Assembly: GCA_937929935.1 (NCBI GenBank)
Contig: CALFUL010000004.1
Span: forward strand, 124,001 to 188,000
Direction of reading: 5' to 3'
Origin: an uncultured Flavobacteriaceae bacterium
GTDB lineage: Bacteria > Bacteroidota > Bacteroidia > Flavobacteriales > Flavobacteriaceae
Length of the DNA: 64,000 bases
Within the stretch, counting starts at the first letter, position 1. Each line of letters opens with the position of its first letter. Under the pieces are notes generated by a model. That model saw only the letters and a program-made list of their open reading frames with translations, made no database searches and was not told the DNA's origin. Of the stretch, positions 1-64,000 are shown piece by piece. The position numbers and the translations under genes are program-made.

Positions 1-129
1 GTAATCACAGCAGCACTTTTTGTGATGTACATGAATAAGTTTCAGATTATTCCTGAAGAAGAAGCATTAAAAGAATTGTTTGGTAATGAGTATGCCCAAT
101 ATTGTACTTTGGTAAGAAGATGGTTTTGA
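1..129 (+). CDS. C-terminal end of an isoprenylcysteine carboxyl methyltransferase-family (PEMT-like) membrane protein
   Basis: Frame 1 is open from the window edge to a TGA and gives the last 42 residues of a protein whose start lies outside. The tail pattern, IIPEEEALKELFGNEY followed by a C-terminal VRRWF, is the usual ending of the ICMT/phospholipid methyltransferase family found in bacteria, where the conserved acidic and Arg-Trp residues close the SAM pocket. Such proteins are small multi-span membrane enzymes; the bacterial substrate is generally unknown. The next gene starts 21 bases after the stop. The call rests on a short tail only. Confidence 0.55.
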   Translation, partial: VITAALFVMYMNKFQIIPEEEALKELFGNEYAQYCTLVRRWF

Positions 130-150
130 TTCAGTTAAATAAAATATAGA

Positions 151-936
151 ATGTATAATAAAAGGAGTTTATTAATACTTGTTGTTTTTCTTTTTAGTCT
201 TTCGAGTATTGCTCAAACTAAGTATTTCACTTCTTTTGATGATACTAAAATTGCTTATACTGATGAAGGAGTAGGCAAACCAATACTTTTAATTCACGGG
301 TTCTTAAACTCAAGAAAATCATGGGATAACACCGCTTTAAAAAAAGATTTGTTTGCTAAAGGATATCGTGTCATAGCGCCTGATCTTCGTGGTAATGGCG
401 ACTCTGACAAGCCTCAAGATGACAATGCTTATTCGCATGATGCAGAAGTCATGGATCTAATGTTCTTAATGCTTGAATTAAAAATTAGAAAATATTGGGC
501 AGTTGGGTATTCTCGTGGCAGCATTGTTTTAGCAAAATTATTGACTAAAGACAGGCGTGTTAAAAAAGCTGTGATTGGCGGTATGGGTATTGATTTTACC
601 AATAAAAATTGGCATCGTCGCATCTTATTTCGAGATGCTTTTAACGGTAAAGTTAATGATCAAACCAAAGGAGCTGTAGACTATGCGAAATCAATAGGAG
701 CAGATTTTAAATCTTTGTATCTACAGCAAAAATTTCAGTCTGTTACTACAATAAAAGAGCTTCAATTTATAAAAGCTAAAGTTTTGGTAATCGCCGGAAA
801 TTTAGACAAAGACAATGGTGATCCAGAGGCACTTCATAAAGTGATTCAGAAAAGTAAACTTAAAATTGTACCCGGGGATCATAACGGTGCTCACAAGACC
901 AAAGCCTTTTCTAATGCTATTTTGAATTATTTCTAA
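151..936 (+). CDS. Exported alpha/beta-fold hydrolase
   Basis: 261 residues. The first 22 form a signal peptide ending in SIAQ, so the enzyme is probably periplasmic or secreted. The alpha/beta hydrolase fold shows in order: an oxyanion HGF motif after strand 3 (ILLIHGFLNSRKSW), DLRGNGDSD after strand 4, and the nucleophile elbow GYSRG near residue 120. A likely acidic residue follows in IAGNLDKDNGDP, and the catalytic His is in PGDHNGAH near the C-terminus. The triad appears intact. Substrate cannot be read from sequence; esterase or lipase-like activity is most plausible. It follows the partial methyltransferase gene closely. Confidence 0.8.
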   Translation: MYNKRSLLILVVFLFSLSSIAQTKYFTSFDDTKIAYTDEGVGKPILLIHGFLNSRKSWDNTALKKDLFAKGYRVIAPDLRGNGDSDKPQDDNAYSHDAEVMDLMFLMLELKIRKYWAVGYSRGSIVLAKLLTKDRRVKKAVIGGMGIDFTNKNWHRRILFRDAFNGKVNDQTKGAVDYAKSIGADFKSLYLQQKFQSVTTIKELQFIKAKVLVIAGNLDKDNGDPEALHKVIQKSKLKIVPGDHNGAHKTKAFSNAILNYF

Positions 937-1062
937 GGACAATTCTATTGTGAATTTGATAAAAATCCTAATCGCAAAAAATGAATTTCGTAATTCTTTG
1001 TAATCCTTAGCTTTAAAGGATAACTTTTAACAACATTCAAAATAAAATATGAGAATATCTTT

Positions 1063-1070
1063 TATTTTTG
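1063..1070 (+). promoter_or_regulatory. Candidate -7 element (TATTTTTG) for the serine-biosynthesis fusion gene
   Basis: TATTTTTG matches the Bacteroidota -7 consensus TAnnTTTG and lies 28 bases before the ATG at 1099. No clear TTG was seen at -33, so the support is partial. Confidence 0.4.
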
Positions 1071-1098
1071 ATGCTTTGATAAACCAATAACCCCTGAA

Positions 1099-2991
1099 AT
1101 GATTGAAGCGTCACGTAAATATGTTTTTGATTTTGACAGTACCTTAACAAAAGTTGAGGCCTTAGATGTTTTAGCTGAAATGACCCTAATAGGTAAGTCA
1201 AATCGTGATGAAATCATTAATGAAATTCAAGAAATAACCAACTTGGGTATTGATGGCGAAATTTCATTTACTGAATCATTAGAACGGCGCATAAAACTTT
1301 TAAATGCCAACAAAAGTGATTTAGATGGATTGGTTGCTAAACTCAGAAAAAAAATATCGAAATCAATTGAATCTAATAAAGAATTTTTTGAAAAATTTTC
1401 AGATGATATTTATGTGATTTCTTGCGGATTCAAAGAGTTTATTGACCCTATAGTAGCAGAATACAACATTCCTTCAGATCGAGTATATGCAAACACCTTT
1501 AAATTTGATATCGATGGAAAAATAATTGGGTTTGATGAGCAAAATCCGCTTTCACAACACAACGGTAAAATTGAGTGCCTAAAAGGGATGAATCTCGAAG
1601 GCGAGGTACAAGTTATCGGCGATGGCTATAGTGATTATGTAATGCGAGAGGCAGGCATAGCTGATAAATTCTTTGCTTATACTGAGAATGTGCATAGAGA
1701 AAAGGCAGCTAGTAATGCAGATCATGTGACGCCTAATTTAGATGAGTTTCTTTATGTAAATGATTTGCCTAGAAACATATCATACCCGAAGAACAGAATA
1801 AAGATTTTGTTGCTTGAAAATGTGCATCCTGATGCCTTTGAAAATTTATCAGGAGATGGTTTTTCAGTAGAACTTGTAAAGCATAGTTTAAACGAAGAAG
1901 AGCTAATTAAAAAAATTAAGGGAGTACATGTTTTAGGTATTCGTTCAAAAACGCAGGTTACTGAAAAAGTATTAAAAGCTGGCAAGAACTTATTGGCGGT
2001 AGGTGCTTTTTGTATTGGTACTACCCAAATAGATTTAGATTCTTGTAGAAAACGTGGGGTAGTTGTTTTCAATGCACCTTACAGTAACACAAGATCAGTG
2101 GTTGAAATGGCAATTGGTCAAATCATAATGCTCAAAAGGAGCATATTTCCGAGAAGTACTGAAATCCATAACGGACAATGGCAAAAAACAGCTGACGGTT
2201 CTAATGAAGTTCGTGGTAAAAATCTCGGAATCATTGGTTATGGTAATATTGGAAAACAACTTTCAGTTTTAGCTGAAGCTATTGGCATGAAAGTTTATTA
2301 CTATGATGTTGATGATAAATTGGCATTAGGTAACGCTATAAAATGTAGTAGCCTTGAAGATTTACTAAGACTTTCTGATGTGGTAACACTGCATATTGAT
2401 GATAATAAAGCAAACAAAAATTTCATTAGTGAGCGTGAATTTAACCTCATGAAAAAAGGAGCCATGTTTATTAATCTGTGTCGTGGTTTTGTGGTTGATA
2501 TTAATGCTTTGGCGAATGCTTTAAAAAGTGGTCAGCTTGGTGGTGCGGCGGTAGATGTATTTCCTGAAGAGCCAAGAAGTAACGGTGCTTTTAAAACAGA
2601 ATTACAAGGTTTGAATAATGTTATTCTGACCCCTCATATTGGTGGTAGTACGCAAGAAGCACAAAGAAATATTGCCGATTTTGTGCCCAATAAAATCATG
2701 GAATATATCAACTCTGGTAATACAGTTGACGCCGTGAATTTTCCGAATATAAGACTGCCCAAACAAAATAATGCACATCGATTTTTACATATTCACAAAA
2801 ACGTATCAGGGGTCATGGCTGAAATCAATAAGGTTTTAGCAAAATATGAAATGAACATTTCTGGTCAGTATCTTTCGACAGATAGTGAAGTAGGGTATGT
2901 AATTACTGACTTAGATAAAGAGTACAATAAAGATGTGGTTAAAGCACTCAAAAAAATAAACAATACCATTAAGTTTAGGGTTCTTTATTAA
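1099..2991 (+). CDS. serA: Phosphoserine phosphatase / D-3-phosphoglycerate dehydrogenase fusion protein
   Basis: 630 residues with two enzymes in one chain. Residues 1 to about 215 form a HAD phosphatase of the SerB type: nucleophile motif DFDST (11-15), then VIGDGYSDYVM, the Mg-binding motif. Residues about 232-560 form phosphoglycerate dehydrogenase: Rossmann motif GIIGYGNIGKQ near 375, NLCRGFVVD, and TPHIGGST holding the catalytic His near 511. An ACT domain (about 560-630) ends the chain and would bind serine for feedback control. The protein therefore carries the first and last steps of serine synthesis; SerC, the middle step, is not in the window. It is a single gene flanked by unrelated ones, with a candidate promoter at 1063. 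Confidence 0.88.
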   Translation: MIEASRKYVFDFDSTLTKVEALDVLAEMTLIGKSNRDEIINEIQEITNLGIDGEISFTESLERRIKLLNANKSDLDGLVAKLRKKISKSIESNKEFFEKFSDDIYVISCGFKEFIDPIVAEYNIPSDRVYANTFKFDIDGKIIGFDEQNPLSQHNGKIECLKGMNLEGEVQVIGDGYSDYVMREAGIADKFFAYTENVHREKAASNADHVTPNLDEFLYVNDLPRNISYPKNRIKILLLENVHPDAFENLSGDGFSVELVKHSLNEEELIKKIKGVHVLGIRSKTQVTEKVLKAGKNLLAVGAFCIGTTQIDLDSCRKRGVVVFNAPYSNTRSVVEMAIGQIIMLKRSIFPRSTEIHNGQWQKTADGSNEVRGKNLGIIGYGNIGKQLSVLAEAIGMKVYYYDVDDKLALGNAIKCSSLEDLLRLSDVVTLHIDDNKANKNFISEREFNLMKKGAMFINLCRGFVVDINALANALKSGQLGGAAVDVFPEEPRSNGAFKTELQGLNNVILTPHIGGSTQEAQRNIADFVPNKIMEYINSGNTVDAVNFPNIRLPKQNNAHRFLHIHKNVSGVMAEINKVLAKYEMNISGQYLSTDSEVGYVITDLDKEYNKDVVKALKKINNTIKFRVLY

Positions 2992-3000
2992 TCAATTTAT

Positions 3001-3025
3001 TGTCATTCTCGCGAAGGCAGGATTC
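3001..3025. repeat. REP-like fragment (degenerate)
   Basis: TGTCATTCTCGCGAAGGCAGG resembles the widespread bacterial palindromic repeat of the type GTCATTCCCGCGAAGGCGGGAATC, but with several changes so that the stem is imperfect. It lies between the convergent serA fusion and rlmH. The similarity is from memory of the repeat type and needs a genome-wide match. Confidence 0.3.
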
Positions 3026-3084
3026 ATTTGAATCTGATTCTATAATTTGAGTTTAGGAGTTTAAACAGGAATAATTTAGTTTTT

Positions 3085-3136
3085 ACTTAACACTTAACAC
3101 TTAACACTTAACACTTAACACTTAACACTTAACACT
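3085..3136. repeat. Heptamer tandem repeat, unit ACTTAAC, 7.4 copies
   Basis: 52 bases made only of the seven-base unit ACTTAAC, without any mismatch. The repeat runs into the stop codon of rlmH (minus strand TAG at 3137-3135), so its last bases are also coding. It sits in the gap between the converging serA fusion and rlmH. A second array of the same length with the related unit CCTTAAC lies at 58664-58715. Confidence 0.95.
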
Positions 3137-3608
3137 ACCGGTGATGATAAGGCTCATTCTTCAAAATGGTAAAACCTCTATAGAGTTGTTCTATAATAAA
3201 AAGGCGTACCATTTGATGTGAAAAAGTCATTTTCGATACGCTTATTTTACCTTGTACTTTTTGGTATAAAGCATCGCTAAACCCATAGGGTCCGCCAATA
3301 ACAAAAACCAATTGCTTCATACCAGAATTCATTTTCTTTTGAAGATATGTTGAAAACTCAATTGAGCTGAATTGTTTGCCCCCCTCATCAAGTAATACTA
3401 AAACATCAGTTGGTTTTAATTTTTTGAGAATAAGTTCACCTTCTTTCTCTTTTTGTTGCTTTTCAGAGAGATTTTTTGAGTTTTTAACATCTAAAATTAC
3501 CTCAAAATCAAACTTAATATAGTGTTTTAAGCGTGCTTCATATTCGGCAATTAATTGCTGTAGTGGGTTGCTATCCGTTTTACCAATGGCAATCAGTTTT
3601 ATAGTCAT
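3135..3608 (-). CDS. rlmH: 23S rRNA (pseudouridine1915-N3)-methyltransferase RlmH
   Basis: 157 residues, the usual family length. It methylates pseudouridine 1915 in helix 69 of 23S rRNA in assembled ribosomes, using S-adenosylmethionine. Seen in the sequence are the N-terminal start MTIKLIAIGKT, the SAM-binding knot segment FVIGGPYGF, and the C-terminal block SKMTFSHQMVRLFIIEQLYRG ending in YHHR, all hallmark SPOUT-class RlmH motifs. The gene converges with the serA fusion and its stop codon is formed in part by the heptamer repeat. It is divergent from nadC with about 70 bases between starts. Confidence 0.95.
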   Translation of the reverse strand: MTIKLIAIGKTDSNPLQQLIAEYEARLKHYIKFDFEVILDVKNSKNLSEKQQKEKEGELILKKLKPTDVLVLLDEGGKQFSSIEFSTYLQKKMNSGMKQLVFVIGGPYGFSDALYQKVQGKISVSKMTFSHQMVRLFIIEQLYRGFTILKNEPYHHR

Positions 3609-3678
3609 GTTTCAAAGTTAAATGAATTTCTTAATTGGCTTTTGTTTTTGTTAATTTAGCGTAAAGATTAAACAGCAA

Positions 3679-4536
3679 ATGATTTCAAAAGATAAGTTTC
3701 AAAATGAAGTTGATTTAATAATTACAAATGCTATTCGAGAAGATGTAGGTGATGGCGACCATAGCTCATTGTCATGTATTCCTGAAGAGGCAACAGGTAA
3801 AGCTAAACTCTTGGTTAAAGATGATGGTATCATCGCAGGGGTTGCTTTTGCAAAGCAAGTTTTCGCTTATGTCGACAAAAATTTGAAGATTGAGGTGCTT
3901 ATTGAAGATGGGGCCGCAGTAAAGTACGGCGATATCGCGTTTTATGTTACCGGCAGCTCACAAAGTATTTTAAAAGCAGAACGCTTGGTTTTAAATGCAA
4001 TGCAACGTATGAGTGCTATCGCAACAAAAACCAGAATGTTTGTTGACTTATTAGAAGGAACAAAATGTAAAATTTTAGACACCCGAAAAACGACACCAGG
4101 TTTACGAGCACTAGAAAAATGGGCCGTAAAGATAGGAGGAGGCGAAAATCATCGTTTTGCACTGTATGATATGATAATGTTAAAAGATAACCATATTGAT
4201 TTTGCAGGCGGCATTACTAAAGCCATTGATAAAACTAAAAACTATCTAAGCGCTACAAAACGTGATTTGAAAATAATTGTAGAAGCTAGAAACCTTGAAG
4301 AAATTAAAGAAATATTAAAATCAGATGGAGTGTATCGCATTTTAATTGACAATTTCAATTATGAAGATACAAGAACCGCTGTGCAATTGATTGGCTTAAA
4401 ATGTTTGACTGAATCTTCTGGCGGAATCAACGAAAAAACCATTCGTAATTACGCTGATTGCGGAGTTGATTTTATTTCTTCAGGAGCATTAACTCATTCA
4501 GTTTATAATATGGATTTGAGTTTAAAGGCAGTCTAA
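3679..4536 (+). CDS. nadC: Nicotinate-nucleotide pyrophosphorylase (carboxylating), quinolinate phosphoribosyltransferase
   Basis: 285 residues, full length. NadC converts quinolinate and PRPP to nicotinate mononucleotide in de novo NAD synthesis. The sequence carries EDVGDGDHSS near the N-terminus, the PRPP/quinolinate-binding stretch DTRKTTPGLRALEKWAV, MLKDNHIDFAGG, EARNLEE and the C-terminal ESSGGINEKTI and SSGALTHS motifs. nadA and nadB are not in the window. The stop codon directly abuts the ATG of the next gene, so nadC heads a run with yihY, DUF2147 and priA that is probably one transcript. Confidence 0.95.
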   Translation: MISKDKFQNEVDLIITNAIREDVGDGDHSSLSCIPEEATGKAKLLVKDDGIIAGVAFAKQVFAYVDKNLKIEVLIEDGAAVKYGDIAFYVTGSSQSILKAERLVLNAMQRMSAIATKTRMFVDLLEGTKCKILDTRKTTPGLRALEKWAVKIGGGENHRFALYDMIMLKDNHIDFAGGITKAIDKTKNYLSATKRDLKIIVEARNLEEIKEILKSDGVYRILIDNFNYEDTRTAVQLIGLKCLTESSGGINEKTIRNYADCGVDFISSGALTHSVYNMDLSLKAV

Positions 4537-5508
4537 ATGTCAAAAACAATCAGAAATAAATTAAGTAAAATACCTCCAGTAAAATGGTTATTTGGTCTGT
4601 TAAAAAAGCTGCGATTACCAGGTTTTGAAGGACTCTCAATGTATGATCTTATTGAAATATATTCATTAGGTGTCATTAAAGGAGCTTTGTCAACCCGAGC
4701 GAGTGCTATCGCTTTCAGTTTGTTTTTGGCGCTTTTTCCTCTTTTGATTTTTATGTTGACCCTTGTGCCTTACATCATTTCCTATTTAAGTTTAGGTAAT
4801 GACGGTTTTGATGCTGATTTTTTGGCTTTTTTAGAATCTTTTCTACCCACAGCTACAGGCGAGTATTTTGAGGAGATTTATCAGCAGATTCGTGACCAAA
4901 AAAGACCAGGACTCTTATCTTCAACATTTGCGATATCTATATTTTTAATGGCAAATGGGGTAAATGCCATCTTTGGTGGTTTTGAAAATTCTTACCATGT
5001 CAAGCTCACGCGTAATTTTTTCAAACAATACGCTTTTGCATTAATGGTAGGCTTGATACTGTCCATCTTAATTTTAATAGGTTTTGTTGCCTTTGTTTAT
5101 TTTGAAGTATATGTCTTAGGATATTTAAAAGATTTTGCTGAGCGAACATCAGGAAGCATTATTGATAACGAAGATGTACTGGGTATTCAAATAGCTAAGT
5201 TTTTGTTTTTCATTATTTTATCCTATTTAACAACAGCAACCCTTTATTACTTTGGCACAAGAGAGGGTAAACAAACAAGTTTTTTCTCAGCAGGTGCTTT
5301 GATGACTACGCTACTTTTTATTTTAACCTCGTATTTCTTTGGTGTTTATATTGATAAATTTGCGAGGTACAATGAATTGTATGGCGCTCTTGGAGGATTA
5401 TTAATTTTAATGGTCTATATCTTGATAAATTCAAATATCTTACTACTTGGTTTTGAATTAAATGCGACCTTAAACTCATTGCGTAAAAAATTGACTAATA
5501 ATGAATAA
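4537..5508 (+). CDS. YihY/BrkB-family inner-membrane protein
   Basis: 323 residues. Family features include ASAIAFSLFLALFPLLIFML in the first membrane span, the following long polar loop, and GALGGLLILMVYILINSNILLLG near the end; about six membrane segments can be seen. The family was once called ribonuclease BN by mistake and its role is still unclear, with proposals of transport. The start abuts the nadC stop and the end overlaps the DUF2147 start by 8 bases, pointing to translational coupling within an operon. Confidence 0.85.
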   Translation: MSKTIRNKLSKIPPVKWLFGLLKKLRLPGFEGLSMYDLIEIYSLGVIKGALSTRASAIAFSLFLALFPLLIFMLTLVPYIISYLSLGNDGFDADFLAFLESFLPTATGEYFEEIYQQIRDQKRPGLLSSTFAISIFLMANGVNAIFGGFENSYHVKLTRNFFKQYAFALMVGLILSILILIGFVAFVYFEVYVLGYLKDFAERTSGSIIDNEDVLGIQIAKFLFFIILSYLTTATLYYFGTREGKQTSFFSAGALMTTLLFILTSYFFGVYIDKFARYNELYGALGGLLILMVYILINSNILLLGFELNATLNSLRKKLTNNE

Positions 5509-5938
5509 AAAACTCGGGATCGCTTTATTATTTTCTGTACTATTTTCCGTTTTTAGTTTTTCGCAAAATGTATTTGGTAATTGGAAAACAATAGATGACC
5601 GCACTGGCAAACCAAAGGGGCTCATAAAAATCTATGAAAAGAATGGATTGATGTACGGTAAAATTTTAAAGGTTTTAGAAGAGGGTAGAGAAGATGCTGT
5701 TTGTGAAAAATGTGATGGCAACATGAAAGATAAATCTGTAGTAGGAATGCATATCATCAAAGATGGCGTGAAAAATGAAGATGGCGAATGGAAAGGAAAA
5801 AATCTTTTTGATCCAGAACAGGCCATGACCTTTCGTTTTAAAATTTGGCTTAATCCTGAGAATTCAAATGAATTAAAGGTGCGTGGTTATTTAGCATTTA
5901 TCTATAGAACCCAAACTTGGGTAAGATCAGAAGAATAG
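5501..5938 (+). CDS. DUF2147 exported protein
   Basis: 145 residues with a signal peptide (cut after FSFSQ, about residue 22). DUF2147 signs are GNWKTIDDRTGKPKGLIKIYE at the mature start, CEKCDGNMKDKSVVGM in the centre, and LKVRGYLAFIYRTQTWVR at the end. This is a periplasmic lipocalin-like beta domain of unknown function; some members are near lipid or envelope genes. The two central cysteines (CEKC) could be redox active or bind metal, which is inference. Overlaps yihY by 8 bases. Confidence 0.85.
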   Translation: MNKKLGIALLFSVLFSVFSFSQNVFGNWKTIDDRTGKPKGLIKIYEKNGLMYGKILKVLEEGREDAVCEKCDGNMKDKSVVGMHIIKDGVKNEDGEWKGKNLFDPEQAMTFRFKIWLNPENSNELKVRGYLAFIYRTQTWVRSEE

Positions 5939-5949
5939 GGGGTAGCTGC

Positions 5950-8406
5950 ATGAAAAACTTCATTAATGTAATTCTACCCATTCCTTTAGAGAAATTATTT
6001 ACTTATGAAATAACTGATGAACAAGCCCTTTTTCTGGTTCCCGGAATGCGTGTCGCGGTACCTTTTGGAAAATCAAAAATTTATACGGCTTTAATTGATG
6101 AGCTGCATAACACTCCTCCTCAGGTTTATGAAGCCAAAGAAATACATCAAGTTCTTGATGAGTTACCCATTGTAACGCCTCAACAACTAAAGCATTGGAA
6201 ATGGATTGCCGAGTATTACATGTGCGCTGTTGGCGAGGTTTTTAGGTCAGCAGTACCTAGCGCACTCTTATTAGAGAGCGAGACATTAATTTTAAAAAAT
6301 GAAAATGCTGAAGTTAATGAAGCTGATTTAAAAGATGATGAATTTTTGGTTTATGAAGCTCTTAACCATCAATCTTCATTAAAAGTACAAGAAGTGAGCG
6401 CGATTATAGCGCGTAAAAATATTCTACCAATTATCAATAGATTGCTTGAGAAAAATGTGATTTTATTAAAAGAAGAAATTTATGAGCAATACAAACCAAA
6501 GTTAGTTCGCTATGTCAAAATAGGTAAGGCATTTGAGTCTGAAGAGGCGCTCGAAATGTTATTAGAAAATTTAAAAAGAGCACCAAAACAAAGTCAAGTT
6601 GTATTAGCATTATTTCAATTGCAAGCTGTTGCATCAAAACCCATAAAAGTTGTAGCTCTTGAAAAGGCAAGTGGGGGTTCAAAAGCAGTCATTAAATCAT
6701 TGGTTACCAAAGAAATCTTAGAGGAGTATTTCATTCAAACTGATCGTGTTAATTTTGATAATAAAGAACGTATTGATGATTTAAAAAATTTGAATGAACA
6801 ACAAGAAAAAGCGTTAATAAATATCACTCAATCATTTAAAAAACAACAAGTTACATTGCTTCATGGTGTAACATCTTCGGGTAAAACTGAGGTCTATGTG
6901 AAGTTGCTAGAAGACTGTGTGTTAGCGGGTAAACAAGCTTTGTATTTGTTGCCTGAAATAGCCTTAACTACACAATTAATTGGTAGGCTACAACGCTATT
7001 TTGGTTCTAAAGTTTCAGTATATCATTCTAAATATAACGTTCAAGAAAGAGTAGAAGTTTGGAATAATGTGAAGCAAGAAAAGGCAAAAGCTCAAATCAT
7101 TATAGGAGCACGATCTGCCCTTTTATTGCCGTATTCAAACCTAGGTTTAATTATTGTTGATGAAGAACATGAAGGTTCATTTAAACAATTTGATCCCGCC
7201 CCACGATATCATGCACGTGATTCGGCCATTGTTTTAGCCAAATTACATAACGCAAATATTCTCTTGGGGTCAGCAACGCCAAGTGTTGAATCATATTATA
7301 ATGCCAAAAAAGGAAAATACGGTTATGCCAGCATGAGTCAACGTTTTGGTAATGTTGTTATGCCAGATATTGAATTGGTTGATATCAAAGAGCAATCGCG
7401 TAAAAAACGAATGAAAGGTCATTTTTCTGAGCGTTTACTTGAAGAAATAACAGAAACTCTAGATTTAGGCGAGCAGGTTATTCTTTTTCAAAACAGAAGA
7501 GGCTACGCACCTATTGTTGAGTGCAACACCTGCGGGCATTCGCCTGATTGTCCTAATTGCGATGTTAGCTTAACGTACCATCAGTATAAAAAGCAAATGC
7601 GATGCCATTATTGTAGTTATCATATGGCGCTTCAAGAAAGCTGTCAAGCTTGTGGAAGTTCTACACTAGATACCAAAGGTTTTGGAACAGAGCAAATAGA
7701 GCAAGAGCTCAAAACCTTATTTCCGGAAACCAAAATTGGTCGAATGGATCTAGATACAACTCGAGGTAAATACGGTTATGAGAAAATCATTACTGCTTTT
7801 GAACAACAAGAACTCTCTATTTTGGTGGGTACACAAATGCTAACCAAGGGCTTAGATTTTAGAAATGTAAATTTAGTTGGTATCATGAATGCAGATTCTC
7901 TTTTGAATTTTCCTGATTACAGGGCGTATGAGCGTAGTTTTCAATTGTTGACCCAAGTTTCAGGTAGGGCAGGGCGCACCAAAAAAAGAGGAAAAGTTAT
8001 CATTCAAAGTTATAACCCGCATCATCAAATTTTACAGCAGGTTTCAACTAATGATTATGATGGTATGTTTAAAGATCAGTTGTATGAAAGACAATTATAT
8101 AAGTATCCGCCGTTAAATAGAATTCTGAAAATTACCTTTAAGCATAAAGAATACAACAAATTGAATGAGGCATCTGAATGGTTTTCGAAAGGCTTACGTA
8201 ATATTTTTGGCGATGCAGTTTTAGGGCCAGAATTTCCGCCCGTGGCGCGAATACGCAATCAATATTTAAAACATGTAATTTTAAAAATTGAATTCAATCA
8301 ATCTTTAGGGCAAGTGAAATCGAATATTCGTCGAATTGAAAAGTCATTTAATGCGATATCTTATTATCGTAGCGTGAGAATCATTTATAACGTAGACCAT
8401 ATTTAG
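5950..8406 (+). CDS. priA: Primosomal replication restart helicase PriA
   Basis: 818 residues from the ATG at 5950. The track ORF begins at 5917, upstream of the DUF2147 stop, but MKNFINVILPIPLEKLFTYE is the normal PriA beginning, and a purine run (AGGGGG) precedes this ATG. The N-terminal 3'-end-binding domain is followed by Walker A (HGVTSSGKTEVY), DEEH box (IIVDEEHEGSFKQ), GSATPSVES, and eight cysteines in CNTCGHSPDCPNC, CHYC and CQACG that bind two zinc ions. The helicase C-terminal motifs QMLTKGLDF and QVSGRAGR follow. It reloads the replication machinery at stalled forks. Last gene of the nadC run, ending at a strong terminator. Confidence 0.95.
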   Translation: MKNFINVILPIPLEKLFTYEITDEQALFLVPGMRVAVPFGKSKIYTALIDELHNTPPQVYEAKEIHQVLDELPIVTPQQLKHWKWIAEYYMCAVGEVFRSAVPSALLLESETLILKNENAEVNEADLKDDEFLVYEALNHQSSLKVQEVSAIIARKNILPIINRLLEKNVILLKEEIYEQYKPKLVRYVKIGKAFESEEALEMLLENLKRAPKQSQVVLALFQLQAVASKPIKVVALEKASGGSKAVIKSLVTKEILEEYFIQTDRVNFDNKERIDDLKNLNEQQEKALINITQSFKKQQVTLLHGVTSSGKTEVYVKLLEDCVLAGKQALYLLPEIALTTQLIGRLQRYFGSKVSVYHSKYNVQERVEVWNNVKQEKAKAQIIIGARSALLLPYSNLGLIIVDEEHEGSFKQFDPAPRYHARDSAIVLAKLHNANILLGSATPSVESYYNAKKGKYGYASMSQRFGNVVMPDIELVDIKEQSRKKRMKGHFSERLLEEITETLDLGEQVILFQNRRGYAPIVECNTCGHSPDCPNCDVSLTYHQYKKQMRCHYCSYHMALQESCQACGSSTLDTKGFGTEQIEQELKTLFPETKIGRMDLDTTRGKYGYEKIITAFEQQELSILVGTQMLTKGLDFRNVNLVGIMNADSLLNFPDYRAYERSFQLLTQVSGRAGRTKKRGKVIIQSYNPHHQILQQVSTNDYDGMFKDQLYERQLYKYPPLNRILKITFKHKEYNKLNEASEWFSKGLRNIFGDAVLGPEFPPVARIRNQYLKHVILKIEFNQSLGQVKSNIRRIEKSFNAISYYRSVRIIYNVDHI

Positions 8407-8422
8407 AATTAGCATAAAAAAA

Positions 8423-8446
8423 AACACCTCGAAAGAGGTGTTTTTT
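8423..8446. terminator. Bidirectional rho-independent terminator with GAAA tetraloop
   Basis: AACACCTC-GAAA-GAGGTGTT is a perfect 8-bp stem with a GAAA tetraloop, an A-run before it and a T-run after it. It serves priA on the plus strand and the LytTR regulator on the minus strand. Confidence 0.93.
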
Positions 8447-8478
8447 AATTCCCACAAAAAAATCAAGGGATACTTGTT

Positions 8479-9171
8479 TTATACTCTACTTAATGCGTCA
8501 GCTAGCTCAGTTTTCTTGTTTCTACTCAAAGGAATAGATCTTCCGCTAACTTCTACATTTTTACTGTTGAATTTTTCAACCTTTTCAAGGTTCACAATGT
8601 AAGATTTGTGAATTCTTAAAAATTTCTCTTCTGGCAATTGCTTTTCAAAAGATTTCATAGTTGATAAAATAACGATATTGGCTTCATCAGTTACTAATTT
8701 AATATAGTCGCCAAGAGCTTCTATCCATTTAATATCATTTAAAATAACTTTTCTTTTCTTCAAGTTACTTTTTACAAAAATATGCTCTTCATCTTCGTTT
8801 ACTCTGTGTATTTGCTCATATTTAGCAACCGCTCTACGTACTGATGCGTCAAAACGCGACATGGTAATAGGCTTGTGTAAATAATCAGTCACGTCATAAT
8901 CAAATGCTTTTAAAGCATAATCTGGTTTACCAGTAATTAAGATTACTTGCGGACTGTTGTCTAATGATTCAAGTAAATCAAATCCGTTGATAATAGGCAT
9001 TTCAACGTCTAAGAAGATTAAATCAATTTCATTGTTTTTTAAACCGTTTTTCGCTTCAATTGCGTTGCTGTATTCGGCTACCATAGCTAAATTCGGATGA
9101 TTGTTCACTAATTTGGCGACTGCCATCCGTTGCATCGATGAATCGTCTACGATAATACTTCGTAATTTCAT
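8479..9171 (-). CDS. LytTR-family two-component response regulator
   Basis: 230 residues from the ATG at 9171; the track start 12 codons upstream is unlikely because MKLRSIIVDDSSMQRMAV is the standard receiver start. Receiver domain: acidic pair DD (about 8-9), phospho-acceptor Asp in LIFLDVEMP, conserved T/S in VILITG, and Lys in YLHKPI. The C-terminal LytTR DNA-binding domain shows IFVKSNLKKRKV, IKWIEALGDYIKL, and FLRIHKSYIVN. It would bind direct repeats upstream of target genes after phosphorylation by a sensor kinase, but none lies in the window, so it is an orphan here. Confidence 0.92.
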   Translation of the reverse strand: MKLRSIIVDDSSMQRMAVAKLVNNHPNLAMVAEYSNAIEAKNGLKNNEIDLIFLDVEMPIINGFDLLESLDNSPQVILITGKPDYALKAFDYDVTDYLHKPITMSRFDASVRRAVAKYEQIHRVNEDEEHIFVKSNLKKRKVILNDIKWIEALGDYIKLVTDEANIVILSTMKSFEKQLPEEKFLRIHKSYIVNLEKVEKFNSKNVEVSGRSIPLSRNKKTELADALSRV

Positions 9172-9386
9172 AAATGGGTTGATTTGTGGGGTTAAATCGA
9201 GAGACAAAATTCTGAAATAACGACTTCAATCACAACTAAAGTTGTAAACAAAGAGGCTAATTTTATTCACTTAATCTTCGATCATAAATTCTGATTTGGG
9301 TTATAGGTTAAGTTTATTTTTAATACTCATTCCATATATAACGAAGTTTTTTCGCTTTTCTTATAGTTCTTAGCAAATTTTATTAT

Positions 9387-9394
9387 TATTTTTG
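9387..9394 (+). promoter_or_regulatory. Candidate -7 element for the rpsF operon
   Basis: TATTTTTG fits TAnnTTTG and lies 23 bases before the rpsF ATG, in a 245-base gap between divergent genes. The -33 motif is not obvious. Confidence 0.5.
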
Positions 9395-9417
9395 CAAACC
9401 TTAAAACAAATATTAAT

Positions 9418-9759
9418 ATGAATCATTACGAAACTGTTTTCATTTTGAATCCCGTGCTTTCTGATACTCAGATAGCGGAAACAGTTAAGAAATTTGAAGA
9501 TTTCTTAATTAAGAATGGTGCCAAAATGGTAGCCAAAGAAAATTGGGGGCTAAAAAAATTAGCCTATGCCATACAACACAAAAAGAGTGGTTTTTACCAT
9601 CTTTTCGAATTTACTGCGCCCGGAGAAACAATTCTTTCTTACGAGCAAGAGTTTTCGCGTGACGAACGTGTTATGCGTTTTCTTACTGTAAAACTTGATA
9701 AACACGCTGTTGCGTGGGCTGAGAAAAGAAGAACCCGTTTAAAAACCGCTAAAGCATAA
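9418..9759 (+). CDS. rpsF: 30S ribosomal protein bS6
   Basis: 113 residues. Family features are MNHYETVFILNPVLSD at the start, the KKLAYAIQHKKSGFYHLFEF core and DERVMRFLTVKLDKHA near the end. bS6 binds the central domain of 16S rRNA together with bS18, its neighbour. It is the first gene of the rpsF-rpsR-rplI operon. Unlike in many bacteria there is no ssb or priB gene between rpsF and rpsR, which is common in Bacteroidota. The spacing to rpsR is three bases. Confidence 0.97.
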   Translation: MNHYETVFILNPVLSDTQIAETVKKFEDFLIKNGAKMVAKENWGLKKLAYAIQHKKSGFYHLFEFTAPGETILSYEQEFSRDERVMRFLTVKLDKHAVAWAEKRRTRLKTAKA

Positions 9760-9762
9760 GTT

Positions 9763-10059
9763 ATGGCATCAATAGAACAACAAGCAAAAGGTAAAAAAGA
9801 TGGGGAAATCAGATACCTGACCCCATTAAACATTGAAACCAATACTAAAAAGAAGTATTGTCGTTTCAAAAAGAATGGTATAAAGTATATTGATTATAAA
9901 GATGCTGACTTCTTAATGATGTTAGTTAATGATCAAGGTAAACTTTTACCAAGAAGACTTACTGGTACATCTTTGAAGTACCAAAGAAAGGTTGCACAAG
10001 CGATTAAGCGTGCAAGACACATAGCTTTAATGCCATATGTTGGCGATTTACTAAAATAA
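9763..10059 (+). CDS. rpsR: 30S ribosomal protein bS18
   Basis: 98 residues. The typical C-terminal core [12 protein letters not shown] variant appears as [15 protein letters not shown]; before it are [19 protein letters not shown] and [25 protein letters not shown]. The N-terminus is about 20 residues longer than the shortest homologues and is rich in polar residues, as in other Bacteroidota. bS18 forms a dimer with bS6 on the 30S platform, which explains the tight gene linkage. Only 13 bases separate it from rplI. Confidence 0.97.
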
Positions 10060-10072
10060 AAGAAAACGAACG

Positions 10073-10525
10073 ATGGAAGTTATATTAAAAGAAGACGTTC
10101 AGAACCTAGGGTTCAAAGACGATTTGGTAAATGTTAAAAATGGCTACGGTAGAAACTTTTTAATTCCTCAAGGTTTAGCCTCAATGGCAACACCTTCAGC
10201 GAAAAAAGTTCTTGCTGAAAACCTAAAACAAAGAGCTCATAAAGAGAAAAAAGTAATTGATGGTGCAAACAAGATAGCTGAGGCTTTGAAAACACTTGAA
10301 ATTAAAATAGCAGCAAAAACTGGTGCTGGCGATAAATTGTTTGGATCTGTTGGTACTGCTGATTTATCTGATGCCATTGGTAAAGAAGGTCATGATATTG
10401 ACAAGAAATATATTACCATTGCTGGTGGTACTGTTAAGAGAACAGGTACTGCAAATGCGAAAGTAAGATTACATCGTGATGTTGTTGTTGATCTTTCTTT
10501 TGAAGTTGTAGCAGAGAAAAAGTAA
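10073..10525 (+). CDS. rplI: 50S ribosomal protein bL9
   Basis: 150 residues. The N-terminal domain MEVILKEDVQNLGFKDDLVNVKNGYGRNFLIP is the bL9 signature. A long connecting helix follows (about 45-80) and then the C-terminal domain with GAGDKLFGSVGTADLSDAI and KVRLHRDVVVDLSFEVV. bL9 projects from the base of the L1 stalk and limits collisions or frameshifting between ribosomes. It is the last gene of the operon, with a terminator 20 bases after the stop. Confidence 0.97.
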   Translation: MEVILKEDVQNLGFKDDLVNVKNGYGRNFLIPQGLASMATPSAKKVLAENLKQRAHKEKKVIDGANKIAEALKTLEIKIAAKTGAGDKLFGSVGTADLSDAIGKEGHDIDKKYITIAGGTVKRTGTANAKVRLHRDVVVDLSFEVVAEKK

Positions 10526-10545
10526 TAGTTTTAAATATAGTAACT

Positions 10546-10578
10546 AAAACCGCTTAGCTTCTGCTTAGCGGTTTTTTT
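10546..10578 (+). terminator. Rho-independent terminator after rplI
   Basis: AAAACCGCTTAGC pairs with GCTTAGCGGTTTT around a TTCT loop with a single T-T mismatch, followed by seven T. It ends the ribosomal-protein operon. Confidence 0.9.
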
Positions 10579-10595
10579 ATGAATCTTCACCACTT

Positions 10596-11066
10596 ATGAA
10601 ATACAGAAGATTAACCAAAGAACAGCTTGAAGCTCTACATCAAGAATTTATAAACTTCTTGGCAACACAGTCTATTACCGGAGATGAATGGCAAATGATC
10701 AAAACTAATAGGCCATCAGAAGCTGAAGCAGAACTAGATGTGTTTAGTGATTTAATATGGGAAGGTGTATTACAAAAGGTAAACTACCTTGAGAATATTT
10801 CTTCACAGCAAATGCATTTATTTCAATGTCTTGAAAAAGAAATGAAATTAATTTCTGTAAAGGTCATGAATCCAGAAATTGACTTGCAAACTAAAATAGG
10901 ATTTGAATGGTTTAAAAAGAACTGGCAATCTGATTTTGTTGAGTACTTGATTGCTGCTAAAGCTTATTCTGATGATAAGCATTTAGATATCTTTAAATTA
11001 ATTGAGCAAGGTGCTAGTATTACTAAGGGCGACTTGTATCAATGGTTTGATAATGTGATTGGATAA
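10596..11066 (+). CDS. DUF6495-type conserved hypothetical protein
   Basis: 156 residues without signal peptide or membrane span. It begins MKYRRLTKEQLEALHQEFINFLA and ends with DLYQWFDNVIG, the pattern of a small cytoplasmic protein conserved in Flavobacteria (DUF6495 as I recall it). It is mainly helical and acidic. No catalytic motif can be seen, and I cannot assign a role. It lies between the ribosomal-protein terminator and hisS, which starts 28 bases later, so the two may be cotranscribed. Confidence 0.7.
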   Translation: MKYRRLTKEQLEALHQEFINFLATQSITGDEWQMIKTNRPSEAEAELDVFSDLIWEGVLQKVNYLENISSQQMHLFQCLEKEMKLISVKVMNPEIDLQTKIGFEWFKKNWQSDFVEYLIAAKAYSDDKHLDIFKLIEQGASITKGDLYQWFDNVIG

Positions 11067-11094
11067 GTCGATATTTGTAGTTTACCTAAACTAA

Positions 11095-12471
11095 ATGGCA
11101 CATAAACCTTCAATACCTAAAGGAACGCGAGATTTTTCTCCTTCGCAAGTTTCTAAACGCAACTATATTTTTGATATTATTAAAAAGCATTTTCGAACCT
11201 TTGGTTTTCAGCCTATTGAAACCCCTTCATTTGAGAAATCTGAAACCTTATTAGGGAAGTACGGTGAAGAAGGTGATCGCTTGATTTTTAAAATTTTGAA
11301 TTCTGGAGACTTTATTAGTAAGGTTGATGATGTAACGTATAGTTCTAAAAAATCAAACACAATTGCACCTAAGATTTCTGAAAAAGCACTGCGCTATGAT
11401 TTAACTGTGCCTTTTGCGCGTTACGTAGTCATGAACCAAAATGAATTAGATTTTCCGTTCAAGAGGTATCAAATTCAACCGGTTTGGAGAGCTGACCGCC
11501 CACAAAAAGGCCGTTTTAGAGAGTTTTATCAATGCGATGCTGATGTTGTTGGTTCTAAATCTTTTATACAAGAAATTGAATTCATACAATTATATGATTC
11601 CGTTTTTACTGATTTAGGTTTGAAGGGTGTTACTATAAAAATGAACAATCGCAAAATTTTAGCAGGAATAGCTGAAGTTATTGGTGCTAAGAATTTATTG
11701 ATTGATTTTACCGTGGCACTTGATAAGCTTGACAAAATAGGTATTGAAGGTGTTCAAAAAGAAATGCTTGAAAAAGGAATTTCAGCACAATCTATTGAAA
11801 AACTAACTCCTTTATTTTCTTTGATGGGGGGTAGTTTAGAACGCCTTGAATCATTGAAACAACTACTAGCTGATTCAGAAATTGGTTTAGAAGGCATTAA
11901 AGAGTTAACCTATATTATAAAGGGTGTTGAAGCGTTAGGGTTAAAATCTTCGAAATTAGGCCTTGATATTACCTTAGCACGTGGTTTGAATTATTATACA
12001 GGTGCTATTTTTGAGGTATCAGCCCCTGAAGGTATTGCTATGGGGTCAATAGGTGGCGGTGGAAGATATGATGACCTTACGGGTATATTCGGACTCAAAG
12101 ATGTAAGTGGGGTGGGTATTTCATTCGGACTCGATAGAATTTATCTGGTTCTTGAAGAGCTTAATTTATTTCCAGAAAACATAGAAAATACGCTTGATGT
12201 CTTGTGCGTTAATTTTGGTGAAGATGAAGCTATGACTGCTTTACAGCTGATTAGTAAATTACGTGAATCAGGTGTCAAAGCTGATGTGTACCCAACGGCG
12301 ACCAAAATGCAAAAGCAAATGAAGTATGCCAATAATCGCAAAGTACCTTATGTGATTTTGATTGGGGCGCAAGAATTAGAAAACAAAACATTTGTAGTCA
12401 AAAATATGGTTAACGGAGAACAAACTGAATATGCCATGAATGCCATAGAAGAATTCTTAAAAGTATTATAG
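11095..12471 (+). CDS. hisS: Histidyl-tRNA synthetase
   Basis: 458 residues, class II synthetase that charges tRNA-His. Motif 1 region KGTRDFSPSQ and the ETPSFE segment come first, motif 2 is VWRADRPQKGRFREFYQCDADV, the histidine-specific block is LARGLNYYTGAIFEV, and motif 3 lies in GVGISFGLDRIYLVL. The C-terminal anticodon-binding domain begins near residue 365. The insertion with DFISKVDDVTYSSKKSNTIAPK after motif 1 is a Bacteroidota feature. No frameshift or missing key residue was noticed. Confidence 0.96.
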   Translation: MAHKPSIPKGTRDFSPSQVSKRNYIFDIIKKHFRTFGFQPIETPSFEKSETLLGKYGEEGDRLIFKILNSGDFISKVDDVTYSSKKSNTIAPKISEKALRYDLTVPFARYVVMNQNELDFPFKRYQIQPVWRADRPQKGRFREFYQCDADVVGSKSFIQEIEFIQLYDSVFTDLGLKGVTIKMNNRKILAGIAEVIGAKNLLIDFTVALDKLDKIGIEGVQKEMLEKGISAQSIEKLTPLFSLMGGSLERLESLKQLLADSEIGLEGIKELTYIIKGVEALGLKSSKLGLDITLARGLNYYTGAIFEVSAPEGIAMGSIGGGGRYDDLTGIFGLKDVSGVGISFGLDRIYLVLEELNLFPENIENTLDVLCVNFGEDEAMTALQLISKLRESGVKADVYPTATKMQKQMKYANNRKVPYVILIGAQELENKTFVVKNMVNGEQTEYAMNAIEEFLKVL

Positions 12472-12541
12472 AACCAATTATTAATACTAGACTTTTGATA
12501 ATTTCGTTATGAGTTGGTACAATAAATGAAACGCCAATCTC

Positions 12542-13084
12542 ATGAAAAAAATTCAGATAACTTTTACAGTTCTAATAATCGCCTTACTAACTTTAAGTTC
12601 ATGCGGAGCTATAGTTAAAACAAAAGCGAAAAAACTCGCCACCGTTGAAGAAGGGGCTATACCAGCTAATTTTGGGGGTAACAATAGTGTGGTTCTGTTT
12701 GTTACTTCAGGAAAAAGAAGCTACGATAAGTATTTAAAAAGAAATATTAAAAAAGCGTACCAAGGCAATTATGAGTTGGTAAGTAAAGAAGCACTGAATT
12801 CTGCAAAATACGCCGATAAGGATAAATATCGATATATTTTTGACTTCAAAAAAGAGTTTTATTCGTATCATAGTGATAACGCCGTTATATATGGTCAAAG
12901 TGCTCATACAGGTATGAAAAATGCTACTGGTCAAGTAAGACGTTTTGGAATTACTGATAGAATTGATAAAAAAGATTATGTTATGTCAATGACATCAGGT
13001 TTTTGGAGTAAACTACAACGCATGTATATCAAAAATATGGAGACTGTTCGTTTGCAAAATACTGGTATTCAGGTATCTAAATAA
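12542..13084 (+). CDS. Hypothetical lipoprotein
   Basis: 180 residues with a lipoprotein signal: a basic start (MKK), a hydrophobic stretch, and lipobox LSSC, so Cys near residue 20 would be acylated. The mature part has SVVLFVTSGKRSYDKYLKRNIKKAY and many aromatic and lysine residues but no motif I recognise. It is separated from hisS by 70 bases and ends just before a bidirectional terminator. Function unknown. Confidence 0.65.
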   Translation: MKKIQITFTVLIIALLTLSSCGAIVKTKAKKLATVEEGAIPANFGGNNSVVLFVTSGKRSYDKYLKRNIKKAYQGNYELVSKEALNSAKYADKDKYRYIFDFKKEFYSYHSDNAVIYGQSAHTGMKNATGQVRRFGITDRIDKKDYVMSMTSGFWSKLQRMYIKNMETVRLQNTGIQVSK

Positions 13085-13103
13085 AATAATTTACTTATAA
13101 AAA

Positions 13104-13135
13104 TCCCTTTGGCATATTGTTAAAGGGACTTTTTT
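13104..13135 (+). terminator. Rho-independent terminator after the lipoprotein gene
   Basis: TCCCTTT pairs with AAAGGGA around an 11-base loop and is followed by a T-run. It overlaps the 3' end of the converging Nudix gene. Confidence 0.75.
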
Positions 13136-13668
13136 ATGGCTTTTAAAATCTCTTGATAGTATACTAGAGAATGCGGCACATAATTTTTTGCCCATTCAGT
13201 ATTGCTCAATTCTTCAGCGAACTGTATTATACTAATTAGTTTTAGTTCTTCAACTTCTGCTTCTTGTTTTTCTAGGGATGTAACCGGTAGTTTTAATTCA
13301 CATATAAAAGTGTGATGAAACTCGCTATCTATTAATGAAGGACTATGTTTTTGTACCGATTTAAAAACACCTATTTTTTGAAGTGCATCTTGAGTTATTG
13401 AAATGCCTATTTCTTCTTTGATTTCTCGCAACGCAGCAATTTGAATTTCTTCTTTAGTTGCAATATGTCCGGCAACAGATACATCCCATAGCAACGGGAA
13501 GGTTTTTTTATCTCGCCCTCTTTTTTGTAAAAGTACTTTTCCATCCGCAGTATAAAACCATACATGAACAGTAGCATGAAAAAGTCCCACGCGATGAGCG
13601 TAGGACTTTAATTCAGTTTTACCTGTAGGCATTCCTTTTGTATCTAAAATATCAATTAATTCGTCCAT
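13120..13668 (-). CDS. Nudix hydrolase, isopentenyl-diphosphate isomerase-like
   Basis: 182 residues. The Nudix box is complete: GHIATKEEIQIAALREIKEEIGI matches G-x5-E-x7-REUxEExGU. The flanking stretches MDELIDILDTKGMPTGK and LLWDVSVAGH are typical of the branch that includes YfcD and IPP isomerase type 1. Without the full isomerase active-site cysteine pattern it is more likely a hydrolase acting on a nucleoside diphosphate-linked compound than Idi; this is inference. It follows the M42 peptidase gene on the same strand after a hairpin. Confidence 0.8.
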   Translation of the reverse strand: MDELIDILDTKGMPTGKTELKSYAHRVGLFHATVHVWFYTADGKVLLQKRGRDKKTFPLLWDVSVAGHIATKEEIQIAALREIKEEIGISITQDALQKIGVFKSVQKHSPSLIDSEFHHTFICELKLPVTSLEKQEAEVEELKLISIIQFAEELSNTEWAKNYVPHSLVYYQEILKAIKKSL

Positions 13669-13676
13669 TTTAAAAT

Positions 13677-13711
13677 AAGCCCTCCCTTTTGGGAAGGGTT
13701 GGGAGGGGCTT
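13677..13711. repeat. GC-rich intergenic hairpin
   Basis: AAGCCCTCCC pairs with GGGAGGGGCTT with one bulged C, and the centre CCCTTTTGGG can also fold on itself. It fills the space between the M42 peptidase stop and the Nudix start. GC-rich palindromes of this look are common between Flavobacteria genes. It could be an attenuator, a processing site or a dispersed repeat. Confidence 0.7.
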
Positions 13712-14800
13712 TTAGTCGAAGTAACTAAAAGTTTCTCCGGCTTTAATATTTAATACGGTTTCGTATATCAAACGAATTACGTTTTCGACATCATCACGGT
13801 GTACAGTTTCAACAGTTGTGTGCATATAGCGCAGCGGCAATGAAATTAAGGCAGATGCCACACCGCCATTACTGTACGCAAAGGCATCAGTATCAGTACC
13901 TGTGGATCTTGAAGCTGCCATACGTTGAAACGGAATTTTATTAGCTTCTGCTGTTTCAATAATTCGCTCACGTAATTTATTCTGTACTGCCGGGGCGTAT
14001 GAAATAACAGGACCCGCACCAATTTCAGTGTGACCTTGTTTTTTCTTATCAATCATTGGAGTAGTGGTGTCATGACAAACATCAGTAACAATTGCCACAT
14101 TGGGCTTTATAGTTTGGGTAATCATTTCTGCTCCACGTAATCCTATTTCTTCTTGCACTGAATTTGTGATATACAAACCAAAAGGAAGTTTCTTTTTATT
14201 TTCATGAAGTAATCGAGCTACTTCAGCAATCATAAATCCGCCAGCCCTGTTATCAATAGCACGGCACACAAATTTATCTTTGTTTAATATTTTGAACTCA
14301 TCAGGATAGGTAATCACGCAGCCTACATGAACGCCCATTTTCTCTACCTCAGCTTTATCTTTAGCACCTATATCAATACAAATATTATCAAGTTTAGGCG
14401 GTTCTTCTTTCGCTCTGTTTCTAGTATGAATAGCTGGCCAGCCAAATACACCTTCTACAATTCCCTTTTTAGTATGAATGTTTACCCATTTTGAAGGGGC
14501 GATTTGATGGTCACTACCTCCGTTTCTAATGACATAAAGCAAACCATTATCTGAGATATAATTTACATACCAAGAAATTTCATCAGAGTGACCTTCAATG
14601 ACTACTTTGTATTTTGCGTCAGGGTTTATAACCCCAACAGCGGTACCGTAAGTGTCAGTAATGAAAGTATCTACATAAGGTTTTAGGTAGTTCATCCAAA
14701 TTTTTTGACCTTCCCATTCATAACCCGTTGGTGCAGCATTATTCAAATATTTTTCAAAAAACTCTAACGACTTTTTTGTAATGATTTTCTTTTGAGCCAT
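13712..14800 (-). CDS. M42-family metallopeptidase (glutamyl/leucyl aminopeptidase type)
   Basis: 362 residues, a cytoplasmic co-catalytic metal peptidase. Metal and catalytic residues are visible: His-Asp in EGHSDEISW, bridging Asp in RAIDNRAGG, the Glu pair in VQEEIGLRGA, Asp in TDVCHDTT, and a late His in LRYMHTTVETVHRDD. SRSTGTDTDAFAYSNGG is also family-typical. M42 enzymes form tetrahedral 12-mers that trim peptides. It precedes the Nudix gene with a hairpin between them, and is divergent from the DUF4294 gene. Confidence 0.9.
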   Translation of the reverse strand: MAQKKIITKKSLEFFEKYLNNAAPTGYEWEGQKIWMNYLKPYVDTFITDTYGTAVGVINPDAKYKVVIEGHSDEISWYVNYISDNGLLYVIRNGGSDHQIAPSKWVNIHTKKGIVEGVFGWPAIHTRNRAKEEPPKLDNICIDIGAKDKAEVEKMGVHVGCVITYPDEFKILNKDKFVCRAIDNRAGGFMIAEVARLLHENKKKLPFGLYITNSVQEEIGLRGAEMITQTIKPNVAIVTDVCHDTTTPMIDKKKQGHTEIGAGPVISYAPAVQNKLRERIIETAEANKIPFQRMAASRSTGTDTDAFAYSNGGVASALISLPLRYMHTTVETVHRDDVENVIRLIYETVLNIKAGETFSYFD

Positions 14801-14870
14801 AATTTCTTCTTTGTTGAACGAAGTTAAGAATATTCACTTTTAATTAATAATAAGCACCAGTAATTATCGT

Positions 14871-14878
14871 TAATTTTG
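14871..14878 (+). promoter_or_regulatory. Candidate -7 element for the DUF4294 gene
   Basis: TAATTTTG fits TAnnTTTG and lies 26 bases before the ATG at 14905. No -33 TTG at the right distance was seen. Confidence 0.4.
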
Positions 14879-14904
14879 GCAAGGATTTTGTTTTAAACTA
14901 TATA

Positions 14905-15594
14905 ATGAAAAAAAATAGCTTTCTTTTTTTATTTCTTGGCTTCGTATTTATTGGGTTTTCACAAATAGAGGATCAACCTTTAGATTCGATTACTGAGAAA
15001 ATGATAATTGTTCAAGGCGATTCAATTTTTAAGAAGTCGATTGAGCTTGAAGAAGTATATCTTTTTGGTGGGTTGAAGTTTTCAACCTATAAAGAGAAAT
15101 TACGCTATTATGTATTGAGACGAAAAACGTTAAAGGTTTATCCGTATGCCAAATTAGCAGCTGAGCGTTTGGTAGAACTTAATGATAGTATTTCAAAAAT
15201 AAAAAAACGTTCAAAGCAGAAAAAGTACACTAAAAAAGTACAGAAATACATTGAGGAAGAATTTTCAGCTGAACTTAAAAAGCTGACACGAACAGAAGGG
15301 CAAATACTGGTAAAGCTAATTCATAGACAGACAGGTACCACAGCTTTTGATTTGGTAAAAGAACTACGTAGTGGTTGGCGTGCCTTTTGGTATAGTACAA
15401 CTGCAAAATTATTTGATATTTCTCTAAAAGAAGTGTTTGACCCCAAAGAGGTGCATGAAGATTATTTAATTGAAGATATATTACAAAGAGCTTTTGCTCA
15501 AGGCAGTATAGAGCGTCAAGCATCTGTTTTAGATTATAAATATTCTGAATTAAATAATAAGTGGGGCAATGTAGATAAACCAAAAGCTAATTAG
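14905..15594 (+). CDS. DUF4294 exported protein
   Basis: 229 residues with a signal peptide ending near FIGFSQ. The DUF4294 core runs from LEEVYLFGGLKFSTYKEKLRYYVLRRKTLKVYPYAKLAAERL to LIHRQTGTTAFDLVKELRSGWRAFWYSTTAKLF. A basic helical segment KKRSKQKKYTKKVQKYIEEEF lies in the middle. The family is limited to Bacteroidota and has no known role; the export signal suggests a periplasmic job. It overlaps the convergent DUF6095 gene by 4 bases at the stop codons. Confidence 0.85.
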   Translation: MKKNSFLFLFLGFVFIGFSQIEDQPLDSITEKMIIVQGDSIFKKSIELEEVYLFGGLKFSTYKEKLRYYVLRRKTLKVYPYAKLAAERLVELNDSISKIKKRSKQKKYTKKVQKYIEEEFSAELKKLTRTEGQILVKLIHRQTGTTAFDLVKELRSGWRAFWYSTTAKLFDISLKEVFDPKEVHEDYLIEDILQRAFAQGSIERQASVLDYKYSELNNKWGNVDKPKAN

Positions 15595-15833
15595 GTTTTT
15601 TGCTTTTTCACTCTTTTGCCAAATACCGCATCGATTATTCTTTTAATACCTAAAAAGCCCATGGCTATGGCGCATATTGAGCAAATAATTCCTACGACAA
15701 GCACAGGTATAAACCATTGATGATCAACATTCTTATATGCCTGATATAAAATAATTGGTGCTGTGAACATTAATAAGGCAGTATATACCATAGTTTTAAT
15801 GCCTTTGACCAATAAATCTTTATCTGTATGCAT
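15591..15833 (-). CDS. DUF6095-type small membrane protein
   Basis: 80 residues with two membrane segments (about 12-31 and 41-63) and a basic C-terminal tail GKRVKKQKT. The layout and the start MHTDKDLLVKGIK match a small flavobacterial inner-membrane protein family (DUF6095 as recalled). Unknown function. It sits 10 bases after the DUF4249 gene and overlaps DUF4294 by 4 bases tail to tail. Confidence 0.75.
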   Translation of the reverse strand: MHTDKDLLVKGIKTMVYTALLMFTAPIILYQAYKNVDHQWFIPVLVVGIICSICAIAMGFLGIKRIIDAVFGKRVKKQKT

Positions 15834-15843
15834 TATCTAAAAG

Positions 15844-16701
15844 TTACTCAATAATAATGGTTTGTTTAAACTCTTGAACCACAGCAAAATAACCTAAAGC
15901 AAAATTATTAGAATCTTCAACATTATCAAAGCTGTTAATGTTATCAATATTGGTCACATTTATTATATTTCCTCTTACTGTGGCAGCCGGTGTTTGAAAA
16001 GGGCCTTGATCACCACCTGCTTGTACAATCAACTGATTCATATAGTTATAAAAGGGCTCATCAACACCTAAAAGACTAATGGTCACCTCTTGACCAGCAG
16101 TTACACCTTCATCATAGAAATAAGAAAATTCAAATTTTTGACCTTGATAAAACTCGTCTTCAGTAACCAAAAATTCATCAAAATCAAGATCCACCAAATA
16201 AAAATTATCTCTTTCTAGATCATCATCAAAAGCAATAATCACTTCGATTTCTTCTCCTGAAAATAAAGTTTGAGTGCCTTGTTCTAATTTGGTTATTGGT
16301 GCTGAAGGAACAAAATTTGTCAGTGCAATATAACGTTGATCTTCATGAGTAAAAGCCAGTTGTAACTCACCTTCAGTAAAAAAAGCGGTTTGTTTACTTC
16401 CTTCATAAACCCCAGGACTCACTTCATTCAAAGGCACTGTATTTAAATCTAAAGCACTTGTAGGTACATAGGTGCTATTAATAATGGCCACATTAGATAT
16501 TTCAGCGGGTGTTATTTCATTAAAAAAGCCACTGGTTAAACTTGCTTTTAAAGAAACCGTAGTAAAGGCTTCAGAAGTATCAAGCCTAACTAAAGCATCA
16601 ATTGAAATTCTTGAGGCATCTTCAGGTAAATCAACTTCAATAACATCTTCGCATGAATAAAACGAAAACATAATACCAAGAACCAATCCAATTTTTTTCA
16701 T
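15844..16701 (-). CDS. DUF4249 lipoprotein, partner of the TonB-dependent receptor
   Basis: 285 residues. The signal MKKIGLVLGIMFSFYSC ends in a lipobox-like cysteine, followed by EDVIEVDLPEDASRISIDALV, the usual DUF4249 start. The rest is rich in beta-strand patterns. Genes of this family regularly sit directly after a TonB-dependent receptor in Bacteroidota, here with 3 bases between stop and start. By analogy with SusD-type partners it may be an outer-membrane lipoprotein that helps the receptor capture a substrate; that role is inference. Confidence 0.85.
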   Translation of the reverse strand: MKKIGLVLGIMFSFYSCEDVIEVDLPEDASRISIDALVRLDTSEAFTTVSLKASLTSGFFNEITPAEISNVAIINSTYVPTSALDLNTVPLNEVSPGVYEGSKQTAFFTEGELQLAFTHEDQRYIALTNFVPSAPITKLEQGTQTLFSGEEIEVIIAFDDDLERDNFYLVDLDFDEFLVTEDEFYQGQKFEFSYFYDEGVTAGQEVTISLLGVDEPFYNYMNQLIVQAGGDQGPFQTPAATVRGNIINVTNIDNINSFDNVEDSNNFALGYFAVVQEFKQTIIIE

Positions 16702-16704
16702 TTC

Positions 16705-19104
16705 TTAAAATTTAAAATTATAGGTTACGGCAGGCACAATACCGAAAATAGAAGTTCTTACTGCTTCATTCGCACCGGTGTCAGCATTTCTTCTAAAATT
16801 GATAGATGCTGCATTTTTTCTATTATAAACATTATAGATACTGAACACCCATTCTGTCTTTCTTTTTCTTTTTGCATTCTTTTTAGGGGTCAATGTAGCT
16901 GATAAATCAATGCGATGATAGCTTGGTAGGCGTTCTTGATTTCTTAAGCCGTAATATGGAATGTTAAGGTTTTGAAACTTAAATTGCCCGATAGGATAGT
17001 TTGTGGGTTGGCCTGTTTGAAAAACGAAATTTGTATTGATACTCCATTTTTTGCTTGCCTCATAGCTAGCATAGATTGAAATGTCATGGGTTTTGTCATA
17101 AGGCGTGTTATACCATTCACTAAAATTGATTCCGGTTTCTAAGTTTGACCTTCCGTTATCAATGGTTGAAGTTCTTCCAGGAGTTCTTTGTTCTGATTTA
17201 GATAGGGTATAGGCGAACCATCCTTGAAAACGACCTTCATTTTTCTTCAATAATAATTCAAGTCCGTATGCACGGGCTTCACCATTTAAGATTACTGTTT
17301 CAATGGCATTATTCGCAATTAAATTTGCACCGTCAATGTAGTCTATCCTATTTTGTATATCCTTGTAAAAAACTTCAGTTTCAAGACTGTAATCGCCATT
17401 TTTGAAATTTTTAAAATAGCCTAAAGCATATTGATCTAATAATTGTGGTTTGGTAAAAGGCCCGCTGGGTGTCCAAACATCTAAGGGTGTAGGCGAGCTT
17501 GTGTTTGAGAGTAAATGAAGGTATTGGGCTAATCGTGTATAACTCGCTTTGATAGAACTCTTGTCATTAATAGTATACGCTAATGATGCTCTAGGTTCGA
17601 AATTACTAAAGGTTGCGAGACTTCCACTTCTGTTAAGATTGTCAATACCAATAGGGTTAGCTTCTTGATACACCAATAAGAAAGGGTCAAAAAGTATTGG
17701 ATTATTATTTTCATAAATATTTATTTCATCTTGTCCAAGGCGTATAAAATTACTAAAGCGAATTCCGTATCCTAGACTTAAATCTTTGGTGACTTTGTGT
17801 TCAGCAGCAATGTAAGCGGCAAATTCATTGGCATATTTTTTTGTAAGCTGATTCGTTACAATGCCTGATTCACTATTACTCGGTTCAATTTTACCCGGAT
17901 TAAAACTGTAGTAAATATTGTTAATACCATAATTAATTTGAAGTTTATCATTGAGATAATGTTTTAGGTCATATTTGACATTGAAATTTTCAATACCAGA
18001 ATTCCAATCAAAACCAACAAAATCAAGTTTGAGTCCGTAATCATAATCAGAATAAATCAATGAAAGGTTAGAAAATAACTTGTCAGAGAAAAGATGGTTC
18101 CATCTAAAATTACCCACTGAGTTACCGTATGTATTGACAAAGCTGTCACTGATGCCAAAAACATCGCGCCCAAAATACCCTGATAGATAGATGCTATTTT
18201 TGTCATTAATATTATAACTAAGTTTGGTATTTAAATCATAAAAATAGGCGGTGTTGTCTAAGTCAAAAAGCGGTAAGAACAAATGGGCATAAGATCCTCT
18301 GCCACCTATTAAAAAAGCAGCTTTGTCTTTCACAATGGGTCCTTCGAGTAAAAGACGACTTGCGACAGCGCCAATACCACCATTTACTTTGAATTTTTTA
18401 CTATTACCTTCTTTTTGAAAAATATCAAGCACTGAAGACACACGCCCACCATAGCGTGCAGGAATACCCCCTTTATAAAGTTTAATGTCTTTTATAGCAT
18501 CAGGATTAAAAACAGAAAAAAAACCAAATAAGTGAGAAGAATTAAAAATAATGGCCTCATCTAATAAAATTAGGTTTTGATCTGCTGCACCGCCACGCAC
18601 GTTAAATCCGGATGCACCTTCGCCTGCATTGGTTACCCCCGGAAGTAATAAAATAGATTTGATAACATCTGCTTCGCCAAGAATTACAGGAATTTTCTTT
18701 ACGGTTGCAATTGAAAGAGCGTTAACACTCATTTGAGGTTTACGTACATCTAAGCGTTCAACATCTTCTGTAACAACAACTTCATCAAGTTGCTCGGCTG
18801 ATTCAATTAATTCAAAATTCATTTTTAAATTTTGATTTAAACTGATGGGTTCGTTAATTTCTTGAAAACCTAAATAGCTGACAATTATTTGATACTCGCC
18901 TTGATCAAGTGTTATTGAGTAAAATCCGTATTCATTAGTAGTAACCCCAGTTGCCAATTCAGGAATTGCAATAGTTACGCCTATAAGTGTTTCATTACTT
19001 GATGCTTCAGTAATGGTGCCACTAATGGTAAATTTTTGTTGAGAAAAACAGCTTAAAGAAATAAAAAGGGTAAGTAAGAGTAGCTTTTGGCCAAGTTGGC
19101 TCAT
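16705..19104 (-). CDS. TonB-dependent outer-membrane receptor with carboxypeptidase-like N-terminal domain
   Basis: 799 residues. Order: signal peptide (to about FSQQ), carboxypeptidase-regulatory-like beta domain (FTISGTITEASSNETLIGVTI to about 105), plug domain with LLPGVTNAGEGASGFNVRGG and RYGGRVSSVLDI, then a beta barrel ending in VTYNFKF with a terminal Phe, as needed for BAM insertion. It would import a bulky substrate with energy from TonB-ExbBD. The paired DUF4249 lipoprotein, rather than SusD, makes a polysaccharide substrate less certain. No regulator is adjacent. Confidence 0.93.
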   Translation of the reverse strand: MSQLGQKLLLLTLFISLSCFSQQKFTISGTITEASSNETLIGVTIAIPELATGVTTNEYGFYSITLDQGEYQIIVSYLGFQEINEPISLNQNLKMNFELIESAEQLDEVVVTEDVERLDVRKPQMSVNALSIATVKKIPVILGEADVIKSILLLPGVTNAGEGASGFNVRGGAADQNLILLDEAIIFNSSHLFGFFSVFNPDAIKDIKLYKGGIPARYGGRVSSVLDIFQKEGNSKKFKVNGGIGAVASRLLLEGPIVKDKAAFLIGGRGSYAHLFLPLFDLDNTAYFYDLNTKLSYNINDKNSIYLSGYFGRDVFGISDSFVNTYGNSVGNFRWNHLFSDKLFSNLSLIYSDYDYGLKLDFVGFDWNSGIENFNVKYDLKHYLNDKLQINYGINNIYYSFNPGKIEPSNSESGIVTNQLTKKYANEFAAYIAAEHKVTKDLSLGYGIRFSNFIRLGQDEINIYENNNPILFDPFLLVYQEANPIGIDNLNRSGSLATFSNFEPRASLAYTINDKSSIKASYTRLAQYLHLLSNTSSPTPLDVWTPSGPFTKPQLLDQYALGYFKNFKNGDYSLETEVFYKDIQNRIDYIDGANLIANNAIETVILNGEARAYGLELLLKKNEGRFQGWFAYTLSKSEQRTPGRTSTIDNGRSNLETGINFSEWYNTPYDKTHDISIYASYEASKKWSINTNFVFQTGQPTNYPIGQFKFQNLNIPYYGLRNQERLPSYHRIDLSATLTPKKNAKRKRKTEWVFSIYNVYNRKNAASINFRRNADTGANEAVRTSIFGIVPAVTYNFKF

Positions 19105-19170
19105 AGTTTTTTTTTATAAAAATAAACAGTAAAACCTCGTATTTAAAGGAACTTAACATTTATTTTAAAT

Positions 19171-19204
19171 AAAAAAACCCTCTTACTTTATAGCAAGAGG
19201 GTTT
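19171..19204 (-). terminator. Rho-independent terminator after icd
   Basis: AAACCCTCTT and AAGAGGGTTT form a perfect 10-bp stem with a 10-base loop. The A-run on the plus strand is the T-run for minus-strand transcripts leaving icd. Confidence 0.92.
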
Positions 19205-19224
19205 ACTAATTATGATTGCTTTTT

Positions 19225-22046
<2,822 letters not shown>

Positions 22047-22074
22047 AAAAATGGCCCGCTTTTTGAGCGGGCCA
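22047..22074 (-). terminator. Rho-independent terminator after rplS
   Basis: TGGCCCGCT and AGCGGGCCA form a perfect GC-rich 9-bp stem, with a T-run on the minus strand. It lies 26 bases after the rplS stop. Confidence 0.93.
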
Positions 22075-22099
22075 AAGTACTACTTTATGTAAAGTATGT

Positions 22100-22450
22100 T
22101 TATTTACGTATTTCTTTGATTCTAGCTTTCTTACCTGTAAGGCCTCTAAAGTAGAATATTCTTGATCTACGAACTTTTCCTTTTTTGTTGACTTCAACTT
22201 TTTGAAGTGCGGGCATGTTGATTGGAAAAATACGCTCTACACCAACGGTGCCTGACATTTTTCTAATTGTGAAAGTTTCAGTGCTACCACTACCTCTTCT
22301 TTGAAGAACAACCCCTTTGAAAAACTGAGTTCTAGTTTTTTCACCTTCTTTAATTTCGTAGTAAACTGTAATGGTGTCTCCTGAAGAAAATTCTGGAAAT
22401 TCCTTTTTGGCTACAAATTCGTTTTCTACAAAGTTTATTAATGAATCCAT
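22100..22450 (-). CDS. rplS: 50S ribosomal protein bL19
   Basis: 116 residues, normal length. Family blocks are FSSGDTITVYYEIKEGEKTRTQFFKGVVL, GSTETFTIRKMSGTVGVERIFPINMP and KGKVRRSRIFYFRGLTGKKARI. bL19 sits at the subunit interface of the ribosome. It follows trmD on the same strand, an ancient linkage, but a promoter matching both consensus elements lies in the 126-base gap between the two genes, so rplS can be transcribed on its own. A strong terminator follows. Confidence 0.97.
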   Translation of the reverse strand: MDSLINFVENEFVAKKEFPEFSSGDTITVYYEIKEGEKTRTQFFKGVVLQRRGSGSTETFTIRKMSGTVGVERIFPINMPALQKVEVNKKGKVRRSRIFYFRGLTGKKARIKEIRK

Positions 22451-22519
22451 GATTCTATTTTAACGGTTTTGTTGTAATCAACATTCACGATTTTCGTCAG
22501 AGGTTGATTTAACAGTGTG

Positions 22520-22549
22520 CAAAAATAATATTAATCTTAGAGAATACAA
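22520..22549 (-). promoter_or_regulatory. Promoter of rplS (TTG-N19-TATTTTTG)
   Basis: On the minus strand TATTTTTG (22527-22520) fits TAnnTTTG, and TTG lies at 22549-22547, exactly 19 bases upstream. Both elements and spacing match the Bacteroidota primary-sigma consensus. Confidence 0.7.
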
Positions 22550-22576
22550 CAAATTATTTCTAAAAATATAACTTGT

Positions 22577-23248
22577 TTACAGTAAATCAGGTCGCAATTT
22601 CTCTGTTCGCTTCACAGCTTCTTCTTCACGCCACTGTTCAATTTTAGGAAAATTGCCACTTAAAAGTACTTCTGGCACTTTCATTCCTTTATAATCTGCC
22701 GGTCTAGTATACACTGGCGGGGCCAAAAGATCATCTTGAAAAGTATCAGTCAAGGCAGAGGTTTCATTATTTAAAACGCCTGGTATTAACCGTATTACTG
22801 CATCACAAAGAATGGCGGCACCAAGTTCGCCACCTGATAATACATAATCTCCTACTGATATTTCACGCGTAATGAAAGCATCGCGAACTCTTTGATCTAC
22901 CCCTTTATAATGGCCGCAAAGAATAATAATATTCTTTTGCAATGATATACCGTTTGCCATTTTTTGATTTAACGTTTCTCCGTCAGGTGTCATGTAAATG
23001 ATGTCATCATAGTCGCGCTCTTTTTTCAAAGCGGTTATGCATTTGTCAATGGGTTCTATCATGAGTACCATGCCGGCACCACCTCCAAACTGATAATCAT
23101 CAACTTGATTGTAACTCTTGTCTGTATAGTCGCGTATATTATGAAAATGTACTTCAACAATATTTTTAGCAATCGCTCTTTTTAATATGGATGCTTCAAA
23201 CGGACTCTTAATTAACTCAGGCAGTACAGTAATGATATCAATTCTCAT
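22577..23248 (-). CDS. trmD: tRNA (guanine37-N1)-methyltransferase TrmD
   Basis: 223 residues. TrmD methylates G37 next to the anticodon and so prevents +1 frameshifting. Seen are [25 protein letters not shown], the segment [13 protein letters not shown], the trefoil-knot SAM site [13 protein letters not shown] and [15 protein letters not shown], plus the catalytic Asp in [20 protein letters not shown]. It lies upstream of rplS as in most bacteria; rimM and rpsP, the usual further partners, are absent here. The last residues after [10 protein letters not shown] carry the usual C-terminal helical domain. Confidence 0.96.
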
Positions 23249-23340
23249 AAAAAGTATGTTTTACTCGGTAAACGAGATGTATATCTTTTAGCTCAATTTT
23301 ATTTTTAACGATTACAACTAGCTTTTCAAAAAATAGTTGG

Positions 23341-23784
23341 TTAATCGCAATGCCAAAAGTAATGAAAACTGGCAGTATCTTTTTTCCATTCTAAAGCTTC
23401 GTAAAGTTTTTGAGCTGGGTTGTCAGTTGCTGTTTCTATGAGTAAACCTTTGTATCCTAAAAATTTACAATGTTCTTTTGTACGATTTAATAACAGTGTG
23501 CCAATTCCTTTTTTTCTATAGGATGCATCCACATATAAATCATTTAGAATAAAGATGGGTTGCATTGAAACCGATGAAAAAGAAGAGTATAGTTGTACAA
23601 AACCACTTGGTTTATCGTCAGTAATGGCTAAAAATATTTCAGATTGATTTTTAGTCATTCTCTCTTCTAAGAATTTTGTTGCCTTTAGGATGTCTGTATC
23701 TTGCTTATAAAATACGCGATAGGCATCGAATAGAGTAGCAACTGAATGTAAGTCGGCAAGGGTTGCTTTGATAATTGAAGTCAT
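23341..23784 (-). CDS. GNAT-family N-acetyltransferase
   Basis: 147 residues from the ATG at 23784; the track start two codons earlier is a TTG and less likely. The GNAT fold is visible: an N-terminal MTSIIKATLADLHSVATLFDAYR, the acetyl-CoA pyrophosphate loop in YRKKGIGTLLLNRTKEHC, and the C-terminal LLIETATDNPAQKLYEALEWKKD. The acceptor is not predictable. It lies between trmD and an exported coiled-coil protein gene, all on the minus strand. Confidence 0.82.
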   Translation of the reverse strand: MTSIIKATLADLHSVATLFDAYRVFYKQDTDILKATKFLEERMTKNQSEIFLAITDDKPSGFVQLYSSFSSVSMQPIFILNDLYVDASYRKKGIGTLLLNRTKEHCKFLGYKGLLIETATDNPAQKLYEALEWKKDTASFHYFWHCD

Positions 23785-23796
23785 AAACAAAGCTAT

Positions 23797-23825
23797 AAAA
23801 AAAGCTGCTTAACGAAGCTTTTTTT
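23797..23825 (-). terminator. Rho-independent terminator before the GNAT gene
   Basis: AAAAAAAGCT and AGCTTTTTTT pair around a 9-base loop and overlap the stop codon of the upstream coiled-coil gene. On the minus strand the stem ends in a T-run. Confidence 0.65.
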
Positions 23826-24447
23826 ATTTTGCTTTTCTATACTTATTTATTTCGTCTTGTAATTGACGACTTATTTTTTGTTCGCGTTCTAAAGCCCGTC
23901 TTCTGTGATTTTCATATTCAACTTCAACTTCTGACAATGAATTTTTTGCTTCTTGAGTCAAAATATTACTATTTCTAAACTTGTAGATGAAGAAAAGTAA
24001 AAGTCCTAACAAGCCAGCTATAACCGTCCATAAAATAGTATTGTATACTGTTTTAGAAACTAACATGCCTAAAAAGGACATGCTGTCTTTTTCTTCAGTT
24101 ACATTTTCTAAATTGTTTGAAGTATCTGAAAGATTCTTATTTAAAGATGAGATAGTTGCTTCTTGGCTTGCAATTGTTGATTTCAAGCTTTCTTCTTTTT
24201 TAGCATAGGCTACTAAAGAATCTGCAATATTTTTTCTCAGTTTATCTAAAGAAATAACGCGAACAACCTCATATTTTTTTCCGTCAGCTCTGTAATTACC
24301 TGACTTTTTATAGATATAATCAAACTGATTATTAATGGTGCCCTTGTCTAGTGATAATTCAACAGGTTCTTGCTCCTGTGCCTCTAAAGATTGTAAGTTG
24401 AGGGTTAAGGCGAGTATAAGAATGGGTATTATTTTCAATCCTTTCAT
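23824..24447 (-). CDS. Exported single-span coiled-coil protein of unknown function
   Basis: 207 residues. The layout is a signal peptide (cut near LEAQ), a short basic domain (FDYIYKKSGNYRADGKKYEVVR), a coiled coil (about 85-120), one strong membrane span (TILWTVIAGLLGLLLFFIY, about 139-158) and a second charged coiled coil to the end. I recall relatives annotated as tRNA (guanine-N1)-methyltransferase; nothing here supports that, as the true TrmD is two genes away. It looks like an envelope-spanning scaffold or sensor; function unknown. Confidence 0.7.
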   Translation of the reverse strand: MKGLKIIPILILALTLNLQSLEAQEQEPVELSLDKGTINNQFDYIYKKSGNYRADGKKYEVVRVISLDKLRKNIADSLVAYAKKEESLKSTIASQEATISSLNKNLSDTSNNLENVTEEKDSMSFLGMLVSKTVYNTILWTVIAGLLGLLLFFIYKFRNSNILTQEAKNSLSEVEVEYENHRRRALEREQKISRQLQDEINKYRKAK

Positions 24448-24586
24448 AGGTCAGGGTTATTAGTTTACAATAAACTATGGGTTCAAAAGTAATTCAATAT
24501 TATTAAATACGAAAAAAACGGGCATTTAGCTTTCAGAAACTTTTAAAACCAAGTTATTTGGCCAAAAAAGTTATTTCAATGATATA

Positions 24587-26035
24587 CTAGTAATAGGTAA
24601 ATCTTCGAACTTTGGCTATATATTTTGCCAATCTGATTACTTGATGAGAATACCCATATTCATTATCATACCAAATGTATAGAATCAAATTCTTTCCATT
24701 ACTTGAAACAATGGTAGCTCTACTATCATAAATAGAAGGAGCAGAGGTGCCTACAATGTCTGAACTAACCATTTCTTTACCTAATGAGTATTTGATTTGT
24801 TCAACCAAATCGCCCTCTAAGGCATACTTTTTCAAAATAGTATTAATTCCGCTTAAAGAGGTCTTATTGTTTATTTCAAGATTTAAAATAGCCAGTGATC
24901 CATTAGGTACTGGTACACGAATAGCATTTGATGATAATTTACCTTCTAAATTTGGTAAAGCCTTTGCTACAGCTTTGCCGGCGCCTGTTTCAGTAATAAC
25001 CATATTTAGGGCGGCAGCTCTACCACGGCGGTGCTTGCTATGCATGTTGTCAACCAAATTTTGATCATTGGTATACGCATGAATAGTTTCTAAATGTCCC
25101 TTTTTTATTCCTAATGAATCATCAACCACTTTAAGAATTGGTGTGATTGCATTTGTGGTACACGAAGCAGCTGAAAAAATATCAACTTCATCGGGGTTGT
25201 GTTCTTTATGATTGACACCGTGAACTATATTCGGAACTTCTTTGCCTGGTGCAGTTAGTAAAACTTTTGATACCCCTTTTGATTTAAGATGTAACGATAA
25301 ATCTTTCTTAGTTCTAAAAGCGCCTGAATTATCAATAATTAAAGCATCTGAGATACCGTATTTGGTGTAGTCAATTTTATCTGGACTATCAGCGCTAATT
25401 AAATGTACCGTAGTACCATTAATAATCATCGCCTTCTTTTTCAAACTTACCTCAACCGTACCCATGAATTTACCATGAACTGAATCAATTTGAAGTAAAC
25501 TTGCTCTTTTTTCTAAAATTTCTTCAGTTATTTTGCCTCTAGTCACAATTGCTCTTAAACGTAATTGCGCTCCTTTTCCTGTTTTGGTCATTAGCTCTCT
25601 TGCTAATAATCTACCAATACGGCCAAAGCCATATAAAACAACATCTTTAGGTACTATGTCATTGGTTTTGTTTGCTCCTTTTAATTTGGTTAGCACAAAC
25701 GCCTTGGCATCATTAAAACTTGAATCATAAGTATGATATTCATACGTTAATTTACCAATATCTAATTTAGCTGGTGGTAGTTTTATATCAATTATAGCGC
25801 GTAATAATTCTACCGAATCAAAGATTGAAATGGGTTTTTGAACAAATTCACCAGCATATTCATGTAAATGAATAATATCACTTACATTTTTGTCGATGAC
25901 TTGATTTTTAAAAAGAACTATTTCAATTGATTTGTCATACCATAAATCACTAATTAGCTTAATAAATTCAGTAGTGGCTTTTCTTCGATCAGCTTGAAAA
26001 GCTAATTCTTTTTCGTAGTTTTTTGCTGCGCTCAT
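24587..26035 (-). CDS. gap: Glyceraldehyde-3-phosphate dehydrogenase, long form
   Basis: 482 residues, about 140 longer than classical GAPDH. The N-terminal extension (about 1-125) starts MSAAKNYEKELAFQADRRKATTEFI and has no motif I know. The Rossmann motif YGFGRIGRLLAREL follows, then the catalytic Cys in SAASCTTNAITPILK, the substrate-binding TGAGKAVAKALPNLEGKL, and WYDNEYGYSHQVIRLA at the end. The reaction interconverts glyceraldehyde 3-phosphate and 1,3-bisphosphoglycerate. The extended type is known in Flavobacteria as a second GAPDH; cofactor choice cannot be read with confidence. Confidence 0.92.
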   Translation of the reverse strand: MSAAKNYEKELAFQADRRKATTEFIKLISDLWYDKSIEIVLFKNQVIDKNVSDIIHLHEYAGEFVQKPISIFDSVELLRAIIDIKLPPAKLDIGKLTYEYHTYDSSFNDAKAFVLTKLKGANKTNDIVPKDVVLYGFGRIGRLLARELMTKTGKGAQLRLRAIVTRGKITEEILEKRASLLQIDSVHGKFMGTVEVSLKKKAMIINGTTVHLISADSPDKIDYTKYGISDALIIDNSGAFRTKKDLSLHLKSKGVSKVLLTAPGKEVPNIVHGVNHKEHNPDEVDIFSAASCTTNAITPILKVVDDSLGIKKGHLETIHAYTNDQNLVDNMHSKHRRGRAAALNMVITETGAGKAVAKALPNLEGKLSSNAIRVPVPNGSLAILNLEINNKTSLSGINTILKKYALEGDLVEQIKYSLGKEMVSSDIVGTSAPSIYDSRATIVSSNGKNLILYIWYDNEYGYSHQVIRLAKYIAKVRRFTYY

Positions 26036-26106
26036 TTTATGATTGGAGATAATGATTTAAGTTACAAAAATATAGATTTAGAATCTTTCTGTTACATTTT
26101 TAAAAA

Positions 26107-26132
26107 TAAAAAACGCTCTGGTTAAGAGCGTT
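26107..26132 (-). terminator. Rho-independent terminator after the DegP-type protease gene
   Basis: AACGCTCT and AGAGCGTT form an 8-bp stem around GGTTA, and the plus-strand A-run provides the minus-strand T-run. Confidence 0.9.
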
Positions 26133-26156
26133 ATTGTGTTACTAAGTATTTAAAGT

Positions 26157-27554
26157 TTATTGAAATACGAGTCGCTCTTTCTCCCCACCTTCACTAAGCA
26201 TAGTGATACTGGTATTTCCGTACCTCGAAATTTTATTGAACACCTCTTGAACATTCTCAATATTCTCTATTTCTTGGTCATCAACAGCAATTAAAACTTT
26301 ACCGCCTAAATCTAAGTTTCGTAGTTTTTCTGGCACATCAACAATTTTGACACCTTTGGTTGTCTTATATATTTTCTTGTCCTTTTCTGTTAAGTTTTTC
26401 ACTTCAACCCCCAATTGCGCTATTCTAACTGATTGTCTTTTTTCAAGAACAACTGGTAATGTAAGTAGTTCGCCATCACGGTCAATGGTTACCATAACCT
26501 TATCGTCAGGTCTTTTAGCTGATAAATATCCTGTTAAATCAGGAAACTTTTTAATCTTAATATCATCAATTTGTTTGATAATATCGCCTTTGCGAATATC
26601 AGCTTTTTGGGCACCCATATTTTCTTCAACATCAGAAACATAAACGCCTTCAATTTCATTGATGCCATACTCACTAGCAAGTTTTGAATTTGCTCTCAAA
26701 GAATTTATACCTAACAAACCTTTTTGAACATTACCATACTCCATAATATCTTCAACTACTTTTTTCGCAATATTGCTTGGCACCGCAAAAGAATAACCCA
26801 CATAACTACCGGTTTGTGAAGAAATAGCAGTGTTTATACCTACAAGGTCTCCGTTTGTATTGACCAAAGCGCCACCGCTATTACCAGGGTTTACCGCTGC
26901 ATCGGTTTGAATGAAAGATTGATTTCTACCCACATCTAGGTCTCTAGCTTTCGCACTAACAATACCAGCCGTAACGGTAGAAGTTAAATTAAAAGGATTA
27001 CCAACTGCTAAAACCCATTCTCCAATTTGTGTTTGGTCAGAATCTCCAAAAGCCAAATAGGGTAACTTCTCTTCAGGTTCAATTTTAATCAATGCAATGT
27101 CAGTAGTTTTATCGCTTCCGATAACTTCAGCTTCATATTTTTTGTTGTTATTTAAAGTGATTTCAAGTTGATGAGCACCTTCAATCACATGATTGTTGGT
27201 TACAATATATCCATCCGAAGAAATAATCACACCAGACCCTGTTCCAACCTGAGGTTTTGATATGCCACCAGAACCATAAAACATATCTAAAAAACTAGTT
27301 GGTTGCCTGCCTGAAGTAACATTAGTTACATTCACAACAGCGTTTACAGTATTCTTAGCTGCTAAGGTAAAATCTACTCCATCAATAGCAGCACCATTAT
27401 TTAGAGCAGAGTTCATACTTGTATTAAATACCCTGGGAGAAGCTTCTTCAGCTATAACCGCAAAATTGGTTTTTTCAAAAAAGAACTTATATGCTCCTAA
27501 GGTAATCGCTCCAGCAAAAAGAGCCACAGCAAATAAACTTCCTAATCTTTTCAT
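26157..27554 (-). CDS. DegP/DegQ-type periplasmic serine protease (Do family)
   Basis: 465 residues. An N-terminal signal anchor (about 5-24) is followed by a low-complexity linker and a trypsin-like domain with the full triad: His in TNNHVIEGA, Asp in TTDIALIKI, Ser in AAVNPGNSGGALV. Two PDZ domains follow, the first with GLLGINSLRANSKLASEYG and the second with RIAQLGVEVKNLTEKDKK. Such enzymes degrade or refold misfolded envelope proteins and help outer-membrane biogenesis. It stands alone, divergent from dapF. Confidence 0.93.
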   Translation of the reverse strand: MKRLGSLFAVALFAGAITLGAYKFFFEKTNFAVIAEEASPRVFNTSMNSALNNGAAIDGVDFTLAAKNTVNAVVNVTNVTSGRQPTSFLDMFYGSGGISKPQVGTGSGVIISSDGYIVTNNHVIEGAHQLEITLNNNKKYEAEVIGSDKTTDIALIKIEPEEKLPYLAFGDSDQTQIGEWVLAVGNPFNLTSTVTAGIVSAKARDLDVGRNQSFIQTDAAVNPGNSGGALVNTNGDLVGINTAISSQTGSYVGYSFAVPSNIAKKVVEDIMEYGNVQKGLLGINSLRANSKLASEYGINEIEGVYVSDVEENMGAQKADIRKGDIIKQIDDIKIKKFPDLTGYLSAKRPDDKVMVTIDRDGELLTLPVVLEKRQSVRIAQLGVEVKNLTEKDKKIYKTTKGVKIVDVPEKLRNLDLGGKVLIAVDDQEIENIENVQEVFNKISRYGNTSITMLSEGGEKERLVFQ

Positions 27555-27666
27555 AGTTTTTTTATTTTTAATTACACTTAAATTATTCTGTAAAAATATT
27601 GAATTTCATTTTTTTTTAAAACGATTTAACGTCACTTTAACTGCTAAAAAACGGTTAAATAAATTC

Positions 27667-27674
27667 TATATTTG
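27667..27674 (+). promoter_or_regulatory. Candidate -7 element for the dapF operon
   Basis: TATATTTG is an exact TAnnTTTG match 17 bases before the dapF ATG, which would leave a leader of roughly 10 bases. The -33 region is A/T-rich without a clear TTG. Confidence 0.5.
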
Positions 27675-27691
27675 TTATCGATATTAAAAAC

Positions 27692-28465
27692 ATGAAGCTA
27701 ACTTTTTACAAATATCAAGGTACAGGAAATGATTTTATTATCATTGATAACCGCGAAAAGCTTTTTCCGGCAAGCAATACTGAGTTGGTAGCTAAATTAT
27801 GTCATCGAAAATTTGGCATTGGTGCTGACGGACTAATTTTACTCGAAAATGATGCCAAGTCTGATTTTAAAATGATTTACTTCAATGCTGACGGCAATAC
27901 CAGTACCATGTGCGGTAATGGTGGTAGGTGTCTTGTGGCTTTTGCTAAATATTTAAATATCATTAATGAAAAAACAACCTTTAATGCGATTGATGGGTTG
28001 CATCACGCTACTATTAAAGATGAACTAGTGAGTCTTCAAATGATTGATGTAAATGAGATTAAAACCAAACCAAATGCTAGTTTTCTTAATACAGGGTCGC
28101 CACACCATGTTCAAATGGTTAAGAATTTAAAAGAGTTCAACGTTGCTCAAGAAGGTGCAAAACTAAGATATGGTTTGTATGGCGCAACGGGTAGTAATAT
28201 AAATTTTGTTGAACAAATTGATGATGAGAGTTTCTCAGTACGTACTTATGAAAGAGGGGTAGAAGATGAAACACTATCGTGTGGTACCGGTGTAACCGCC
28301 GTTGCAATTGCTATGCATAATGCAGGTATCGCTAAAAAAAACACTATTTCTGTTCATGTTTTAGGCGGTCAGTTACAAGTATCTTTTACTAAAAATGATG
28401 GGTACACTGATGTTTTCTTGAACGGACCTGCTAACTTAGTTTTTAAAGGAGAAATTGAATGTTGA
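27692..28465 (+). CDS. dapF: Diaminopimelate epimerase
   Basis: 257 residues. DapF converts LL- to meso-diaminopimelate for lysine and peptidoglycan synthesis. Both catalytic cysteines are seen: MCGNGGRC (first) and ETLSCGTGVTAVA (second). YQGTGNDFIIID at the start, LNTGSPHHVQ and the late GGQLQV also fit. It is slightly short compared with the enterobacterial enzyme (274) but complete. It overlaps the next GNAT gene by 7 bases, and mltG follows with a one-base overlap, so the three are probably translated as one unit. Confidence 0.96.
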   Translation: MKLTFYKYQGTGNDFIIIDNREKLFPASNTELVAKLCHRKFGIGADGLILLENDAKSDFKMIYFNADGNTSTMCGNGGRCLVAFAKYLNIINEKTTFNAIDGLHHATIKDELVSLQMIDVNEIKTKPNASFLNTGSPHHVQMVKNLKEFNVAQEGAKLRYGLYGATGSNINFVEQIDDESFSVRTYERGVEDETLSCGTGVTAVAIAMHNAGIAKKNTISVHVLGGQLQVSFTKNDGYTDVFLNGPANLVFKGEIEC

Positions 28466-28983
28466 ATTTAAAGGAAAAAAATATAAGCCTACGGGCACTT
28501 GAACCAGATGACATTGATTTCTTATACACCCTAGAAAACAACACAAATGTTTGGGAAATCAGCGGAACCTTATTGCCCTATTCAAAACATATCTTAAAAA
28601 AGTATATTGAAAATGCGCATCGTGATATTTATGAAATAAAACAATTGCGTTTATGTATTTGTGACCATAATAAAAAGGCAGTTGGTCTACTAGATCTTTT
28701 TGATTTTGACCCAAAGAATCGTCGTGCAGGGGTAGGTGTTATTATTTTTGCTGATGCAAATAAAAATAAAGGATACGGTCAAGAAGCCTTGATTTTGCTA
28801 GAAGCATATGCTAAAAAATCTTTAGAGCTACATCAGTTATATGCCAACATATTAGATGATAATGCCGCAAGTATTCATCTTTTTGAGAAAATGAAATATA
28901 CCTTAGTTGGTTCTAAAAAAGATTGGATTTTATCAGAAGGAAAATTCAAAAACGAATTACTATATCAGAAAATTATAAAATAA
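28459..28983 (+). CDS. GNAT-family N-acetyltransferase (RimJ/RimL type)
   Basis: 174 residues. The N-terminal LKEKNISLRALEPDDIDFLYTLENN, the central GLLDLFDFDPKNRRAGVGVIIF, the acetyl-CoA loop NKNKGYGQEALILLEAYA and the ending NAASIHLFEKMKYTLVGSKKDW are typical of the branch with RimJ, RimL and SpeG. The acceptor could be a ribosomal protein N-terminus or a polyamine; it is not predictable. It overlaps dapF by 7 bases and its stop overlaps the mltG start (TAATG). Confidence 0.85.
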   Translation: MLNLKEKNISLRALEPDDIDFLYTLENNTNVWEISGTLLPYSKHILKKYIENAHRDIYEIKQLRLCICDHNKKAVGLLDLFDFDPKNRRAGVGVIIFADANKNKGYGQEALILLEAYAKKSLELHQLYANILDDNAASIHLFEKMKYTLVGSKKDWILSEGKFKNELLYQKIIK

Positions 28984-30026
28984 TGTACATCAAAAAAATT
29001 ATCTTATTTATTGTTTTAGTAGGATTGGTCTTAGGCGGAATCTTTGTCTTTTATGTGTATTCAGCCTTTTTCACACCCAATACAGCTTTTGAGAATGATG
29101 AAGCCTATGTTTATATAAATTCAGACGCTTCTTTTGATGATGTTAAAGAAAAGCTTAAACCTTTATTGATTGATATTGATGATTTTGAAAAAACTGCCCA
29201 ACAAAAAGGATATGCCACAAATATAAAAGGAGGTAAGTACATTTTAAAAAAAGGGTTGAGTAACAATGATATTATTAATGTATTAAGAAGCAAGAATGCA
29301 CCCATAAAATTAGTTTTTAATAATCAAGAACGAATTGAAAATTTGGCGGGTAGAATTGCGCAGCAAATTGAACCCGATAGTATAACCCTATTAAATGCCT
29401 TTAATGATCAGCTTTTTTTAAATGCCAATAAATTTAATGAGCATAACAAAATGGCTATGTATATACCTAATAGCTATGAATTTTTCTGGAATACGAGTGC
29501 TGAAGAATTCAGAGGTCGCATGCTTAAAGAGTACAAAAAATTTTGGAATGATAATCGCACCGCAAAAGCGAAAAAATTAAATCTTAGCCCAACAGAAGTT
29601 ATTTCATTAGCTGCAGTAGTTCATAAAGAAACGGCCAAGGTTGATGAACGACCCAAAGTAGCAGGTTTGTATTTGAACAGGGTTAGAAAAAGAATGCTTT
29701 TACAGGCTGATCCTACCGTAATTTTTGCGATTAAAAGAGAAACAGGTAATTATGATACGGTTATCAAAAGAGTGCTTTATAAAGACTTAGAAATTAAATC
29801 TCCTTATAATACGTACAAGAATGTTGGTATTCCACCAGGGCCAATCATAATGCCTGATATTTCAGCTATTGATGGCGTTTTGAATGCTGAAAAGCATAAT
29901 TATATATACATGGTAGCCAACGTTAAGAACTTTGGCTATCACATGTTTGCTGAAACTGCACGGCAACATAACCGAAATAAAGTACAGTATATCAATTGGA
30001 TTAATAATCAACGTATTACCAGATAG
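28983..30026 (+). CDS. mltG: Endolytic murein transglycosylase MltG
   Basis: 347 residues from the ATG at 28983. The track start at 28923 is a TTG within the GNAT gene and is rejected. A membrane span at about 5-25 anchors the enzyme. The catalytic region is SLAAVVHKETAKVDERPKVAGLYLNRVRKRMLLQADPTVIFA with the expected Glu, and SPYNTYKNVGIPPGPI follows. MltG cuts new glycan strands near the divisome or elongasome and sets strand length. Its place next to dapF ties two cell-wall genes. Confidence 0.93.
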   Translation: MYIKKIILFIVLVGLVLGGIFVFYVYSAFFTPNTAFENDEAYVYINSDASFDDVKEKLKPLLIDIDDFEKTAQQKGYATNIKGGKYILKKGLSNNDIINVLRSKNAPIKLVFNNQERIENLAGRIAQQIEPDSITLLNAFNDQLFLNANKFNEHNKMAMYIPNSYEFFWNTSAEEFRGRMLKEYKKFWNDNRTAKAKKLNLSPTEVISLAAVVHKETAKVDERPKVAGLYLNRVRKRMLLQADPTVIFAIKRETGNYDTVIKRVLYKDLEIKSPYNTYKNVGIPPGPIIMPDISAIDGVLNAEKHNYIYMVANVKNFGYHMFAETARQHNRNKVQYINWINNQRITR

Positions 30027-30176
30027 CCTCAAAACTCTTCATTTTCTACTTCTTATCTAAGCAATGTACCCGTTTAACTAAATCTTAGAGATTTTGGTTT
30101 CATAGGCGCATATCTTTGCTCTTGTAAATACTAAAGCCCCCAAATTTAAGTATTAATGGCGCAAAAAACCTATGTT

Positions 30177-30818
30177 ATGAAAAAGTGGATTCATGTTTTT
30201 TATCCCCTTATAATTGTAACCTTATTTGTAAGTGTTTTATCAAATCAAGAGGTTCCTGAAGAGCTTTTAGTTAAAGAAGCGGTTGCGGTAATTTATCCAA
30301 TAAGTGAAGATAATTATAAGAAAGAACAAGATGTATTGGCTCAATTTGTGGCAGTTCCACCATTTTTAGGGTCAACATTTATAGGCTTTAGAGAAGCACT
30401 TGCTTTTAAAGAGTCGCAAGGTAATTATTTGTCAATCAATACTTTAGGGTATTTAGGAAAATATCAATTTGGAATAGGTACTTTACAATTAATAGGCGTT
30501 GAAAACGCAACCCACTTTTTAAACAATCCTGTTTTACAAGAAGAAGCTTTTAAAACAAATATTGCTAGAAACAAATGGATTCTTAGAAAGGATATTTCAA
30601 AGTATCAGGGTAAAAAAATTAGAGGAATCAAGATTACCGAGTCAGGCATGTTAGCAGCAGCTCATTTAGCCGGACCCGGAAACGTGCAAAAATATTTATA
30701 TTCTTGGGGTAAGTATGATGTAAAAGATGCCTATGGCACTAACATCAAAGCTTATATGAAAAAGTTTTCTGGTTATGACACTTCATTTGTTATGCCAAAA
30801 AGAAATCCAAGAATTTGA
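30177..30818 (+). CDS. Exported lysozyme-like / lytic transglycosylase-like protein
   Basis: 213 residues from the ATG at 30177; the track start seven codons upstream is possible but MKKWIHVFYPLIIVTLFVSVL is a better signal peptide. The stretch FREALAFKESQGNYLSINTLGYLGKYQFGIGTLQLIG has the Glu-Ser and the Gly-x-x-Gln-Phe pattern of goose-type or Slt lysozyme folds, and MLAAAHLAGPGNVQKYLYSWG fits the later helix. It probably acts on peptidoglycan, which suits the mltG neighbour 150 bases upstream. Substrate and activity are inferred. Confidence 0.65.
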   Translation: MKKWIHVFYPLIIVTLFVSVLSNQEVPEELLVKEAVAVIYPISEDNYKKEQDVLAQFVAVPPFLGSTFIGFREALAFKESQGNYLSINTLGYLGKYQFGIGTLQLIGVENATHFLNNPVLQEEAFKTNIARNKWILRKDISKYQGKKIRGIKITESGMLAAAHLAGPGNVQKYLYSWGKYDVKDAYGTNIKAYMKKFSGYDTSFVMPKRNPRI

Positions 30819-30860
30819 TGATTTAGTTCCCGTTGAGAGGGGAAATATATATGAAGATGA

Positions 30861-30886
30861 TAAACCCCGGTATACACTGGGGTTTA
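30861..30886. terminator. Bidirectional hairpin between convergent genes
   Basis: TAAACCCC and GGGGTTTA pair around a 10-base loop. It separates the lysozyme-like gene from the converging methyltransferase gene. Confidence 0.75.
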
Positions 30887-30891
30887 TTTAT

Positions 30892-31614
30892 TTAGCCTTG
30901 TATGATAAAAATCGTGGGTCTTTTATGAAGATTCATTGGTGTTTTTTTCCAATCTGCAACGGTTTTGGTTGCTATATATTCTGTGGTTAAAGTAATGTCA
31001 ACTGCTATGCATACTTGAGTTTGCCCTTGTAACGTTTTAAGCATTTGATCCAAAAGCTTATCATTTCGATAGGGGGTTTCAATGAACAGTTGTGATTGCT
31101 GTTGACTTTTTGATTTTCTTTCTAATTCTTTAATAACCTTTTTACGCTCTGTAGTATCAATTGGTAAGTAACCGTTAAAGGCAAAATTTTGGCCATTGAG
31201 TCCGCTAGCCATTAAAGCCAGTAAAATTGAAGAAGGCCCAACTAATGGTACAACTTGTATGCCTTTTTCATGTGCTATTTTTACAACATCAGCACCCGGG
31301 TCAGCTACGCCAGGGCATCCTGCCTCTGAAATGATACCAATATCATTGCCTTCAAAACAGGGTTGTATAAACTCATATATTGAAGTTTGTTCAGTATACT
31401 TATTAAGCGTTTCAATAATCAGCTTTGGTTGTGATTTTCTGGGGCTGATTTTTTTAATAAATTTTCTAGCTGATTTCTCATTTTCAACTATGTAATAATC
31501 AACATCTTCAATAGTTCTTTTAATCGATATAGGTACTACCTCTAAAGGAGCACTATCTCCTAAAGTTGTGGGTATCAGGTAAATTTTACCGAATGATGTT
31601 TCTTTTTTTGACAT
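30892..31614 (-). CDS. RsmI-like SAM-dependent (tetrapyrrole methylase fold) methyltransferase
   Basis: 240 residues. Family signs are GKIYLIPTTLGD near the start and the loop ISEAGCPGVADPGADVV, then VVPLVGPSSILLALMASGLNGQNFAFNGYLP and IFIETPYRNDKLL. RsmI 2'-O-methylates C1402 of 16S rRNA. This shorter flavobacterial form lacks the C-terminal extension of E. coli RsmI (286 residues), so the exact target is less certain. It follows the lmw-PTP gene with 3 bases between them, downstream of dnaA. Confidence 0.82.
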   Translation of the reverse strand: MSKKETSFGKIYLIPTTLGDSAPLEVVPISIKRTIEDVDYYIVENEKSARKFIKKISPRKSQPKLIIETLNKYTEQTSIYEFIQPCFEGNDIGIISEAGCPGVADPGADVVKIAHEKGIQVVPLVGPSSILLALMASGLNGQNFAFNGYLPIDTTERKKVIKELERKSKSQQQSQLFIETPYRNDKLLDQMLKTLQGQTQVCIAVDITLTTEYIATKTVADWKKTPMNLHKRPTIFIIQG

Positions 31615-31617
31615 AAA

Positions 31618-32070
31618 TTATTGATTCAATTTGTTTGCAATACTATCACAAGCCTTATCAATCATTTGATATACGCTTTCAAATCCGCGAACACCACCAT
31701 AGTAGGGGTCAGGCACCTCGTTGGTTTCAAGTGAAGCCTCTGAAAGAAGTAATTGAACCTTATTAATTTCAGTTAAACCATTTGCCAATTTCAAAACATT
31801 GTTATAATTGCTTTGATCCATCACATAAATATAATCGAAACTGCTAAAATCTGCTTCTATAAATTTTCGGCAACGTTGATGACTAATATCTATTCCGTTT
31901 TGTTTAGCAACTTCAATACTTCTTGGGTCTGGCGAATTGCCCAGATGATAACCAGCAGTGCCTGCTGAGTCAACATAAACTTTAGCGTTGTCAATTTTAC
32001 TTTGGAGAATACCCTCTGCTAATGGAGACCTACAGATATTTCCGAGGCAAACCATTAAAACTTTAATCAT
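31618..32070 (-). CDS. Low-molecular-weight protein-tyrosine phosphatase
   Basis: 150 residues. The P-loop VCLGNICRSP near residues 7-16 carries the C-x5-R-S/T active site, and the general acid lies in VPDPYYGGVRGFE near 120. Such enzymes act on tyrosine-phosphorylated proteins or on arginine phosphates and often control exopolysaccharide kinases. It lies between dnaA and the RsmI-like gene, a conserved order in Flavobacteria, and is likely cotranscribed with dnaA (9-base gap). Confidence 0.93.
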   Translation of the reverse strand: MIKVLMVCLGNICRSPLAEGILQSKIDNAKVYVDSAGTAGYHLGNSPDPRSIEVAKQNGIDISHQRCRKFIEADFSSFDYIYVMDQSNYNNVLKLANGLTEINKVQLLLSEASLETNEVPDPYYGGVRGFESVYQMIDKACDSIANKLNQ

Positions 32071-32079
32071 TTTAAATGC

Positions 32080-33504
32080 TTAAGAGAGTTTTTTGGTAAG
32101 ATCTTCAATATACTTTCTAAACTGCTTATCAGTTTCAGCCAAATTATCAACGGTCTTACATGCATGAAGAACTGTTGCGTGATCTCTTTTACCTATTTGA
32201 GATCCAATACTGGCTAATGAGGCTTTTGTGAATTTTTTAGCAAAGAACATAGCCAATTGTCTAGCTTGAACAATATGTCTTTTCCTTGTTTTAGATTGCA
32301 GCGTGGCAACATCCATTTCAAAGTAATCAGAAACTACTTTTTGAATGTAGTCAATTGATACTTCACGTTTTGTATTCTTGACAAACTTTTCAACTACTTG
32401 TTGCGCAAGTTCAAGAGTAACTTCTTTTTTATTGAATGATGATTGGGCAATTAATGAGATTATCGCACCCTCAAGTTCACGAATATTGGTTTTGATATGT
32501 TTTGCAACGTATTCAACAATATCATCGGGCATTTCAACACCGTCACGAAATAATTTATTTTTCAAAATTGAGATACGTGTTTCATAATCAGGACTCTGTA
32601 ACTCAGCTGACAAGCCCCATTTGAAACGAGAAAGTAATCTTTGCTCAATATCTTGCATATCAACAGGTGCCTTATCTGAAGTAAGAATTACCTGTTTACC
32701 ATTTTGATGTAAATGGTTGAAAATATGAAAGAATACATCTTGAGTACCAGACTTACCAGATAAGAATTGAACATCATCAATAATTAATACATCAATTAAT
32801 TGATAAAAATGAATGAAATCATTTCGTGTATTCTTTTTAACTGACTCAATATATTGTTGTGTAAACTTCTCTGCAGAAATGTACAGTACTGTTCTTTCAG
32901 GGTATTTATCTTTTATTTCAACACCAATAGCATGGGCTAAATGTGTTTTACCCAAACCAACACCACCAAATATTAAAAGTGGATTAAATGACGTGCCACC
33001 AGGTTTATTTGCTACCGCCATACCGGCAGAGCGTGCTAAACGATTCGAATCTCCTTCAAGAAAATTATCAAAGTTGTAATTAGGATTTAACTGAGACTCA
33101 ATTTTTATATTTCTGATTCCAGGAATTACAAATGGGTTTCGTAATTCAGGATTTTTAGATTTAATAGGCACATTCATCTCTTGAGCCATCATGCCGCCTC
33201 TGTTCGAGCTTGGAATTTTTTCAGTAAAAGGCTCTTTGTTACCATACGTGTTCTCCATTTTGATAATGTAGATCAGTTTGGCAGTCTCGCCTAATTCTTT
33301 AATTAATGCTACTTTAAGTAATTTGACGTAGTGCTCTTCAAGCCATTCATAGAAAAACTTACTAGGTACTTGAATGCTAAGTGCGTTATCTGAGAGTTTG
33401 ACGGGCTTGATAGGTTCAAACCATGTTTTGAATGCCTGGGGTTGAATATTATCCTTTATAAAGGTCAAACAGTTCTCCCATACTGATGTTGCAGTTACAT
33501 TCAT
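32080..33504 (-). CDS. dnaA: Chromosomal replication initiator DnaA
   Basis: 474 residues. Domain I (about 1-90) contains FKTWFEPIKP; domain II is short. Domain III has Walker A GGVGLGKTHLAH and Walker B VLIIDDVQFLSGK plus the sensor region LTSDKAP. Domain IV has the DnaA-box helix RKRHIVQARQLAMFFAKK and GKRDHATVLHACKTV. It initiates replication at oriC. I looked for DnaA boxes in the 200 bases upstream and saw no convincing set, so the origin is probably elsewhere. Confidence 0.97.
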   Translation of the reverse strand: MNVTATSVWENCLTFIKDNIQPQAFKTWFEPIKPVKLSDNALSIQVPSKFFYEWLEEHYVKLLKVALIKELGETAKLIYIIKMENTYGNKEPFTEKIPSSNRGGMMAQEMNVPIKSKNPELRNPFVIPGIRNIKIESQLNPNYNFDNFLEGDSNRLARSAGMAVANKPGGTSFNPLLIFGGVGLGKTHLAHAIGVEIKDKYPERTVLYISAEKFTQQYIESVKKNTRNDFIHFYQLIDVLIIDDVQFLSGKSGTQDVFFHIFNHLHQNGKQVILTSDKAPVDMQDIEQRLLSRFKWGLSAELQSPDYETRISILKNKLFRDGVEMPDDIVEYVAKHIKTNIRELEGAIISLIAQSSFNKKEVTLELAQQVVEKFVKNTKREVSIDYIQKVVSDYFEMDVATLQSKTRKRHIVQARQLAMFFAKKFTKASLASIGSQIGKRDHATVLHACKTVDNLAETDKQFRKYIEDLTKKLS

Positions 33505-33713
33505 TGAAATTCTCAGTTAATAGATGGTTAGTCTTTTTTAAAGTTGTTTGGTCGAAAATTAGGTTAAGAGAACCTGCCTTTCTAGCATGAACAAATATGT
33601 GAACAAATTATCTAATAAAAAAATGAAATGGTATTGAATTTATTGTTTTTTTTCCTCATGTTAGACACAGTAAGTTGGAGAACCTTAAATGTATCATTTT
33701 TACTTTAAATATT

Positions 33714-34124
33714 ATGACTTTTAACGAAATTTCTTTTAGAATTAGATATAGTGAAACAGATCAAATGGGGGTGGTGTATCACGGCAACTACGCCCAGTTC
33801 TTCGAAATGGGTAGAGTTGAGTGGTTAAGACAGCTTGGTACGTCATATAAAGAAATGGAAGAAGATGGGGTCATGCTTCCTGTTATTCATTTAGATATCG
33901 ATTTTAAAAAACCAGCAAAGTATGATGACTTGATTACAGTAAGGACTACACTGAAGAATACACCTTCTGTAAGAATTGAATTTGATTTTGTAATCCGAAA
34001 TGAAAAAGAAGAACTATTAGTGACCGGAAATACGGTTTTGGTTTTTATGGATATGAAAAAAAATAGACCAATAAAATGTCCTGAAAATTTACTGACTAAA
34101 ATTGAAGCATTAGCTCAGGATTAA
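33714..34124 (+). CDS. Acyl-CoA thioesterase, YbgC/FadM hot-dog family
   Basis: 136 residues from ATG 33714; the upstream track start at 33675 adds a non-family 13-residue tail. The hot-dog signature RYSETDQMGVVYHGNYAQFFEMGRVEWLR includes the catalytic Asp, and DITFKKPAKYDDLITVRT-like and GNTVLVFMD segments follow. It hydrolyses acyl-CoA thioesters, short-chain or aromatic in relatives. It is divergent from dnaA, the usual flavobacterial arrangement. Confidence 0.9.
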   Translation: MTFNEISFRIRYSETDQMGVVYHGNYAQFFEMGRVEWLRQLGTSYKEMEEDGVMLPVIHLDIDFKKPAKYDDLITVRTTLKNTPSVRIEFDFVIRNEKEELLVTGNTVLVFMDMKKNRPIKCPENLLTKIEALAQD

Positions 34125-34133
34125 TTCGATGCA

Positions 34134-34745
34134 TTATAGTTTCTTTAGTTGAATAGTATGTTTGCTTTCAAAAATGCTATGAATGTTTTCAAATTCACTT
34201 TTAGGCACAAGAACTTGTATAGCACACTTTTCTTTTAATTCTTGTTCTTGTATTTTTAAACGATACTGTTTAATTATTCTCATAACAAAATCCATATCAG
34301 CATACTCAAAAGATAGGTGTATGGGCAGTTTTTGAACCTTTTCAATAATGCTTGACACGTCTAAAGCCATTTTAGCTGCCTCGCGGTAAGCGCTAATTAA
34401 ACCTCCCACACCAAGTTTTGTGCCGCCAAATATTCGAACTACAGCCACAAGGGTGTTGGTTACCTCAAAGGCTTGTATTTGGCCAAATATTGGCATTCCG
34501 GCTGAATTGTTAGGTTCACCGTCATCATTGGCTCTATAGCTTTTGGTTTCAACACCCAACTGCCAAGCATAGCAAACATGATTTGCACCTTGATGTTTTT
34601 TCTTAAGTATTTCTAGTATAGGTTTTACCTCTTCAATAGTTTGAACCGGAAAAGCATAACCGTAAAATTTACTCTTTTTTTCTTTAAAGATTATTGGCTC
34701 AGAGGCTTTAGAAAGTGTTTTGTATGTATCTGATTTCTGGCTCAT
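34134..34745 (-). CDS. IMPACT/YigZ-family protein
   Basis: 203 residues from the ATG at 34745; the longer track start would lie inside the EamA gene. The YigZ core shows IIFKEKKSKFYGYAFPV, HHKGANHVCYAW-like AKHQGANHVCYAWQLG, ANDDGEPNNSAGMPI and VRIFGGTKLGVGGLISAYREAA. The family resembles the eukaryotic Gcn2 inhibitor IMPACT and is thought to bind RNA or ribosomes; the role in bacteria is unclear. Its start overlaps the EamA stop by one base (TAATG), suggesting coupled translation. Confidence 0.9.
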   Translation of the reverse strand: MSQKSDTYKTLSKASEPIIFKEKKSKFYGYAFPVQTIEEVKPILEILKKKHQGANHVCYAWQLGVETKSYRANDDGEPNNSAGMPIFGQIQAFEVTNTLVAVVRIFGGTKLGVGGLISAYREAAKMALDVSSIIEKVQKLPIHLSFEYADMDFVMRIIKQYRLKIQEQELKEKCAIQVLVPKSEFENIHSIFESKHTIQLKKL

Positions 34746-35608
34746 TATTTTTTGGCTACTAGTAAAATACTTATAACCGCCAGCGCAATACCCAACCAAT
34801 TTTTAGCAATTAATTTTTCTTTAAATAAGAGTATGCCCAATAAAGTTGAAAATAAAACAATGGCGACATTATTGATAGTGAAAAGTGTAGCACTTGTAAA
34901 GGTGTCATTATTCAAAGCACGTAACAAAAAGTAAATCGAGAAAAAATTAGGAACCCCCAAACAAATACCTGCAATGATATTTCGAAGATTAATTTTTAAA
35001 CCGCCTTTGAAAGATTTAATGAGTATAAATAAAATGCCAATACTACCCGCACAACCAAATACCGTGGCAGAGAAAATTGACAAATCTTCTTTTGCAATTT
35101 GATTTTTTTCAAAATAGGCCAGTGCAGCGTCAACGCCACCTGAACCAATAAAAGTTAACAATGGTAACAACCAAATTATTTTAGAATAAGACGTTGAGTT
35201 TTCTTTTAATGACGTAAAATATACAGCTCCTAGCGCCAATAGAATACCTGTAATTTGATAGCCGTTAAGAGCTTCATTGTAAGCAAAAACACCAATTAAT
35301 ACAGGAATCACAAACGATAGTTTTGTTGCCACCGATGCCACTGAAACGCCTAATTTTTGAGAGGTGGCGGCCATAAGGTTGAACACTAAAATGAATAAAA
35401 GACCTAATGCAAAAGCGCCCCAAAACCATTGTTTTTGTGGTATTTCAATTAATCGAATATCGCCTGTATAGAATAAATTGCCAACAAGGAATGCCACGAA
35501 ATAATTAGTGATGATTGCATAAAGTGTTTGAACTTTAAATTGCGTAAAGAATTTGAAAATGACAAAAATTAAACTAGAAAAAAGGATACTCAGCGCTAAA
35601 TCAAGCAT
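34745..35608 (-). CDS. EamA-family (DMT) membrane transporter
   Basis: 287 residues with about ten membrane segments in two homologous halves, as in drug/metabolite transporters. The first half covers LALSILFSSLIFVIFKFF to AVYFTSL; the second starts at IIWLLPLLTFIGSGGVDAALAYF and ends WLGIALAVISILLVAKK. These proteins export or import small metabolites; the substrate is not predictable. It overlaps the HAD gene start region by 8 bases and the YigZ gene by one, so HAD-EamA-YigZ form one unit with ribD upstream. Confidence 0.85.
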   Translation of the reverse strand: MLDLALSILFSSLIFVIFKFFTQFKVQTLYAIITNYFVAFLVGNLFYTGDIRLIEIPQKQWFWGAFALGLLFILVFNLMAATSQKLGVSVASVATKLSFVIPVLIGVFAYNEALNGYQITGILLALGAVYFTSLKENSTSYSKIIWLLPLLTFIGSGGVDAALAYFEKNQIAKEDLSIFSATVFGCAGSIGILFILIKSFKGGLKINLRNIIAGICLGVPNFFSIYFLLRALNNDTFTSATLFTINNVAIVLFSTLLGILLFKEKLIAKNWLGIALAVISILLVAKK

Positions 35609-36215
35609 CTTTTAATTTTGTTTTAAGTTCAGTAATATCTTCAGCACCTACCTGAAGATTCCAGCTTTGAATACCTATATTTAGGGCAGCATCAGTGTTC
35701 TCTTTAGTATCGTCAATAAAAAATGTTTCGTAAGCGTTGAGCTTATTTTTATGCAGTACAAATTCAAAAATGTCTGTATTGGGTTTTCGTAAATGAATCT
35801 CATGAGAAAGGTAAAATTCATCAAAGCAATTTTTGAAACGGGTATATTTTTTAAGTCCCATTTTGCGAATAACCTCCTGAATATGAAGTTCATTAGTATT
35901 GCTTAATAAGTATAGTTTATATTTTTTTTCTAGGGATAGTTCTTCTAGAAAATCAAGACGGTTATCAGGAAAATCTAAAAGCATAGAATTCCAGATATTC
36001 TTTATTTCATCAGGCTTCGCCATAGGATAGACCAACGCTAAACCATCAATAAATTCTTTAGAAGTTATTGCGCCAACTTCATAAGAATGATTTAAGGCCA
36101 TTATTTCAGGACTCAAATTCGCAGAACCACCAAACTTGACGATTTCTTTAAATACAATCTCTTTATCTAAATCAATAAATATATCTCCGAAGTCAAAAAT
36201 GATGTTTTTTATCAT
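35601..36215 (-). CDS. HAD-family hydrolase (subfamily IA)
   Basis: 204 residues. Motif I is IIFDFGDIFIDLD; here the second Asp of DxD is Gly (FDFGDI), as in many HAD-IA proteins of the YihX type that carry FDFGGV. Motif II is LYLLSNTNE, motif III Lys is in HLRKPN, and motif IV is FFIDDTKENTDAA. YihX-like enzymes remove phosphate from sugar phosphates. The gene overlaps ribD by 4 bases, and a HAD phosphatase is needed in riboflavin synthesis for the pyrimidine intermediate, so that role is a reasonable guess. Confidence 0.85.
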   Translation of the reverse strand: MIKNIIFDFGDIFIDLDKEIVFKEIVKFGGSANLSPEIMALNHSYEVGAITSKEFIDGLALVYPMAKPDEIKNIWNSMLLDFPDNRLDFLEELSLEKKYKLYLLSNTNELHIQEVIRKMGLKKYTRFKNCFDEFYLSHEIHLRKPNTDIFEFVLHKNKLNAYETFFIDDTKENTDAALNIGIQSWNLQVGAEDITELKTKLKDA

Positions 36216-37258
36216 TTATAAAAGATTTGAAGTTTATCTTCTTGTATCCTAGTTTTAGAAAATAATGGTCTGTTTAAAGTTGGTGCCGCAAGTCCCTTTT
36301 TGAATTTTGAATTACCAATGAATACGCGAGCTTCATCCCATAAATTACTATCAATAAAGGTTTGAAGTGTTTTAGTGCCTCCTTCAATTAAGACACTGGT
36401 CACGTTGTGTTTGTGTAAAACTTTGCAAATATTTTGAACCAATTCATGATCAAAATTGATTACCTCATAGGTACATTGCTTTTGATATTTTTCTTGATGT
36501 GTATTTTCAGTAATAATAATAGTTTTTATAGACCCGTCTAAAACATGGTATGGTTGCTGAATTTTAAGCCTTCGATCTAGAATAACACGCACCGGATTTT
36601 TTCCTTCAAAATGTCGAACATCTAATTTGGGGTTATCAATCAAAGCAGTATTGGTTCCTATTAATATACTTTGTTCTTCAGCCCGCCATTGATGAACCAG
36701 TTGCCGTGATAGGGTTGAGGTTATCCAATAGGGTTCTGCAGTATCAGCACGAAATTCTTGCTCAGGGGCAATAAACCCGTCTTCAGTTTGCGCCCATTTT
36801 AAAATGATATAGGGTCTTTTTTTTTCATGAAAGGTTAAAAAGCGCTTATGATGTTCACGGCATTCAGCTTCTAAAACGCCAACAGTAACTTCGCAGCCTG
36901 CAGCTTTCAATTTCTCAATGCCTTTACCAGCCACTTTTTCATGCGGATCTAAAAGGCCAATGACAACTTTTTTAATATGATGTTCTATGATTGCCTCAAC
37001 GCAGGGTGGAGTTTTACCATGATGACAACAAGGTTCTAGAGTAACGTATAGCGTTGCTTCTTTTAAAAGAGATTTATCTGAAACAGCGTGAATTGCATTT
37101 ATTTCAGCATGAGGTCCGCCAAAAGCACTGGTAAATCCTTCGCCAATGATTTGGTCATTATGAACCAAAACCGCGCCTACCATAGGATTCGGAGCCGTAG
37201 TTCCTAATCCGTTTTTTGCCAATTGAATGGCGCGCTTCATAAAAAAATGATCTCTCAT
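36212..37258 (-). CDS. ribD: Bifunctional riboflavin biosynthesis deaminase/reductase RibD
   Basis: 348 residues. The N-terminal deaminase has the zinc site: HAE in FGGPHAEINAI and EPCCHHGKTPPC. The C-terminal reductase starts near residue 150 with RPYIILKWAQTEDGFIA and holds SILIGTNTALIDNPKLDVR and VTSVLIEGGTKTLQTFI. It performs the second and third steps of riboflavin synthesis after GTP cyclohydrolase II. ribBA is 23 kb away in the window. It overlaps the HAD gene by 4 bases. Confidence 0.95.
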   Translation of the reverse strand: MRDHFFMKRAIQLAKNGLGTTAPNPMVGAVLVHNDQIIGEGFTSAFGGPHAEINAIHAVSDKSLLKEATLYVTLEPCCHHGKTPPCVEAIIEHHIKKVVIGLLDPHEKVAGKGIEKLKAAGCEVTVGVLEAECREHHKRFLTFHEKKRPYIILKWAQTEDGFIAPEQEFRADTAEPYWITSTLSRQLVHQWRAEEQSILIGTNTALIDNPKLDVRHFEGKNPVRVILDRRLKIQQPYHVLDGSIKTIIITENTHQEKYQKQCTYEVINFDHELVQNICKVLHKHNVTSVLIEGGTKTLQTFIDSNLWDEARVFIGNSKFKKGLAAPTLNRPLFSKTRIQEDKLQIFYK

Positions 37259-37262
37259 TAAA

Positions 37263-37724
37263 CTATTTTATTTCAATCTCTTCAATATGATCTATGGGGT
37301 AAACAGCTTTAAAACCAGCAATTGTATAAGATAACTCTCCTTTAAATTGAACATTAACCTTTTGATTTAGCAACTGTTTTACCAGACTGCCTAAGAGTCC
37401 GTTTTTGTTGCCATTTATTAGTTTTGAAGCATCAAATTTAACCATTAGAGGAATTGTAAACTCGTCGCGAGCAGGTACCTTAAATTCTTCAGAAGATACT
37501 TTTGCAATTAATTGATTATCAATAAATACATCAATATTATCTGTTTTTAATTTACCTCCTAAATGGTTAAGATTCTTAAAAACAGCATCTGCTTTTAATG
37601 AAACTTCGCTCAAATTCGCTTCAATGACACCTACGTTGTCAATTCGCTGAAATTCTGGTTTCTTTTTAAAATTACAGCTTGTTGTAAATGCCAAAATTGT
37701 AATGATTAAAATGATTTTTCGCAT
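37263..37724 (-). CDS. LEA14-like (water-stress/hypersensitive-response fold) lipoprotein
   Basis: 153 residues with a lipoprotein signal (MRKIILIITILAFTTSC). The mature part GVIEANLSEVSLKADAVFKNLNHLGGKLKTDNIDVFID and VPARDEFTIPLMVKFD fits the LEA type 2 fibronectin-like fold. Bacterial members are small envelope lipoproteins of unknown function, named after plant desiccation proteins. It starts the run ribD-HAD-EamA-YigZ (4-base gap to ribD) and is divergent from prmC. Confidence 0.75.
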   Translation of the reverse strand: MRKIILIITILAFTTSCNFKKKPEFQRIDNVGVIEANLSEVSLKADAVFKNLNHLGGKLKTDNIDVFIDNQLIAKVSSEEFKVPARDEFTIPLMVKFDASKLINGNKNGLLGSLVKQLLNQKVNVQFKGELSYTIAGFKAVYPIDHIEEIEIK

Positions 37725-37797
37725 ATTTAATAAGATCGAATTAATGTATCTTCACAGCACAAAAATAGTGCTTTAAAAAGAACATCGATTAGCCCAA

Positions 37798-39258
37798 ATG
37801 CTGCTACAAGAAATCAAAAATATTTATCATCAAGAATTAGCTATTTTATACGGTAAAGAAGAAGTGGCTAGTTTCTTTTATTTAGTAATTGAGCACTATT
37901 TGAAACTAGAACGATTTGTACTTGCGCTGCAGCCAGATTTAATTGTGTCAAAAGAAGAGGAGCAACCATTATTCGTTGCCCTTTCAAAGTTAAAATTACA
38001 AGAGCCTATTCAATATATTTTAGGAACTACCCATTTCATGGATATGTCTTTCAAAGTCAATGAACATGTTTTAATACCCAGACCAGAAACTGAAGAATTA
38101 GTACGCTGGGTATTAGCTAAAGTACAGCGTAAAAAAAACATCAAAATACTTGATATAGGCACAGGTAGTGGTTGTATTGCTATTGCGTTGGCCAAGAATA
38201 TTCCAAATGCTGAAGTTTTTGCGATAGATATTTCTGTAAATGCCATTCAGATTGCAAAAGAAAATGCAAAGGCTAACAAGGTAAGAGTGCGGTTCATACA
38301 TAAAGATATATTTGAACTTGAATTAAAAGAGCAATTTGATATTATAGTATCTAATCCGCCTTACGTTAGAAATAACGAAAAAGAAAAAATGCATGATAAT
38401 GTTTTAAAGTATGAACCGCATCAGGCTTTATTTGTACCAGATGATAATGCCTTAAAGTTTTATAAAACCATCGCCGCTTTTGCCAATCAAAATTTAGTGC
38501 CAAACGGAAGTCTATTTCTTGAAATAAATGAATTTTTAGCAGCCGAAACTGAAGCACTTTTGATTGAACATAATTTTTCGGAAATTGAACTTAGAAAAGA
38601 TTTGTTTGAGAAAGATAGAATGGTGTTGGCGAAGATTCCTTATACCTTAAAACAACAAAACAGTAGTATGAATAAACTAACAAGCATCGTCGTATTCTGC
38701 GGAAGTAGCGAAGGGGCGAACCCTCAATACGTGCAGCAAGGATATGCTTTAGGTAAAACCTTAGCCCAAAAGAAAATCACTTTAGTTTATGGTGGCACAA
38801 AAATTGGAATCATGGGCGCCGTAGCAAAAGGAGCCTTAGAGGATGACGGAAAAGTTATTGGTGTCATTCCTGATTTTTTAAAAATTCGTGAAGTTTTTCA
38901 TACGAATCTGACCGAGTTGATTGTAACACAAGACATGCATGAACGAAAATTGAAAATGCATGAGCTCTCTGATGGTATTATAATGCTTCCTGGTGGCTAT
39001 GGTACATTAGAAGAGTTTTTTGAAATGTTAACTTGGGGTCAATTAGGTTTGCATCAATACCCAATAGGGGTGTTAAATACAAACGGTTTTTATACTGAAC
39101 TTATGACCATGTTGGCCAAAATGGTGGATCAGGGTTTTGTGAAAAAAGAAAACTTTGATATGATTTTAGTTGATGCGTCTATTGATGACTTATTGTATAA
39201 AATGAATAATTACAAGCCCTTACCCGTACCAAAGTGGATTAAAAAAGAACAACTTTAA
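37798..39258 (+). CDS. prmC: PrmC release-factor glutamine methyltransferase fused to a LOG-family phosphoribohydrolase
   Basis: 486 residues in one open frame. Residues 1-290 are PrmC: helical N-terminus, EEPIQYILGTTHFMDMSFKV, VLIPRPETEELV, SAM loop ILDIGTGSGCIAIAL and the catalytic NPPY in IIVSNPPYVRNN. It methylates the Gln of the GGQ motif in release factors. From Met291 (ATG 38668) MNKLTSIVVFCGSSEGANP begins a LOG protein with YGGTKIGIMGAVAKGAL and LPGGYGTLEEFFE, the active motif of enzymes that cleave nucleoside monophosphates. The linker PYTLKQQNSS is short. LOG could also be made separately from the internal ATG. ligA follows 45 bases later. Confidence 0.88.
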   Translation: MLLQEIKNIYHQELAILYGKEEVASFFYLVIEHYLKLERFVLALQPDLIVSKEEEQPLFVALSKLKLQEPIQYILGTTHFMDMSFKVNEHVLIPRPETEELVRWVLAKVQRKKNIKILDIGTGSGCIAIALAKNIPNAEVFAIDISVNAIQIAKENAKANKVRVRFIHKDIFELELKEQFDIIVSNPPYVRNNEKEKMHDNVLKYEPHQALFVPDDNALKFYKTIAAFANQNLVPNGSLFLEINEFLAAETEALLIEHNFSEIELRKDLFEKDRMVLAKIPYTLKQQNSSMNKLTSIVVFCGSSEGANPQYVQQGYALGKTLAQKKITLVYGGTKIGIMGAVAKGALEDDGKVIGVIPDFLKIREVFHTNLTELIVTQDMHERKLKMHELSDGIIMLPGGYGTLEEFFEMLTWGQLGLHQYPIGVLNTNGFYTELMTMLAKMVDQGFVKKENFDMILVDASIDDLLYKMNNYKPLPVPKWIKKEQL

Positions 39259-39303
39259 TATGCCTCTTTTGATACCTAGATGTATAGTAGAATAAGATTT
39301 TAA

Positions 39304-41298
<1,995 letters not shown>

Positions 41299-41299
41299 T

Positions 41300-41662
41300 T
41301 TAACCAGCGTTTCTAAAAAAGTATATTGAATTTTCAAAATCGTAAATAGTATCGATGTCTCTCGAATTCTCTTTGGTATCAAAAAAAGTTGGAAACAATA
41401 TTTTATTGGGCACTATTATAAGAATACCATCTTTTTGATTTATCATTAAACTCCTTGATATTTTGTGTCTTTTATCAAATGGGTTATTGACTTGGACTAA
41501 TTGACTTAATTTAAACTTCTTCAAATTCAAACTAAAGTCCGAATTCTTTGTTCCAACCCAAATGTCATTTAAATTTTGGTCATTAATATTTGAAAGAGTC
41601 TCTTGTTGAGCAAATAAAAGACTTGTTAAAAGAAGACTAAATAAAGTTGCTGATAGTTTCAT
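41300..41662 (-). CDS. Small exported protein of unknown function
   Basis: 120 residues with a signal peptide (MKLSATLFSLLLTSLLFAQ). The mature part has many Asn, Asp and Lys residues and no motif I recognise; RSLMINQKDGILIIVPNKILFPTFF is the most hydrophobic part. It converges with ligA with only one base between the stop codons. The signal peptide is the main reason to believe it is a real gene. Confidence 0.5.
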   Translation of the reverse strand: MKLSATLFSLLLTSLLFAQQETLSNINDQNLNDIWVGTKNSDFSLNLKKFKLSQLVQVNNPFDKRHKISRSLMINQKDGILIIVPNKILFPTFFDTKENSRDIDTIYDFENSIYFFRNAG

Positions 41663-41740
41663 AATTAATGATTCACCCCTTAAAGATAATCATATCAAAA
41701 ACATCTATATTGTTCTTTAACAACAAATTACAAAAAGCCA

Positions 41741-41774
41741 TAAAAAAACCCTTCCAAATAAATGAAAGGGTTTT
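41741..41774 (-). terminator. Terminator after tRNA-Met
   Basis: AAAACCCTTCC and GAAAGGGTTTT pair around a short AT loop; the plus-strand A-run is the minus-strand T-run. It follows the tRNA 3' end by 2 bases. Confidence 0.85.
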
Positions 41775-41775
41775 G

Positions 41776-41849
41776 TAGCGAGAGTGAGACTTGAACTCAC
41801 GGCCTCCGGGTTATGAATCCGACGCTCTAACCAGCTGAGCTACCTCGCC
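41776..41849 (-). tRNA. tRNA-Met (CAT anticodon)
   Basis: 74 bases on the minus strand fold as a cloverleaf: acceptor GGCGAGG with TCTCGCT, D arm GCTC...GAGC with loop AGCTGGTTA, anticodon loop TTCATAA, variable loop, and T arm GTGAG-TTCAAGT-CTCAC. The discriminator is A and no CCA is encoded. The 31-39 pair is A-C. The anticodon CAT means elongator Met or, if modified to lysidine, Ile2; the anticodon stem lacks the three G-C pairs of initiators. It has its own promoter and terminator. Confidence 0.93.
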
Positions 41850-41870
41850 AAATCGCTTTTTTGGCGGCTG

Positions 41871-41901
41871 CAAATATAAAGGTTAATTATTTCTTCATCA
41901 A
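41871..41901 (-). promoter_or_regulatory. Promoter of tRNA-Met (TTG-N20-TATATTTG)
   Basis: On the minus strand TATATTTG (41878-41871) fits TAnnTTTG, and TTG at 41901-41899 is 20 bases upstream. The tRNA 5' end is 22 bases downstream of the -7 element. Confidence 0.65.
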
Positions 41902-41988
41902 CAATAGTCGATTAAAAATATTCTTACAGATTGATTTCTTTTATCATTTATAAATATATATATTGCTTTTATTAAACCTGACTATAGA

Positions 41989-42372
41989 ATGAGTGATAAA
42001 ATAAAATTTGAACAGGAGTTTGTGATACAATCATCGCCTAAAATGTTGTACCAATACCTGTCAACCCCATCTGGCTTATCTGAGTGGTTCGCTGATAACG
42101 TAAATTCACGTGGCGAAATATTTATTTTCATTTGGGATGGCGCCGAAGAGAATGCCAAATTGTTGAAAAGGAAAAGTGATGAATTTGTAAAATTTTCTTG
42201 GGAAGATAATGAAGATGATTCTTATTTTGAAATGCGAATCATTGTTGATGAGATTACCAAAGATGTTTCTTTATTCATAACTGATTTTGCAGAGGAAGAT
42301 GAGGTTGAAGAATCAAAAATGTTATGGAATAACCAAATTGGCGACCTAAAACAAGTTTTAGGATCCAAGTAA
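41989..42372 (+). CDS. START-like / Aha1-like SRPBCC domain protein
   Basis: 127 residues. The SRPBCC fold pattern is seen in FEQEFVIQSSPKMLYQYLSTPSGLSEWFADNV, GEIFIFIWDGAEENAKLL, DEFVKFSWEDNEDDSYFEMRIIVDEITKDVSLFITDFAEEDE and the closing helix MLWNNQIGDLKQVLG. The fold has a deep hydrophobic cavity for a lipid or protein partner; no catalytic residue is known. It is strongly acidic and lacks a signal peptide. A terminator follows 25 bases after the stop. Confidence 0.85.
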   Translation: MSDKIKFEQEFVIQSSPKMLYQYLSTPSGLSEWFADNVNSRGEIFIFIWDGAEENAKLLKRKSDEFVKFSWEDNEDDSYFEMRIIVDEITKDVSLFITDFAEEDEVEESKMLWNNQIGDLKQVLGSK

Positions 42373-42397
42373 AAATGTACACATTATAACTATCTTT

Positions 42398-42424
42398 AGC
42401 CCTGATTAAATCAGGGCTTTTTTT
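42398..42424 (+). terminator. Rho-independent terminator ending at the next start codon
   Basis: AGCCCTGA and TCAGGGCT pair around TTAAA and are followed by a seven-base T-run that reaches the ATG at 42425. It ends the START-like gene; for the next gene it would act as an attenuator. Confidence 0.88.
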
Positions 42425-43270
42425 ATGATTAATTTTAACGGAAAGTTACTTCAACAAAACTCAAATTTCTTAAACCAAGAGAATCGAGCCATTCGTTTTG
42501 GCGACTCACTTTTTGAAGAACTAAGAGTAGTTAATAACAAGATTATTTTCTGGGAAGACCATTATTTACGACTAATGGCTTCAATGCGTATTTTACGGAT
42601 GTCAATTCCGATGGAATTTACCATGGAGTTTCTTCAACAAGAAATTTTGAAAACCGTTGCTACGAATGATGAACATAAAAGCGGAAGTATTGTTCGTTTT
42701 GTAGTGTATAGAAATACAGGTGGCGATTTCTTACCTGAAACTAATGACATAACATATATCATTGAATGCAACCCACTTTCATCATCATTCTACTTGTTAA
42801 ATGAGAATCATTATGAAATTGAGTTATTCAAAGATTTTCTGGTTAACAATGACTTAACCGCAACCTTACAAACCAATAATAGTATCATTAGGGTGGTAGG
42901 AAGCGTTTACGCACAAGAAAATGGCTATCAGAATTGCCTGTTGCTAAATGCCTCTAAAATGGTAGTTGAAGCCTTAAACGGAACTATTTTTATGGTAAAT
43001 GGTAATGTGATCACCACACCTTCGCTCAAAGATGGTTGTTTAAACAGAATACTAAGAAAAAAAATAATTGCTATTTGTACCAAGATAGAAGGGTATGAAA
43101 TACACGAAAAAAGTATTTCTCCTTTTAACCTTCAAAAAGCTGATGAACTCTTTATTGTTCACGTGAAAAACGGAATTCAACCTGTAACCAAATACAGAAA
43201 GAAAATATTTGGTAATACGGTAGCTGCTGATATATTGGGTAAATTGAATGCTGCAGCAAAACTTTCTTAG
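42425..43270 (+). CDS. Class IV aminotransferase homologue lacking the PLP lysine
   Basis: 281 residues, fold type IV PLP family (branched-chain aminotransferase, PabC, D-alanine aminotransferase). Family features include INFNGKLLQQNSNFLNQENRAIRFGDSLFEELRV and the C-terminal FNLQKADELFIVHVKNGIQPV. At the position of the Schiff-base lysine, in the L-K-x-x-N stretch, it has LQTNN with Gln149 (codon CAA). The Glu of VVEALNGTIFMV is kept. Without the lysine normal transamination is unlikely, so it may be a binding protein or use another residue. The ATG directly follows a terminator T-run. Confidence 0.85.
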   Translation: MINFNGKLLQQNSNFLNQENRAIRFGDSLFEELRVVNNKIIFWEDHYLRLMASMRILRMSIPMEFTMEFLQQEILKTVATNDEHKSGSIVRFVVYRNTGGDFLPETNDITYIIECNPLSSSFYLLNENHYEIELFKDFLVNNDLTATLQTNNSIIRVVGSVYAQENGYQNCLLLNASKMVVEALNGTIFMVNGNVITTPSLKDGCLNRILRKKIIAICTKIEGYEIHEKSISPFNLQKADELFIVHVKNGIQPVTKYRKKIFGNTVAADILGKLNAAAKLS

Positions 43271-43827
43271 TTCAATTCAGGATTTTCGGGTGCATTTGAC
43301 CACAATAAATAATTGCCCCCTAATTCTTGCATTTTCTCTTTCCAAAAAGTAGTTTTTGATTCTTTGATAATTTTGTCTTTGTATTCATTCTCTACAAGAA
43401 TCCATGAATTTGAAGCTAATTCATTATCAAGTTGTTCAAATGACCAACCTGAATATCCTAAAAAGAAGCGAATGTCATCTTCCGTTATTTTTTCCTCATT
43501 AATTAAAGAAACAACATTTTCAAAATCGCCGCCCCAATAAACGCCATCAGCTATTTCAATGCTGTTGTCTATTAAATGTGGTATACTATGAATAAAATAA
43601 AGATTGTCTTGTTCAACAGGACCACCATTATATACAACCATAGGTATATTGATGTCTTGAATTAGTTCATTAATACCAAACGCTAAGGGTTTGTTGAGAA
43701 TGAAAGCCACTGAACCATTTGAGTTATGCTCAGCTAAGAGAAGCACGGATCGGTTAAATGAAATATCGCCTGTTAGGGCAGGTTCAGCAATTAGTAGTTT
43801 TCCTTTTTTTGGTAAGATGATGGCCAT
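43267..43827 (-). CDS. YqgE/AlgH-family protein
   Basis: 186 residues. Family features are KGKLLIAEPALTGDISFNRSVLLLAEHNSNGSVAFILNKPL at the N-terminus, VYNGGPVEQDNLYFIHS in the centre and FFLGYSGWSFEQLDNELASNSWILV later. Members are cytoplasmic and conserved in proteobacteria and Bacteroidota; the AlgH name comes from alginate regulation in Pseudomonas, but the molecular role is uncertain. It overlaps the aminotransferase homologue by 4 bases tail to tail. Confidence 0.93.
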   Translation of the reverse strand: MAIILPKKGKLLIAEPALTGDISFNRSVLLLAEHNSNGSVAFILNKPLAFGINELIQDINIPMVVYNGGPVEQDNLYFIHSIPHLIDNSIEIADGVYWGGDFENVVSLINEEKITEDDIRFFLGYSGWSFEQLDNELASNSWILVENEYKDKIIKESKTTFWKEKMQELGGNYLLWSNAPENPELN

Positions 43828-43870
43828 ACTCTAAGTTAGAGATAATTTTGTGAAACATCAAAAAACCATT

Positions 43871-43905
43871 TAAAATAAAAAAGCACCTGCCATTTGACAG
43901 ATGCT
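43871..43905 (-). terminator. Terminator after the HU gene
   Basis: On the minus strand AAGCATCTGTC and GGCAGGTGCTT pair (two G-T pairs) around a 4-base loop and end in a T-run. Confidence 0.85.
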
Positions 43906-43931
43906 TATTTATATTAGTTTGAGCTAACTAA

Positions 43932-44204
43932 TTAGTTTACTGCTTTACCTAAATCAGTACCAGCTTTAAACTTAACTACATTTTTAGCTGCAATTTGGAT
44001 AGTTTTTCCAGTTGAAGGGTTTCTTCCTTCTCTTGCGTTTCTTCTATTTACAGACCAAGATCCGAAACCTACTAAAGAAACTCTTCCACCTTTTTTAAGA
44101 GAACCTTCAACGTTTCCTAAAAAAGACTCTAAAGATTTCTTTGCTGCTGCTTTTGTGATGCCTGCATCTGCTGCCATTGCATCGATTAATTCTGTTTTGT
44201 TCAT
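43932..44204 (-). CDS. hup: HU-family DNA-binding protein
   Basis: 90 residues, exactly the HU size. MNKTELIDAMAADAGITKAAAKKSLESFL forms the helical dimer part; GRVSLVGFGSWSVNRRNAREGRNPSTGKTIQI is the beta arm with the RNPxTG tip proline that intercalates DNA, followed by FKAGTDLGKAVN. HU bends and compacts DNA as a dimer. It is a single gene with a promoter and a terminator of its own, as expected for a highly expressed protein. Confidence 0.97.
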   Translation of the reverse strand: MNKTELIDAMAADAGITKAAAKKSLESFLGNVEGSLKKGGRVSLVGFGSWSVNRRNAREGRNPSTGKTIQIAAKNVVKFKAGTDLGKAVN

Positions 44205-44249
44205 AATTTGAATATATTAATTGTTGTTAAAAAGTATTTAAACTCATAA

Positions 44250-44280
44250 CAAATTTATAAGCATTTAGACGTAACACAAG
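44250..44280 (-). promoter_or_regulatory. Promoter of the HU gene (CTTG-N19-TAAATTTG)
   Basis: On the minus strand TAAATTTG (44257-44250) fits TAnnTTTG, and TTG (44279-44277) lies exactly 19 bases upstream. The leader would be about 40 bases. Confidence 0.75.
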
Positions 44281-44380
44281 TAAAAGCGCTTGAAATACCC
44301 GTTTTTGTTGATAACTCAGGGTGTTTGTTGATAAAGTAGGTCATTTTAACAGTTTCTTGAAGCCCAATAAACATGGGACT

Positions 44381-45328
44381 TTAGCCCATTTTAGCCTTTT
44401 CTTCCAATTTTAGACCATTTAATACCTCAATAGTTTTCATTTTTCGCTTGCCTTGCAGCTGTATTTCTAGCAAGTTTATGAACCCATTTTGAACGGCAAC
44501 TTTCATTTCTTTTTTTGTAAAAATGATATCTCCGTTTTTAAATTCATGTTCAGTAAGCTCTTTACTTACCTTATATATTTTAACCAATGTTTTCGTGTCC
44601 TTATTATATAAGGTAGTCCATGAACCAGGGTAGGGGCTTAGACCTCGAATTTGATTGTAAATAGTATCAATAGATTTATTCCAATCAATTTCACAAGTTT
44701 CTTTATGAATTTTATAGGCTGATTTTAATTGGGTATGCTCTTTTTGTTTTTGGGTTGTTATTTCTTCTGTTGTAATTTGGTTGACAGTTTCAATCACTAG
44801 CGTGCTTCCTAGGTGCATTAATTTATCATGTAGGCTTCCGGCATCTTCATCATTCTCAATAGCTATTTTTTTCTGAAGGATGATTTCACCAGTATCAATT
44901 TTCTCATCAATAAAAAACGTGGTCACACCTGTTTCTTTTTCCCCATTAATCAATGCCCAATTAATTGGTGCCGCACCGCGGTAATTAGGAAGTAATGAAG
45001 CATGCAAGTTAAAGGTGCCAAATTCAGGCATTTTCCAAACGGCCTCAGGTAGCATTCTAAAAGCAACTACAATCTGTACATTGGCCTTTAGTGATTTGAG
45101 TTCTTCTAAAAAATCAACATTCTTTAAATTGGTAGGCTGTAGCACTTTTAAATCATTTTCAATGGCAAATGTTTTAACGGCTGATTGACGTAGCTTTTGA
45201 CCTCGACCAGCGGGTCTATCAGGTGCCGTAATCACACCAACCACTTTATATTTGGCTTCGAGTACAGCAGCCAAACTTGCCACGGCAAAATCAGGTGTAC
45301 CCATAAATACAATGCGTATATCTCTCAT
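44381..45328 (-). CDS. fmt: Methionyl-tRNA formyltransferase
   Basis: 315 residues. It formylates initiator Met-tRNA with 10-formyl-THF. Features are RIVFMGTPDFAVASL, the TAPDRPAGRGQKL loop that contacts tRNA, the active-site run FGTFNLHASLLPNYRGAAPINWAL (Asn, His), and TGVTTFFIDEKIDTGEII. The C-terminal beta barrel (about 205-315) includes GLSPYPGSWT. It overlaps the recQ stop by 4 bases, so it is coupled to the recQ gene. def, the usual partner, is not in the window. Confidence 0.96.
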   Translation of the reverse strand: MRDIRIVFMGTPDFAVASLAAVLEAKYKVVGVITAPDRPAGRGQKLRQSAVKTFAIENDLKVLQPTNLKNVDFLEELKSLKANVQIVVAFRMLPEAVWKMPEFGTFNLHASLLPNYRGAAPINWALINGEKETGVTTFFIDEKIDTGEIILQKKIAIENDEDAGSLHDKLMHLGSTLVIETVNQITTEEITTQKQKEHTQLKSAYKIHKETCEIDWNKSIDTIYNQIRGLSPYPGSWTTLYNKDTKTLVKIYKVSKELTEHEFKNGDIIFTKKEMKVAVQNGFINLLEIQLQGKRKMKTIEVLNGLKLEEKAKMG

Positions 45329-47220
45329 GTTAATTCATATTCATTTAAATCATTAATACGTACTTTCTCATCTTCAAGTAATTGCTGAATTACCTCTAGA
45401 ATTTCATTTTCTTTATATGATACTGCTGCGATTAATTCTCTTGATGATTTATTTCCTTTTTTTAATAACGTTAAAAGCGCTATTTCAATAGTTTCTTGAG
45501 GCGTAATACTATTGTTTTCTTGCATGCAAATATCACAAATTCCGCATTCTTCTTGAACTTGCTCACCAAAGTATTCTAAAATAACTTTATTTCTACAAAT
45601 GGTTTTATTCTTGACATACGCTAACATATCTTCAATTTTGTCTTTTTTTAGCTGGTGTCTTTCTTTAACTTTTTTGGCAAATATATTAATGGTAACATCA
45701 TCTTCTCTAGGTACTAAAAAAGTGATATCTAAATCATTATGCTTTGCTTCAAATTTGATGATTTCATCTTTTTGAAGTTGCTTTAAAACTTGTATAACCT
45801 TTGACTCTGAACTGTTTACCTTTTTTGCTATTAAAGCGAGATTTACTTTAGTTTCAAAATCAAAAATTCCGCCATAGGTTCTCAATACAGTTTGCGCAAT
45901 AGGTACTAAATTTTGATTTTTCTCAAAATAATTAAATAACTGATCTTTTGTTGTTAGAAATTGCACCGTTGATTTTCTAGAAAAATTTTCACTTAATGCA
46001 ATCACTGAATTTTGATCTAAAATTCGCAGCGCATTGTAGGTAAGCATTGCATTTAACTTATAGATAGAACAAAAGGCATCAAAATTATATTGAAATTTTT
46101 CTTCATGCCCAGCACCGTATGGTATTTGAAAGTAATTGTTCAGTTTATTGTATACCAATTTCAAATATGCCGTATCAGGTAAAACACTCAAAAATTGTTT
46201 TTTCAACCTATTAATATCAGCGGCATTTGTTAATAAAATTGCCTTAGCGGGTTGCCCATCTCTACCTGCGCGACCTGCTTCTTGAAAGTAATTTTCAATA
46301 CAATCAGGAATTTGATAGTGAACCACTAGTTCAACATCAGCTTTGTCAATACCCATGCCAAAGGCACTCGTGGCCACCATAATTTGTATGTTGTTATTGA
46401 GCCAAGATTGCAATTTTTTTTGTTTTTCAGCTTTTGAAATTCCGCCGTGAAAATAGGTTGCTGAGATTCCGTTTGCATTCATATATTGAGCAACTTCTTG
46501 TGTGAGTCTTCGGGTGCGAGCATACACAATAACACTCTTTTTAATAGTTGCGCAAAGAAGTTTTAGGCGATACCTTTTATCTTCTTCCCAATAAACCTGC
46601 AATGCAATGTTTTTTCTAGCAAAAGAATCTTTTACTATAAGCGGATTTATAAACTTGAGGCAATCAACAATATCTTTACTTACCTGTAAAGTTGCGGTTG
46701 CGGTTAAGGCGATTACGGGCGTTTCAGGTAAGAAAGATCGTAATTTAGCACAGGTTAAATATGCAGGTCTGAAATCATGACCCCATTGTGATATGCAATG
46801 CGCTTCATCAACCGCAATGAGGTTGACATTCATTTGTTGTATGCGCTGCTGTACTATTTCTTGTTGCAAACGCTCAGGTGAGAGGTACAAGAATTTATAA
46901 TTGCCAAACACGCAATTATCTAAAAGATCATTCACTTCTGAAGCAGGAATTCCGCCTGTCAATGCGATAGCTTTAATGCCTTTTTCTTTAAGGCTATCCA
47001 CTTGATTTTGAATGAGGGCAATTAAAGGGGAAACAACAATGCAAATTCCTTCTTTTACCATTGCTGGCACTTGAAAACAAACGGATTTTCCGCCACCAGT
47101 TGGCAATAAAGCTAACACATCTTTTTCTTCTAAAATCGCAGTGATAATGCGTTCTTGAGAACTTTTAAAATGTTGGTGCCCCCAGTATTTTAATAGGATG
47201 TCTTTTGGGGTCTGACTCAC
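45325..47220 (-). CDS. recQ: ATP-dependent DNA helicase RecQ
   Basis: 631 residues. Motif 0 YWGHQHFKSSQERII, Walker A LLPTGGGKSVCFQ, DEAH in VDEAHCISQWGHDFRPAY, ATATLQVSKDI, motif V SAFGMGIDKADV and motif VI QEAGRAGRDGQ are complete. The RQC zinc site is seen with CRNK and CGICDIC. The C-terminal end LLKKGNKSSRELIAAVSYKENEILEVIQQLL looks like a winged helix in place of the classical HRDC domain, common in Bacteroidota. It unwinds 3'-tailed DNA in recombination repair. It overlaps both neighbours by 4 bases. Confidence 0.95.
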   Translation of the reverse strand: MSQTPKDILLKYWGHQHFKSSQERIITAILEEKDVLALLPTGGGKSVCFQVPAMVKEGICIVVSPLIALIQNQVDSLKEKGIKAIALTGGIPASEVNDLLDNCVFGNYKFLYLSPERLQQEIVQQRIQQMNVNLIAVDEAHCISQWGHDFRPAYLTCAKLRSFLPETPVIALTATATLQVSKDIVDCLKFINPLIVKDSFARKNIALQVYWEEDKRYRLKLLCATIKKSVIVYARTRRLTQEVAQYMNANGISATYFHGGISKAEKQKKLQSWLNNNIQIMVATSAFGMGIDKADVELVVHYQIPDCIENYFQEAGRAGRDGQPAKAILLTNAADINRLKKQFLSVLPDTAYLKLVYNKLNNYFQIPYGAGHEEKFQYNFDAFCSIYKLNAMLTYNALRILDQNSVIALSENFSRKSTVQFLTTKDQLFNYFEKNQNLVPIAQTVLRTYGGIFDFETKVNLALIAKKVNSSESKVIQVLKQLQKDEIIKFEAKHNDLDITFLVPREDDVTINIFAKKVKERHQLKKDKIEDMLAYVKNKTICRNKVILEYFGEQVQEECGICDICMQENNSITPQETIEIALLTLLKKGNKSSRELIAAVSYKENEILEVIQQLLEDEKVRINDLNEYELT

Positions 47221-47783
47221 ATTGTGTCTTTTAAATAAGATTCTAAAAATGCAACGCGATTTTTGACTGATTCTTTCGGAACAAGAATGACCTCATACCC
47301 AAACTTCTCATATGTATGTACAAGACTGTTGTGCACTTTTAGGCCTTCTTCATAGGTTTCAAAACGTTCACTATCGCTTATAAAAATATCAGTCCATGGG
47401 GGCATGATAAAAACAGCATCATACTTAGTGTCTTCTGCATGTGCTATAAAGTCTTGACTGTATTCTTGATCAAAGCAATACATATAAGCGAGCACATCAT
47501 GAACACCGCGATCAAAGAAAACTAATGCTTTATTAGAATTCAATGCCGTCTGGTATTGCATTAATCGTGCATCAAGCACTTTTTGATTAAAGGCCATGGG
47601 GTCTTCAACAGAAACAATGGGGTTGGTTTTGAAATCTTTTAAATCGTTTTTTTCTTGTTCTATTGATGTGAAACTTCTAATCACTTCATGAAGACATGAA
47701 TGCCCTTTTTTTTCTAGCGCATTAATGACCGATGTTTTTCCGGTACTGGGGCCACCAGTGATGACAATTTTTTTGGTATTCAA
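47217..47783 (-). CDS. AAA-type P-loop ATPase/kinase of the AAA_28 (NadR-like) family
   Basis: 188 residues. The Walker A motif is GGPSTGKTSVINALEKKGH near residues 9-17 and the late FFDRGVHDVLAYMYCF holds the conserved Asp-Arg. The architecture fits small nucleotide kinase-like proteins similar to the kinase half of NadR and the AAA_28 group. Substrate is unknown. It overlaps recQ by 4 bases and would be the first gene of the run AAA-recQ-fmt. Confidence 0.8.
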   Translation of the reverse strand: MNTKKIVITGGPSTGKTSVINALEKKGHSCLHEVIRSFTSIEQEKNDLKDFKTNPIVSVEDPMAFNQKVLDARLMQYQTALNSNKALVFFDRGVHDVLAYMYCFDQEYSQDFIAHAEDTKYDAVFIMPPWTDIFISDSERFETYEEGLKVHNSLVHTYEKFGYEVILVPKESVKNRVAFLESYLKDTM

Positions 47784-47847
47784 AGTGTATCCTTATAGGC
47801 ACAAAAGTAAACAAACACTGAGGATAAAAAAATCAATACTGAAGTCA

Positions 47848-47855
47848 TATCTTTG
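47848..47855 (+). promoter_or_regulatory. Candidate -7 element for the DUF493 gene
   Basis: TATCTTTG matches TAnnTTTG, 17 bases before the ATG at 47873. No -33 TTG was seen. Confidence 0.4.
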
Positions 47856-47872
47856 CTAAAAATTTTGCTTTT

Positions 47873-48160
47873 ATGAACGCAAACAAATCCGAAGAATTTT
47901 ATAAAAAATTAAAAGGTCAGCTTTTAGATACCTCAAAATGGCCGTCAGATTATCTTTATAAATTTATAGTACCTACGGATGAGAATAAAATAAAAGCGAT
48001 AGAAGAAATCTTCAATAATACGGGCGCTGTAGTAGAAACACGTCAATCAAAAAAGGGAACCTATACCAGTATTTCAGTTACGGTAAACTTAAAAAACCCC
48101 GATGCAGTTATTGAAAAATACAAAGCCGTGGGTCTTATTGAAGGTGTAATCGCTTTATAA
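47873..48160 (+). CDS. DUF493 (YbeD-like) protein
   Basis: 95 residues, the usual size of the family. The ferredoxin-like alpha-beta fold is suggested by WPSDYLYKFIVPTDENKIKAIEEIF, VVETRQSKKGTYTSISVTVNLKNPDAVIEKYKAVGLIEGVIAL. It resembles an ACT/ferredoxin-like regulatory domain and is cytoplasmic. YbeD of E. coli lies near lipoate genes; here the neighbours give no such hint. Function unknown. Confidence 0.85.
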   Translation: MNANKSEEFYKKLKGQLLDTSKWPSDYLYKFIVPTDENKIKAIEEIFNNTGAVVETRQSKKGTYTSISVTVNLKNPDAVIEKYKAVGLIEGVIAL

Positions 48161-48176
48161 AATAGTTATTGTGGCA

Positions 48177-48184
48177 TAATTTTG
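48177..48184 (+). promoter_or_regulatory. Candidate -7 element for the DUF4290-murA operon
   Basis: TAATTTTG fits TAnnTTTG about 60 bases before the DUF4290 start. The -33 motif is unclear. Confidence 0.35.
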
Positions 48185-48244
48185 CTAATTTGCCAGCGTT
48201 ATAAGAACACTTCCTTTCATTTAGATACCTAACATTTTTTTACT

Positions 48245-48901
48245 TTGGAAACAGTTGAACAATTAGAATACAATACCGAACGTCCGCATTTAATAATTCC
48301 TGAATATGGGCGTCATTTTCAAAAAATGGTTAATCATGCCGTTTCAATTGAAGATCGTGAAGAGCGTAATAAAATTGCCAATTCGATCATTAGCGTGATG
48401 GGTAATTTACAACCTCATTTAAGAGATGTACCCGATTTTCAGCATAAGCTTTGGGATCAATTGTTTATCATGTCTGATTTTAAATTAGATGTTGATTCGC
48501 CGTTTCCGATTACTTCAAAAGAAGAATTAAGACAGCGGCCAGAACCATTAGAATATCCTCAAAATCATCCTAAATACAGATTTTATGGTAACAACATCAA
48601 ACGTATGATTGATGTAGCTGTAAGTTGGGATAAAGGCGATATGCGTGACGGTCTCGAATACGCAATCGCAAATCACATGAAGAAATGTTATTTGAATTGG
48701 AACAAAGATACGGTTGATGATACTGCTATTTTTAAACATTTAAATGAGTTAAGTGACGGGCAGATTAATTTAGATGCTGAAATCGAAACACTTACAGATA
48801 GCGGTCAATTTTTGAAAAATAGAGTTGCTAAAACACCAAAATATACTTCGAGCAAGAAAAACCACAGAAATAATAACAATCGCGGCAAAAAACGCTATTA
48901 A
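48245..48901 (+). CDS. DUF4290 protein, TTG start
   Basis: 218 residues. The core LEYNTERPHLIIPEYGRHFQKMVNHAVSIEDREERNKIANSII, LRDVPDFQHKLWDQLFIMSDFKLDVDSPFP and MIDVAVSWDKGDMRDGLEYAIANHMKKCYLNWN is the DUF4290 family of Bacteroidota. The start codon is TTG at 48245; the first ATG in frame would cut off the conserved YNTERPHLIIPEYGR segment, so TTG is preferred. The C-terminal tail is very basic (KNHRNNNNRGKKRY), which hints at nucleic-acid or membrane contact. It precedes murA by 14 bases, a link that is conserved in Flavobacteria. Confidence 0.88.
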   Translation: METVEQLEYNTERPHLIIPEYGRHFQKMVNHAVSIEDREERNKIANSIISVMGNLQPHLRDVPDFQHKLWDQLFIMSDFKLDVDSPFPITSKEELRQRPEPLEYPQNHPKYRFYGNNIKRMIDVAVSWDKGDMRDGLEYAIANHMKKCYLNWNKDTVDDTAIFKHLNELSDGQINLDAEIETLTDSGQFLKNRVAKTPKYTSSKKNHRNNNNRGKKRY

Positions 48902-48915
48902 ACTCTTCTCATTAC

Positions 48916-50226
48916 ATGGGTACTTTCAAAATAGAAGGCGGTCATAAACTTTCTGGGGATATTACTCCTCAGGGTGCCAAAAATGAAGCCTTACAAATTC
49001 TTTGCGCAGTTTTACTAACTGCTGAAAAAGTAACAATCAATAACATACCAGATATCATTGATGTCAATAAGCTGATTCAGCTTTTGAGAGATTTAGGGGT
49101 TAAGGTTGAAAAACTAGGCAAAGGCAGCTATAGTTTTGAGGCCAACAATGTTGATTTAGAATACTTGCAATCAGCTCAATTTAAAAAGGATGGAAGCGGA
49201 CTCAGAGGTTCAATAATGCTTGTAGGGCCTTTATTAGCCAGATTTGGAAAAGGATATATTCCGAAACCAGGAGGCGATAAAATTGGAAGACGTAGACTAG
49301 ATACCCACTTTGAAGGTTTTATCAAGCTAGGTGCTAATTTTAGATATAATAAAGAAGAATATTTTTATGGTGTTGAAGCTGAAAAATTAACAGGTACGTA
49401 CATGTTACTTGATGAAGCTTCAGTGACGGGTACCGCCAATATTGTTATGGCAGCTGTACTTGCAGAAGGTACTACTACCATTTATAATGCTGCCTGCGAA
49501 CCTTATTTACAACAACTGTGTAAGATGTTGAATAGAATGGGCGCAAAAATTTCTGGCGTAGGATCAAACCTTTTAACTATTGAAGGGGTTGATGAGTTAG
49601 GTGGCACCGAGCATAGAATGTTACCTGATATGATTGAAATTGGTAGTTGGATCGGCCTTGCGGCAATGACGCAAAGTGAGCTGACTATTAAAAATGTAAG
49701 TTGGGATGATTTAGGTCAGATACCTGCGGTATTCAGAAAATTAGGAATTCAATTGGAACGTAAAGGCGATGATATTTATATTCCTGCTCATACTGACGGA
49801 TACGAAATTCAGAATTACATTGACGGTTCTATTTTAACTATTGCTGATGCACCTTGGCCAGGTATGACACCTGATTTATTGAGTATCATTTTGGTCATGG
49901 CAACACAGGCTAGGGGCGAAGTAGTGATTCATCAAAAGATGTTTGAAAGCCGTTTATTCTTTGTTGACAAACTTTTAGATATGGGGGCGAAGATTATTCT
50001 TTGTGATCCACATAGAGCTACCGTTATCGGACACGATTTTAAATCAACCTTAAAGGCAACGACTATGACATCACCTGACATTAGAGCAGGGGTATCATTA
50101 TTAATTGCGGCGCTTTCTGCAAAAGGCACGTCAACTATTCATAATATTGAACAAATTGATCGTGGGTATGAAGATATCGAGCAACGTTTAAAGGCAATTG
50201 GCGCAAAAATCGAGCGTATTGCTTAA
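48916..50226 (+). CDS. murA: UDP-N-acetylglucosamine 1-carboxyvinyltransferase MurA
   Basis: 436 residues, complete. MurA starts peptidoglycan precursor synthesis by adding enolpyruvate to UDP-GlcNAc. Seen are GDITPQGAKNEALQILCAVLLTAEKVTI with the catalytic Lys-Asn, SGLRGSIMLVGPLLARFG and AYPGMTPDL-like PWPGMTPDLLSI. In the mobile loop, the usual PGGC is PGGDKIGRRRLD: Cys115 of E. coli is Asp121 (codon GAT). Asp at this site is known from Mycobacterium and Chlamydia and gives resistance to fosfomycin. It shares an operon with DUF4290. Confidence 0.95.
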   Translation: MGTFKIEGGHKLSGDITPQGAKNEALQILCAVLLTAEKVTINNIPDIIDVNKLIQLLRDLGVKVEKLGKGSYSFEANNVDLEYLQSAQFKKDGSGLRGSIMLVGPLLARFGKGYIPKPGGDKIGRRRLDTHFEGFIKLGANFRYNKEEYFYGVEAEKLTGTYMLLDEASVTGTANIVMAAVLAEGTTTIYNAACEPYLQQLCKMLNRMGAKISGVGSNLLTIEGVDELGGTEHRMLPDMIEIGSWIGLAAMTQSELTIKNVSWDDLGQIPAVFRKLGIQLERKGDDIYIPAHTDGYEIQNYIDGSILTIADAPWPGMTPDLLSIILVMATQARGEVVIHQKMFESRLFFVDKLLDMGAKIILCDPHRATVIGHDFKSTLKATTMTSPDIRAGVSLLIAALSAKGTSTIHNIEQIDRGYEDIEQRLKAIGAKIERIA

Positions 50227-50241
50227 AACAGGGTTGCTTTA

Positions 50242-50619
50242 TTAAGCTTTGACGGTTCTTAAAATTTTTTCCATTTTTCGACCCTTAGCCAATTCATCAA
50301 TGAGCTTTTCCATTTGGCGACATTCTTTGTAGACTTTAAATTCATCAGGAATTTCTTCAATGCGATACCCACAAACAACGCCTTTAATCATGGTTGCATT
50401 TGGGTGTAGTTTTGCTCGCTCAAAAAAGGTTTCAAAAGTTACCTTTTCTTCAATAAGAGAATTCAAGGTTTTTTCATCAAAACCTGTAAGCCATTCTAGC
50501 ACTTGGTTGAGTTCTTCTTTGGTTCTGCCGTTCTTTACCAATCTATTCAAGTAAAGCGGATAAATAGAAGCAAATATCATTTTTGCAACTTTTTCGTTTT
50601 TCTCAGCAGTAACTTTCAT
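50242..50619 (-). CDS. DUF2200 protein
   Basis: 125 residues. It follows the DUF2200 pattern: KVAKMIFASIYPLYLNRLVKNGRTKEELNQVLEWLTGFDE and FFERAKLHPNATMIKGVVCGYRIEEIPDEF, with ECRQMEKLIDELAKGRKMEKIL at the end. It is a cytoplasmic protein with unknown role, often described as a small helical fold. It converges with murA with 15 bases between the stops. Confidence 0.88.
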   Translation of the reverse strand: MKVTAEKNEKVAKMIFASIYPLYLNRLVKNGRTKEELNQVLEWLTGFDEKTLNSLIEEKVTFETFFERAKLHPNATMIKGVVCGYRIEEIPDEFKVYKECRQMEKLIDELAKGRKMEKILRTVKA

Positions 50620-50785
50620 GGTTTTAATTTAGGTCTATTTGAATTGATTTACAAGAATCAAGTTTATTGGTACTTTATATATCTGGGTGGTTGTATGTCA
50701 TTAAGTCTTATCATTAATGAAATCATTTTCTTGACTATGTACTGCGTATGTGCATGCTGTGAAAAGAAAAAGTTTCATATAAAGT

Positions 50786-51274
50786 TTAATTATTTTCAAT
50801 CAAATCGCTTATGGTTTGTTCAGTTAGTTCAAATCCTTTTTGTTGCGGCCATCCTTCCCAAACCACAACACCATCAGGGTTGATGATTACGCAATGCGGA
50901 ATACCACTAACTTCAAACATTTTCATTAGATTTCTTTCAGTATCAATGGCACTGTAATATTCCATTACGGGTCGCTTCATACTTTTGACCTTAGCTTTAG
51001 ATTCAGCACTAAGCCCAATGATAACTAAATTCTCTTTGAATTTATGATGAAATTCATTCAATTCAGGAATTGCATTTTTACACGGTTTACACCAAGTTGC
51101 CCAAAAGTCAATTAAAACGAATTTTCCATTTGTATCCGGTTTATCAGTTAACCATTCTCCCATCACAAGTTCGGGTGCCTTTTGGTTTAGAAATGATTTT
51201 GCCCATAATTTTTTCTCCTGAGCATTGATGTTAGTTAGTGACAGCAGTGTTAGTAAAACAATTAGTTTCTTCAT
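50786..51274 (-). CDS. TlpA-like periplasmic thiol-disulfide oxidoreductase
   Basis: 162 residues with a signal peptide (MKKLIVLLTLLSLTNINAQ). The thioredoxin fold has active site WATWCKPCK in LIDFWATWCKPCKNAIPELNEF, and the cis-Pro loop is SGIPHCVIINPDGVVVWEG. The family reduces periplasmic proteins such as cytochromes c apo-forms. It follows the TIGR02117 gene on the same strand with a 10-base gap. A 165-base stretch between this gene and DUF2200 shows no gene. Confidence 0.9.
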   Translation of the reverse strand: MKKLIVLLTLLSLTNINAQEKKLWAKSFLNQKAPELVMGEWLTDKPDTNGKFVLIDFWATWCKPCKNAIPELNEFHHKFKENLVIIGLSAESKAKVKSMKRPVMEYYSAIDTERNLMKMFEVSGIPHCVIINPDGVVVWEGWPQQKGFELTEQTISDLIENN

Positions 51275-51284
51275 CCTTAGTTCT

Positions 51285-51932
51285 TTATTCGTATTTATTT
51301 AGTAATCCGAAGTCAAAGGGAGTCCATAAACAAGACTTTAATCCGCTTACTTTAAATGCATCATTTGCCCAGCTATTGCATGTTTTGAAACAAGAATAAC
51401 TTCCTTTTGATTTATAAAAATCATCAATTGATGAGTATCCTTGATTTTCAAGTATTATTTTTTTTCCGTCTTTATTAATTTTAAAGGTGTTCAGCAAATA
51501 GCTATTTAGTGACTGTAATTCAGATGCATTGACTTTTATTTCGACCCAATCTGAAGGTTTTTGTTGGTATCGTGTTACGTGTAATAAGGTTGTGCTTTTT
51601 AAAAACATTGCTTTAAACGCATTGTTAAAAGTCAAATCGTTCCAAGTAGGTGTATTGATGTAAAAATTTTCATCGCCCCAACCAAAAGCCAAATATCGCT
51701 CATTGGGGTAGTGCTTAATATCAGCTAAGACTAAGTTATCGATATCTTTTATTGGAATGATAATATCTAAATGAACCCCATTGGTGTTTAAAAAGATTAT
51801 TTTGGCAGCATTTTCATTGCCAGCTGTATTATTTACTGTAATTGAAGATAGGAGCAAAGAAATAATGATATAGGCTACAGGAAGTAGTGAAATAATTAAA
51901 ATCCATTTCATAATTTTCTTTCCAATTTTCAT
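51285..51932 (-). CDS. TIGR02117 (DUF2459) family protein
   Basis: 215 residues. An N-terminal membrane anchor (about 10-30) is followed by the family motif IIFLNTNGVHLDIIIPI and YLAFGWGDENFYINTPTWNDLTFNNAFKAMF, LLHVTRYQQKPSDWVEIKVN and YSCFKTCNSWANDAFKVSG. The conserved Cys and His suggest an NlpC/P60-like hydrolase fold; this is inference and the true activity is unknown. It lies between the TlpA-like gene and DUF1080 on the minus strand. Confidence 0.85.
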   Translation of the reverse strand: MKIGKKIMKWILIISLLPVAYIIISLLLSSITVNNTAGNENAAKIIFLNTNGVHLDIIIPIKDIDNLVLADIKHYPNERYLAFGWGDENFYINTPTWNDLTFNNAFKAMFLKSTTLLHVTRYQQKPSDWVEIKVNASELQSLNSYLLNTFKINKDGKKIILENQGYSSIDDFYKSKGSYSCFKTCNSWANDAFKVSGLKSCLWTPFDFGLLNKYE

Positions 51933-51966
51933 GAAGGTACATCCTTAATGATTCGAGCGTTTATTT

Positions 51967-52875
51967 TTAAAAATAAGAACTCATCTTTTCACCTAAAGAA
52001 TCTATCGCTCTTATTTTTACATTCTTAAAATATATTTCTGCGGCTTCAGTTTGTAATTGAATTTTTCCTTTAGTTAAAGGTACAAATTCATTGTTTTCAT
52101 TGAGGTAGCGAGAGTTTTTTAAAATCATAACCACCTCGCCGTTAACCACATGCAAGCTCTTGTCTTGAAAACAATATAAGTCTAAGGTGTTCCATTCTCC
52201 TTCTGGTTTTTCATTGTTATTACTTCGCAAACAATATTTACCAGCTTCGCCTTCTTCTCCAAAACTCAAGAAATCTTGACTTTCATGTGCCATAGGGTTT
52301 AAGCCAGATTCTGAGGCATATGCCCTAATATCTATTGCTGAGGTAGCCTGGCTCCAGAAATCACCGGTATGCGCCTCCATAATTTGAAACTCTTGTGACA
52401 TCATCCAAGAACGCCAATACTCTACTCCAAATTCTCCGATAGAATGATAGAGTATACCAGAATCTTTCATCTTATCTATTCTTGGTACCCATTTTTTATC
52501 GCCCCATTTATACTGTAATTGAAAATGATAATTTTCATATTCCTTTTTAGTAGCCAGCGATCCGTAATATTCTCCGGTTACTTTAATCAGTAATTCATCA
52601 TTCTCTTTTATGGTGGTAAAAATATGATACCCCGGTTTGTTTAAACCTATGGGTTCTATAGCAGTGCCAGTTGAATCAGTAGGCGGGGTGCCATCATAAT
52701 CAACTTGGTGTTTGAAACTTAAGTAAGTATCCCAGCTGGTAAGTTCATCATCAATTAAATTCTGCCATTGAGATGTTGTTGCGCTTTTTTCATCATTCTT
52801 ATTCATAGTACATGAATACTGAACTAAAGTTGTTAAAATTAAGCTAAAGCATAGCACTAGTTTGTTGGTGTTCAT
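51967..52875 (-). CDS. DUF1080 (3-keto-disaccharide hydrolase-type) lipoprotein
   Basis: 302 residues from ATG 52875. The track start at 52950 would add a 25-residue tail that runs into the neighbouring palindrome element. The lipoprotein signal MNTNKLVLCFSLILTTLVQYSC supports the later start. The DUF1080 jelly roll shows LTSWDTYLSFK, YENYHFQLQYKWGDKKW, GILYHSIGEFG and the closing IQLQTEAAEIYFKNVKIRAID. Relatives act on 3-keto-glycosides or bind sugars. It is the last conserved gene before the accessory island. Confidence 0.87.
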   Translation of the reverse strand: MNTNKLVLCFSLILTTLVQYSCTMNKNDEKSATTSQWQNLIDDELTSWDTYLSFKHQVDYDGTPPTDSTGTAIEPIGLNKPGYHIFTTIKENDELLIKVTGEYYGSLATKKEYENYHFQLQYKWGDKKWVPRIDKMKDSGILYHSIGEFGVEYWRSWMMSQEFQIMEAHTGDFWSQATSAIDIRAYASESGLNPMAHESQDFLSFGEEGEAGKYCLRSNNNEKPEGEWNTLDLYCFQDKSLHVVNGEVVMILKNSRYLNENNEFVPLTKGKIQLQTEAAEIYFKNVKIRAIDSLGEKMSSYF

Positions 52876-52897
52876 ATTGTTTTTTTTATTGTTTAAA

Positions 52898-53007
52898 GCA
52901 ACCCCGACGCTTTGGGGCCAAAGAATTAGCGACTTCATAAAAATACGCAAACGCTGCGAATAATCACCTTAGCCCCGCATTACGTTTAGCATTGTTATCT
53001 TTAGTGC
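52898..53007. repeat. attC-like palindromic element A between DUF1080 and higA
   Basis: An imperfect palindrome of about 100 bases. Left arm GGGGCCAAAGAATTAGCG pairs loosely with the right arm, which ends GCCCCGCATTACG. The right boundary is GTTATCTTTAGTGC (52994-53007), matching the boundary core of elements B and C (GTTGTnnnnAGTGC). A 51-base stretch (52935-52985) is repeated with one mismatch in element B (54481-54531). Confidence 0.65.
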
Positions 53008-53010
53008 TTT

Positions 53011-53343
53011 TTACGCAACCTTGAATTCTGCGTCATTCATCTGTACGCTAAACTTAATGTTTGCTTTTAGTGCATTAAACACCTTTAAAATCGTTTCAAT
53101 TGTAACATTTTTAGCGCTCCGTTCCAATTTCGATAATTGAGATTTTTGAACACCAATTAATTCCCCAAGTTGTTCTTGAGTCAATTTTCGTTCTTTTCGA
53201 ACTGACTTTATCATTTCTCCAAGAACTTCCATTCGCAAATCAAACTCGTACTTGTCCCTTTCTTCCGTTCCGACTTTTCCGATATCCTTGTCCTTCATTT
53301 GGTCAAGGGTCATCATCTTCATTTTTTTCTTTTTTGTATCCAT
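53011..53343 (-). CDS. HigA-type XRE-family antitoxin
   Basis: 110 residues. A basic N-terminus is followed by FDLRMEVLGEMIKSVRKERKLTQEQLGELIGVQKSQLSKLERSAKNVTIETILKVFNALKANI, a typical helix-turn-helix of the HigA type. In such modules the HigB/RelE toxin gene comes first; here only its last codons remain (53355-53417), so the antitoxin is left without its toxin. Its stop lies 4 bases from the core box of element A, as in the other cassettes. Confidence 0.85.
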   Translation of the reverse strand: MDTKKKKMKMMTLDQMKDKDIGKVGTEERDKYEFDLRMEVLGEMIKSVRKERKLTQEQLGELIGVQKSQLSKLERSAKNVTIETILKVFNALKANIKFSVQMNDAEFKVA

Positions 53344-53354
53344 AACCTTGTTTT

Positions 53355-53417
53355 TTATTGTTCGAAATATTCTGTTCGAATTTGTTTTGCTTTCTCTATT
53401 TCAGCTTTTGGAACTGT
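53355..53417 (-). pseudogene. Truncated HigB/RelE-type toxin, 3' end only
   Basis: On the minus strand, a frame ending in TAA at 53355 reads TVPKAEIEKAKQIRTEYFEQ, the common C-terminus of HigB-type RelE toxins (PKxEIEKAKxIRxEYF). Upstream of it the frame is closed at once and an IS1182-like transposase tail begins. The toxin stop is 11 bases before the higA start, as in intact higBA pairs. The 5' part of the toxin is gone. Confidence 0.7.
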
Positions 53418-53646
53418 AACTCAGTTTATGGGTATGCGTAAGATCAATACAATCGGACTCAAACAGGCCAACAAAGTGATGCACCTTTCTGCAATAGCTT
53501 ACAACCTTAAAAAGTATCTCAAATTTGAACAAAAACGTTCAAAAAGTGAGCAAGGAAAGCTTGCCTTTACACAATTTGTAAAAAGTGTAGTTCAAGACCT
53601 CTTTTTAGTGTTTCTAAGACCTCAAAAACTAACCTTTCAATACTAA
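53418..53646 (+). pseudogene. IS1182-family transposase remnant, C-terminal end
   Basis: The plus strand reads VTQFMGMRKINTIGLKQANKVMHLSAIAYNLKKYLKF and goes on to a TAA. The RKINTIGLKQANKVMHLSAIAYNLKKYLKF block is the conserved C-terminus of IS1182-type DDE transposases. The catalytic core is absent, so the element is dead. The start codon of the track ORF (53299) belongs to unrelated sequence. An inverted repeat (AACCCTTTTATT with AATAAAAGGTT, 53685-53711) after it might be the old IS end. Confidence 0.75.
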
Positions 53647-53653
53647 GATAATC

Positions 53654-53678
53654 ATAAAAAAGCCTCTTAAAGAGGCTT
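53654..53678 (-). terminator. Hairpin serving as terminator of parDE
   Basis: AAGCCTCT and AGAGGCTT pair around a 3-base loop. The A-run on the plus strand gives a T-run for minus-strand transcripts from parDE. Confidence 0.7.
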
Positions 53679-53728
53679 ATATTGAACCCTTTTATTCAGA
53701 ATAAAAGGTTTGTACCACGGATACCGGT

Positions 53729-53741
53729 GTTGTGTGCAGTT
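53729..53741 (+). repeat. Cassette boundary core box, remainder of a truncated attC-like element
   Basis: GTTGTGTGCAGTT follows ACCGG at the IS side and is complementary (one G-T pair) to AATTGCACACAAC at 54341-54353, at the other end of the parDE cassette. Only the right end of this element survives. Confidence 0.6.
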
Positions 53742-53742
53742 T

Positions 53743-54042
53743 TTATTCCGCGATTCTTTTCTTCAAATCCATTCGTTCGTGCAATATTCTCGTAATTTCT
53801 ACATAGTTTTCACTTAAGTTCCTGTAGAATATTATGTGTCGATTTGTTTTGATTCCGAGAAGTTGCTCTGATATTCCTTTGTAGTGTTTTCCTAAATCTG
53901 GATTTTCAGCAATTTCCTCACAATTATAAATCAGTTCATTATAATATTTATCAGCTTGTTTTTCAGACCAAACTTCAAAGGTATAATCCCATATTTTCGA
54001 TAAATCCTCAACAGCTTTATTGGTCAGTTTATATTCAGCCAT
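53743..54042 (-). CDS. parE: ParE/RelE-superfamily toxin
   Basis: 99 residues. The ParE pattern is MAEYKLTNKAVEDLSKIWDYTFEVWSEKQADKYYNELIYNCEEIAENPDLGKHYKGI, then KTNRHIIFYRNLSENYVEITRILHERMDLKKRI. ParE toxins inhibit DNA gyrase; some relatives are mRNA interferases. The gene overlaps the upstream antitoxin by 8 bases, the typical antitoxin-first parDE order. The stop lies directly inside the core box region of the cassette. Confidence 0.88.
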   Translation of the reverse strand: MAEYKLTNKAVEDLSKIWDYTFEVWSEKQADKYYNELIYNCEEIAENPDLGKHYKGISEQLLGIKTNRHIIFYRNLSENYVEITRILHERMDLKKRIAE

Positions 54043-54286
54043 TCGAGTTCTTTTTCGCTTTTAAAATTTCCAAATGTTTTTTTGGGTCAAAATCGTGAGC
54101 AATTCCGCTATCGATTCCTTCCTGTATTACATTTTTTAGGGCAATCACTTTACTTTCTTCTTCTTCTAAAAGTCTTAATCCAGCACGAATTACTTCACTA
54201 ACGTTTTTAAATCGACCTTCACTTATGCGACTTTGAACGAATTGGTCAAAATAATTTCCGAGTGATATTGATGTGTTTTTGTTCAT
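54035..54286 (-). CDS. parD: ParD-family antitoxin
   Basis: 83 residues. The N-terminal ribbon-helix-helix part MNKNTSISLGNYFDQFVQSRISEGRFKNVSEVIRAGLRLLEEEE is the standard ParD DNA-binding domain; the acidic, disordered C-terminus (FDPKKHLEILKAKKNSNG) would wrap the toxin. ParD binds its own promoter and represses it. It is the first gene of the module; the promoter would lie in the 60 bases before element B, where CAAATATA (54303-54310) reads TATATTTG on the minus strand, a -7 match. Confidence 0.9.
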   Translation of the reverse strand: MNKNTSISLGNYFDQFVQSRISEGRFKNVSEVIRAGLRLLEEEESKVIALKNVIQEGIDSGIAHDFDPKKHLEILKAKKNSNG

Positions 54287-54340
54287 TTGAAACGAATTTT
54301 CTCAAATATACCAAAAATTGGTATGATTGCAAAATTTTCA

Positions 54341-54554
54341 AATTGCACACAACGGTTGAGCTATGAAAAGTAGGTCAGGCAAGGAAACTTTTCGTTTCCG
54401 TCTGGTCTGCGAGCCAAAGCTTTTTGTTTTGTTTTTATCTTTTTCATTTTAAAGACCAAATCCCAAAGATTTTGCGGACATCATAAAAATACGCAAACGC
54501 TGCGAATAATCACCTTAGCCCCACATTACGTATAGGTTTTGTTGTAGCAAGTGC
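54341..54554. repeat. attC-like palindromic element B between ParDE and HicAB
   Basis: About 200 bases from AATTGCACACAAC (left, parDE end) to GTTGTAGCAAGTGC (right, hicB end). It contains GGAAAC-TTTTC-GTTTCC, a second imperfect stem (CCAAAGATTTTGCG with CGCTGCGAATAATC), and the 51-base stretch shared with element A (54481-54531). The longer size suggests two element halves joined. Confidence 0.7.
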
Positions 54555-54565
54555 TTTGCGTTCTG

Positions 54566-54961
54566 CTATGCCGTTTGCAATAGATTTATTCCAGATAATT
54601 CCTGTCCAATTTGATGTATTCCACTCAAAATTTTATCTGTCTGTTTCGCTGAAGGTTTTTTCGTTCCTGAAACATATTGTGATAATAGAGTAGCATTCAT
54701 TCCTATTTTTTCTGCAAGGAATTTGGCGTTTAAAACTTTGTAAAACTTAAAGAACTGCTTAAAATCAATTTCAAATCCGATGTCATTCGGTTCAACTTTT
54801 ACTTTCTCATCTTCAAAATGTAATTCCGTCGCTTCGTATGTGTTGTTAATCAGTTCAGGAATTGATTGACCAGTTGTAAATATTGGGTAATCCGCTGAAA
54901 ATGCAGAAAATCCAGTACTTGTTTTCTCAACAGTCATTGTAACTTTTTTCTTTTTAGCCAT
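54566..54961 (-). CDS. hicB: HicB-family antitoxin with helix-turn-helix
   Basis: 131 residues. The N-terminal HicB beta domain (VTMTVEKTSTGFSAFSADYPIFTTGQSIPELINNTYEATELHFED) mimics a partially degraded RNase H fold; the C-terminal XRE-like HTH is FLAEKIGMNATLLSQYVSGTKKPSAKQTDKIL. It neutralises HicA and represses the operon. It is the second gene after hicA with 4 bases between, the usual toxin-first order of hicAB. Confidence 0.88.
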   Translation of the reverse strand: MAKKKKVTMTVEKTSTGFSAFSADYPIFTTGQSIPELINNTYEATELHFEDEKVKVEPNDIGFEIDFKQFFKFYKVLNAKFLAEKIGMNATLLSQYVSGTKKPSAKQTDKILSGIHQIGQELSGINLLQTA

Positions 54962-54965
54962 AATC

Positions 54966-55154
54966 CTATTTTTTAATTCCAGCGTCTTTTAGGATTTTCT
55001 TTTCCAAACCTTTACCCATTTCTTGGCTACCGTGATTTGGAAAGATAATTGTTCCCTTTTTCGTATCGTGTCGCATTTTTACGTGCGAACCTTTTTGCGA
55101 TACCGCATACCAACCATCTTTCGTTAATATTTTGTAAAGTTGGGAACATTTCAT
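54966..55154 (-). CDS. hicA: HicA-family mRNA interferase toxin
   Basis: 62 residues, the usual HicA size. CSQLYKILTKDGWYAVSQKGSHVKMRHDTKKGTIIFPNHGSQEMGKGLEKKILKDAGI has the double-stranded RNA-binding-like fold with the catalytic His in GSHVKM. HicA cleaves mRNA; HicB binds it. The gene opens the cassette; 86 bases lie between its start and the core box GCATTTGTTACAAC. Confidence 0.9.
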   Translation of the reverse strand: MKCSQLYKILTKDGWYAVSQKGSHVKMRHDTKKGTIIFPNHGSQEMGKGLEKKILKDAGIKK

Positions 55155-55240
55155 TCAGTTTCGCTTTGATTCAACAATTCAAAGGTAAACTATTATTTAC
55201 TTTTTTACAAACTGAATTATTATGCTAAAACGGATTTTCA

Positions 55241-55387
55241 GCATTTGTTACAACGGTCTCGTATAACCGTCAGTTACGGGTTAGTATGCGTTAATTTTCG
55301 GTTTAGCACTGAAGTTAGCAATTCCGAGTGGATTCGGACGTAGTCGAATCCGCCGTAATTGCGGTTATACATTGTTGTAAATAGTGC
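55241..55387. repeat. attC-like palindromic element C between HicAB and the orphan gene
   Basis: The best-preserved element, 129 bases from ACAAC (55250) to GTTGT (55378), plus core extensions. The outer arms share GTATAACCG and CA(G/A)TTACGG in inverted order. The centre has a smaller hairpin GGATTCG...CGAATCC. The left side belongs to the hicAB cassette (GCATTTGTTACAAC) and the right side to the next cassette (GTTGTAAATAGTGC). Confidence 0.75.
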
Positions 55388-55392
55388 TTTTT

Positions 55393-55734
55393 TCAATTCA
55401 GTTCAAGTATTGGTTTATCAATTCCTCTGCTATAATAAATATATCTATCAATATTCAAATCGTTAAATATTCCGTTATTATAAATTTCGTTCAGTAGTTC
55501 AATTCCAATTTTGTCCAACTTTTCAGTATGAGTTCGGTGAGATTCCAATTCCGTTAAAGTCATTCCTGTATATGGATAATATTCCTCATACCATATTTTT
55601 AGTCTGTTGAGAAAGTCAGATGAGATTTTTGATTGGTCAATATCTATCATATAGTCTCCATTTTCAAGAATCAGAATTCCGTAACATTTTGCAAAATCCT
55701 CTGCAGCTAAAGTCAGTTTAATTTCGTTTTTCAT
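55393..55734 (-). CDS. Orphan cassette gene, unknown function
   Basis: 113 residues, acidic, without signal peptide or membrane span. It starts MKNEIKLTLAAEDFAKCYGILILENGDYMIDIDQSKISSDFL and includes KIWYEEYYPYTGMTLTELESHRTHTEKLDKIGIELLNEIY. I do not recognise the family. It fills one whole cassette of about 400 bases, whose ends are a 13-of-14 inverted repeat. The start is chosen on the ATG after the A/T-rich cassette end. Confidence 0.6.
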   Translation of the reverse strand: MKNEIKLTLAAEDFAKCYGILILENGDYMIDIDQSKISSDFLNRLKIWYEEYYPYTGMTLTELESHRTHTEKLDKIGIELLNEIYNNGIFNDLNIDRYIYYSRGIDKPILELN

Positions 55735-55755
55735 TTTAATCAGCAGAGTTTTTCT

Positions 55756-55769
55756 GCATTATTTACAAC
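55756..55769 (+). repeat. Cassette boundary core box at the truncated element D
   Basis: GCATTATTTACAAC is the complement of GTTGTAAATAGTGC (55374-55387) with one G-T pair. After it, a small hairpin CGTAAATA...TATTTACG follows and the sequence then loses similarity to the other elements before the IS region. Confidence 0.65.
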
Positions 55770-55865
55770 TCGTAAATAAGTCTGTATTTACGCTATTGCT
55801 TCCGAAGATAGTAATTATTTGTTAACTCCCATAAACAAGGAGCATAACATATAATAAGATATCAT

Positions 55866-55917
55866 GCATTTTGTATAACATTTTTAGTGTTTTTGATAAC
55901 CATGTTATACAAAATGC
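55866..55917. repeat. 16-bp perfect inverted repeat with 20-base loop
   Basis: GCATTTTGTATAACAT at 55866-55881 and ATGTTATACAAAATGC at 55902-55917. The TTGTATAAC block recalls the arms of the palindromic elements. It may be a solo element or an IS-related site. Confidence 0.75.
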
Positions 55918-56106
55918 CTGTATGAAAATCAAGTTGTGCTGGGCAGAAAAAGAGTGATTACATATCCCCAAAAGGCAATCATGGCCAAGCATAAAACCCT
56001 CACAAAGCTTTGCTTGATGAGATTTTTCAATAATGAGGTATAAGGGCTCAAGACAAAAAGTTGTGGAGTGAATAAAAATGGTTGAACTTTGAGTTAAAAG
56101 AAATCT

Positions 56107-56460
56107 ATGTTCTCAGACGTTTTATTTTCAGCAGCCCATTTACTACTTCCTGAAGTGATTGTTAACTATTTTGACTTGAAGAGTCATGAGATTAAAGGAG
56201 AAGATCTTCACTTTTATTTTACGGAATCAAATGTAGTTCCTGAGGAGTTTAAAGATGATAATCTACATTCGAAAGGCTTCTTCCCAGAAGCTACAGTTCA
56301 AGATTTTCCTATACGCGGTAAGAATGTATTTCTGCATATAACACGGCGTAGATGGCTTAATAAATCTACAGGAGAAGTAGTTACAAGAGATTGGCAATTA
56401 GTAGCAAAAGGAACTAGAATCACTAGTGATTTTGCTGCTTTTTTAAAAGAAATCAATTAG
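56107..56460 (+). CDS. ISAon1-family transposase N-terminal region protein
   Basis: 117 residues. The stretch MFSDVLFSAAHLLLPEVIVNYFDLKSHEIKGEDLHFYF and FPIRGKNVFLHITRRRWLNKSTGEVVTRDWQLVAKGTRITSDFAAFLKEI is the N-terminal protein of this IS group, probably DNA binding. It ends FLKEIN-stop; the next ORF in another frame continues with the residues expected after FLKEIS, so both were probably one reading frame or are joined by frameshift near the T6A4 run at 56439-56448. Confidence 0.85.
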   Translation: MFSDVLFSAAHLLLPEVIVNYFDLKSHEIKGEDLHFYFTESNVVPEEFKDDNLHSKGFFPEATVQDFPIRGKNVFLHITRRRWLNKSTGEVVTRDWQLVAKGTRITSDFAAFLKEIN

Positions 56461-56518
56461 TGATAACGCCTCTAGTACGGCCGTTGTATCGAAGTTCTAT
56501 GGCGTTAACCCTAGAAGT

Positions 56519-57439
56519 ATGCAAAGGCAATACAAAGATTATTTAAGCGACTTCAAATCTTGGAATCAAAAGAGACATGCTAAAGATTGGATGTTATTTC
56601 CTAAGAATCTAGGAAGTTATCTTTCTTTGGATGAAACCGCTTTTTCTAACGGAGAATTATATACCATACTAACCAACAAAAAAGCAAAAGGAAAGAAAGG
56701 AGCTATAATAGCTATGGTCAAAGGAACCAAAGCCGATTCGGTTATTAAAATTCTTCATAAGATTCCTTTAAAACAACGAAAGAAAGTCAAGGAAGTTACT
56801 TTGGATATGGCTGGTAATATGGGACTCATCGTCAAGAATTCATTCCCACTAGCTACTTTGGTTATAGATAGATTTCATGTTCAAAAATTAGCTTTAGATG
56901 CTCTTCAAGAAATTAGAATCAAATATAGGTGGGAAGCACTCGATACTGAAAATGATGCCATAGAAAAAGCTAGAAGCAAATCTTTAAAGTATAATCCAGT
57001 TCTATTAGATAATGGAGACACCTTAAAACAACTCTTAGCCCGAAGTAGATATTTGCTATATAAATCAAGTAGTAAATGGACTGATAATCAAATAGTAAGA
57101 GCAAAAATACTATTTGAACACTATCCGGATATTGAAAAAGCATACAAGCTATGCCAGAACCTATCCTGGATATTCAACAACACAAAAGATAAAACATCAG
57201 CCCTGATACGATTGGCTAAATGGGATGAAAAAGTACGACAGGCTAAATTTAAAAGCTTCAATAGCATCTCTAGAACGATGGCTATTCATTACAAGAACAT
57301 ACTAAACTACTTTGACAACAGAAGCACTAACGCATCGGCAGAATCTTTTAATGCTAAAATAAAAGCTTTTAGAGCACAATTCAGAGGCGTAAGAAATGTA
57401 GAATTCTTCCTATTTAGATTAACCAATATTTTTGCTTAA
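56519..57439 (+). CDS. ISAon1-family DDE transposase
   Basis: 306 residues from ATG 56519, but the frame is open from about 56447 and reads SISDNASSTAVVSKFYGVNPRS before this Met. The catalytic domain has the first Asp in LSLDETAFSNGELYTIL, the second in LVIDRFHVQKLALDAL, and the late Glu in NASAESFNAKIKAFRAQFRGVRNVEFFLFRL. All three DDE residues appear intact, so the transposase may be active if the two ORFs are translated together. Confidence 0.88.
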   Translation: MQRQYKDYLSDFKSWNQKRHAKDWMLFPKNLGSYLSLDETAFSNGELYTILTNKKAKGKKGAIIAMVKGTKADSVIKILHKIPLKQRKKVKEVTLDMAGNMGLIVKNSFPLATLVIDRFHVQKLALDALQEIRIKYRWEALDTENDAIEKARSKSLKYNPVLLDNGDTLKQLLARSRYLLYKSSSKWTDNQIVRAKILFEHYPDIEKAYKLCQNLSWIFNNTKDKTSALIRLAKWDEKVRQAKFKSFNSISRTMAIHYKNILNYFDNRSTNASAESFNAKIKAFRAQFRGVRNVEFFLFRLTNIFA

Positions 57440-57500
57440 TCTCAAATCCCACAAGTTTATGACTTGATCCTCCATAAGTTCAAACGGGATTTGACATCCT

Positions 57501-57541
57501 CAAAAAGAAAAAGCCCAATTTCTGTACAGAAATTGAGCTTT
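57501..57541 (-). terminator. Terminator after tRNA-Ser
   Basis: On the minus strand AAAGCTCAATTTCTG and CAGAAATTGGGCTTT form a long stem with one G-T pair and a loop of two bases, then a T-rich tail. It follows the tRNA 3' end by 8 bases. Confidence 0.85.
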
Positions 57542-57549
57542 GCTCTAAG

Positions 57550-57635
57550 CGGAGGAAGAGGGATTCGAACCCCCGGAGGTGTGACCCTCGCTAGTTTTCA
57601 AGACTAGTGCATTCGACCACTCTGCCATTCCTCCA
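57550..57635 (-). tRNA. tRNA-Ser (TGA anticodon)
   Basis: 86 bases on the minus strand. Acceptor GGAGGAA pairs with TTCCTCC, G discriminator, no CCA encoded. The anticodon stem CTAGT...ACTAG holds loop CTTGAAA with anticodon TGA. The long variable arm (CGAGGGTCACACCTCCG) is the class II hallmark of serine tRNAs. T arm GGGGG-TTCGAAT-CCCTC. Its 3' end faces the accessory island, a common integration setting, but no duplicated tRNA end was found. Confidence 0.95.
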
Positions 57636-57686
57636 ATGAGACTAAATTTTTAAAGACATAGTCACATAAAAATTTTAAGCCGAATT

Positions 57687-57743
57687 GTTCTCACGAAAGT
57701 GAGAACCTTAGTCAGGTATATCCTGAATGCGGATGCAAATATA
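57687..57743 (-). promoter_or_regulatory. Promoter and structured leader of tRNA-Ser
   Basis: On the minus strand TATATTTG (57743-57736) is an exact -7 match. The transcript would then pass a small hairpin TCAGGATATACCTGA (57726-57712) and a perfect 8-bp stem GTTCTCAC-TTTC-GTGAGAAC (57706-57687) before the tRNA, a leader of about 95 bases. No ORF explains these hairpins. Confidence 0.5.
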
Positions 57744-57820
57744 AACAGCTTTTTCTATTACGTAAAGGCTTTCTGTATATTTTATTTTAAGAATTTTATA
57801 TTCATTCATTTTTTACCTCC

Positions 57821-57828
57821 TATTTTTG
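57821..57828 (+). promoter_or_regulatory. Candidate -7 element directly before the TauE gene
   Basis: TATTTTTG ends 4 bases before the ATG at 57833. If used, the transcript would be leaderless or nearly so. Confidence 0.35.
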
Positions 57829-57832
57829 CATT

Positions 57833-58588
57833 ATGAACGAATGGTATTTGAATATACTTTTAGTAGTAACGGGCTTTGCCGTAGGCTTTATCAACACTAT
57901 TGCCGGGGGTGGCTCACTCATTTCACTACCTGTTCTTATTTTTTTAGGCTTACCGCCAACCGTAGCCAATGGCACTAATCGTGTTGCAGTGGTAATACAA
58001 AACATAATTGGTACCGCAGGTTTTAAGAGTAAAGGGGTATCTACGGCGCCGTTTAATATTTATTTAGGTATTTCGGCTTTATTTGGGGCTATTCTGGGTG
58101 CACGATTGGCCGTTGATATCAAAGGCGATACCTTCAATAAGATTTTGGCAGTCATTATGATTGTGGTCATCTTACTCATTGCTTTTAAACCCAAAATGAA
58201 ACTTGAAGAACTTCAAGAGCGGGTAACTGGCAAACATTTATGGATCGGGATCATTGGTTTTTTCTTTATCGGAATTTACGGCGGATTCATAAATGCAGGC
58301 ATCGGTATCGTGATTGTCTTATTTTTGCATTACGTGAATAGAATGACCTTAGTGCGGTCAAACGCCACCAAAGTTGTCGCCGTATTGTTATACACCACGG
58401 CAGCCCTAATTGTTTTTGCACTTAATGATAAAGTGAATTGGGTGGTAGGCCTCATTTTAGCAGTTGGTAATGGTACCGGCGCATGGGTCGCAAGTCGTTT
58501 TTCTGTAGATAAAGGCGACAAATTTGTTCGCATATTTATGGTCATCGTCGTTATTGGCATGGCCGTCAAATTATGGTTCTTTACTTAG
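57833..58588 (+). CDS. TauE/SafE-family sulfite or organic-acid permease
   Basis: 251 residues with about eight membrane segments. The first repeat carries GFAVGFINTIAGGGSLISLPVLIFLGLPPTVANGTNRVAVV and the second GIYGGFINAGIGIVIVLFLHYVNRMTLVRSNATKVVAVLLYTTAALIVF; both hold the conserved Gly/Asn motif. The ending VGNGTGAWVASRFSVDKGDKFVRIFMVIVVIGMAVKLW is family-typical. Relatives export sulfite, sulfoacetate or import other anions; no linked sulfur gene is seen here. Confidence 0.9.
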   Translation: MNEWYLNILLVVTGFAVGFINTIAGGGSLISLPVLIFLGLPPTVANGTNRVAVVIQNIIGTAGFKSKGVSTAPFNIYLGISALFGAILGARLAVDIKGDTFNKILAVIMIVVILLIAFKPKMKLEELQERVTGKHLWIGIIGFFFIGIYGGFINAGIGIVIVLFLHYVNRMTLVRSNATKVVAVLLYTTAALIVFALNDKVNWVVGLILAVGNGTGAWVASRFSVDKGDKFVRIFMVIVVIGMAVKLWFFT

Positions 58589-58663
58589 ATGGTAATCAGT
58601 AATCAGTAGTTTTTTGAAAATTTTTAGAAATATGTACGGTATACAAATAGAATTTTTTAATTT

Positions 58664-58715
58664 CCTTAACCCTTAACCCTTAACCCTTAACCCTTAACCC
58701 TTAACCCTTAACCCT
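58664..58715. repeat. Heptamer tandem repeat, unit CCTTAAC, 7.4 copies
   Basis: 52 bases of perfect seven-base units ending 5 bases before the start codon at 58721, so the repeat occupies the leader of the aminotransferase gene. Just before it, TAATCAG occurs twice in tandem (58591-58604), also with period seven. The unit differs from that of the array at 3085 in one base. Confidence 0.95.
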
Positions 58716-58720
58716 AAAAT

Positions 58721-59914
58721 ATGCCAGGATTTGAATTATTTGGAGAACAAGAACGCAAACAAGTGCAAGATGTGCTTGATACGGGTGTTTTAATGCGATA
58801 CGGCTTTGATGGCATGCGCAAGGGGCATTATAAAGCACTTGAATTAGAAAAGGCCTTAGCGGCGCGTATGCAAGTAAAGCATGCGCAATTGGTCAGTAGT
58901 GGTACTTCAGCTTTGACCGTTGCTTTGGCAAGTGCCGGTGTTGGGGCAGGCGATGAGATCATTATGCCCACTTTTACATTTGTAGCTTCTTTTGAATCTA
59001 TTTTGGCGATTGGCGCGGTTCCTGTTTTGGTTGATATTGATGATACGTTGACGCTAGATCCAAAAGCGGTTGAAAAAGCCATCACTGATAAAACCAAAGT
59101 GATTATGCCGGTACACATGTGTGGTTCTATGGCTGATTTAAAAGCCTTAAAAGCTATTTGTGTTCAACATAATTTGTTATTGCTTGAAGATGCCTGTCAA
59201 GCCATTGGCGGAAGTTTTGAAAATAAACCCTTGGGCAGTTATGGCGATTTAGGATGTTTTTCTTTTGATTATGTAAAAACAATTACTTGTGGTGAAGGCG
59301 GAGCCATCATTACTAATAATGCGACCTATAAGCAGAACGCAGACCATTATTCAGATCACGGTCATGATCACATTGGTAACAATAGGGGGGCAGAGGCGCA
59401 TCCTTTCTTAGGATATAATTTTAGGATATCTGAACTTAACGCTGCCGTTGGCGTAGCACAAATAGCGCGCTTAGATGAATTTTTAGCACTTCAAAAAAGG
59501 AATTATACAATTTTTCGGGATGCCTTATCAGCAGTTTCATCTGTGACCTTTAGAAGGGTGCCCAAAGGCGGCGTTGAAAATTATTCGTTTTTATCGTTCT
59601 TTTTACCTGATGAAACAACTACCAAAAGAGTGCATCAAGCCTTTGCTGATGCTGGTTTAGATGTATGTTTTTATTGGTATGATAATAATTGGCATTATTA
59701 CCGCAAGTGGGACCATTTAACCGAATTGAAGTCTTTAGGAAAATTACCGCAAGAGGTTATCAATCAATTGCCTGATTATTCGAAGGCAGATTTTTCAAAT
59801 TCTGACCAATGGATGTCAAGAACCATTTCTTGTCTGGTCAAAATAGGGTGGACTCATGAAGAAGTGCAGCACAGAGCGGCACTTATGGTAAGCACAATAC
59901 AAGCAACGCTTTAG
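58721..59914 (+). CDS. DegT/DnrJ/EryC1-family aminotransferase, KdnA-like
   Basis: 397 residues. PLP lysine in CFSFDYVKTITCGEGGAI and the DACQAIGGSF aspartate are present. The start MPGFELFGEQERKQVQDVLDTGVLMRYGFDGMRKGHYKA and the DHGHDHIGNNRGAEAHPFLGYNFRISELNAAVG stretch are, as I recall them, features of KdnA, the 8-amino-3,8-dideoxy-octulosonate transaminase of Shewanella that modifies Kdo in lipid A cores. The partner KdnB dehydrogenase is not in the window. The general class is sure, the exact substrate is inference. A heptamer repeat lies in its leader. Confidence 0.8.
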   Translation: MPGFELFGEQERKQVQDVLDTGVLMRYGFDGMRKGHYKALELEKALAARMQVKHAQLVSSGTSALTVALASAGVGAGDEIIMPTFTFVASFESILAIGAVPVLVDIDDTLTLDPKAVEKAITDKTKVIMPVHMCGSMADLKALKAICVQHNLLLLEDACQAIGGSFENKPLGSYGDLGCFSFDYVKTITCGEGGAIITNNATYKQNADHYSDHGHDHIGNNRGAEAHPFLGYNFRISELNAAVGVAQIARLDEFLALQKRNYTIFRDALSAVSSVTFRRVPKGGVENYSFLSFFLPDETTTKRVHQAFADAGLDVCFYWYDNNWHYYRKWDHLTELKSLGKLPQEVINQLPDYSKADFSNSDQWMSRTISCLVKIGWTHEEVQHRAALMVSTIQATL

Positions 59915-61053
59915 TAGGGTACGTATTCCACAATTTCTAGGCCGTAGCCCACAATACCAACCCTAGGTGTTTGTTTACCATTTGAGAGCAAGCGCATTTT
60001 TGAAATGTTCAAATCATGCAGTATTTGGGCACCAATTCCGAAATCACGAGAATCCATCTCAATTTTTGGAGCACTAAAAATGCCTTTTTTCTGCAATTCT
60101 TTCACTTCAGTCAATCGCGATAATAGATTTAATGAATCTGTATTTTGATTGATAAAAATAACAGCACCTTTTCCTTCGGTATTCACAGCATCAAACATGG
60201 CTGCCAATTTCTGATCCGGATTATTGGTTAAGGTGCCCAAAATATCATTGTTAACCAGCGTAGAGTTAATACGGGTTAGTACTTGCTCGTCTTTTGTCCA
60301 ACTGCCTTTGGTTAAGGCTAAATGCACTCTATTGTTGTTTGTTTGTTTGTAGGCACGTAGTCTGTAATCGCCGTATTTTGTGGTAATATCAAAATCAGCT
60401 TCCTTCTCAATCAAACTATCGTGATCCATCCTATAGGCGATCAAATCTTCAATAGAGACTATTTTTAAATCGAATTTCTTTGCCACAGTTACCAGTTGGG
60501 GTAATCGCGCCATGCTTCCATCGGCATTCATAATCTCTACAATGATACCTGCTGGTTTTAATCCTGCTAAGCGCGCAAAATCAATGGCAGCCTCTGTATG
60601 ACCTGTTCGCCTTAAAACGCCACCTTCTTTAGCCACTAACGGAAAAATATGCCCAGGTCGTGCTAAATCATGATTCTTAGTATGCTCATCAGTTAAAGCC
60701 TGAACCGTTTTCGCACGATCTGATGCTGAAATACCGGTAGTGACTCCCTTGCCGCGTAAATCAACAGATACCGTGAAAGCTGTTTCAAGCGGATCGGTAT
60801 TATTATTAACCATCATTGGCAAGCCTAATTCTTTACATCTATTTTCAGTAAGTGGGGCGCAAATTAAACCGCGACCGTGTGTAGCCATAAAATTGACCAT
60901 TTCAGGGGTAGCCAACTCAGCTGCAGCTAAAAAGTCGCCTTCATTTTCACGATTTTCATCATCTACTACAATGATAACCTTGCCTTTTTTAATATCGGCA
61001 ATAGCCTCTTCAATGGTGTTTAATTGAATATGTTTGTCAAGTACTTCAGACAT
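59911..61053 (-). CDS. ribB: RibBA-type 3,4-dihydroxy-2-butanone-4-phosphate synthase with degenerate RibA half
   Basis: 380 residues. The N-terminal DHBP synthase is complete: acidic loop DDENRENEGDF (31-41), MATHGRGLICAPL, DRAKTV, RPGHIFPL and RRTGHTEAAIDFARLAGL. The C-terminal half (from about 205) has the GTP cyclohydrolase II outline with RDFGIGAQILHDL, but the zinc cysteines of HSECLTGD...RCDCG are replaced by INSTLVNNDILGTLTNNPD. The second half is therefore probably inactive or regulatory, and a separate RibA is needed. It overlaps the aminotransferase gene by 4 bases tail to tail; lptF/G is 4 bases away. Confidence 0.92.
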   Translation of the reverse strand: MSEVLDKHIQLNTIEEAIADIKKGKVIIVVDDENRENEGDFLAAAELATPEMVNFMATHGRGLICAPLTENRCKELGLPMMVNNNTDPLETAFTVSVDLRGKGVTTGISASDRAKTVQALTDEHTKNHDLARPGHIFPLVAKEGGVLRRTGHTEAAIDFARLAGLKPAGIIVEIMNADGSMARLPQLVTVAKKFDLKIVSIEDLIAYRMDHDSLIEKEADFDITTKYGDYRLRAYKQTNNNRVHLALTKGSWTKDEQVLTRINSTLVNNDILGTLTNNPDQKLAAMFDAVNTEGKGAVIFINQNTDSLNLLSRLTEVKELQKKGIFSAPKIEMDSRDFGIGAQILHDLNISKMRLLSNGKQTPRVGIVGYGLEIVEYVPY

Positions 61054-61057
61054 TTTT

Positions 61058-63106
61058 TTAAATAGTATTTAACTCTTCATTGAGTTTTTTCTTAGTATAA
61101 AAGTAAACCAAGAAGTAAATTGGTATCCCTCCAAATAACAAGATATATAAAACGTAATCTTCTTTCTTACCTAGTTCTTTTCTAAAGGTATAGTAATTAA
61201 TAATTGACTTGATTAAAAATACCGTGAATAGTATTAATGAAGCAATCAACGTAATATTAGTAATTAAGGTAAATAACTCCAGTTTTACTAGGGTTAAAGA
61301 TACAATATAACTTGCAATGTAAAGTAGATAAAAGACCAAGGCTGCGTATGAATTTTTATTGTATTTCAATAAAATAGCTTTGGCTTTTTCATATTGCGAA
61401 TTATCAATTTGACCACTTATTTTAAGTTGTTTTTGGGTTATTCCACGGCTATCTAAAACAGCGAAAATAGTTGCTGAAAATTTTGGATCGTACCTAAATT
61501 GTTTCCGTTTTCGACCCATTTCTATTAAACGTTCATCACTGTATGAAGAAAGGGTTTGATAGTCTATTGAATTTTCATCAATAGAATGCGAATCATGGTT
61601 AACTGATAGGTCTTCTACTTCCTCTTCTAAATCATTCTTTTTACCAAATGTTTTCTTGAAAAAGTCTATAATTCTTCCAAAGGACATCAACCCTTTATCT
61701 GCAGTTGCTCTCTTTGTTAAAAGAATACCTAAAGGCAACATCAAGAGGGTAGAGGTCCATGCCCCTAAAATAGGATGAATATTACCCTTATTCGAGTAAT
61801 TTTCAGCAAAAACGCCCACAAAATAATAAACTAAAAACAGAACAATCGCAATAACCATTGGCAAGCCAAGGCCTCCTTTTCGAATAATTGCACCTAAGGG
61901 TGCGCCCACAAAAAATAATATGATGCATGAAAACGCCAGCGCAAATTTATCATGAAATGAAAAGATATGTCGCCTATGCAATTCATAGCGTTTACCCATT
62001 TCTGTACGTTTGGCTTTTACGGTATTCAAGGCATTTGTAATAGTATTGGTTGCCGCATTCAAAACTTGTAATTGTTGCCAATCTGGGTAGAGACTAAGTA
62101 TGTTTTCTACTTTGCCATCGTTTTCTTTTAATTGTTTTTGAATACTGTCATTTCTTGCATTTTCAATAACCGTAGGTTCAATGCTACTCGGTTTTTCTTT
62201 GCCAAAAGCCCCCATTTTGGTAACTAAAATATTTTTAGAAAATGCTGTGACAATTCTTAGGTTGTCTTTACTCAATGAATCAACATCTTTTCTTAACCTG
62301 CTGATATTCTTCATTTTAGCAGTTTCAATATCACGTTCTTCTTCTAGGTCAACATTGTTGAGTTCTGTCAAATCAATGTTCATGGTATAGGTTTCGAACT
62401 GTGAATTGGCAAACGGATATCTTTGCCTATCAGTTCCTCTTTTCTCTACCGTTTGATAAAGATGGCCGTCTTTCAAAACCAATTGAATGATGTCAGAATC
62501 GCCCCCACTAATTAACTCGCCGTCTTTTGCCTTAATAACTCTGTAATTGATATTTGATTTTGTTTTTTGATGAATGATAATATTTTTAAGAAAGCGATCA
62601 TTCTCGCCGTATTTTTTATCGACTTTGATATTCATGTCAGCACTTTCAAAATCACTAAAAATACCTTCGGTAATAGCAACAGCGGGTTTGAGTTTGGCAA
62701 TGTTTCTACGTAAGTTGAATATTTTTTGTTCTGAAGCCGGAATTACTGAATTGGCAAAGAAGAAGGTTAATCCGCCTAAAAAGAAAATAAAAACAATGAT
62801 ACTAATCATCGCTCGTTGTAGCGATATGCCTGAGGCTTTCATGGCTGCAAACTCATAGTTTTCAGCAAAAGATCCAAAAGTTAGTATTGAAGAAAGCAAA
62901 ACGGTTAGGGGTAGTACCTTTTCAGTGAGCTCAGGCATTTTGTAAAAAAAGAATTTGCCAATGATAGCTATGTCAAGTCCTTTGCCTGCTAAATCATCAA
63001 TAAAAAGCCATATCGATTGGAAAATGAAGATGAACATCATAATCACAAACGAACTGATGAGGTTGAATAAAAATCGCGATAAAATATACCGGTCTAGTAT
63101 TTTCAC
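61058..63106 (-). CDS. LptF/LptG-family LPS-export permease with long C-terminal extension
   Basis: 682 residues. The N-terminal part MKILDRYILSRFLFNLISSFVIMMFIFIFQSIWLFIDDLAGKG and KMPELTEKVLPLTVLLSSILTFGSFAENYEFAAMKASGISLQRAM is the LptF/G signature, followed by a periplasmic beta-jellyroll (about 110-380) and GAPLGAIIRKGGLGLPMVIAIVLFLVYYFVG. After about residue 480 comes an extra soluble linker and several more membrane spans to the end, which E. coli LptF/G (about 360) lacks. It draws LPS from the inner membrane with LptB. Linked to lolA and ftsK. Confidence 0.93.
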   Translation of the reverse strand: MKILDRYILSRFLFNLISSFVIMMFIFIFQSIWLFIDDLAGKGLDIAIIGKFFFYKMPELTEKVLPLTVLLSSILTFGSFAENYEFAAMKASGISLQRAMISIIVFIFFLGGLTFFFANSVIPASEQKIFNLRRNIAKLKPAVAITEGIFSDFESADMNIKVDKKYGENDRFLKNIIIHQKTKSNINYRVIKAKDGELISGGDSDIIQLVLKDGHLYQTVEKRGTDRQRYPFANSQFETYTMNIDLTELNNVDLEEERDIETAKMKNISRLRKDVDSLSKDNLRIVTAFSKNILVTKMGAFGKEKPSSIEPTVIENARNDSIQKQLKENDGKVENILSLYPDWQQLQVLNAATNTITNALNTVKAKRTEMGKRYELHRRHIFSFHDKFALAFSCIILFFVGAPLGAIIRKGGLGLPMVIAIVLFLVYYFVGVFAENYSNKGNIHPILGAWTSTLLMLPLGILLTKRATADKGLMSFGRIIDFFKKTFGKKNDLEEEVEDLSVNHDSHSIDENSIDYQTLSSYSDERLIEMGRKRKQFRYDPKFSATIFAVLDSRGITQKQLKISGQIDNSQYEKAKAILLKYNKNSYAALVFYLLYIASYIVSLTLVKLELFTLITNITLIASLILFTVFLIKSIINYYTFRKELGKKEDYVLYILLFGGIPIYFLVYFYTKKKLNEELNTI

Positions 63107-63107
63107 T

Positions 63108-63752
63108 TTAATTCCTTATGATGTAGTACCCTTCAGTTTCGTACTTAGTTTCATCAAAGGTAAATAAGGTTTTTGATAAAGGTTGGTCTGTTTTAAAAGA
63201 ATTAACAGTAACCGTTGTAGTTGCACCGTTTTTGCCTGTTTCAATGATTTTGTAAATGTGTTTGGTACCCACATCAATGCCCATTAAAATATGCTTGATT
63301 TCAGTATCTGAATCAATGGGTACTAACTTTACATATTGAATTTTTCTTCCTTGAACATTCTGAAGAATATCCCAAGCATAAGTATGTCCCTTTTTATAAA
63401 AAGTAAACATTTTAGAAGGTGTAAACGCATCTTCTTCTTCAGATTTATCTTCAACTGTCACTTCTTCATTCTCTGGTATAATCGTGTACACCTTATGACC
63501 ATCAAACATTTGCTGTGTGCCAAACAATTCGCCAAGATATTTATCGCCACTTAGGGTAACTTTACCTCTGGTTTCTGAATTTATATCAGCTTCAGTACTT
63601 TTTAATTCATATTTGAAGTCAACTACCATATTTTCATAAGTAGTCACTTTTGTATAAACTTCATCAAGCAATGCCTGCGCTTTCGCCGCATTTTGAGCGC
63701 TTAAAAGTTGACCTGAAATGATAATTAAAAGAAAAATACTAAACTTCTTCAT
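63108..63752 (-). CDS. lolA: LolA-like outer-membrane lipoprotein carrier
   Basis: 214 residues with a signal peptide (MKKFSIFLLIIISGQLLSAQ). The LolA/LolB half-barrel is seen as KVTTYENMVVDFKYELKSTEADINSETRGKVTLSGDKYLGELFGTQQMFDGHKVYTIIPENEEVTVED and later YVKLVPIDSDTEIKHILMGID. LolA ferries lipoproteins across the periplasm. It sits between ftsK and lptF/G, a gene order found through Flavobacteria. The gap to lptF/G is one base. Confidence 0.88.
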   Translation of the reverse strand: MKKFSIFLLIIISGQLLSAQNAAKAQALLDEVYTKVTTYENMVVDFKYELKSTEADINSETRGKVTLSGDKYLGELFGTQQMFDGHKVYTIIPENEEVTVEDKSEEEDAFTPSKMFTFYKKGHTYAWDILQNVQGRKIQYVKLVPIDSDTEIKHILMGIDVGTKHIYKIIETGKNGATTTVTVNSFKTDQPLSKTLFTFDETKYETEGYYIIRN

Positions 63753-63758
63753 TAGAAT

Positions 63759-64000
63759 TTATTTTGTTTCGTTACTTAATAATTGATCAAGCGCTACAAA
63801 ATCAGGTACTAATACTTGACGTGCTTTGCTGCCTTCAAAAGGGCCAACAATACCTGCAGCTTCTAGTTGATCAACTATGCGCCCTGCACGGTTATAGCCT
63901 AATTTTAATTTTCGTTGTATCAATGATGCTGAACCTTGTTGCGCGGTAACAATTACTTCTGCTGCCTGTCTAAATAAAACATCACGATCTGCTATATCAA
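63759..64000 (-). CDS. ftsK: DNA translocase FtsK, C-terminal gamma domain (partial)
   Basis: The frame runs off the window edge; the visible 80 residues end NETK-stop. The sequence has [60 protein letters not shown], the winged-helix gamma domain that reads KOPS sites and activates XerCD. The motor domain lies outside. It precedes lolA by 6 bases. The ORF track does not list it because it has no start in the window. Confidence 0.95.

Follow-up and report, generated by a model that had tools for sequence, protein, structure and literature searches.

The window analysed here, a stretch of 64,000 nucleotides from an uncultured Flavobacteriaceae bacterium, carries at 42425-43270 (+ strand) a real and intact open reading frame of 281 amino acids, whose product we interpret from Pfam, NCBIfam, AF2 and Foldseek comparisons as a probable displaced PabC (aminodeoxychorismate lyase) pseudoenzyme with a Lys-less class IV fold. 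Its immediate upstream neighbour encodes a START_2-domain protein (PF19569; 41989-42372, + strand), an arrangement found at all Lys-less Flavobacteriaceae loci examined, and it is followed by a convergent gene for a YqgE/AlgH-like protein (PF02622; 43267-43827, - strand), with the PabC-YqgE gene order also occurring in other families of the order. A terminator-like hairpin with a T run (gccctgattaaatcagggcttttttt, 42395-42427) abuts the ATG of the gene; in two related loci (L057 and L058) about 50 extra bases lie between the terminator and the start, those of L057 including a TAnnTTTG-like element, and judged by its upstream sequence the window gene may be without a promoter of its own.

Membership of the 281-residue protein in class IV is clear from its match to Pfam Aminotran_4 (PF01063), which scores 132 bits against a cut-off of 28.5. 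Among NCBIfam models it most resembles pabC_Proteo (TIGR03461), at 109.9 bits and thus below the curated cut-off of 176.85, which the Lys-bearing orthologs likewise fail to reach (138.9-139.2 bits). At the position of the PLP Schiff-base lysine that an active PabC possesses, codon 149 (42869-42871, + strand) reads CAA and places a Gln within ATLQTNN, as the initial annotation had recognized in describing a class IV aminotransferase homologue lacking this residue. The AF2 model of the protein nevertheless predicts an intact fold (pLDDT 94.3), and its top Foldseek matches are all class IV enzymes, including E. coli ADCL (PDB ID 1et0, TM 0.82), in agreement with a two-domain fold type IV structure. 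Even the most diverged copy (L224) is modelled with a pLDDT of 86, such that the predicted fold is still present at 25% identity. We considered whether another lysine might occupy the right place and found none: the nearby Lys136 is the only invariant candidate, and as it is also invariant in the active, Lys-bearing relatives we rejected it as a substitute.

A survey of relatives at site 149 reveals how unusual this residue is. Lysine is present in 25 of 26 orthologs in one alignment (A1), the window copy being the sole exception, and in 63/68 Flavobacteriaceae orthologs in a second (A3), where the five exceptions carry Asp, Ser or Asn and come from Croceivirga-type genomes and one MAG; the cultured Croceivirga thetidis is among the independent genomes with the same loss. 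All other members of the window genus that have the gene, and most Flavobacteriaceae, possess Lys149. The window protein is 66% identical to its Lys-bearing relatives, shares with them the START-gene-YqgE locus, and is nested in the gene tree with three Lys-bearing sequences (clade support 100/96), so that by tree and by locus it is orthologous to the only PabC candidate of those relatives and is a PabC by descent. Maximum-likelihood gene trees need 4-6 changes between Lys and non-Lys states, and the number is at least 6 once long rows and 18 active-site columns are removed. Trees constrained to join the window copy to one or the other of two nearby Lys-less groups were rejected (AU p 0.03 and 0.02), and a tree uniting all Lys-less copies in one group was not quite rejected (AU p 0.06). 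It is therefore very likely that the lysine was lost multiple times, and very likely also that its loss in the window copy was independent of the other Lys-less copies.

The loss extends well beyond Lys149. We compared 45 Lys-bearing and 27 Lys-less rows (alignment A6), taking the cofactor-contact residues from an alignment with E. coli ADC lyase rather than from coordinates. The window copy is changed at six sites that show 100% conservation among Lys-bearing orthologs, namely R89I (codon ATT, 42689-42691, + strand), Y102F, N187T, G208R (codon AGA, 43046-43048, + strand, in the phosphate-binding loop and a region aligned with NGIMR of E. coli ADCL), and T245V and N246H, where Val-His replaces Thr-Asn (43157-43162, + strand). 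The earlier remark that the other family blocks remain thus holds for Glu182 and Arg49, which are still present, but not for these six positions. Across the 27 Lys-less rows, Arg89, Tyr102 and Lys149 drop from 100% to 0%, and Gly100, Thr245, Gly208, Tyr25, Phe30 and Glu182 drop to 12-33%, with position 149 itself occupied by Q, D, E, N, S, P, L, H, Y or F depending on the copy.

Despite this erosion of the active site the gene is not simply rotting. Two Lys-less sisters that both carry Asp149 (L071 and L072) show a dN/dS of 0.11-0.14 and no gaps. In a branch codon model the tip branches of Lys-less genus pairs have an omega of 0.058 and Lys-bearing branches one of 0.039, and omega=1 is rejected with a difference of 348 lnL units. 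For the window tip the corresponding difference is 12.9 lnL units, but its branch omega is unreliable because dS is saturated there. After normalisation, changes at the first, second and third codon positions amount to 0.195, 0.138 and 0.407 on the window branch, compared to 0.04-0.11, 0.01-0.055 and 0.26-0.39 on its sister branches, which are clearly less relaxed. No stops or frameshifts were found in more than 25 Lys-less copies examined. A protein whose catalytic set is lost while its predicted fold is intact, and whose Lys-less relatives are under purifying selection, conforms to a pseudoenzyme, one of two options put forward in the initial annotation; the other, a recent loss, does not agree with at least six further active-site residues being gone and with the same loss recurring in relatives under purifying selection.

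What took over the lyase activity is suggested by a second locus. In addition to IlvE, the window genome (a 3.1 Mb, 85% complete assembly) possesses on a different contig a short pabB-pabC pair (C26:16626-17958), whose PabB exceeds the NCBIfam cut-off for aminodeoxychorismate synthase component I (449 vs 275 bits). Among 24 genomes picked by similarity of the class IV gene studied here, the short PabC is present in 5/6 Lys-less versus 0/18 Lys-bearing genomes (Fisher p 1.4e-4, kinship ignored); a phylogeny-corrected test of the association has low power, with 2-3 usable pairs. The short PabC was not found in any of the 14 other genomes of the window genus. In the converse search 29 of 400 Flavobacteriaceae genomes matched the short PabC, from which we left out one whose match is a weak piece of an 859-aa frame in a genome that keeps Lys (G583) and one that is the same genome as another in the set (G651, identical to G428). 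In the 26 remaining cassette genomes besides the window genome, the ortholog is kept in 21, and all 21 lack the lysine; from the other 5 the ortholog is missing. Examples of outright gene loss with the cassette present are G680, which has YqgE directly after the START gene, and G453, G630 and G681. The ancestral PabB, a protein of about 430-460 aa whose closest NCBIfam model is pabB, shows the mirror image, being present in 17/18 Lys-bearing genomes and in 0/6 Lys-less genomes, which have TrpE instead. Moreover, in seven Lys-bearing genomes IlvE is the only other class IV protein, leaving the present gene as the sole candidate for their PabC. The simplest interpretation is that the cassette displaced both the ancestral PabB and the ancestral PabC, a trigger that was not foreseen in the initial annotation. 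Two genomes deserve separate mention. In a 2.6 Mb MAG (G427) the ortholog is Lys-less, with Asn149 and Gln at 182 (L100), and neither the ancestral PabB, nor any other PabB, nor the short cassette was found, reflecting either an assembly gap or another route to p-aminobenzoate. In another genome two short PabC copies (L157 and L172) lie about 6 kb apart on one contig (G613:C1).

While the active site is dismantled, a set of non-cofactor residues stays. The most prominent stretch is the motif FWEDHYLRLMASMRILRMSIPMEFT (residues 42-66; 42548-42622, + strand), in which Tyr47, Arg55, Arg58 and Ile61 are, together with Asn166 and Phe234, at 100% in both the Lys-bearing and the 27 Lys-less rows of alignment A6. 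Some twenty further residues reach at least 88% in the Lys-less rows, and the set that stays includes Glu44, His46 and Glu165. These invariant residues could in part be fold core. Among the other families of the order that were sampled, both Lys and motif are present in six (f3, f4, f7, f10, f12 and f14), the motif is kept without Lys in a seventh, Weeksellaceae-like by character (f5), and Lys is present without the motif in two more (f8 and f11). The Lys-less, motif-bearing state is family-wide in f5 (L264, L267, L268, L269 and L273), whose copies are 87% identical with a divergence of 0.05 at codon position 2 versus 0.47 at position 3. Lys and motif therefore dissociate both ways, such that neither the enzyme fold nor catalysis depends on the motif, and the motif can be retained without catalysis. 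This pattern speaks for a second function that is PLP-independent and older than the loss of Lys. Judging from these patterns of conservation, we consider it very probable that the protein performs another, cofactor-free function, and this function is probably one of binding or scaffolding. The residues to which we would assign it are HYxxLMxSMRxxRMxIP, ENxxxxxLLN and SPFELQKADE. The absence of the gene from some cassette-bearing lineages indicates that the second function is dispensable there. As the conserved non-catalytic residues are common to Lys-less and Lys-bearing proteins, the role is probably not one acquired after the loss, contrary to the suggestion of a new role made from the window alone.

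We also considered functional coupling to the START_2 protein, without adopting it. In family f5 the locus was checked in L268 and has START_2 upstream and YqgE downstream; the f8 and f11 genes adjoin YqgE without START_2, except that for one copy (L270) neither neighbour is in reach. The START_2 gene persists where the class IV gene has been deleted, and a motif-bearing copy of family f7 (L247) has no START_2 adjoining it, for which reasons the linkage is only suggestive.

Taken together, we consider it likely that the window gene is an ancestral PabC that was displaced by the cassette, is catalytically dead, and is kept as a folded PLP-independent protein with a second function. The starting point would be a PLP-dependent 4-amino-4-deoxychorismate lyase, the original PabC of flavobacteria, which the Lys-bearing form presumably still is. 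A short pabB-pabC cassette would then have arrived and taken over from both the ancestral PabB, which is no longer present, and the lyase activity of PabC, and this displacement would have preceded the loss of Lys. Freed from catalysis, the old PabC could then have lost its Schiff-base lysine and most cofactor and substrate residues, with the folded protein kept for another role, probably in binding or scaffolding, which would reside in residues common with the Lys-bearing enzymes, i.e. the helix 43-56 (Tyr47, Arg55) with Arg58, Glu165/Asn166, Asn175/Lys178 and Phe234. That Flavobacteriales PabC in general has two functions, lyase and a conserved PLP-independent activity served by the motif, and that the cassette on its repeated, independent arrivals kills the lyase only, is a broader proposal towards which we lean with less assurance.

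Other explanations fit parts of these data. A displaced and functionless PabC on its way out, with its conservation reflecting only the slow decay of a stable fold, would explain why several cassette-bearing and mostly small genomes have lost the gene outright, why some Lys-less copies sit on very long branches, and why relaxation is greater on the window branch than on its sister branches; we nonetheless regard such a relic as unlikely, considering the strong purifying selection between Lys-less sisters and throughout family f5, the way in which a family-specific set of residues is selectively retained as those of the active site disappear, and the reading frames that remain open in every Lys-less copy examined. 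Still less probable is a new PLP-independent catalysis in the old pocket, or PLP that is still bound non-covalently. The fold and part of the pocket (Arg49 and Glu182) do remain in the window protein, but Glu182 is lost in most Lys-less copies and position 149 varies by copy, and with pocket replacements differing from one copy to the next no new conserved active site is visible. Finally, CAA is one base from AAA and the source is an incomplete MAG, so that a sequencing or assembly error had to be weighed, as the initial annotation had allowed for a sequencing error. It has next to no probability and we consider it ruled out, given that the same copy differs at no fewer than six further active-site positions that are otherwise invariant, that the genome has the replacement cassette and is without the ancestral PabB, and that the same loss recurs in independent genomes, a cultured species among them.

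Compared to known systems, the window protein is similar to E. coli PabC (PDB IDs 1et0 and 1i2k; TIGR03461) in its fold, full-length alignment, closest NCBIfam resemblance, and retention of Glu182 and Arg49, but differs in lacking the Schiff-base Lys and several active-site residues and in its sub-cut-off score; the Lys-bearing orthologs, the only PabC candidate in many genomes, also score below the PabC cut-off. With branched-chain and D-amino acid aminotransferases (PDB IDs 5ce8, 5e25 and 1daa) it shares fold type IV (TM 0.82-0.89), at about 20-24% identity only, without the catalytic set, and in a genome that has a separate IlvE. A precedent for a homologue of PLP enzymes that is without the lysine yet retained in a non-catalytic capacity is SPTLC1 of serine palmitoyltransferase, a fold type I protein whose partner is an active, paralogous subunit. 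The window protein is similar in being Lys-less and retained, but belongs to another fold type, and no such paralogue was found here, only the distant short PabC. In the literature searched we found no description of a PabC pseudoenzyme. The unexpected aspects are the recurrence of the loss and, alongside it, how strictly a set of non-catalytic residues is conserved. If our reading is true, a widespread and undescribed pseudoenzyme family is currently annotated as ‘aminotransferase class IV’. Many flavobacterial genes so named cannot be PLP enzymes, and their annotation would be corrected, as would metabolic models with respect to which gene makes p-aminobenzoate. Lineages with lyase and motif, motif only, lyase only, or no gene form a natural separation-of-function series, which would reveal that a housekeeping folate enzyme has another, hidden role.

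Several minor observations were made along the way. A flavobacterial ortholog (L098, CALPUN020000049.1) occurs in a record titled as a Bifidobacterium breve MAG, which is probably mislabelled or contaminated. Elsewhere in the window, an L19-Flavobacteria ribosomal protein leader (22479-22506, - strand) scores over the Rfam gathering threshold and is ordinary, and a 486-aa frame (37798-39258, + strand) is an unusual fusion of PrmC (release factor glutamine methyltransferase, TIGR03534; residues 29-276) and a TIGR00730/LOG-type Rossmann protein (residues 296-472), both halves of which exceed their curated cut-offs.

Follow-up and report, generated by a model that had tools for sequence, protein, structure and literature searches.

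The three gene units described here, which lie within a window of 64,000 nucleotides from an uncultured Flavobacteriaceae bacterium, are very probably cassettes of an integron-type system that is widespread in the Flavobacteriaceae. In the best reading of the sequences, this system would be driven by an integrase outside the IntI family, and the window would hold an integrase-less fragment of it; no integrase gene accompanies the window array, and one is encoded elsewhere in the same genome (G000:C18). Judged from its sequence, the system has an anatomy that works as in an integron; strictly defined, it falls outside that class because it lacks the IntI domain. We also consider it likely that the Flavobacteriaceae harbor a second widespread kind of integron, whose integrase, XerA-like and devoid of the IntI-specific domain, recombines cassette ends that are folded as single strands and recognizes a palindromic attI as well as a lengthened R stem carrying a fixed wobble.

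Table 1. Cassettes, boxes, hairpins and genes of the array, in window coordinates.
Feature	Position	Strand	Remarks
Broken fourth cassette	52919–53343	−	Right half of a hairpin, start box and gene
Start box, fourth cassette	52994–53007		GTTATCTTTAGTGC
HTH_3 antitoxin-like gene	53011–53343		HTH_3 (PF01381); in broken fourth cassette
Cassette 1, parDE toxin-antitoxin	53729–54353	−	Boxes read directly; homologous body in many genera
parDE start box	53729–53741		GTTGTGTGCAGTT; read directly
parE	53743–54042		ParE (PF05016); in cassette 1
parD	54035–54286		ParD (PF03693); in cassette 1
parDE end box	54341–54353		AATTGCACACAAC; read directly
attC-like hairpin, long type, about 190 bp	54351–54543	+	AAC...GTT; coding-3′ site of hicAB cassette
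Cassette 2, hicAB	54541–55254	−	Body in other genera, edges at boxes
hicAB start box	54541–54554		GTTGTAGCAAGTGC; read directly
Probable hicB	54566–54961		By position only; in cassette 2
hicA	54966–55154		HicA (PF07927); in cassette 2
hicAB end box	55241–55254		GCATTTGTTACAAC; read directly
attC-like hairpin, short type, 125 bp	55252–55376	+	AAC...GTT; coding-3′ site of orphan cassette
Cassette 3, orphan gene	55374–55769	−	Boxes read directly
Orphan start box	55374–55387		GTTGTAAATAGTGC; read directly
Orphan gene	55393–55734		No Pfam match
Orphan end box	55756–55769		GCATTATTTACAAC; read directly

The preliminary description held that the variable bases at the cassette ends differ between cassettes and pair within each, and direct reading of the three cassettes bears this out. 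The variable, pairing block stands as such, but it covers about seven bases (positions 1–7) rather than four; only GTT and AAC are invariant in the boxes, and positions 9–11 also pair. On the plus (bottom) strand each cassette thus has the form GTT-N7-G-T...gene...A-T-N7′-AAC, where N7 pairs with N7′. Every non-Watson-Crick pair in the three cassettes is a G-T on this strand, which is opposite to the genes, and the one that had been said to lie at a fixed place is at position 8 after GTT in all three; hicAB has one more G-T.

For a larger set, a profile was built from 57 hairpins (nhmmer) and run over the arrays of the same genome and its relatives, where in the relatives' arrays it finds a match every 0.3–2.6 kb or so. 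Taking each hairpin-to-hairpin stretch in the relatives' arrays as a cassette unit (n = 95), the mean number of Watson-Crick pairs at positions 1–7 within a unit is 5.48 of 7, versus 2.54 ± 0.14 (sd) with permuted partners, the largest of 10,000 permutations being 3.16; within-unit pairing is therefore about 20 sd above the permutation, and the covariation that had been proposed holds in the larger sample. The distribution is bimodal, with 70 of the 95 units at 6–7 pairs of 7 and 25 near chance. Twenty-one of these 25 are longer than 1.2 kb, and such non-pairing units may span hairpins that went undetected. As a control, the same bases taken across one hairpin give 2.70 of 7 against their own permutation mean of 2.38 (sd 0.10), which is slightly above chance and far below the within-unit value.

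The strand bias of the G-T pairs is likewise upheld in the larger set: position 8 is a G-T in 64 of the 70 well-paired units and an A-C in none, and elsewhere in positions 1–7 and 9–11 of these units G-T exceeds A-C by 10 to 1. Because the sequence at position 8 is fixed, with a G at the start and a T at the end, it should be counted as one conserved feature and not as many independent wobbles. The longest open reading frame is on the coding strand in 64 of the 70 cassettes. An independent covariation test used the short-type (125 bp) hairpin; for this second type, 14 of 21 units from other genera are well paired, 13 of them at 7 of 7, and all 14 have the G-T at position 8. Extended complementarity of 9–11 nt, beyond the 7-nt R boxes, has already been described for the ends of integron cassettes (PMC2727003), so that end covariation is what such cassettes should show, and complementarity beyond seven nucleotides is present here with both hairpin types.

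Because the ends pair within a cassette and hardly across a hairpin, their pairing is of consequence only after a cassette's own ends have been joined, as in an excised circle. DNA energies give the joined (circular) form a more stable fold than the array form in 70 of 70 cases, and within the circular form they favor the bottom (non-coding) strand over the top one in 65 of 70. These energies lend support to the suggestion that a folded single-strand form would be selected after circularization, and the predicted preference for the bottom strand matches the logic of integron attC sites; we infer from the sequences that the cassettes would fold and recombine as single strands. The hairpins are bordered by AAC in 126 of 138 and by GTT in 126 of 138 for the long type, and by the AAC/GTT core in 58 of 58 for the second type, so that the sites combine GTT/AAC cores with an imperfect palindrome, as attC does. 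The long hairpin and the whole array have no match in phages, the short hairpin has none in plasmids, and Rfam gave only sub-threshold matches, none over a gathering score.

Evidence on how the cassettes move comes from parDE across the family, since near relatives share only a single alike pair among 105 cassette bodies. The parDE body occurs in many Flavobacteriaceae genera with the edges of the matches at the boxes. Most copies keep the boxes GTTGTGTGC/GCACACAAC; two loci (L236 and L238) carry parDE with the compensatory box variant GTTCTACGC/GCGTAGAAC, and the boxes at two more (L231 and L234) are near versions of that variant. Of 300 pairs of parDE loci, 19 have coding-3′ flanks (on the left as displayed) that are at least 70% alike, and a single pair has the other flank this similar; on transfer, the parDE cassette thus keeps its coding-3′ attC-like hairpin. 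For example, L220 and L221 are 100% identical over the body and the left hairpin and 69% over the right hairpin, with divergence on the right beginning directly after ACAACG; the left breakpoint of this pair is uninformative because both loci have the same neighboring end box. As far as these alignments indicate, a hairpin that travels with parDE is behaving as in an integron cassette.

The best matches to integron-integrase profiles in the genus sit at array starts and are transcribed with the cassettes. They belong to a family of tyrosine recombinases of about 375 aa, present in 71 of 301 Flavobacteriaceae genomes and 65 genera; named carriers include Winogradskyella ursingii, Seonamhaeicola aphaedonensis, Aequorivita sinensis and a Maribacter MAG. 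These array integrases match TIGR02249 in two pieces with 196–208 bits, below the cut-off of 265, whereas five reference IntI proteins, IntI1 included, match over the full length with 454–505 bits. The spacing from the catalytic Arg motif to HxxR is 94 residues versus 136 in true IntI, and alignment with VchIntIA (PDB 2A3V), also a tyrosine recombinase and 27–28% identical in a fold alignment, places the same gap of about 42 residues in the array integrase, within VchIntIA stretch 178–246. That stretch of VchIntIA holds K209, Y210, W219, P232, H240 and H241, which contact the extrahelical bases (PMC3053210). The additional IntI-specific domain is treated as defining for integrons in one survey (PMC9668308), and by that measure the array integrase is not an IntI-family protein.

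The catalytic domain of the array integrase is over the cut-off of NF040815 (XerA) and is shared with XerA/XerC-like recombinases, from which the protein differs by an extra N-terminal region of about 105 residues (strands and helices in the predicted structure) and by its place at cassette arrays. Archaeal Xer/XerA proteins are its best matches in the PDB and by fold; the predicted structure (pTM 0.57, a moderate confidence for the whole model) most resembles XerA and archaeal Xer proteins, and VchIntIA comes after them. A tree groups the array integrases in a Bacteroidota clade (SH-aLRT 99) that lies away from IntI, but an AU test does not reject a common clade with IntI (p 0.415), and a separate origin is thus not demonstrated. 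Four Bacteroidota integrases of 384–462 aa (L184, L043, L124 and L106) fall outside the main clade and precede a first cassette with paired ends, so that such arrays may not be confined to a single integrase clade.

Sequence downstream of the integrase genes contains a candidate attI. We scanned the 130–200 nt after the gene for GTT plus seven bases whose exact complement occurs downstream, and found such a site paired with one 0.35–1.4 kb further on in 8 of 11 and in 14 of 22 loci with sufficient space (some genomes occur in both sets), versus 36 of 550 and 22 of 810 in controls. The GTT lies about 40–85 nt past the integrase gene (offsets of 40–83 nt) and the paired site is the end of the first cassette, which by sequence places an attI-like site beside the integrase at the point of first-cassette insertion. 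Position 8 is again a mismatch, A opposite C on the coding strand. In 15 of 26 loci the integrase is followed by a palindrome whose arms reach at least 9 bp, in most cases immediately ahead of the GTT; such palindromes are rare in shuffled sequence. Among genera these palindromes (L268–L297) differ in sequence and are often still palindromic.

One alternative is that these are ordinary integron cassettes, moved by a canonical IntI encoded elsewhere in the genome or on a plasmid, with only the cassettes being local. The resemblance of hairpin, boxes and end pairing to attC (PMC2727003; PMC3053210) is what such cassettes would have, but no IntI over the TIGR02249 cut-off occurs in the 40 nearest genomes or in the 301 Flavobacteriaceae genomes, and a different integrase lies in cis, in the same orientation, at array starts; we regard this explanation as very unlikely. 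We give still less credence to the boxes being terminal inverted repeats of small transposon-like elements of the MITE or IS type. Such repeats would likewise show pairing inside one element and differences from element to element, the cassette ends are inverted repeats of about 11 bp, and IS remnants adjoin the array; however, apart from the fixed GTT/AAC and position-8 G-T the boxes vary freely in sequence, the units follow one another head to tail, separated by hairpins, the 105 bodies include a single alike pair, the first unit begins behind an integrase gene, and the same cassette can carry a compensatorily changed box.

Much the same small weight attaches to XerC/XerD dif-type modules (pdif), such as those on Acinetobacter plasmids, which also carry toxin-antitoxin genes; the recombinase here is moreover Xer-like. 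The dif site is a conserved two-arm site of 28 bp, but the only invariant box sequence here is GTT/AAC with position 8, and to our knowledge pdif modules have neither long hairpins nor covariation within units. That the pairing serves cassette transcripts, in an RNA or terminator role, and not DNA recombination is extremely improbable, since, strong as the hairpins between genes are, the pairing ends lie one cassette length apart, within units and hardly across hairpins, the non-coding strand folds better, and no Rfam family exceeds its gathering score.

In the integron-type system that we favor, a cassette would be a gene unit with an attC-like hairpin on its coding-3′ side. On excision its two ends would join as a circle, in which N7 and N7′ pair; the folded bottom strand of the joined ends would be the recombining form, the first cassette would insert at the GTT behind the palindromic attI-like site downstream of the integrase gene, and the array integrase, not IntI, would move the cassettes. 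With integrons (IntI with attI and attC, including sedentary chromosomal forms and CALIN) the flavobacterial arrays share tandem single-gene or toxin-antitoxin cassettes in one direction, variable hairpins bounded by AAC and GTT whose bottom strand is favored in folding, end pairing within a cassette, a hairpin that stays with its cassette, and an integrase with attI at the array start. They differ in an integrase without the IntI-specific insert, below the IntI cut-off and with its gene pointing the same way as the cassettes; in an attI-like palindrome with arms often of 9–12 bp; in a fixed G-T eight bases from the core; perhaps in their hairpins, where conserved single extrahelical bases are not evident in the predicted folds (single-base bulges in the outer stem are uncommon and 2-nt bulges near the spacer common); and in being common in Flavobacteriaceae.

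Unusual features are the lineage of the host, a recombinase outside the IntI family, the palindrome at the attI-like site and the invariant G-T. The literature searched, which reached few subscription journals and preprints, describes no flavobacterial integron, and the apparent novelty of the integrase, the palindromic attI and the fixed wobble is for that reason provisional. Integron surveys report cases in Bacteroidota and, in the sections considered here, name no flavobacterial one (PMC9024848; PMC9668308); the one complete integron that the IntegronFinder 2.0 paper names in Bacteroidetes proper is that of Salinibacter ruber M1 (PMC9024848). Standard surveys work with a single attC model and demand the IntI-specific domain, and may thus have missed a large cassette system in a major marine bacterial family. 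If the interpretation is correct, it suggests that recombination of folded-strand cassettes would not need the IntI insert, it would make the origin of integrons from Xer recombinases testable, and it would give access to many mobile genes, most of them unknown.

Some further observations concern the borders of the window array and its hairpins. The half hairpin of the broken fourth cassette is marked by a 59-nt repeat, 95% identical to 54477–54535. A transposase remnant at 53404–53646 (a weak DDE_Tnp_1_6 match) replaces the end of that cassette and also the coding-3′ hairpin of parDE. An ISL3-type transposase (PF01610) at 55863–57439 adjoins the array, accompanied by a 24-nt inverted repeat (88%) that is probably an IS end; an RNA-OUT match in the same interval does not reach its gathering score. 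Immediately beyond the cassette that comes first in coding order, a perfect inverted repeat at 55770–55795 (CGTAAATA/TATTTACG) resembles the palindrome of the attI-like sites, and it may be due to chance because its spacing to the GTT is 1 nt. The short hairpin (query 1524–1676, window 55248–55400) has matches of about 85–97% identity, often above 90%, in many other genera; these stop short of the flanking cassettes, and the hairpin sequence may therefore spread, or stay uniform, separately from the genes.
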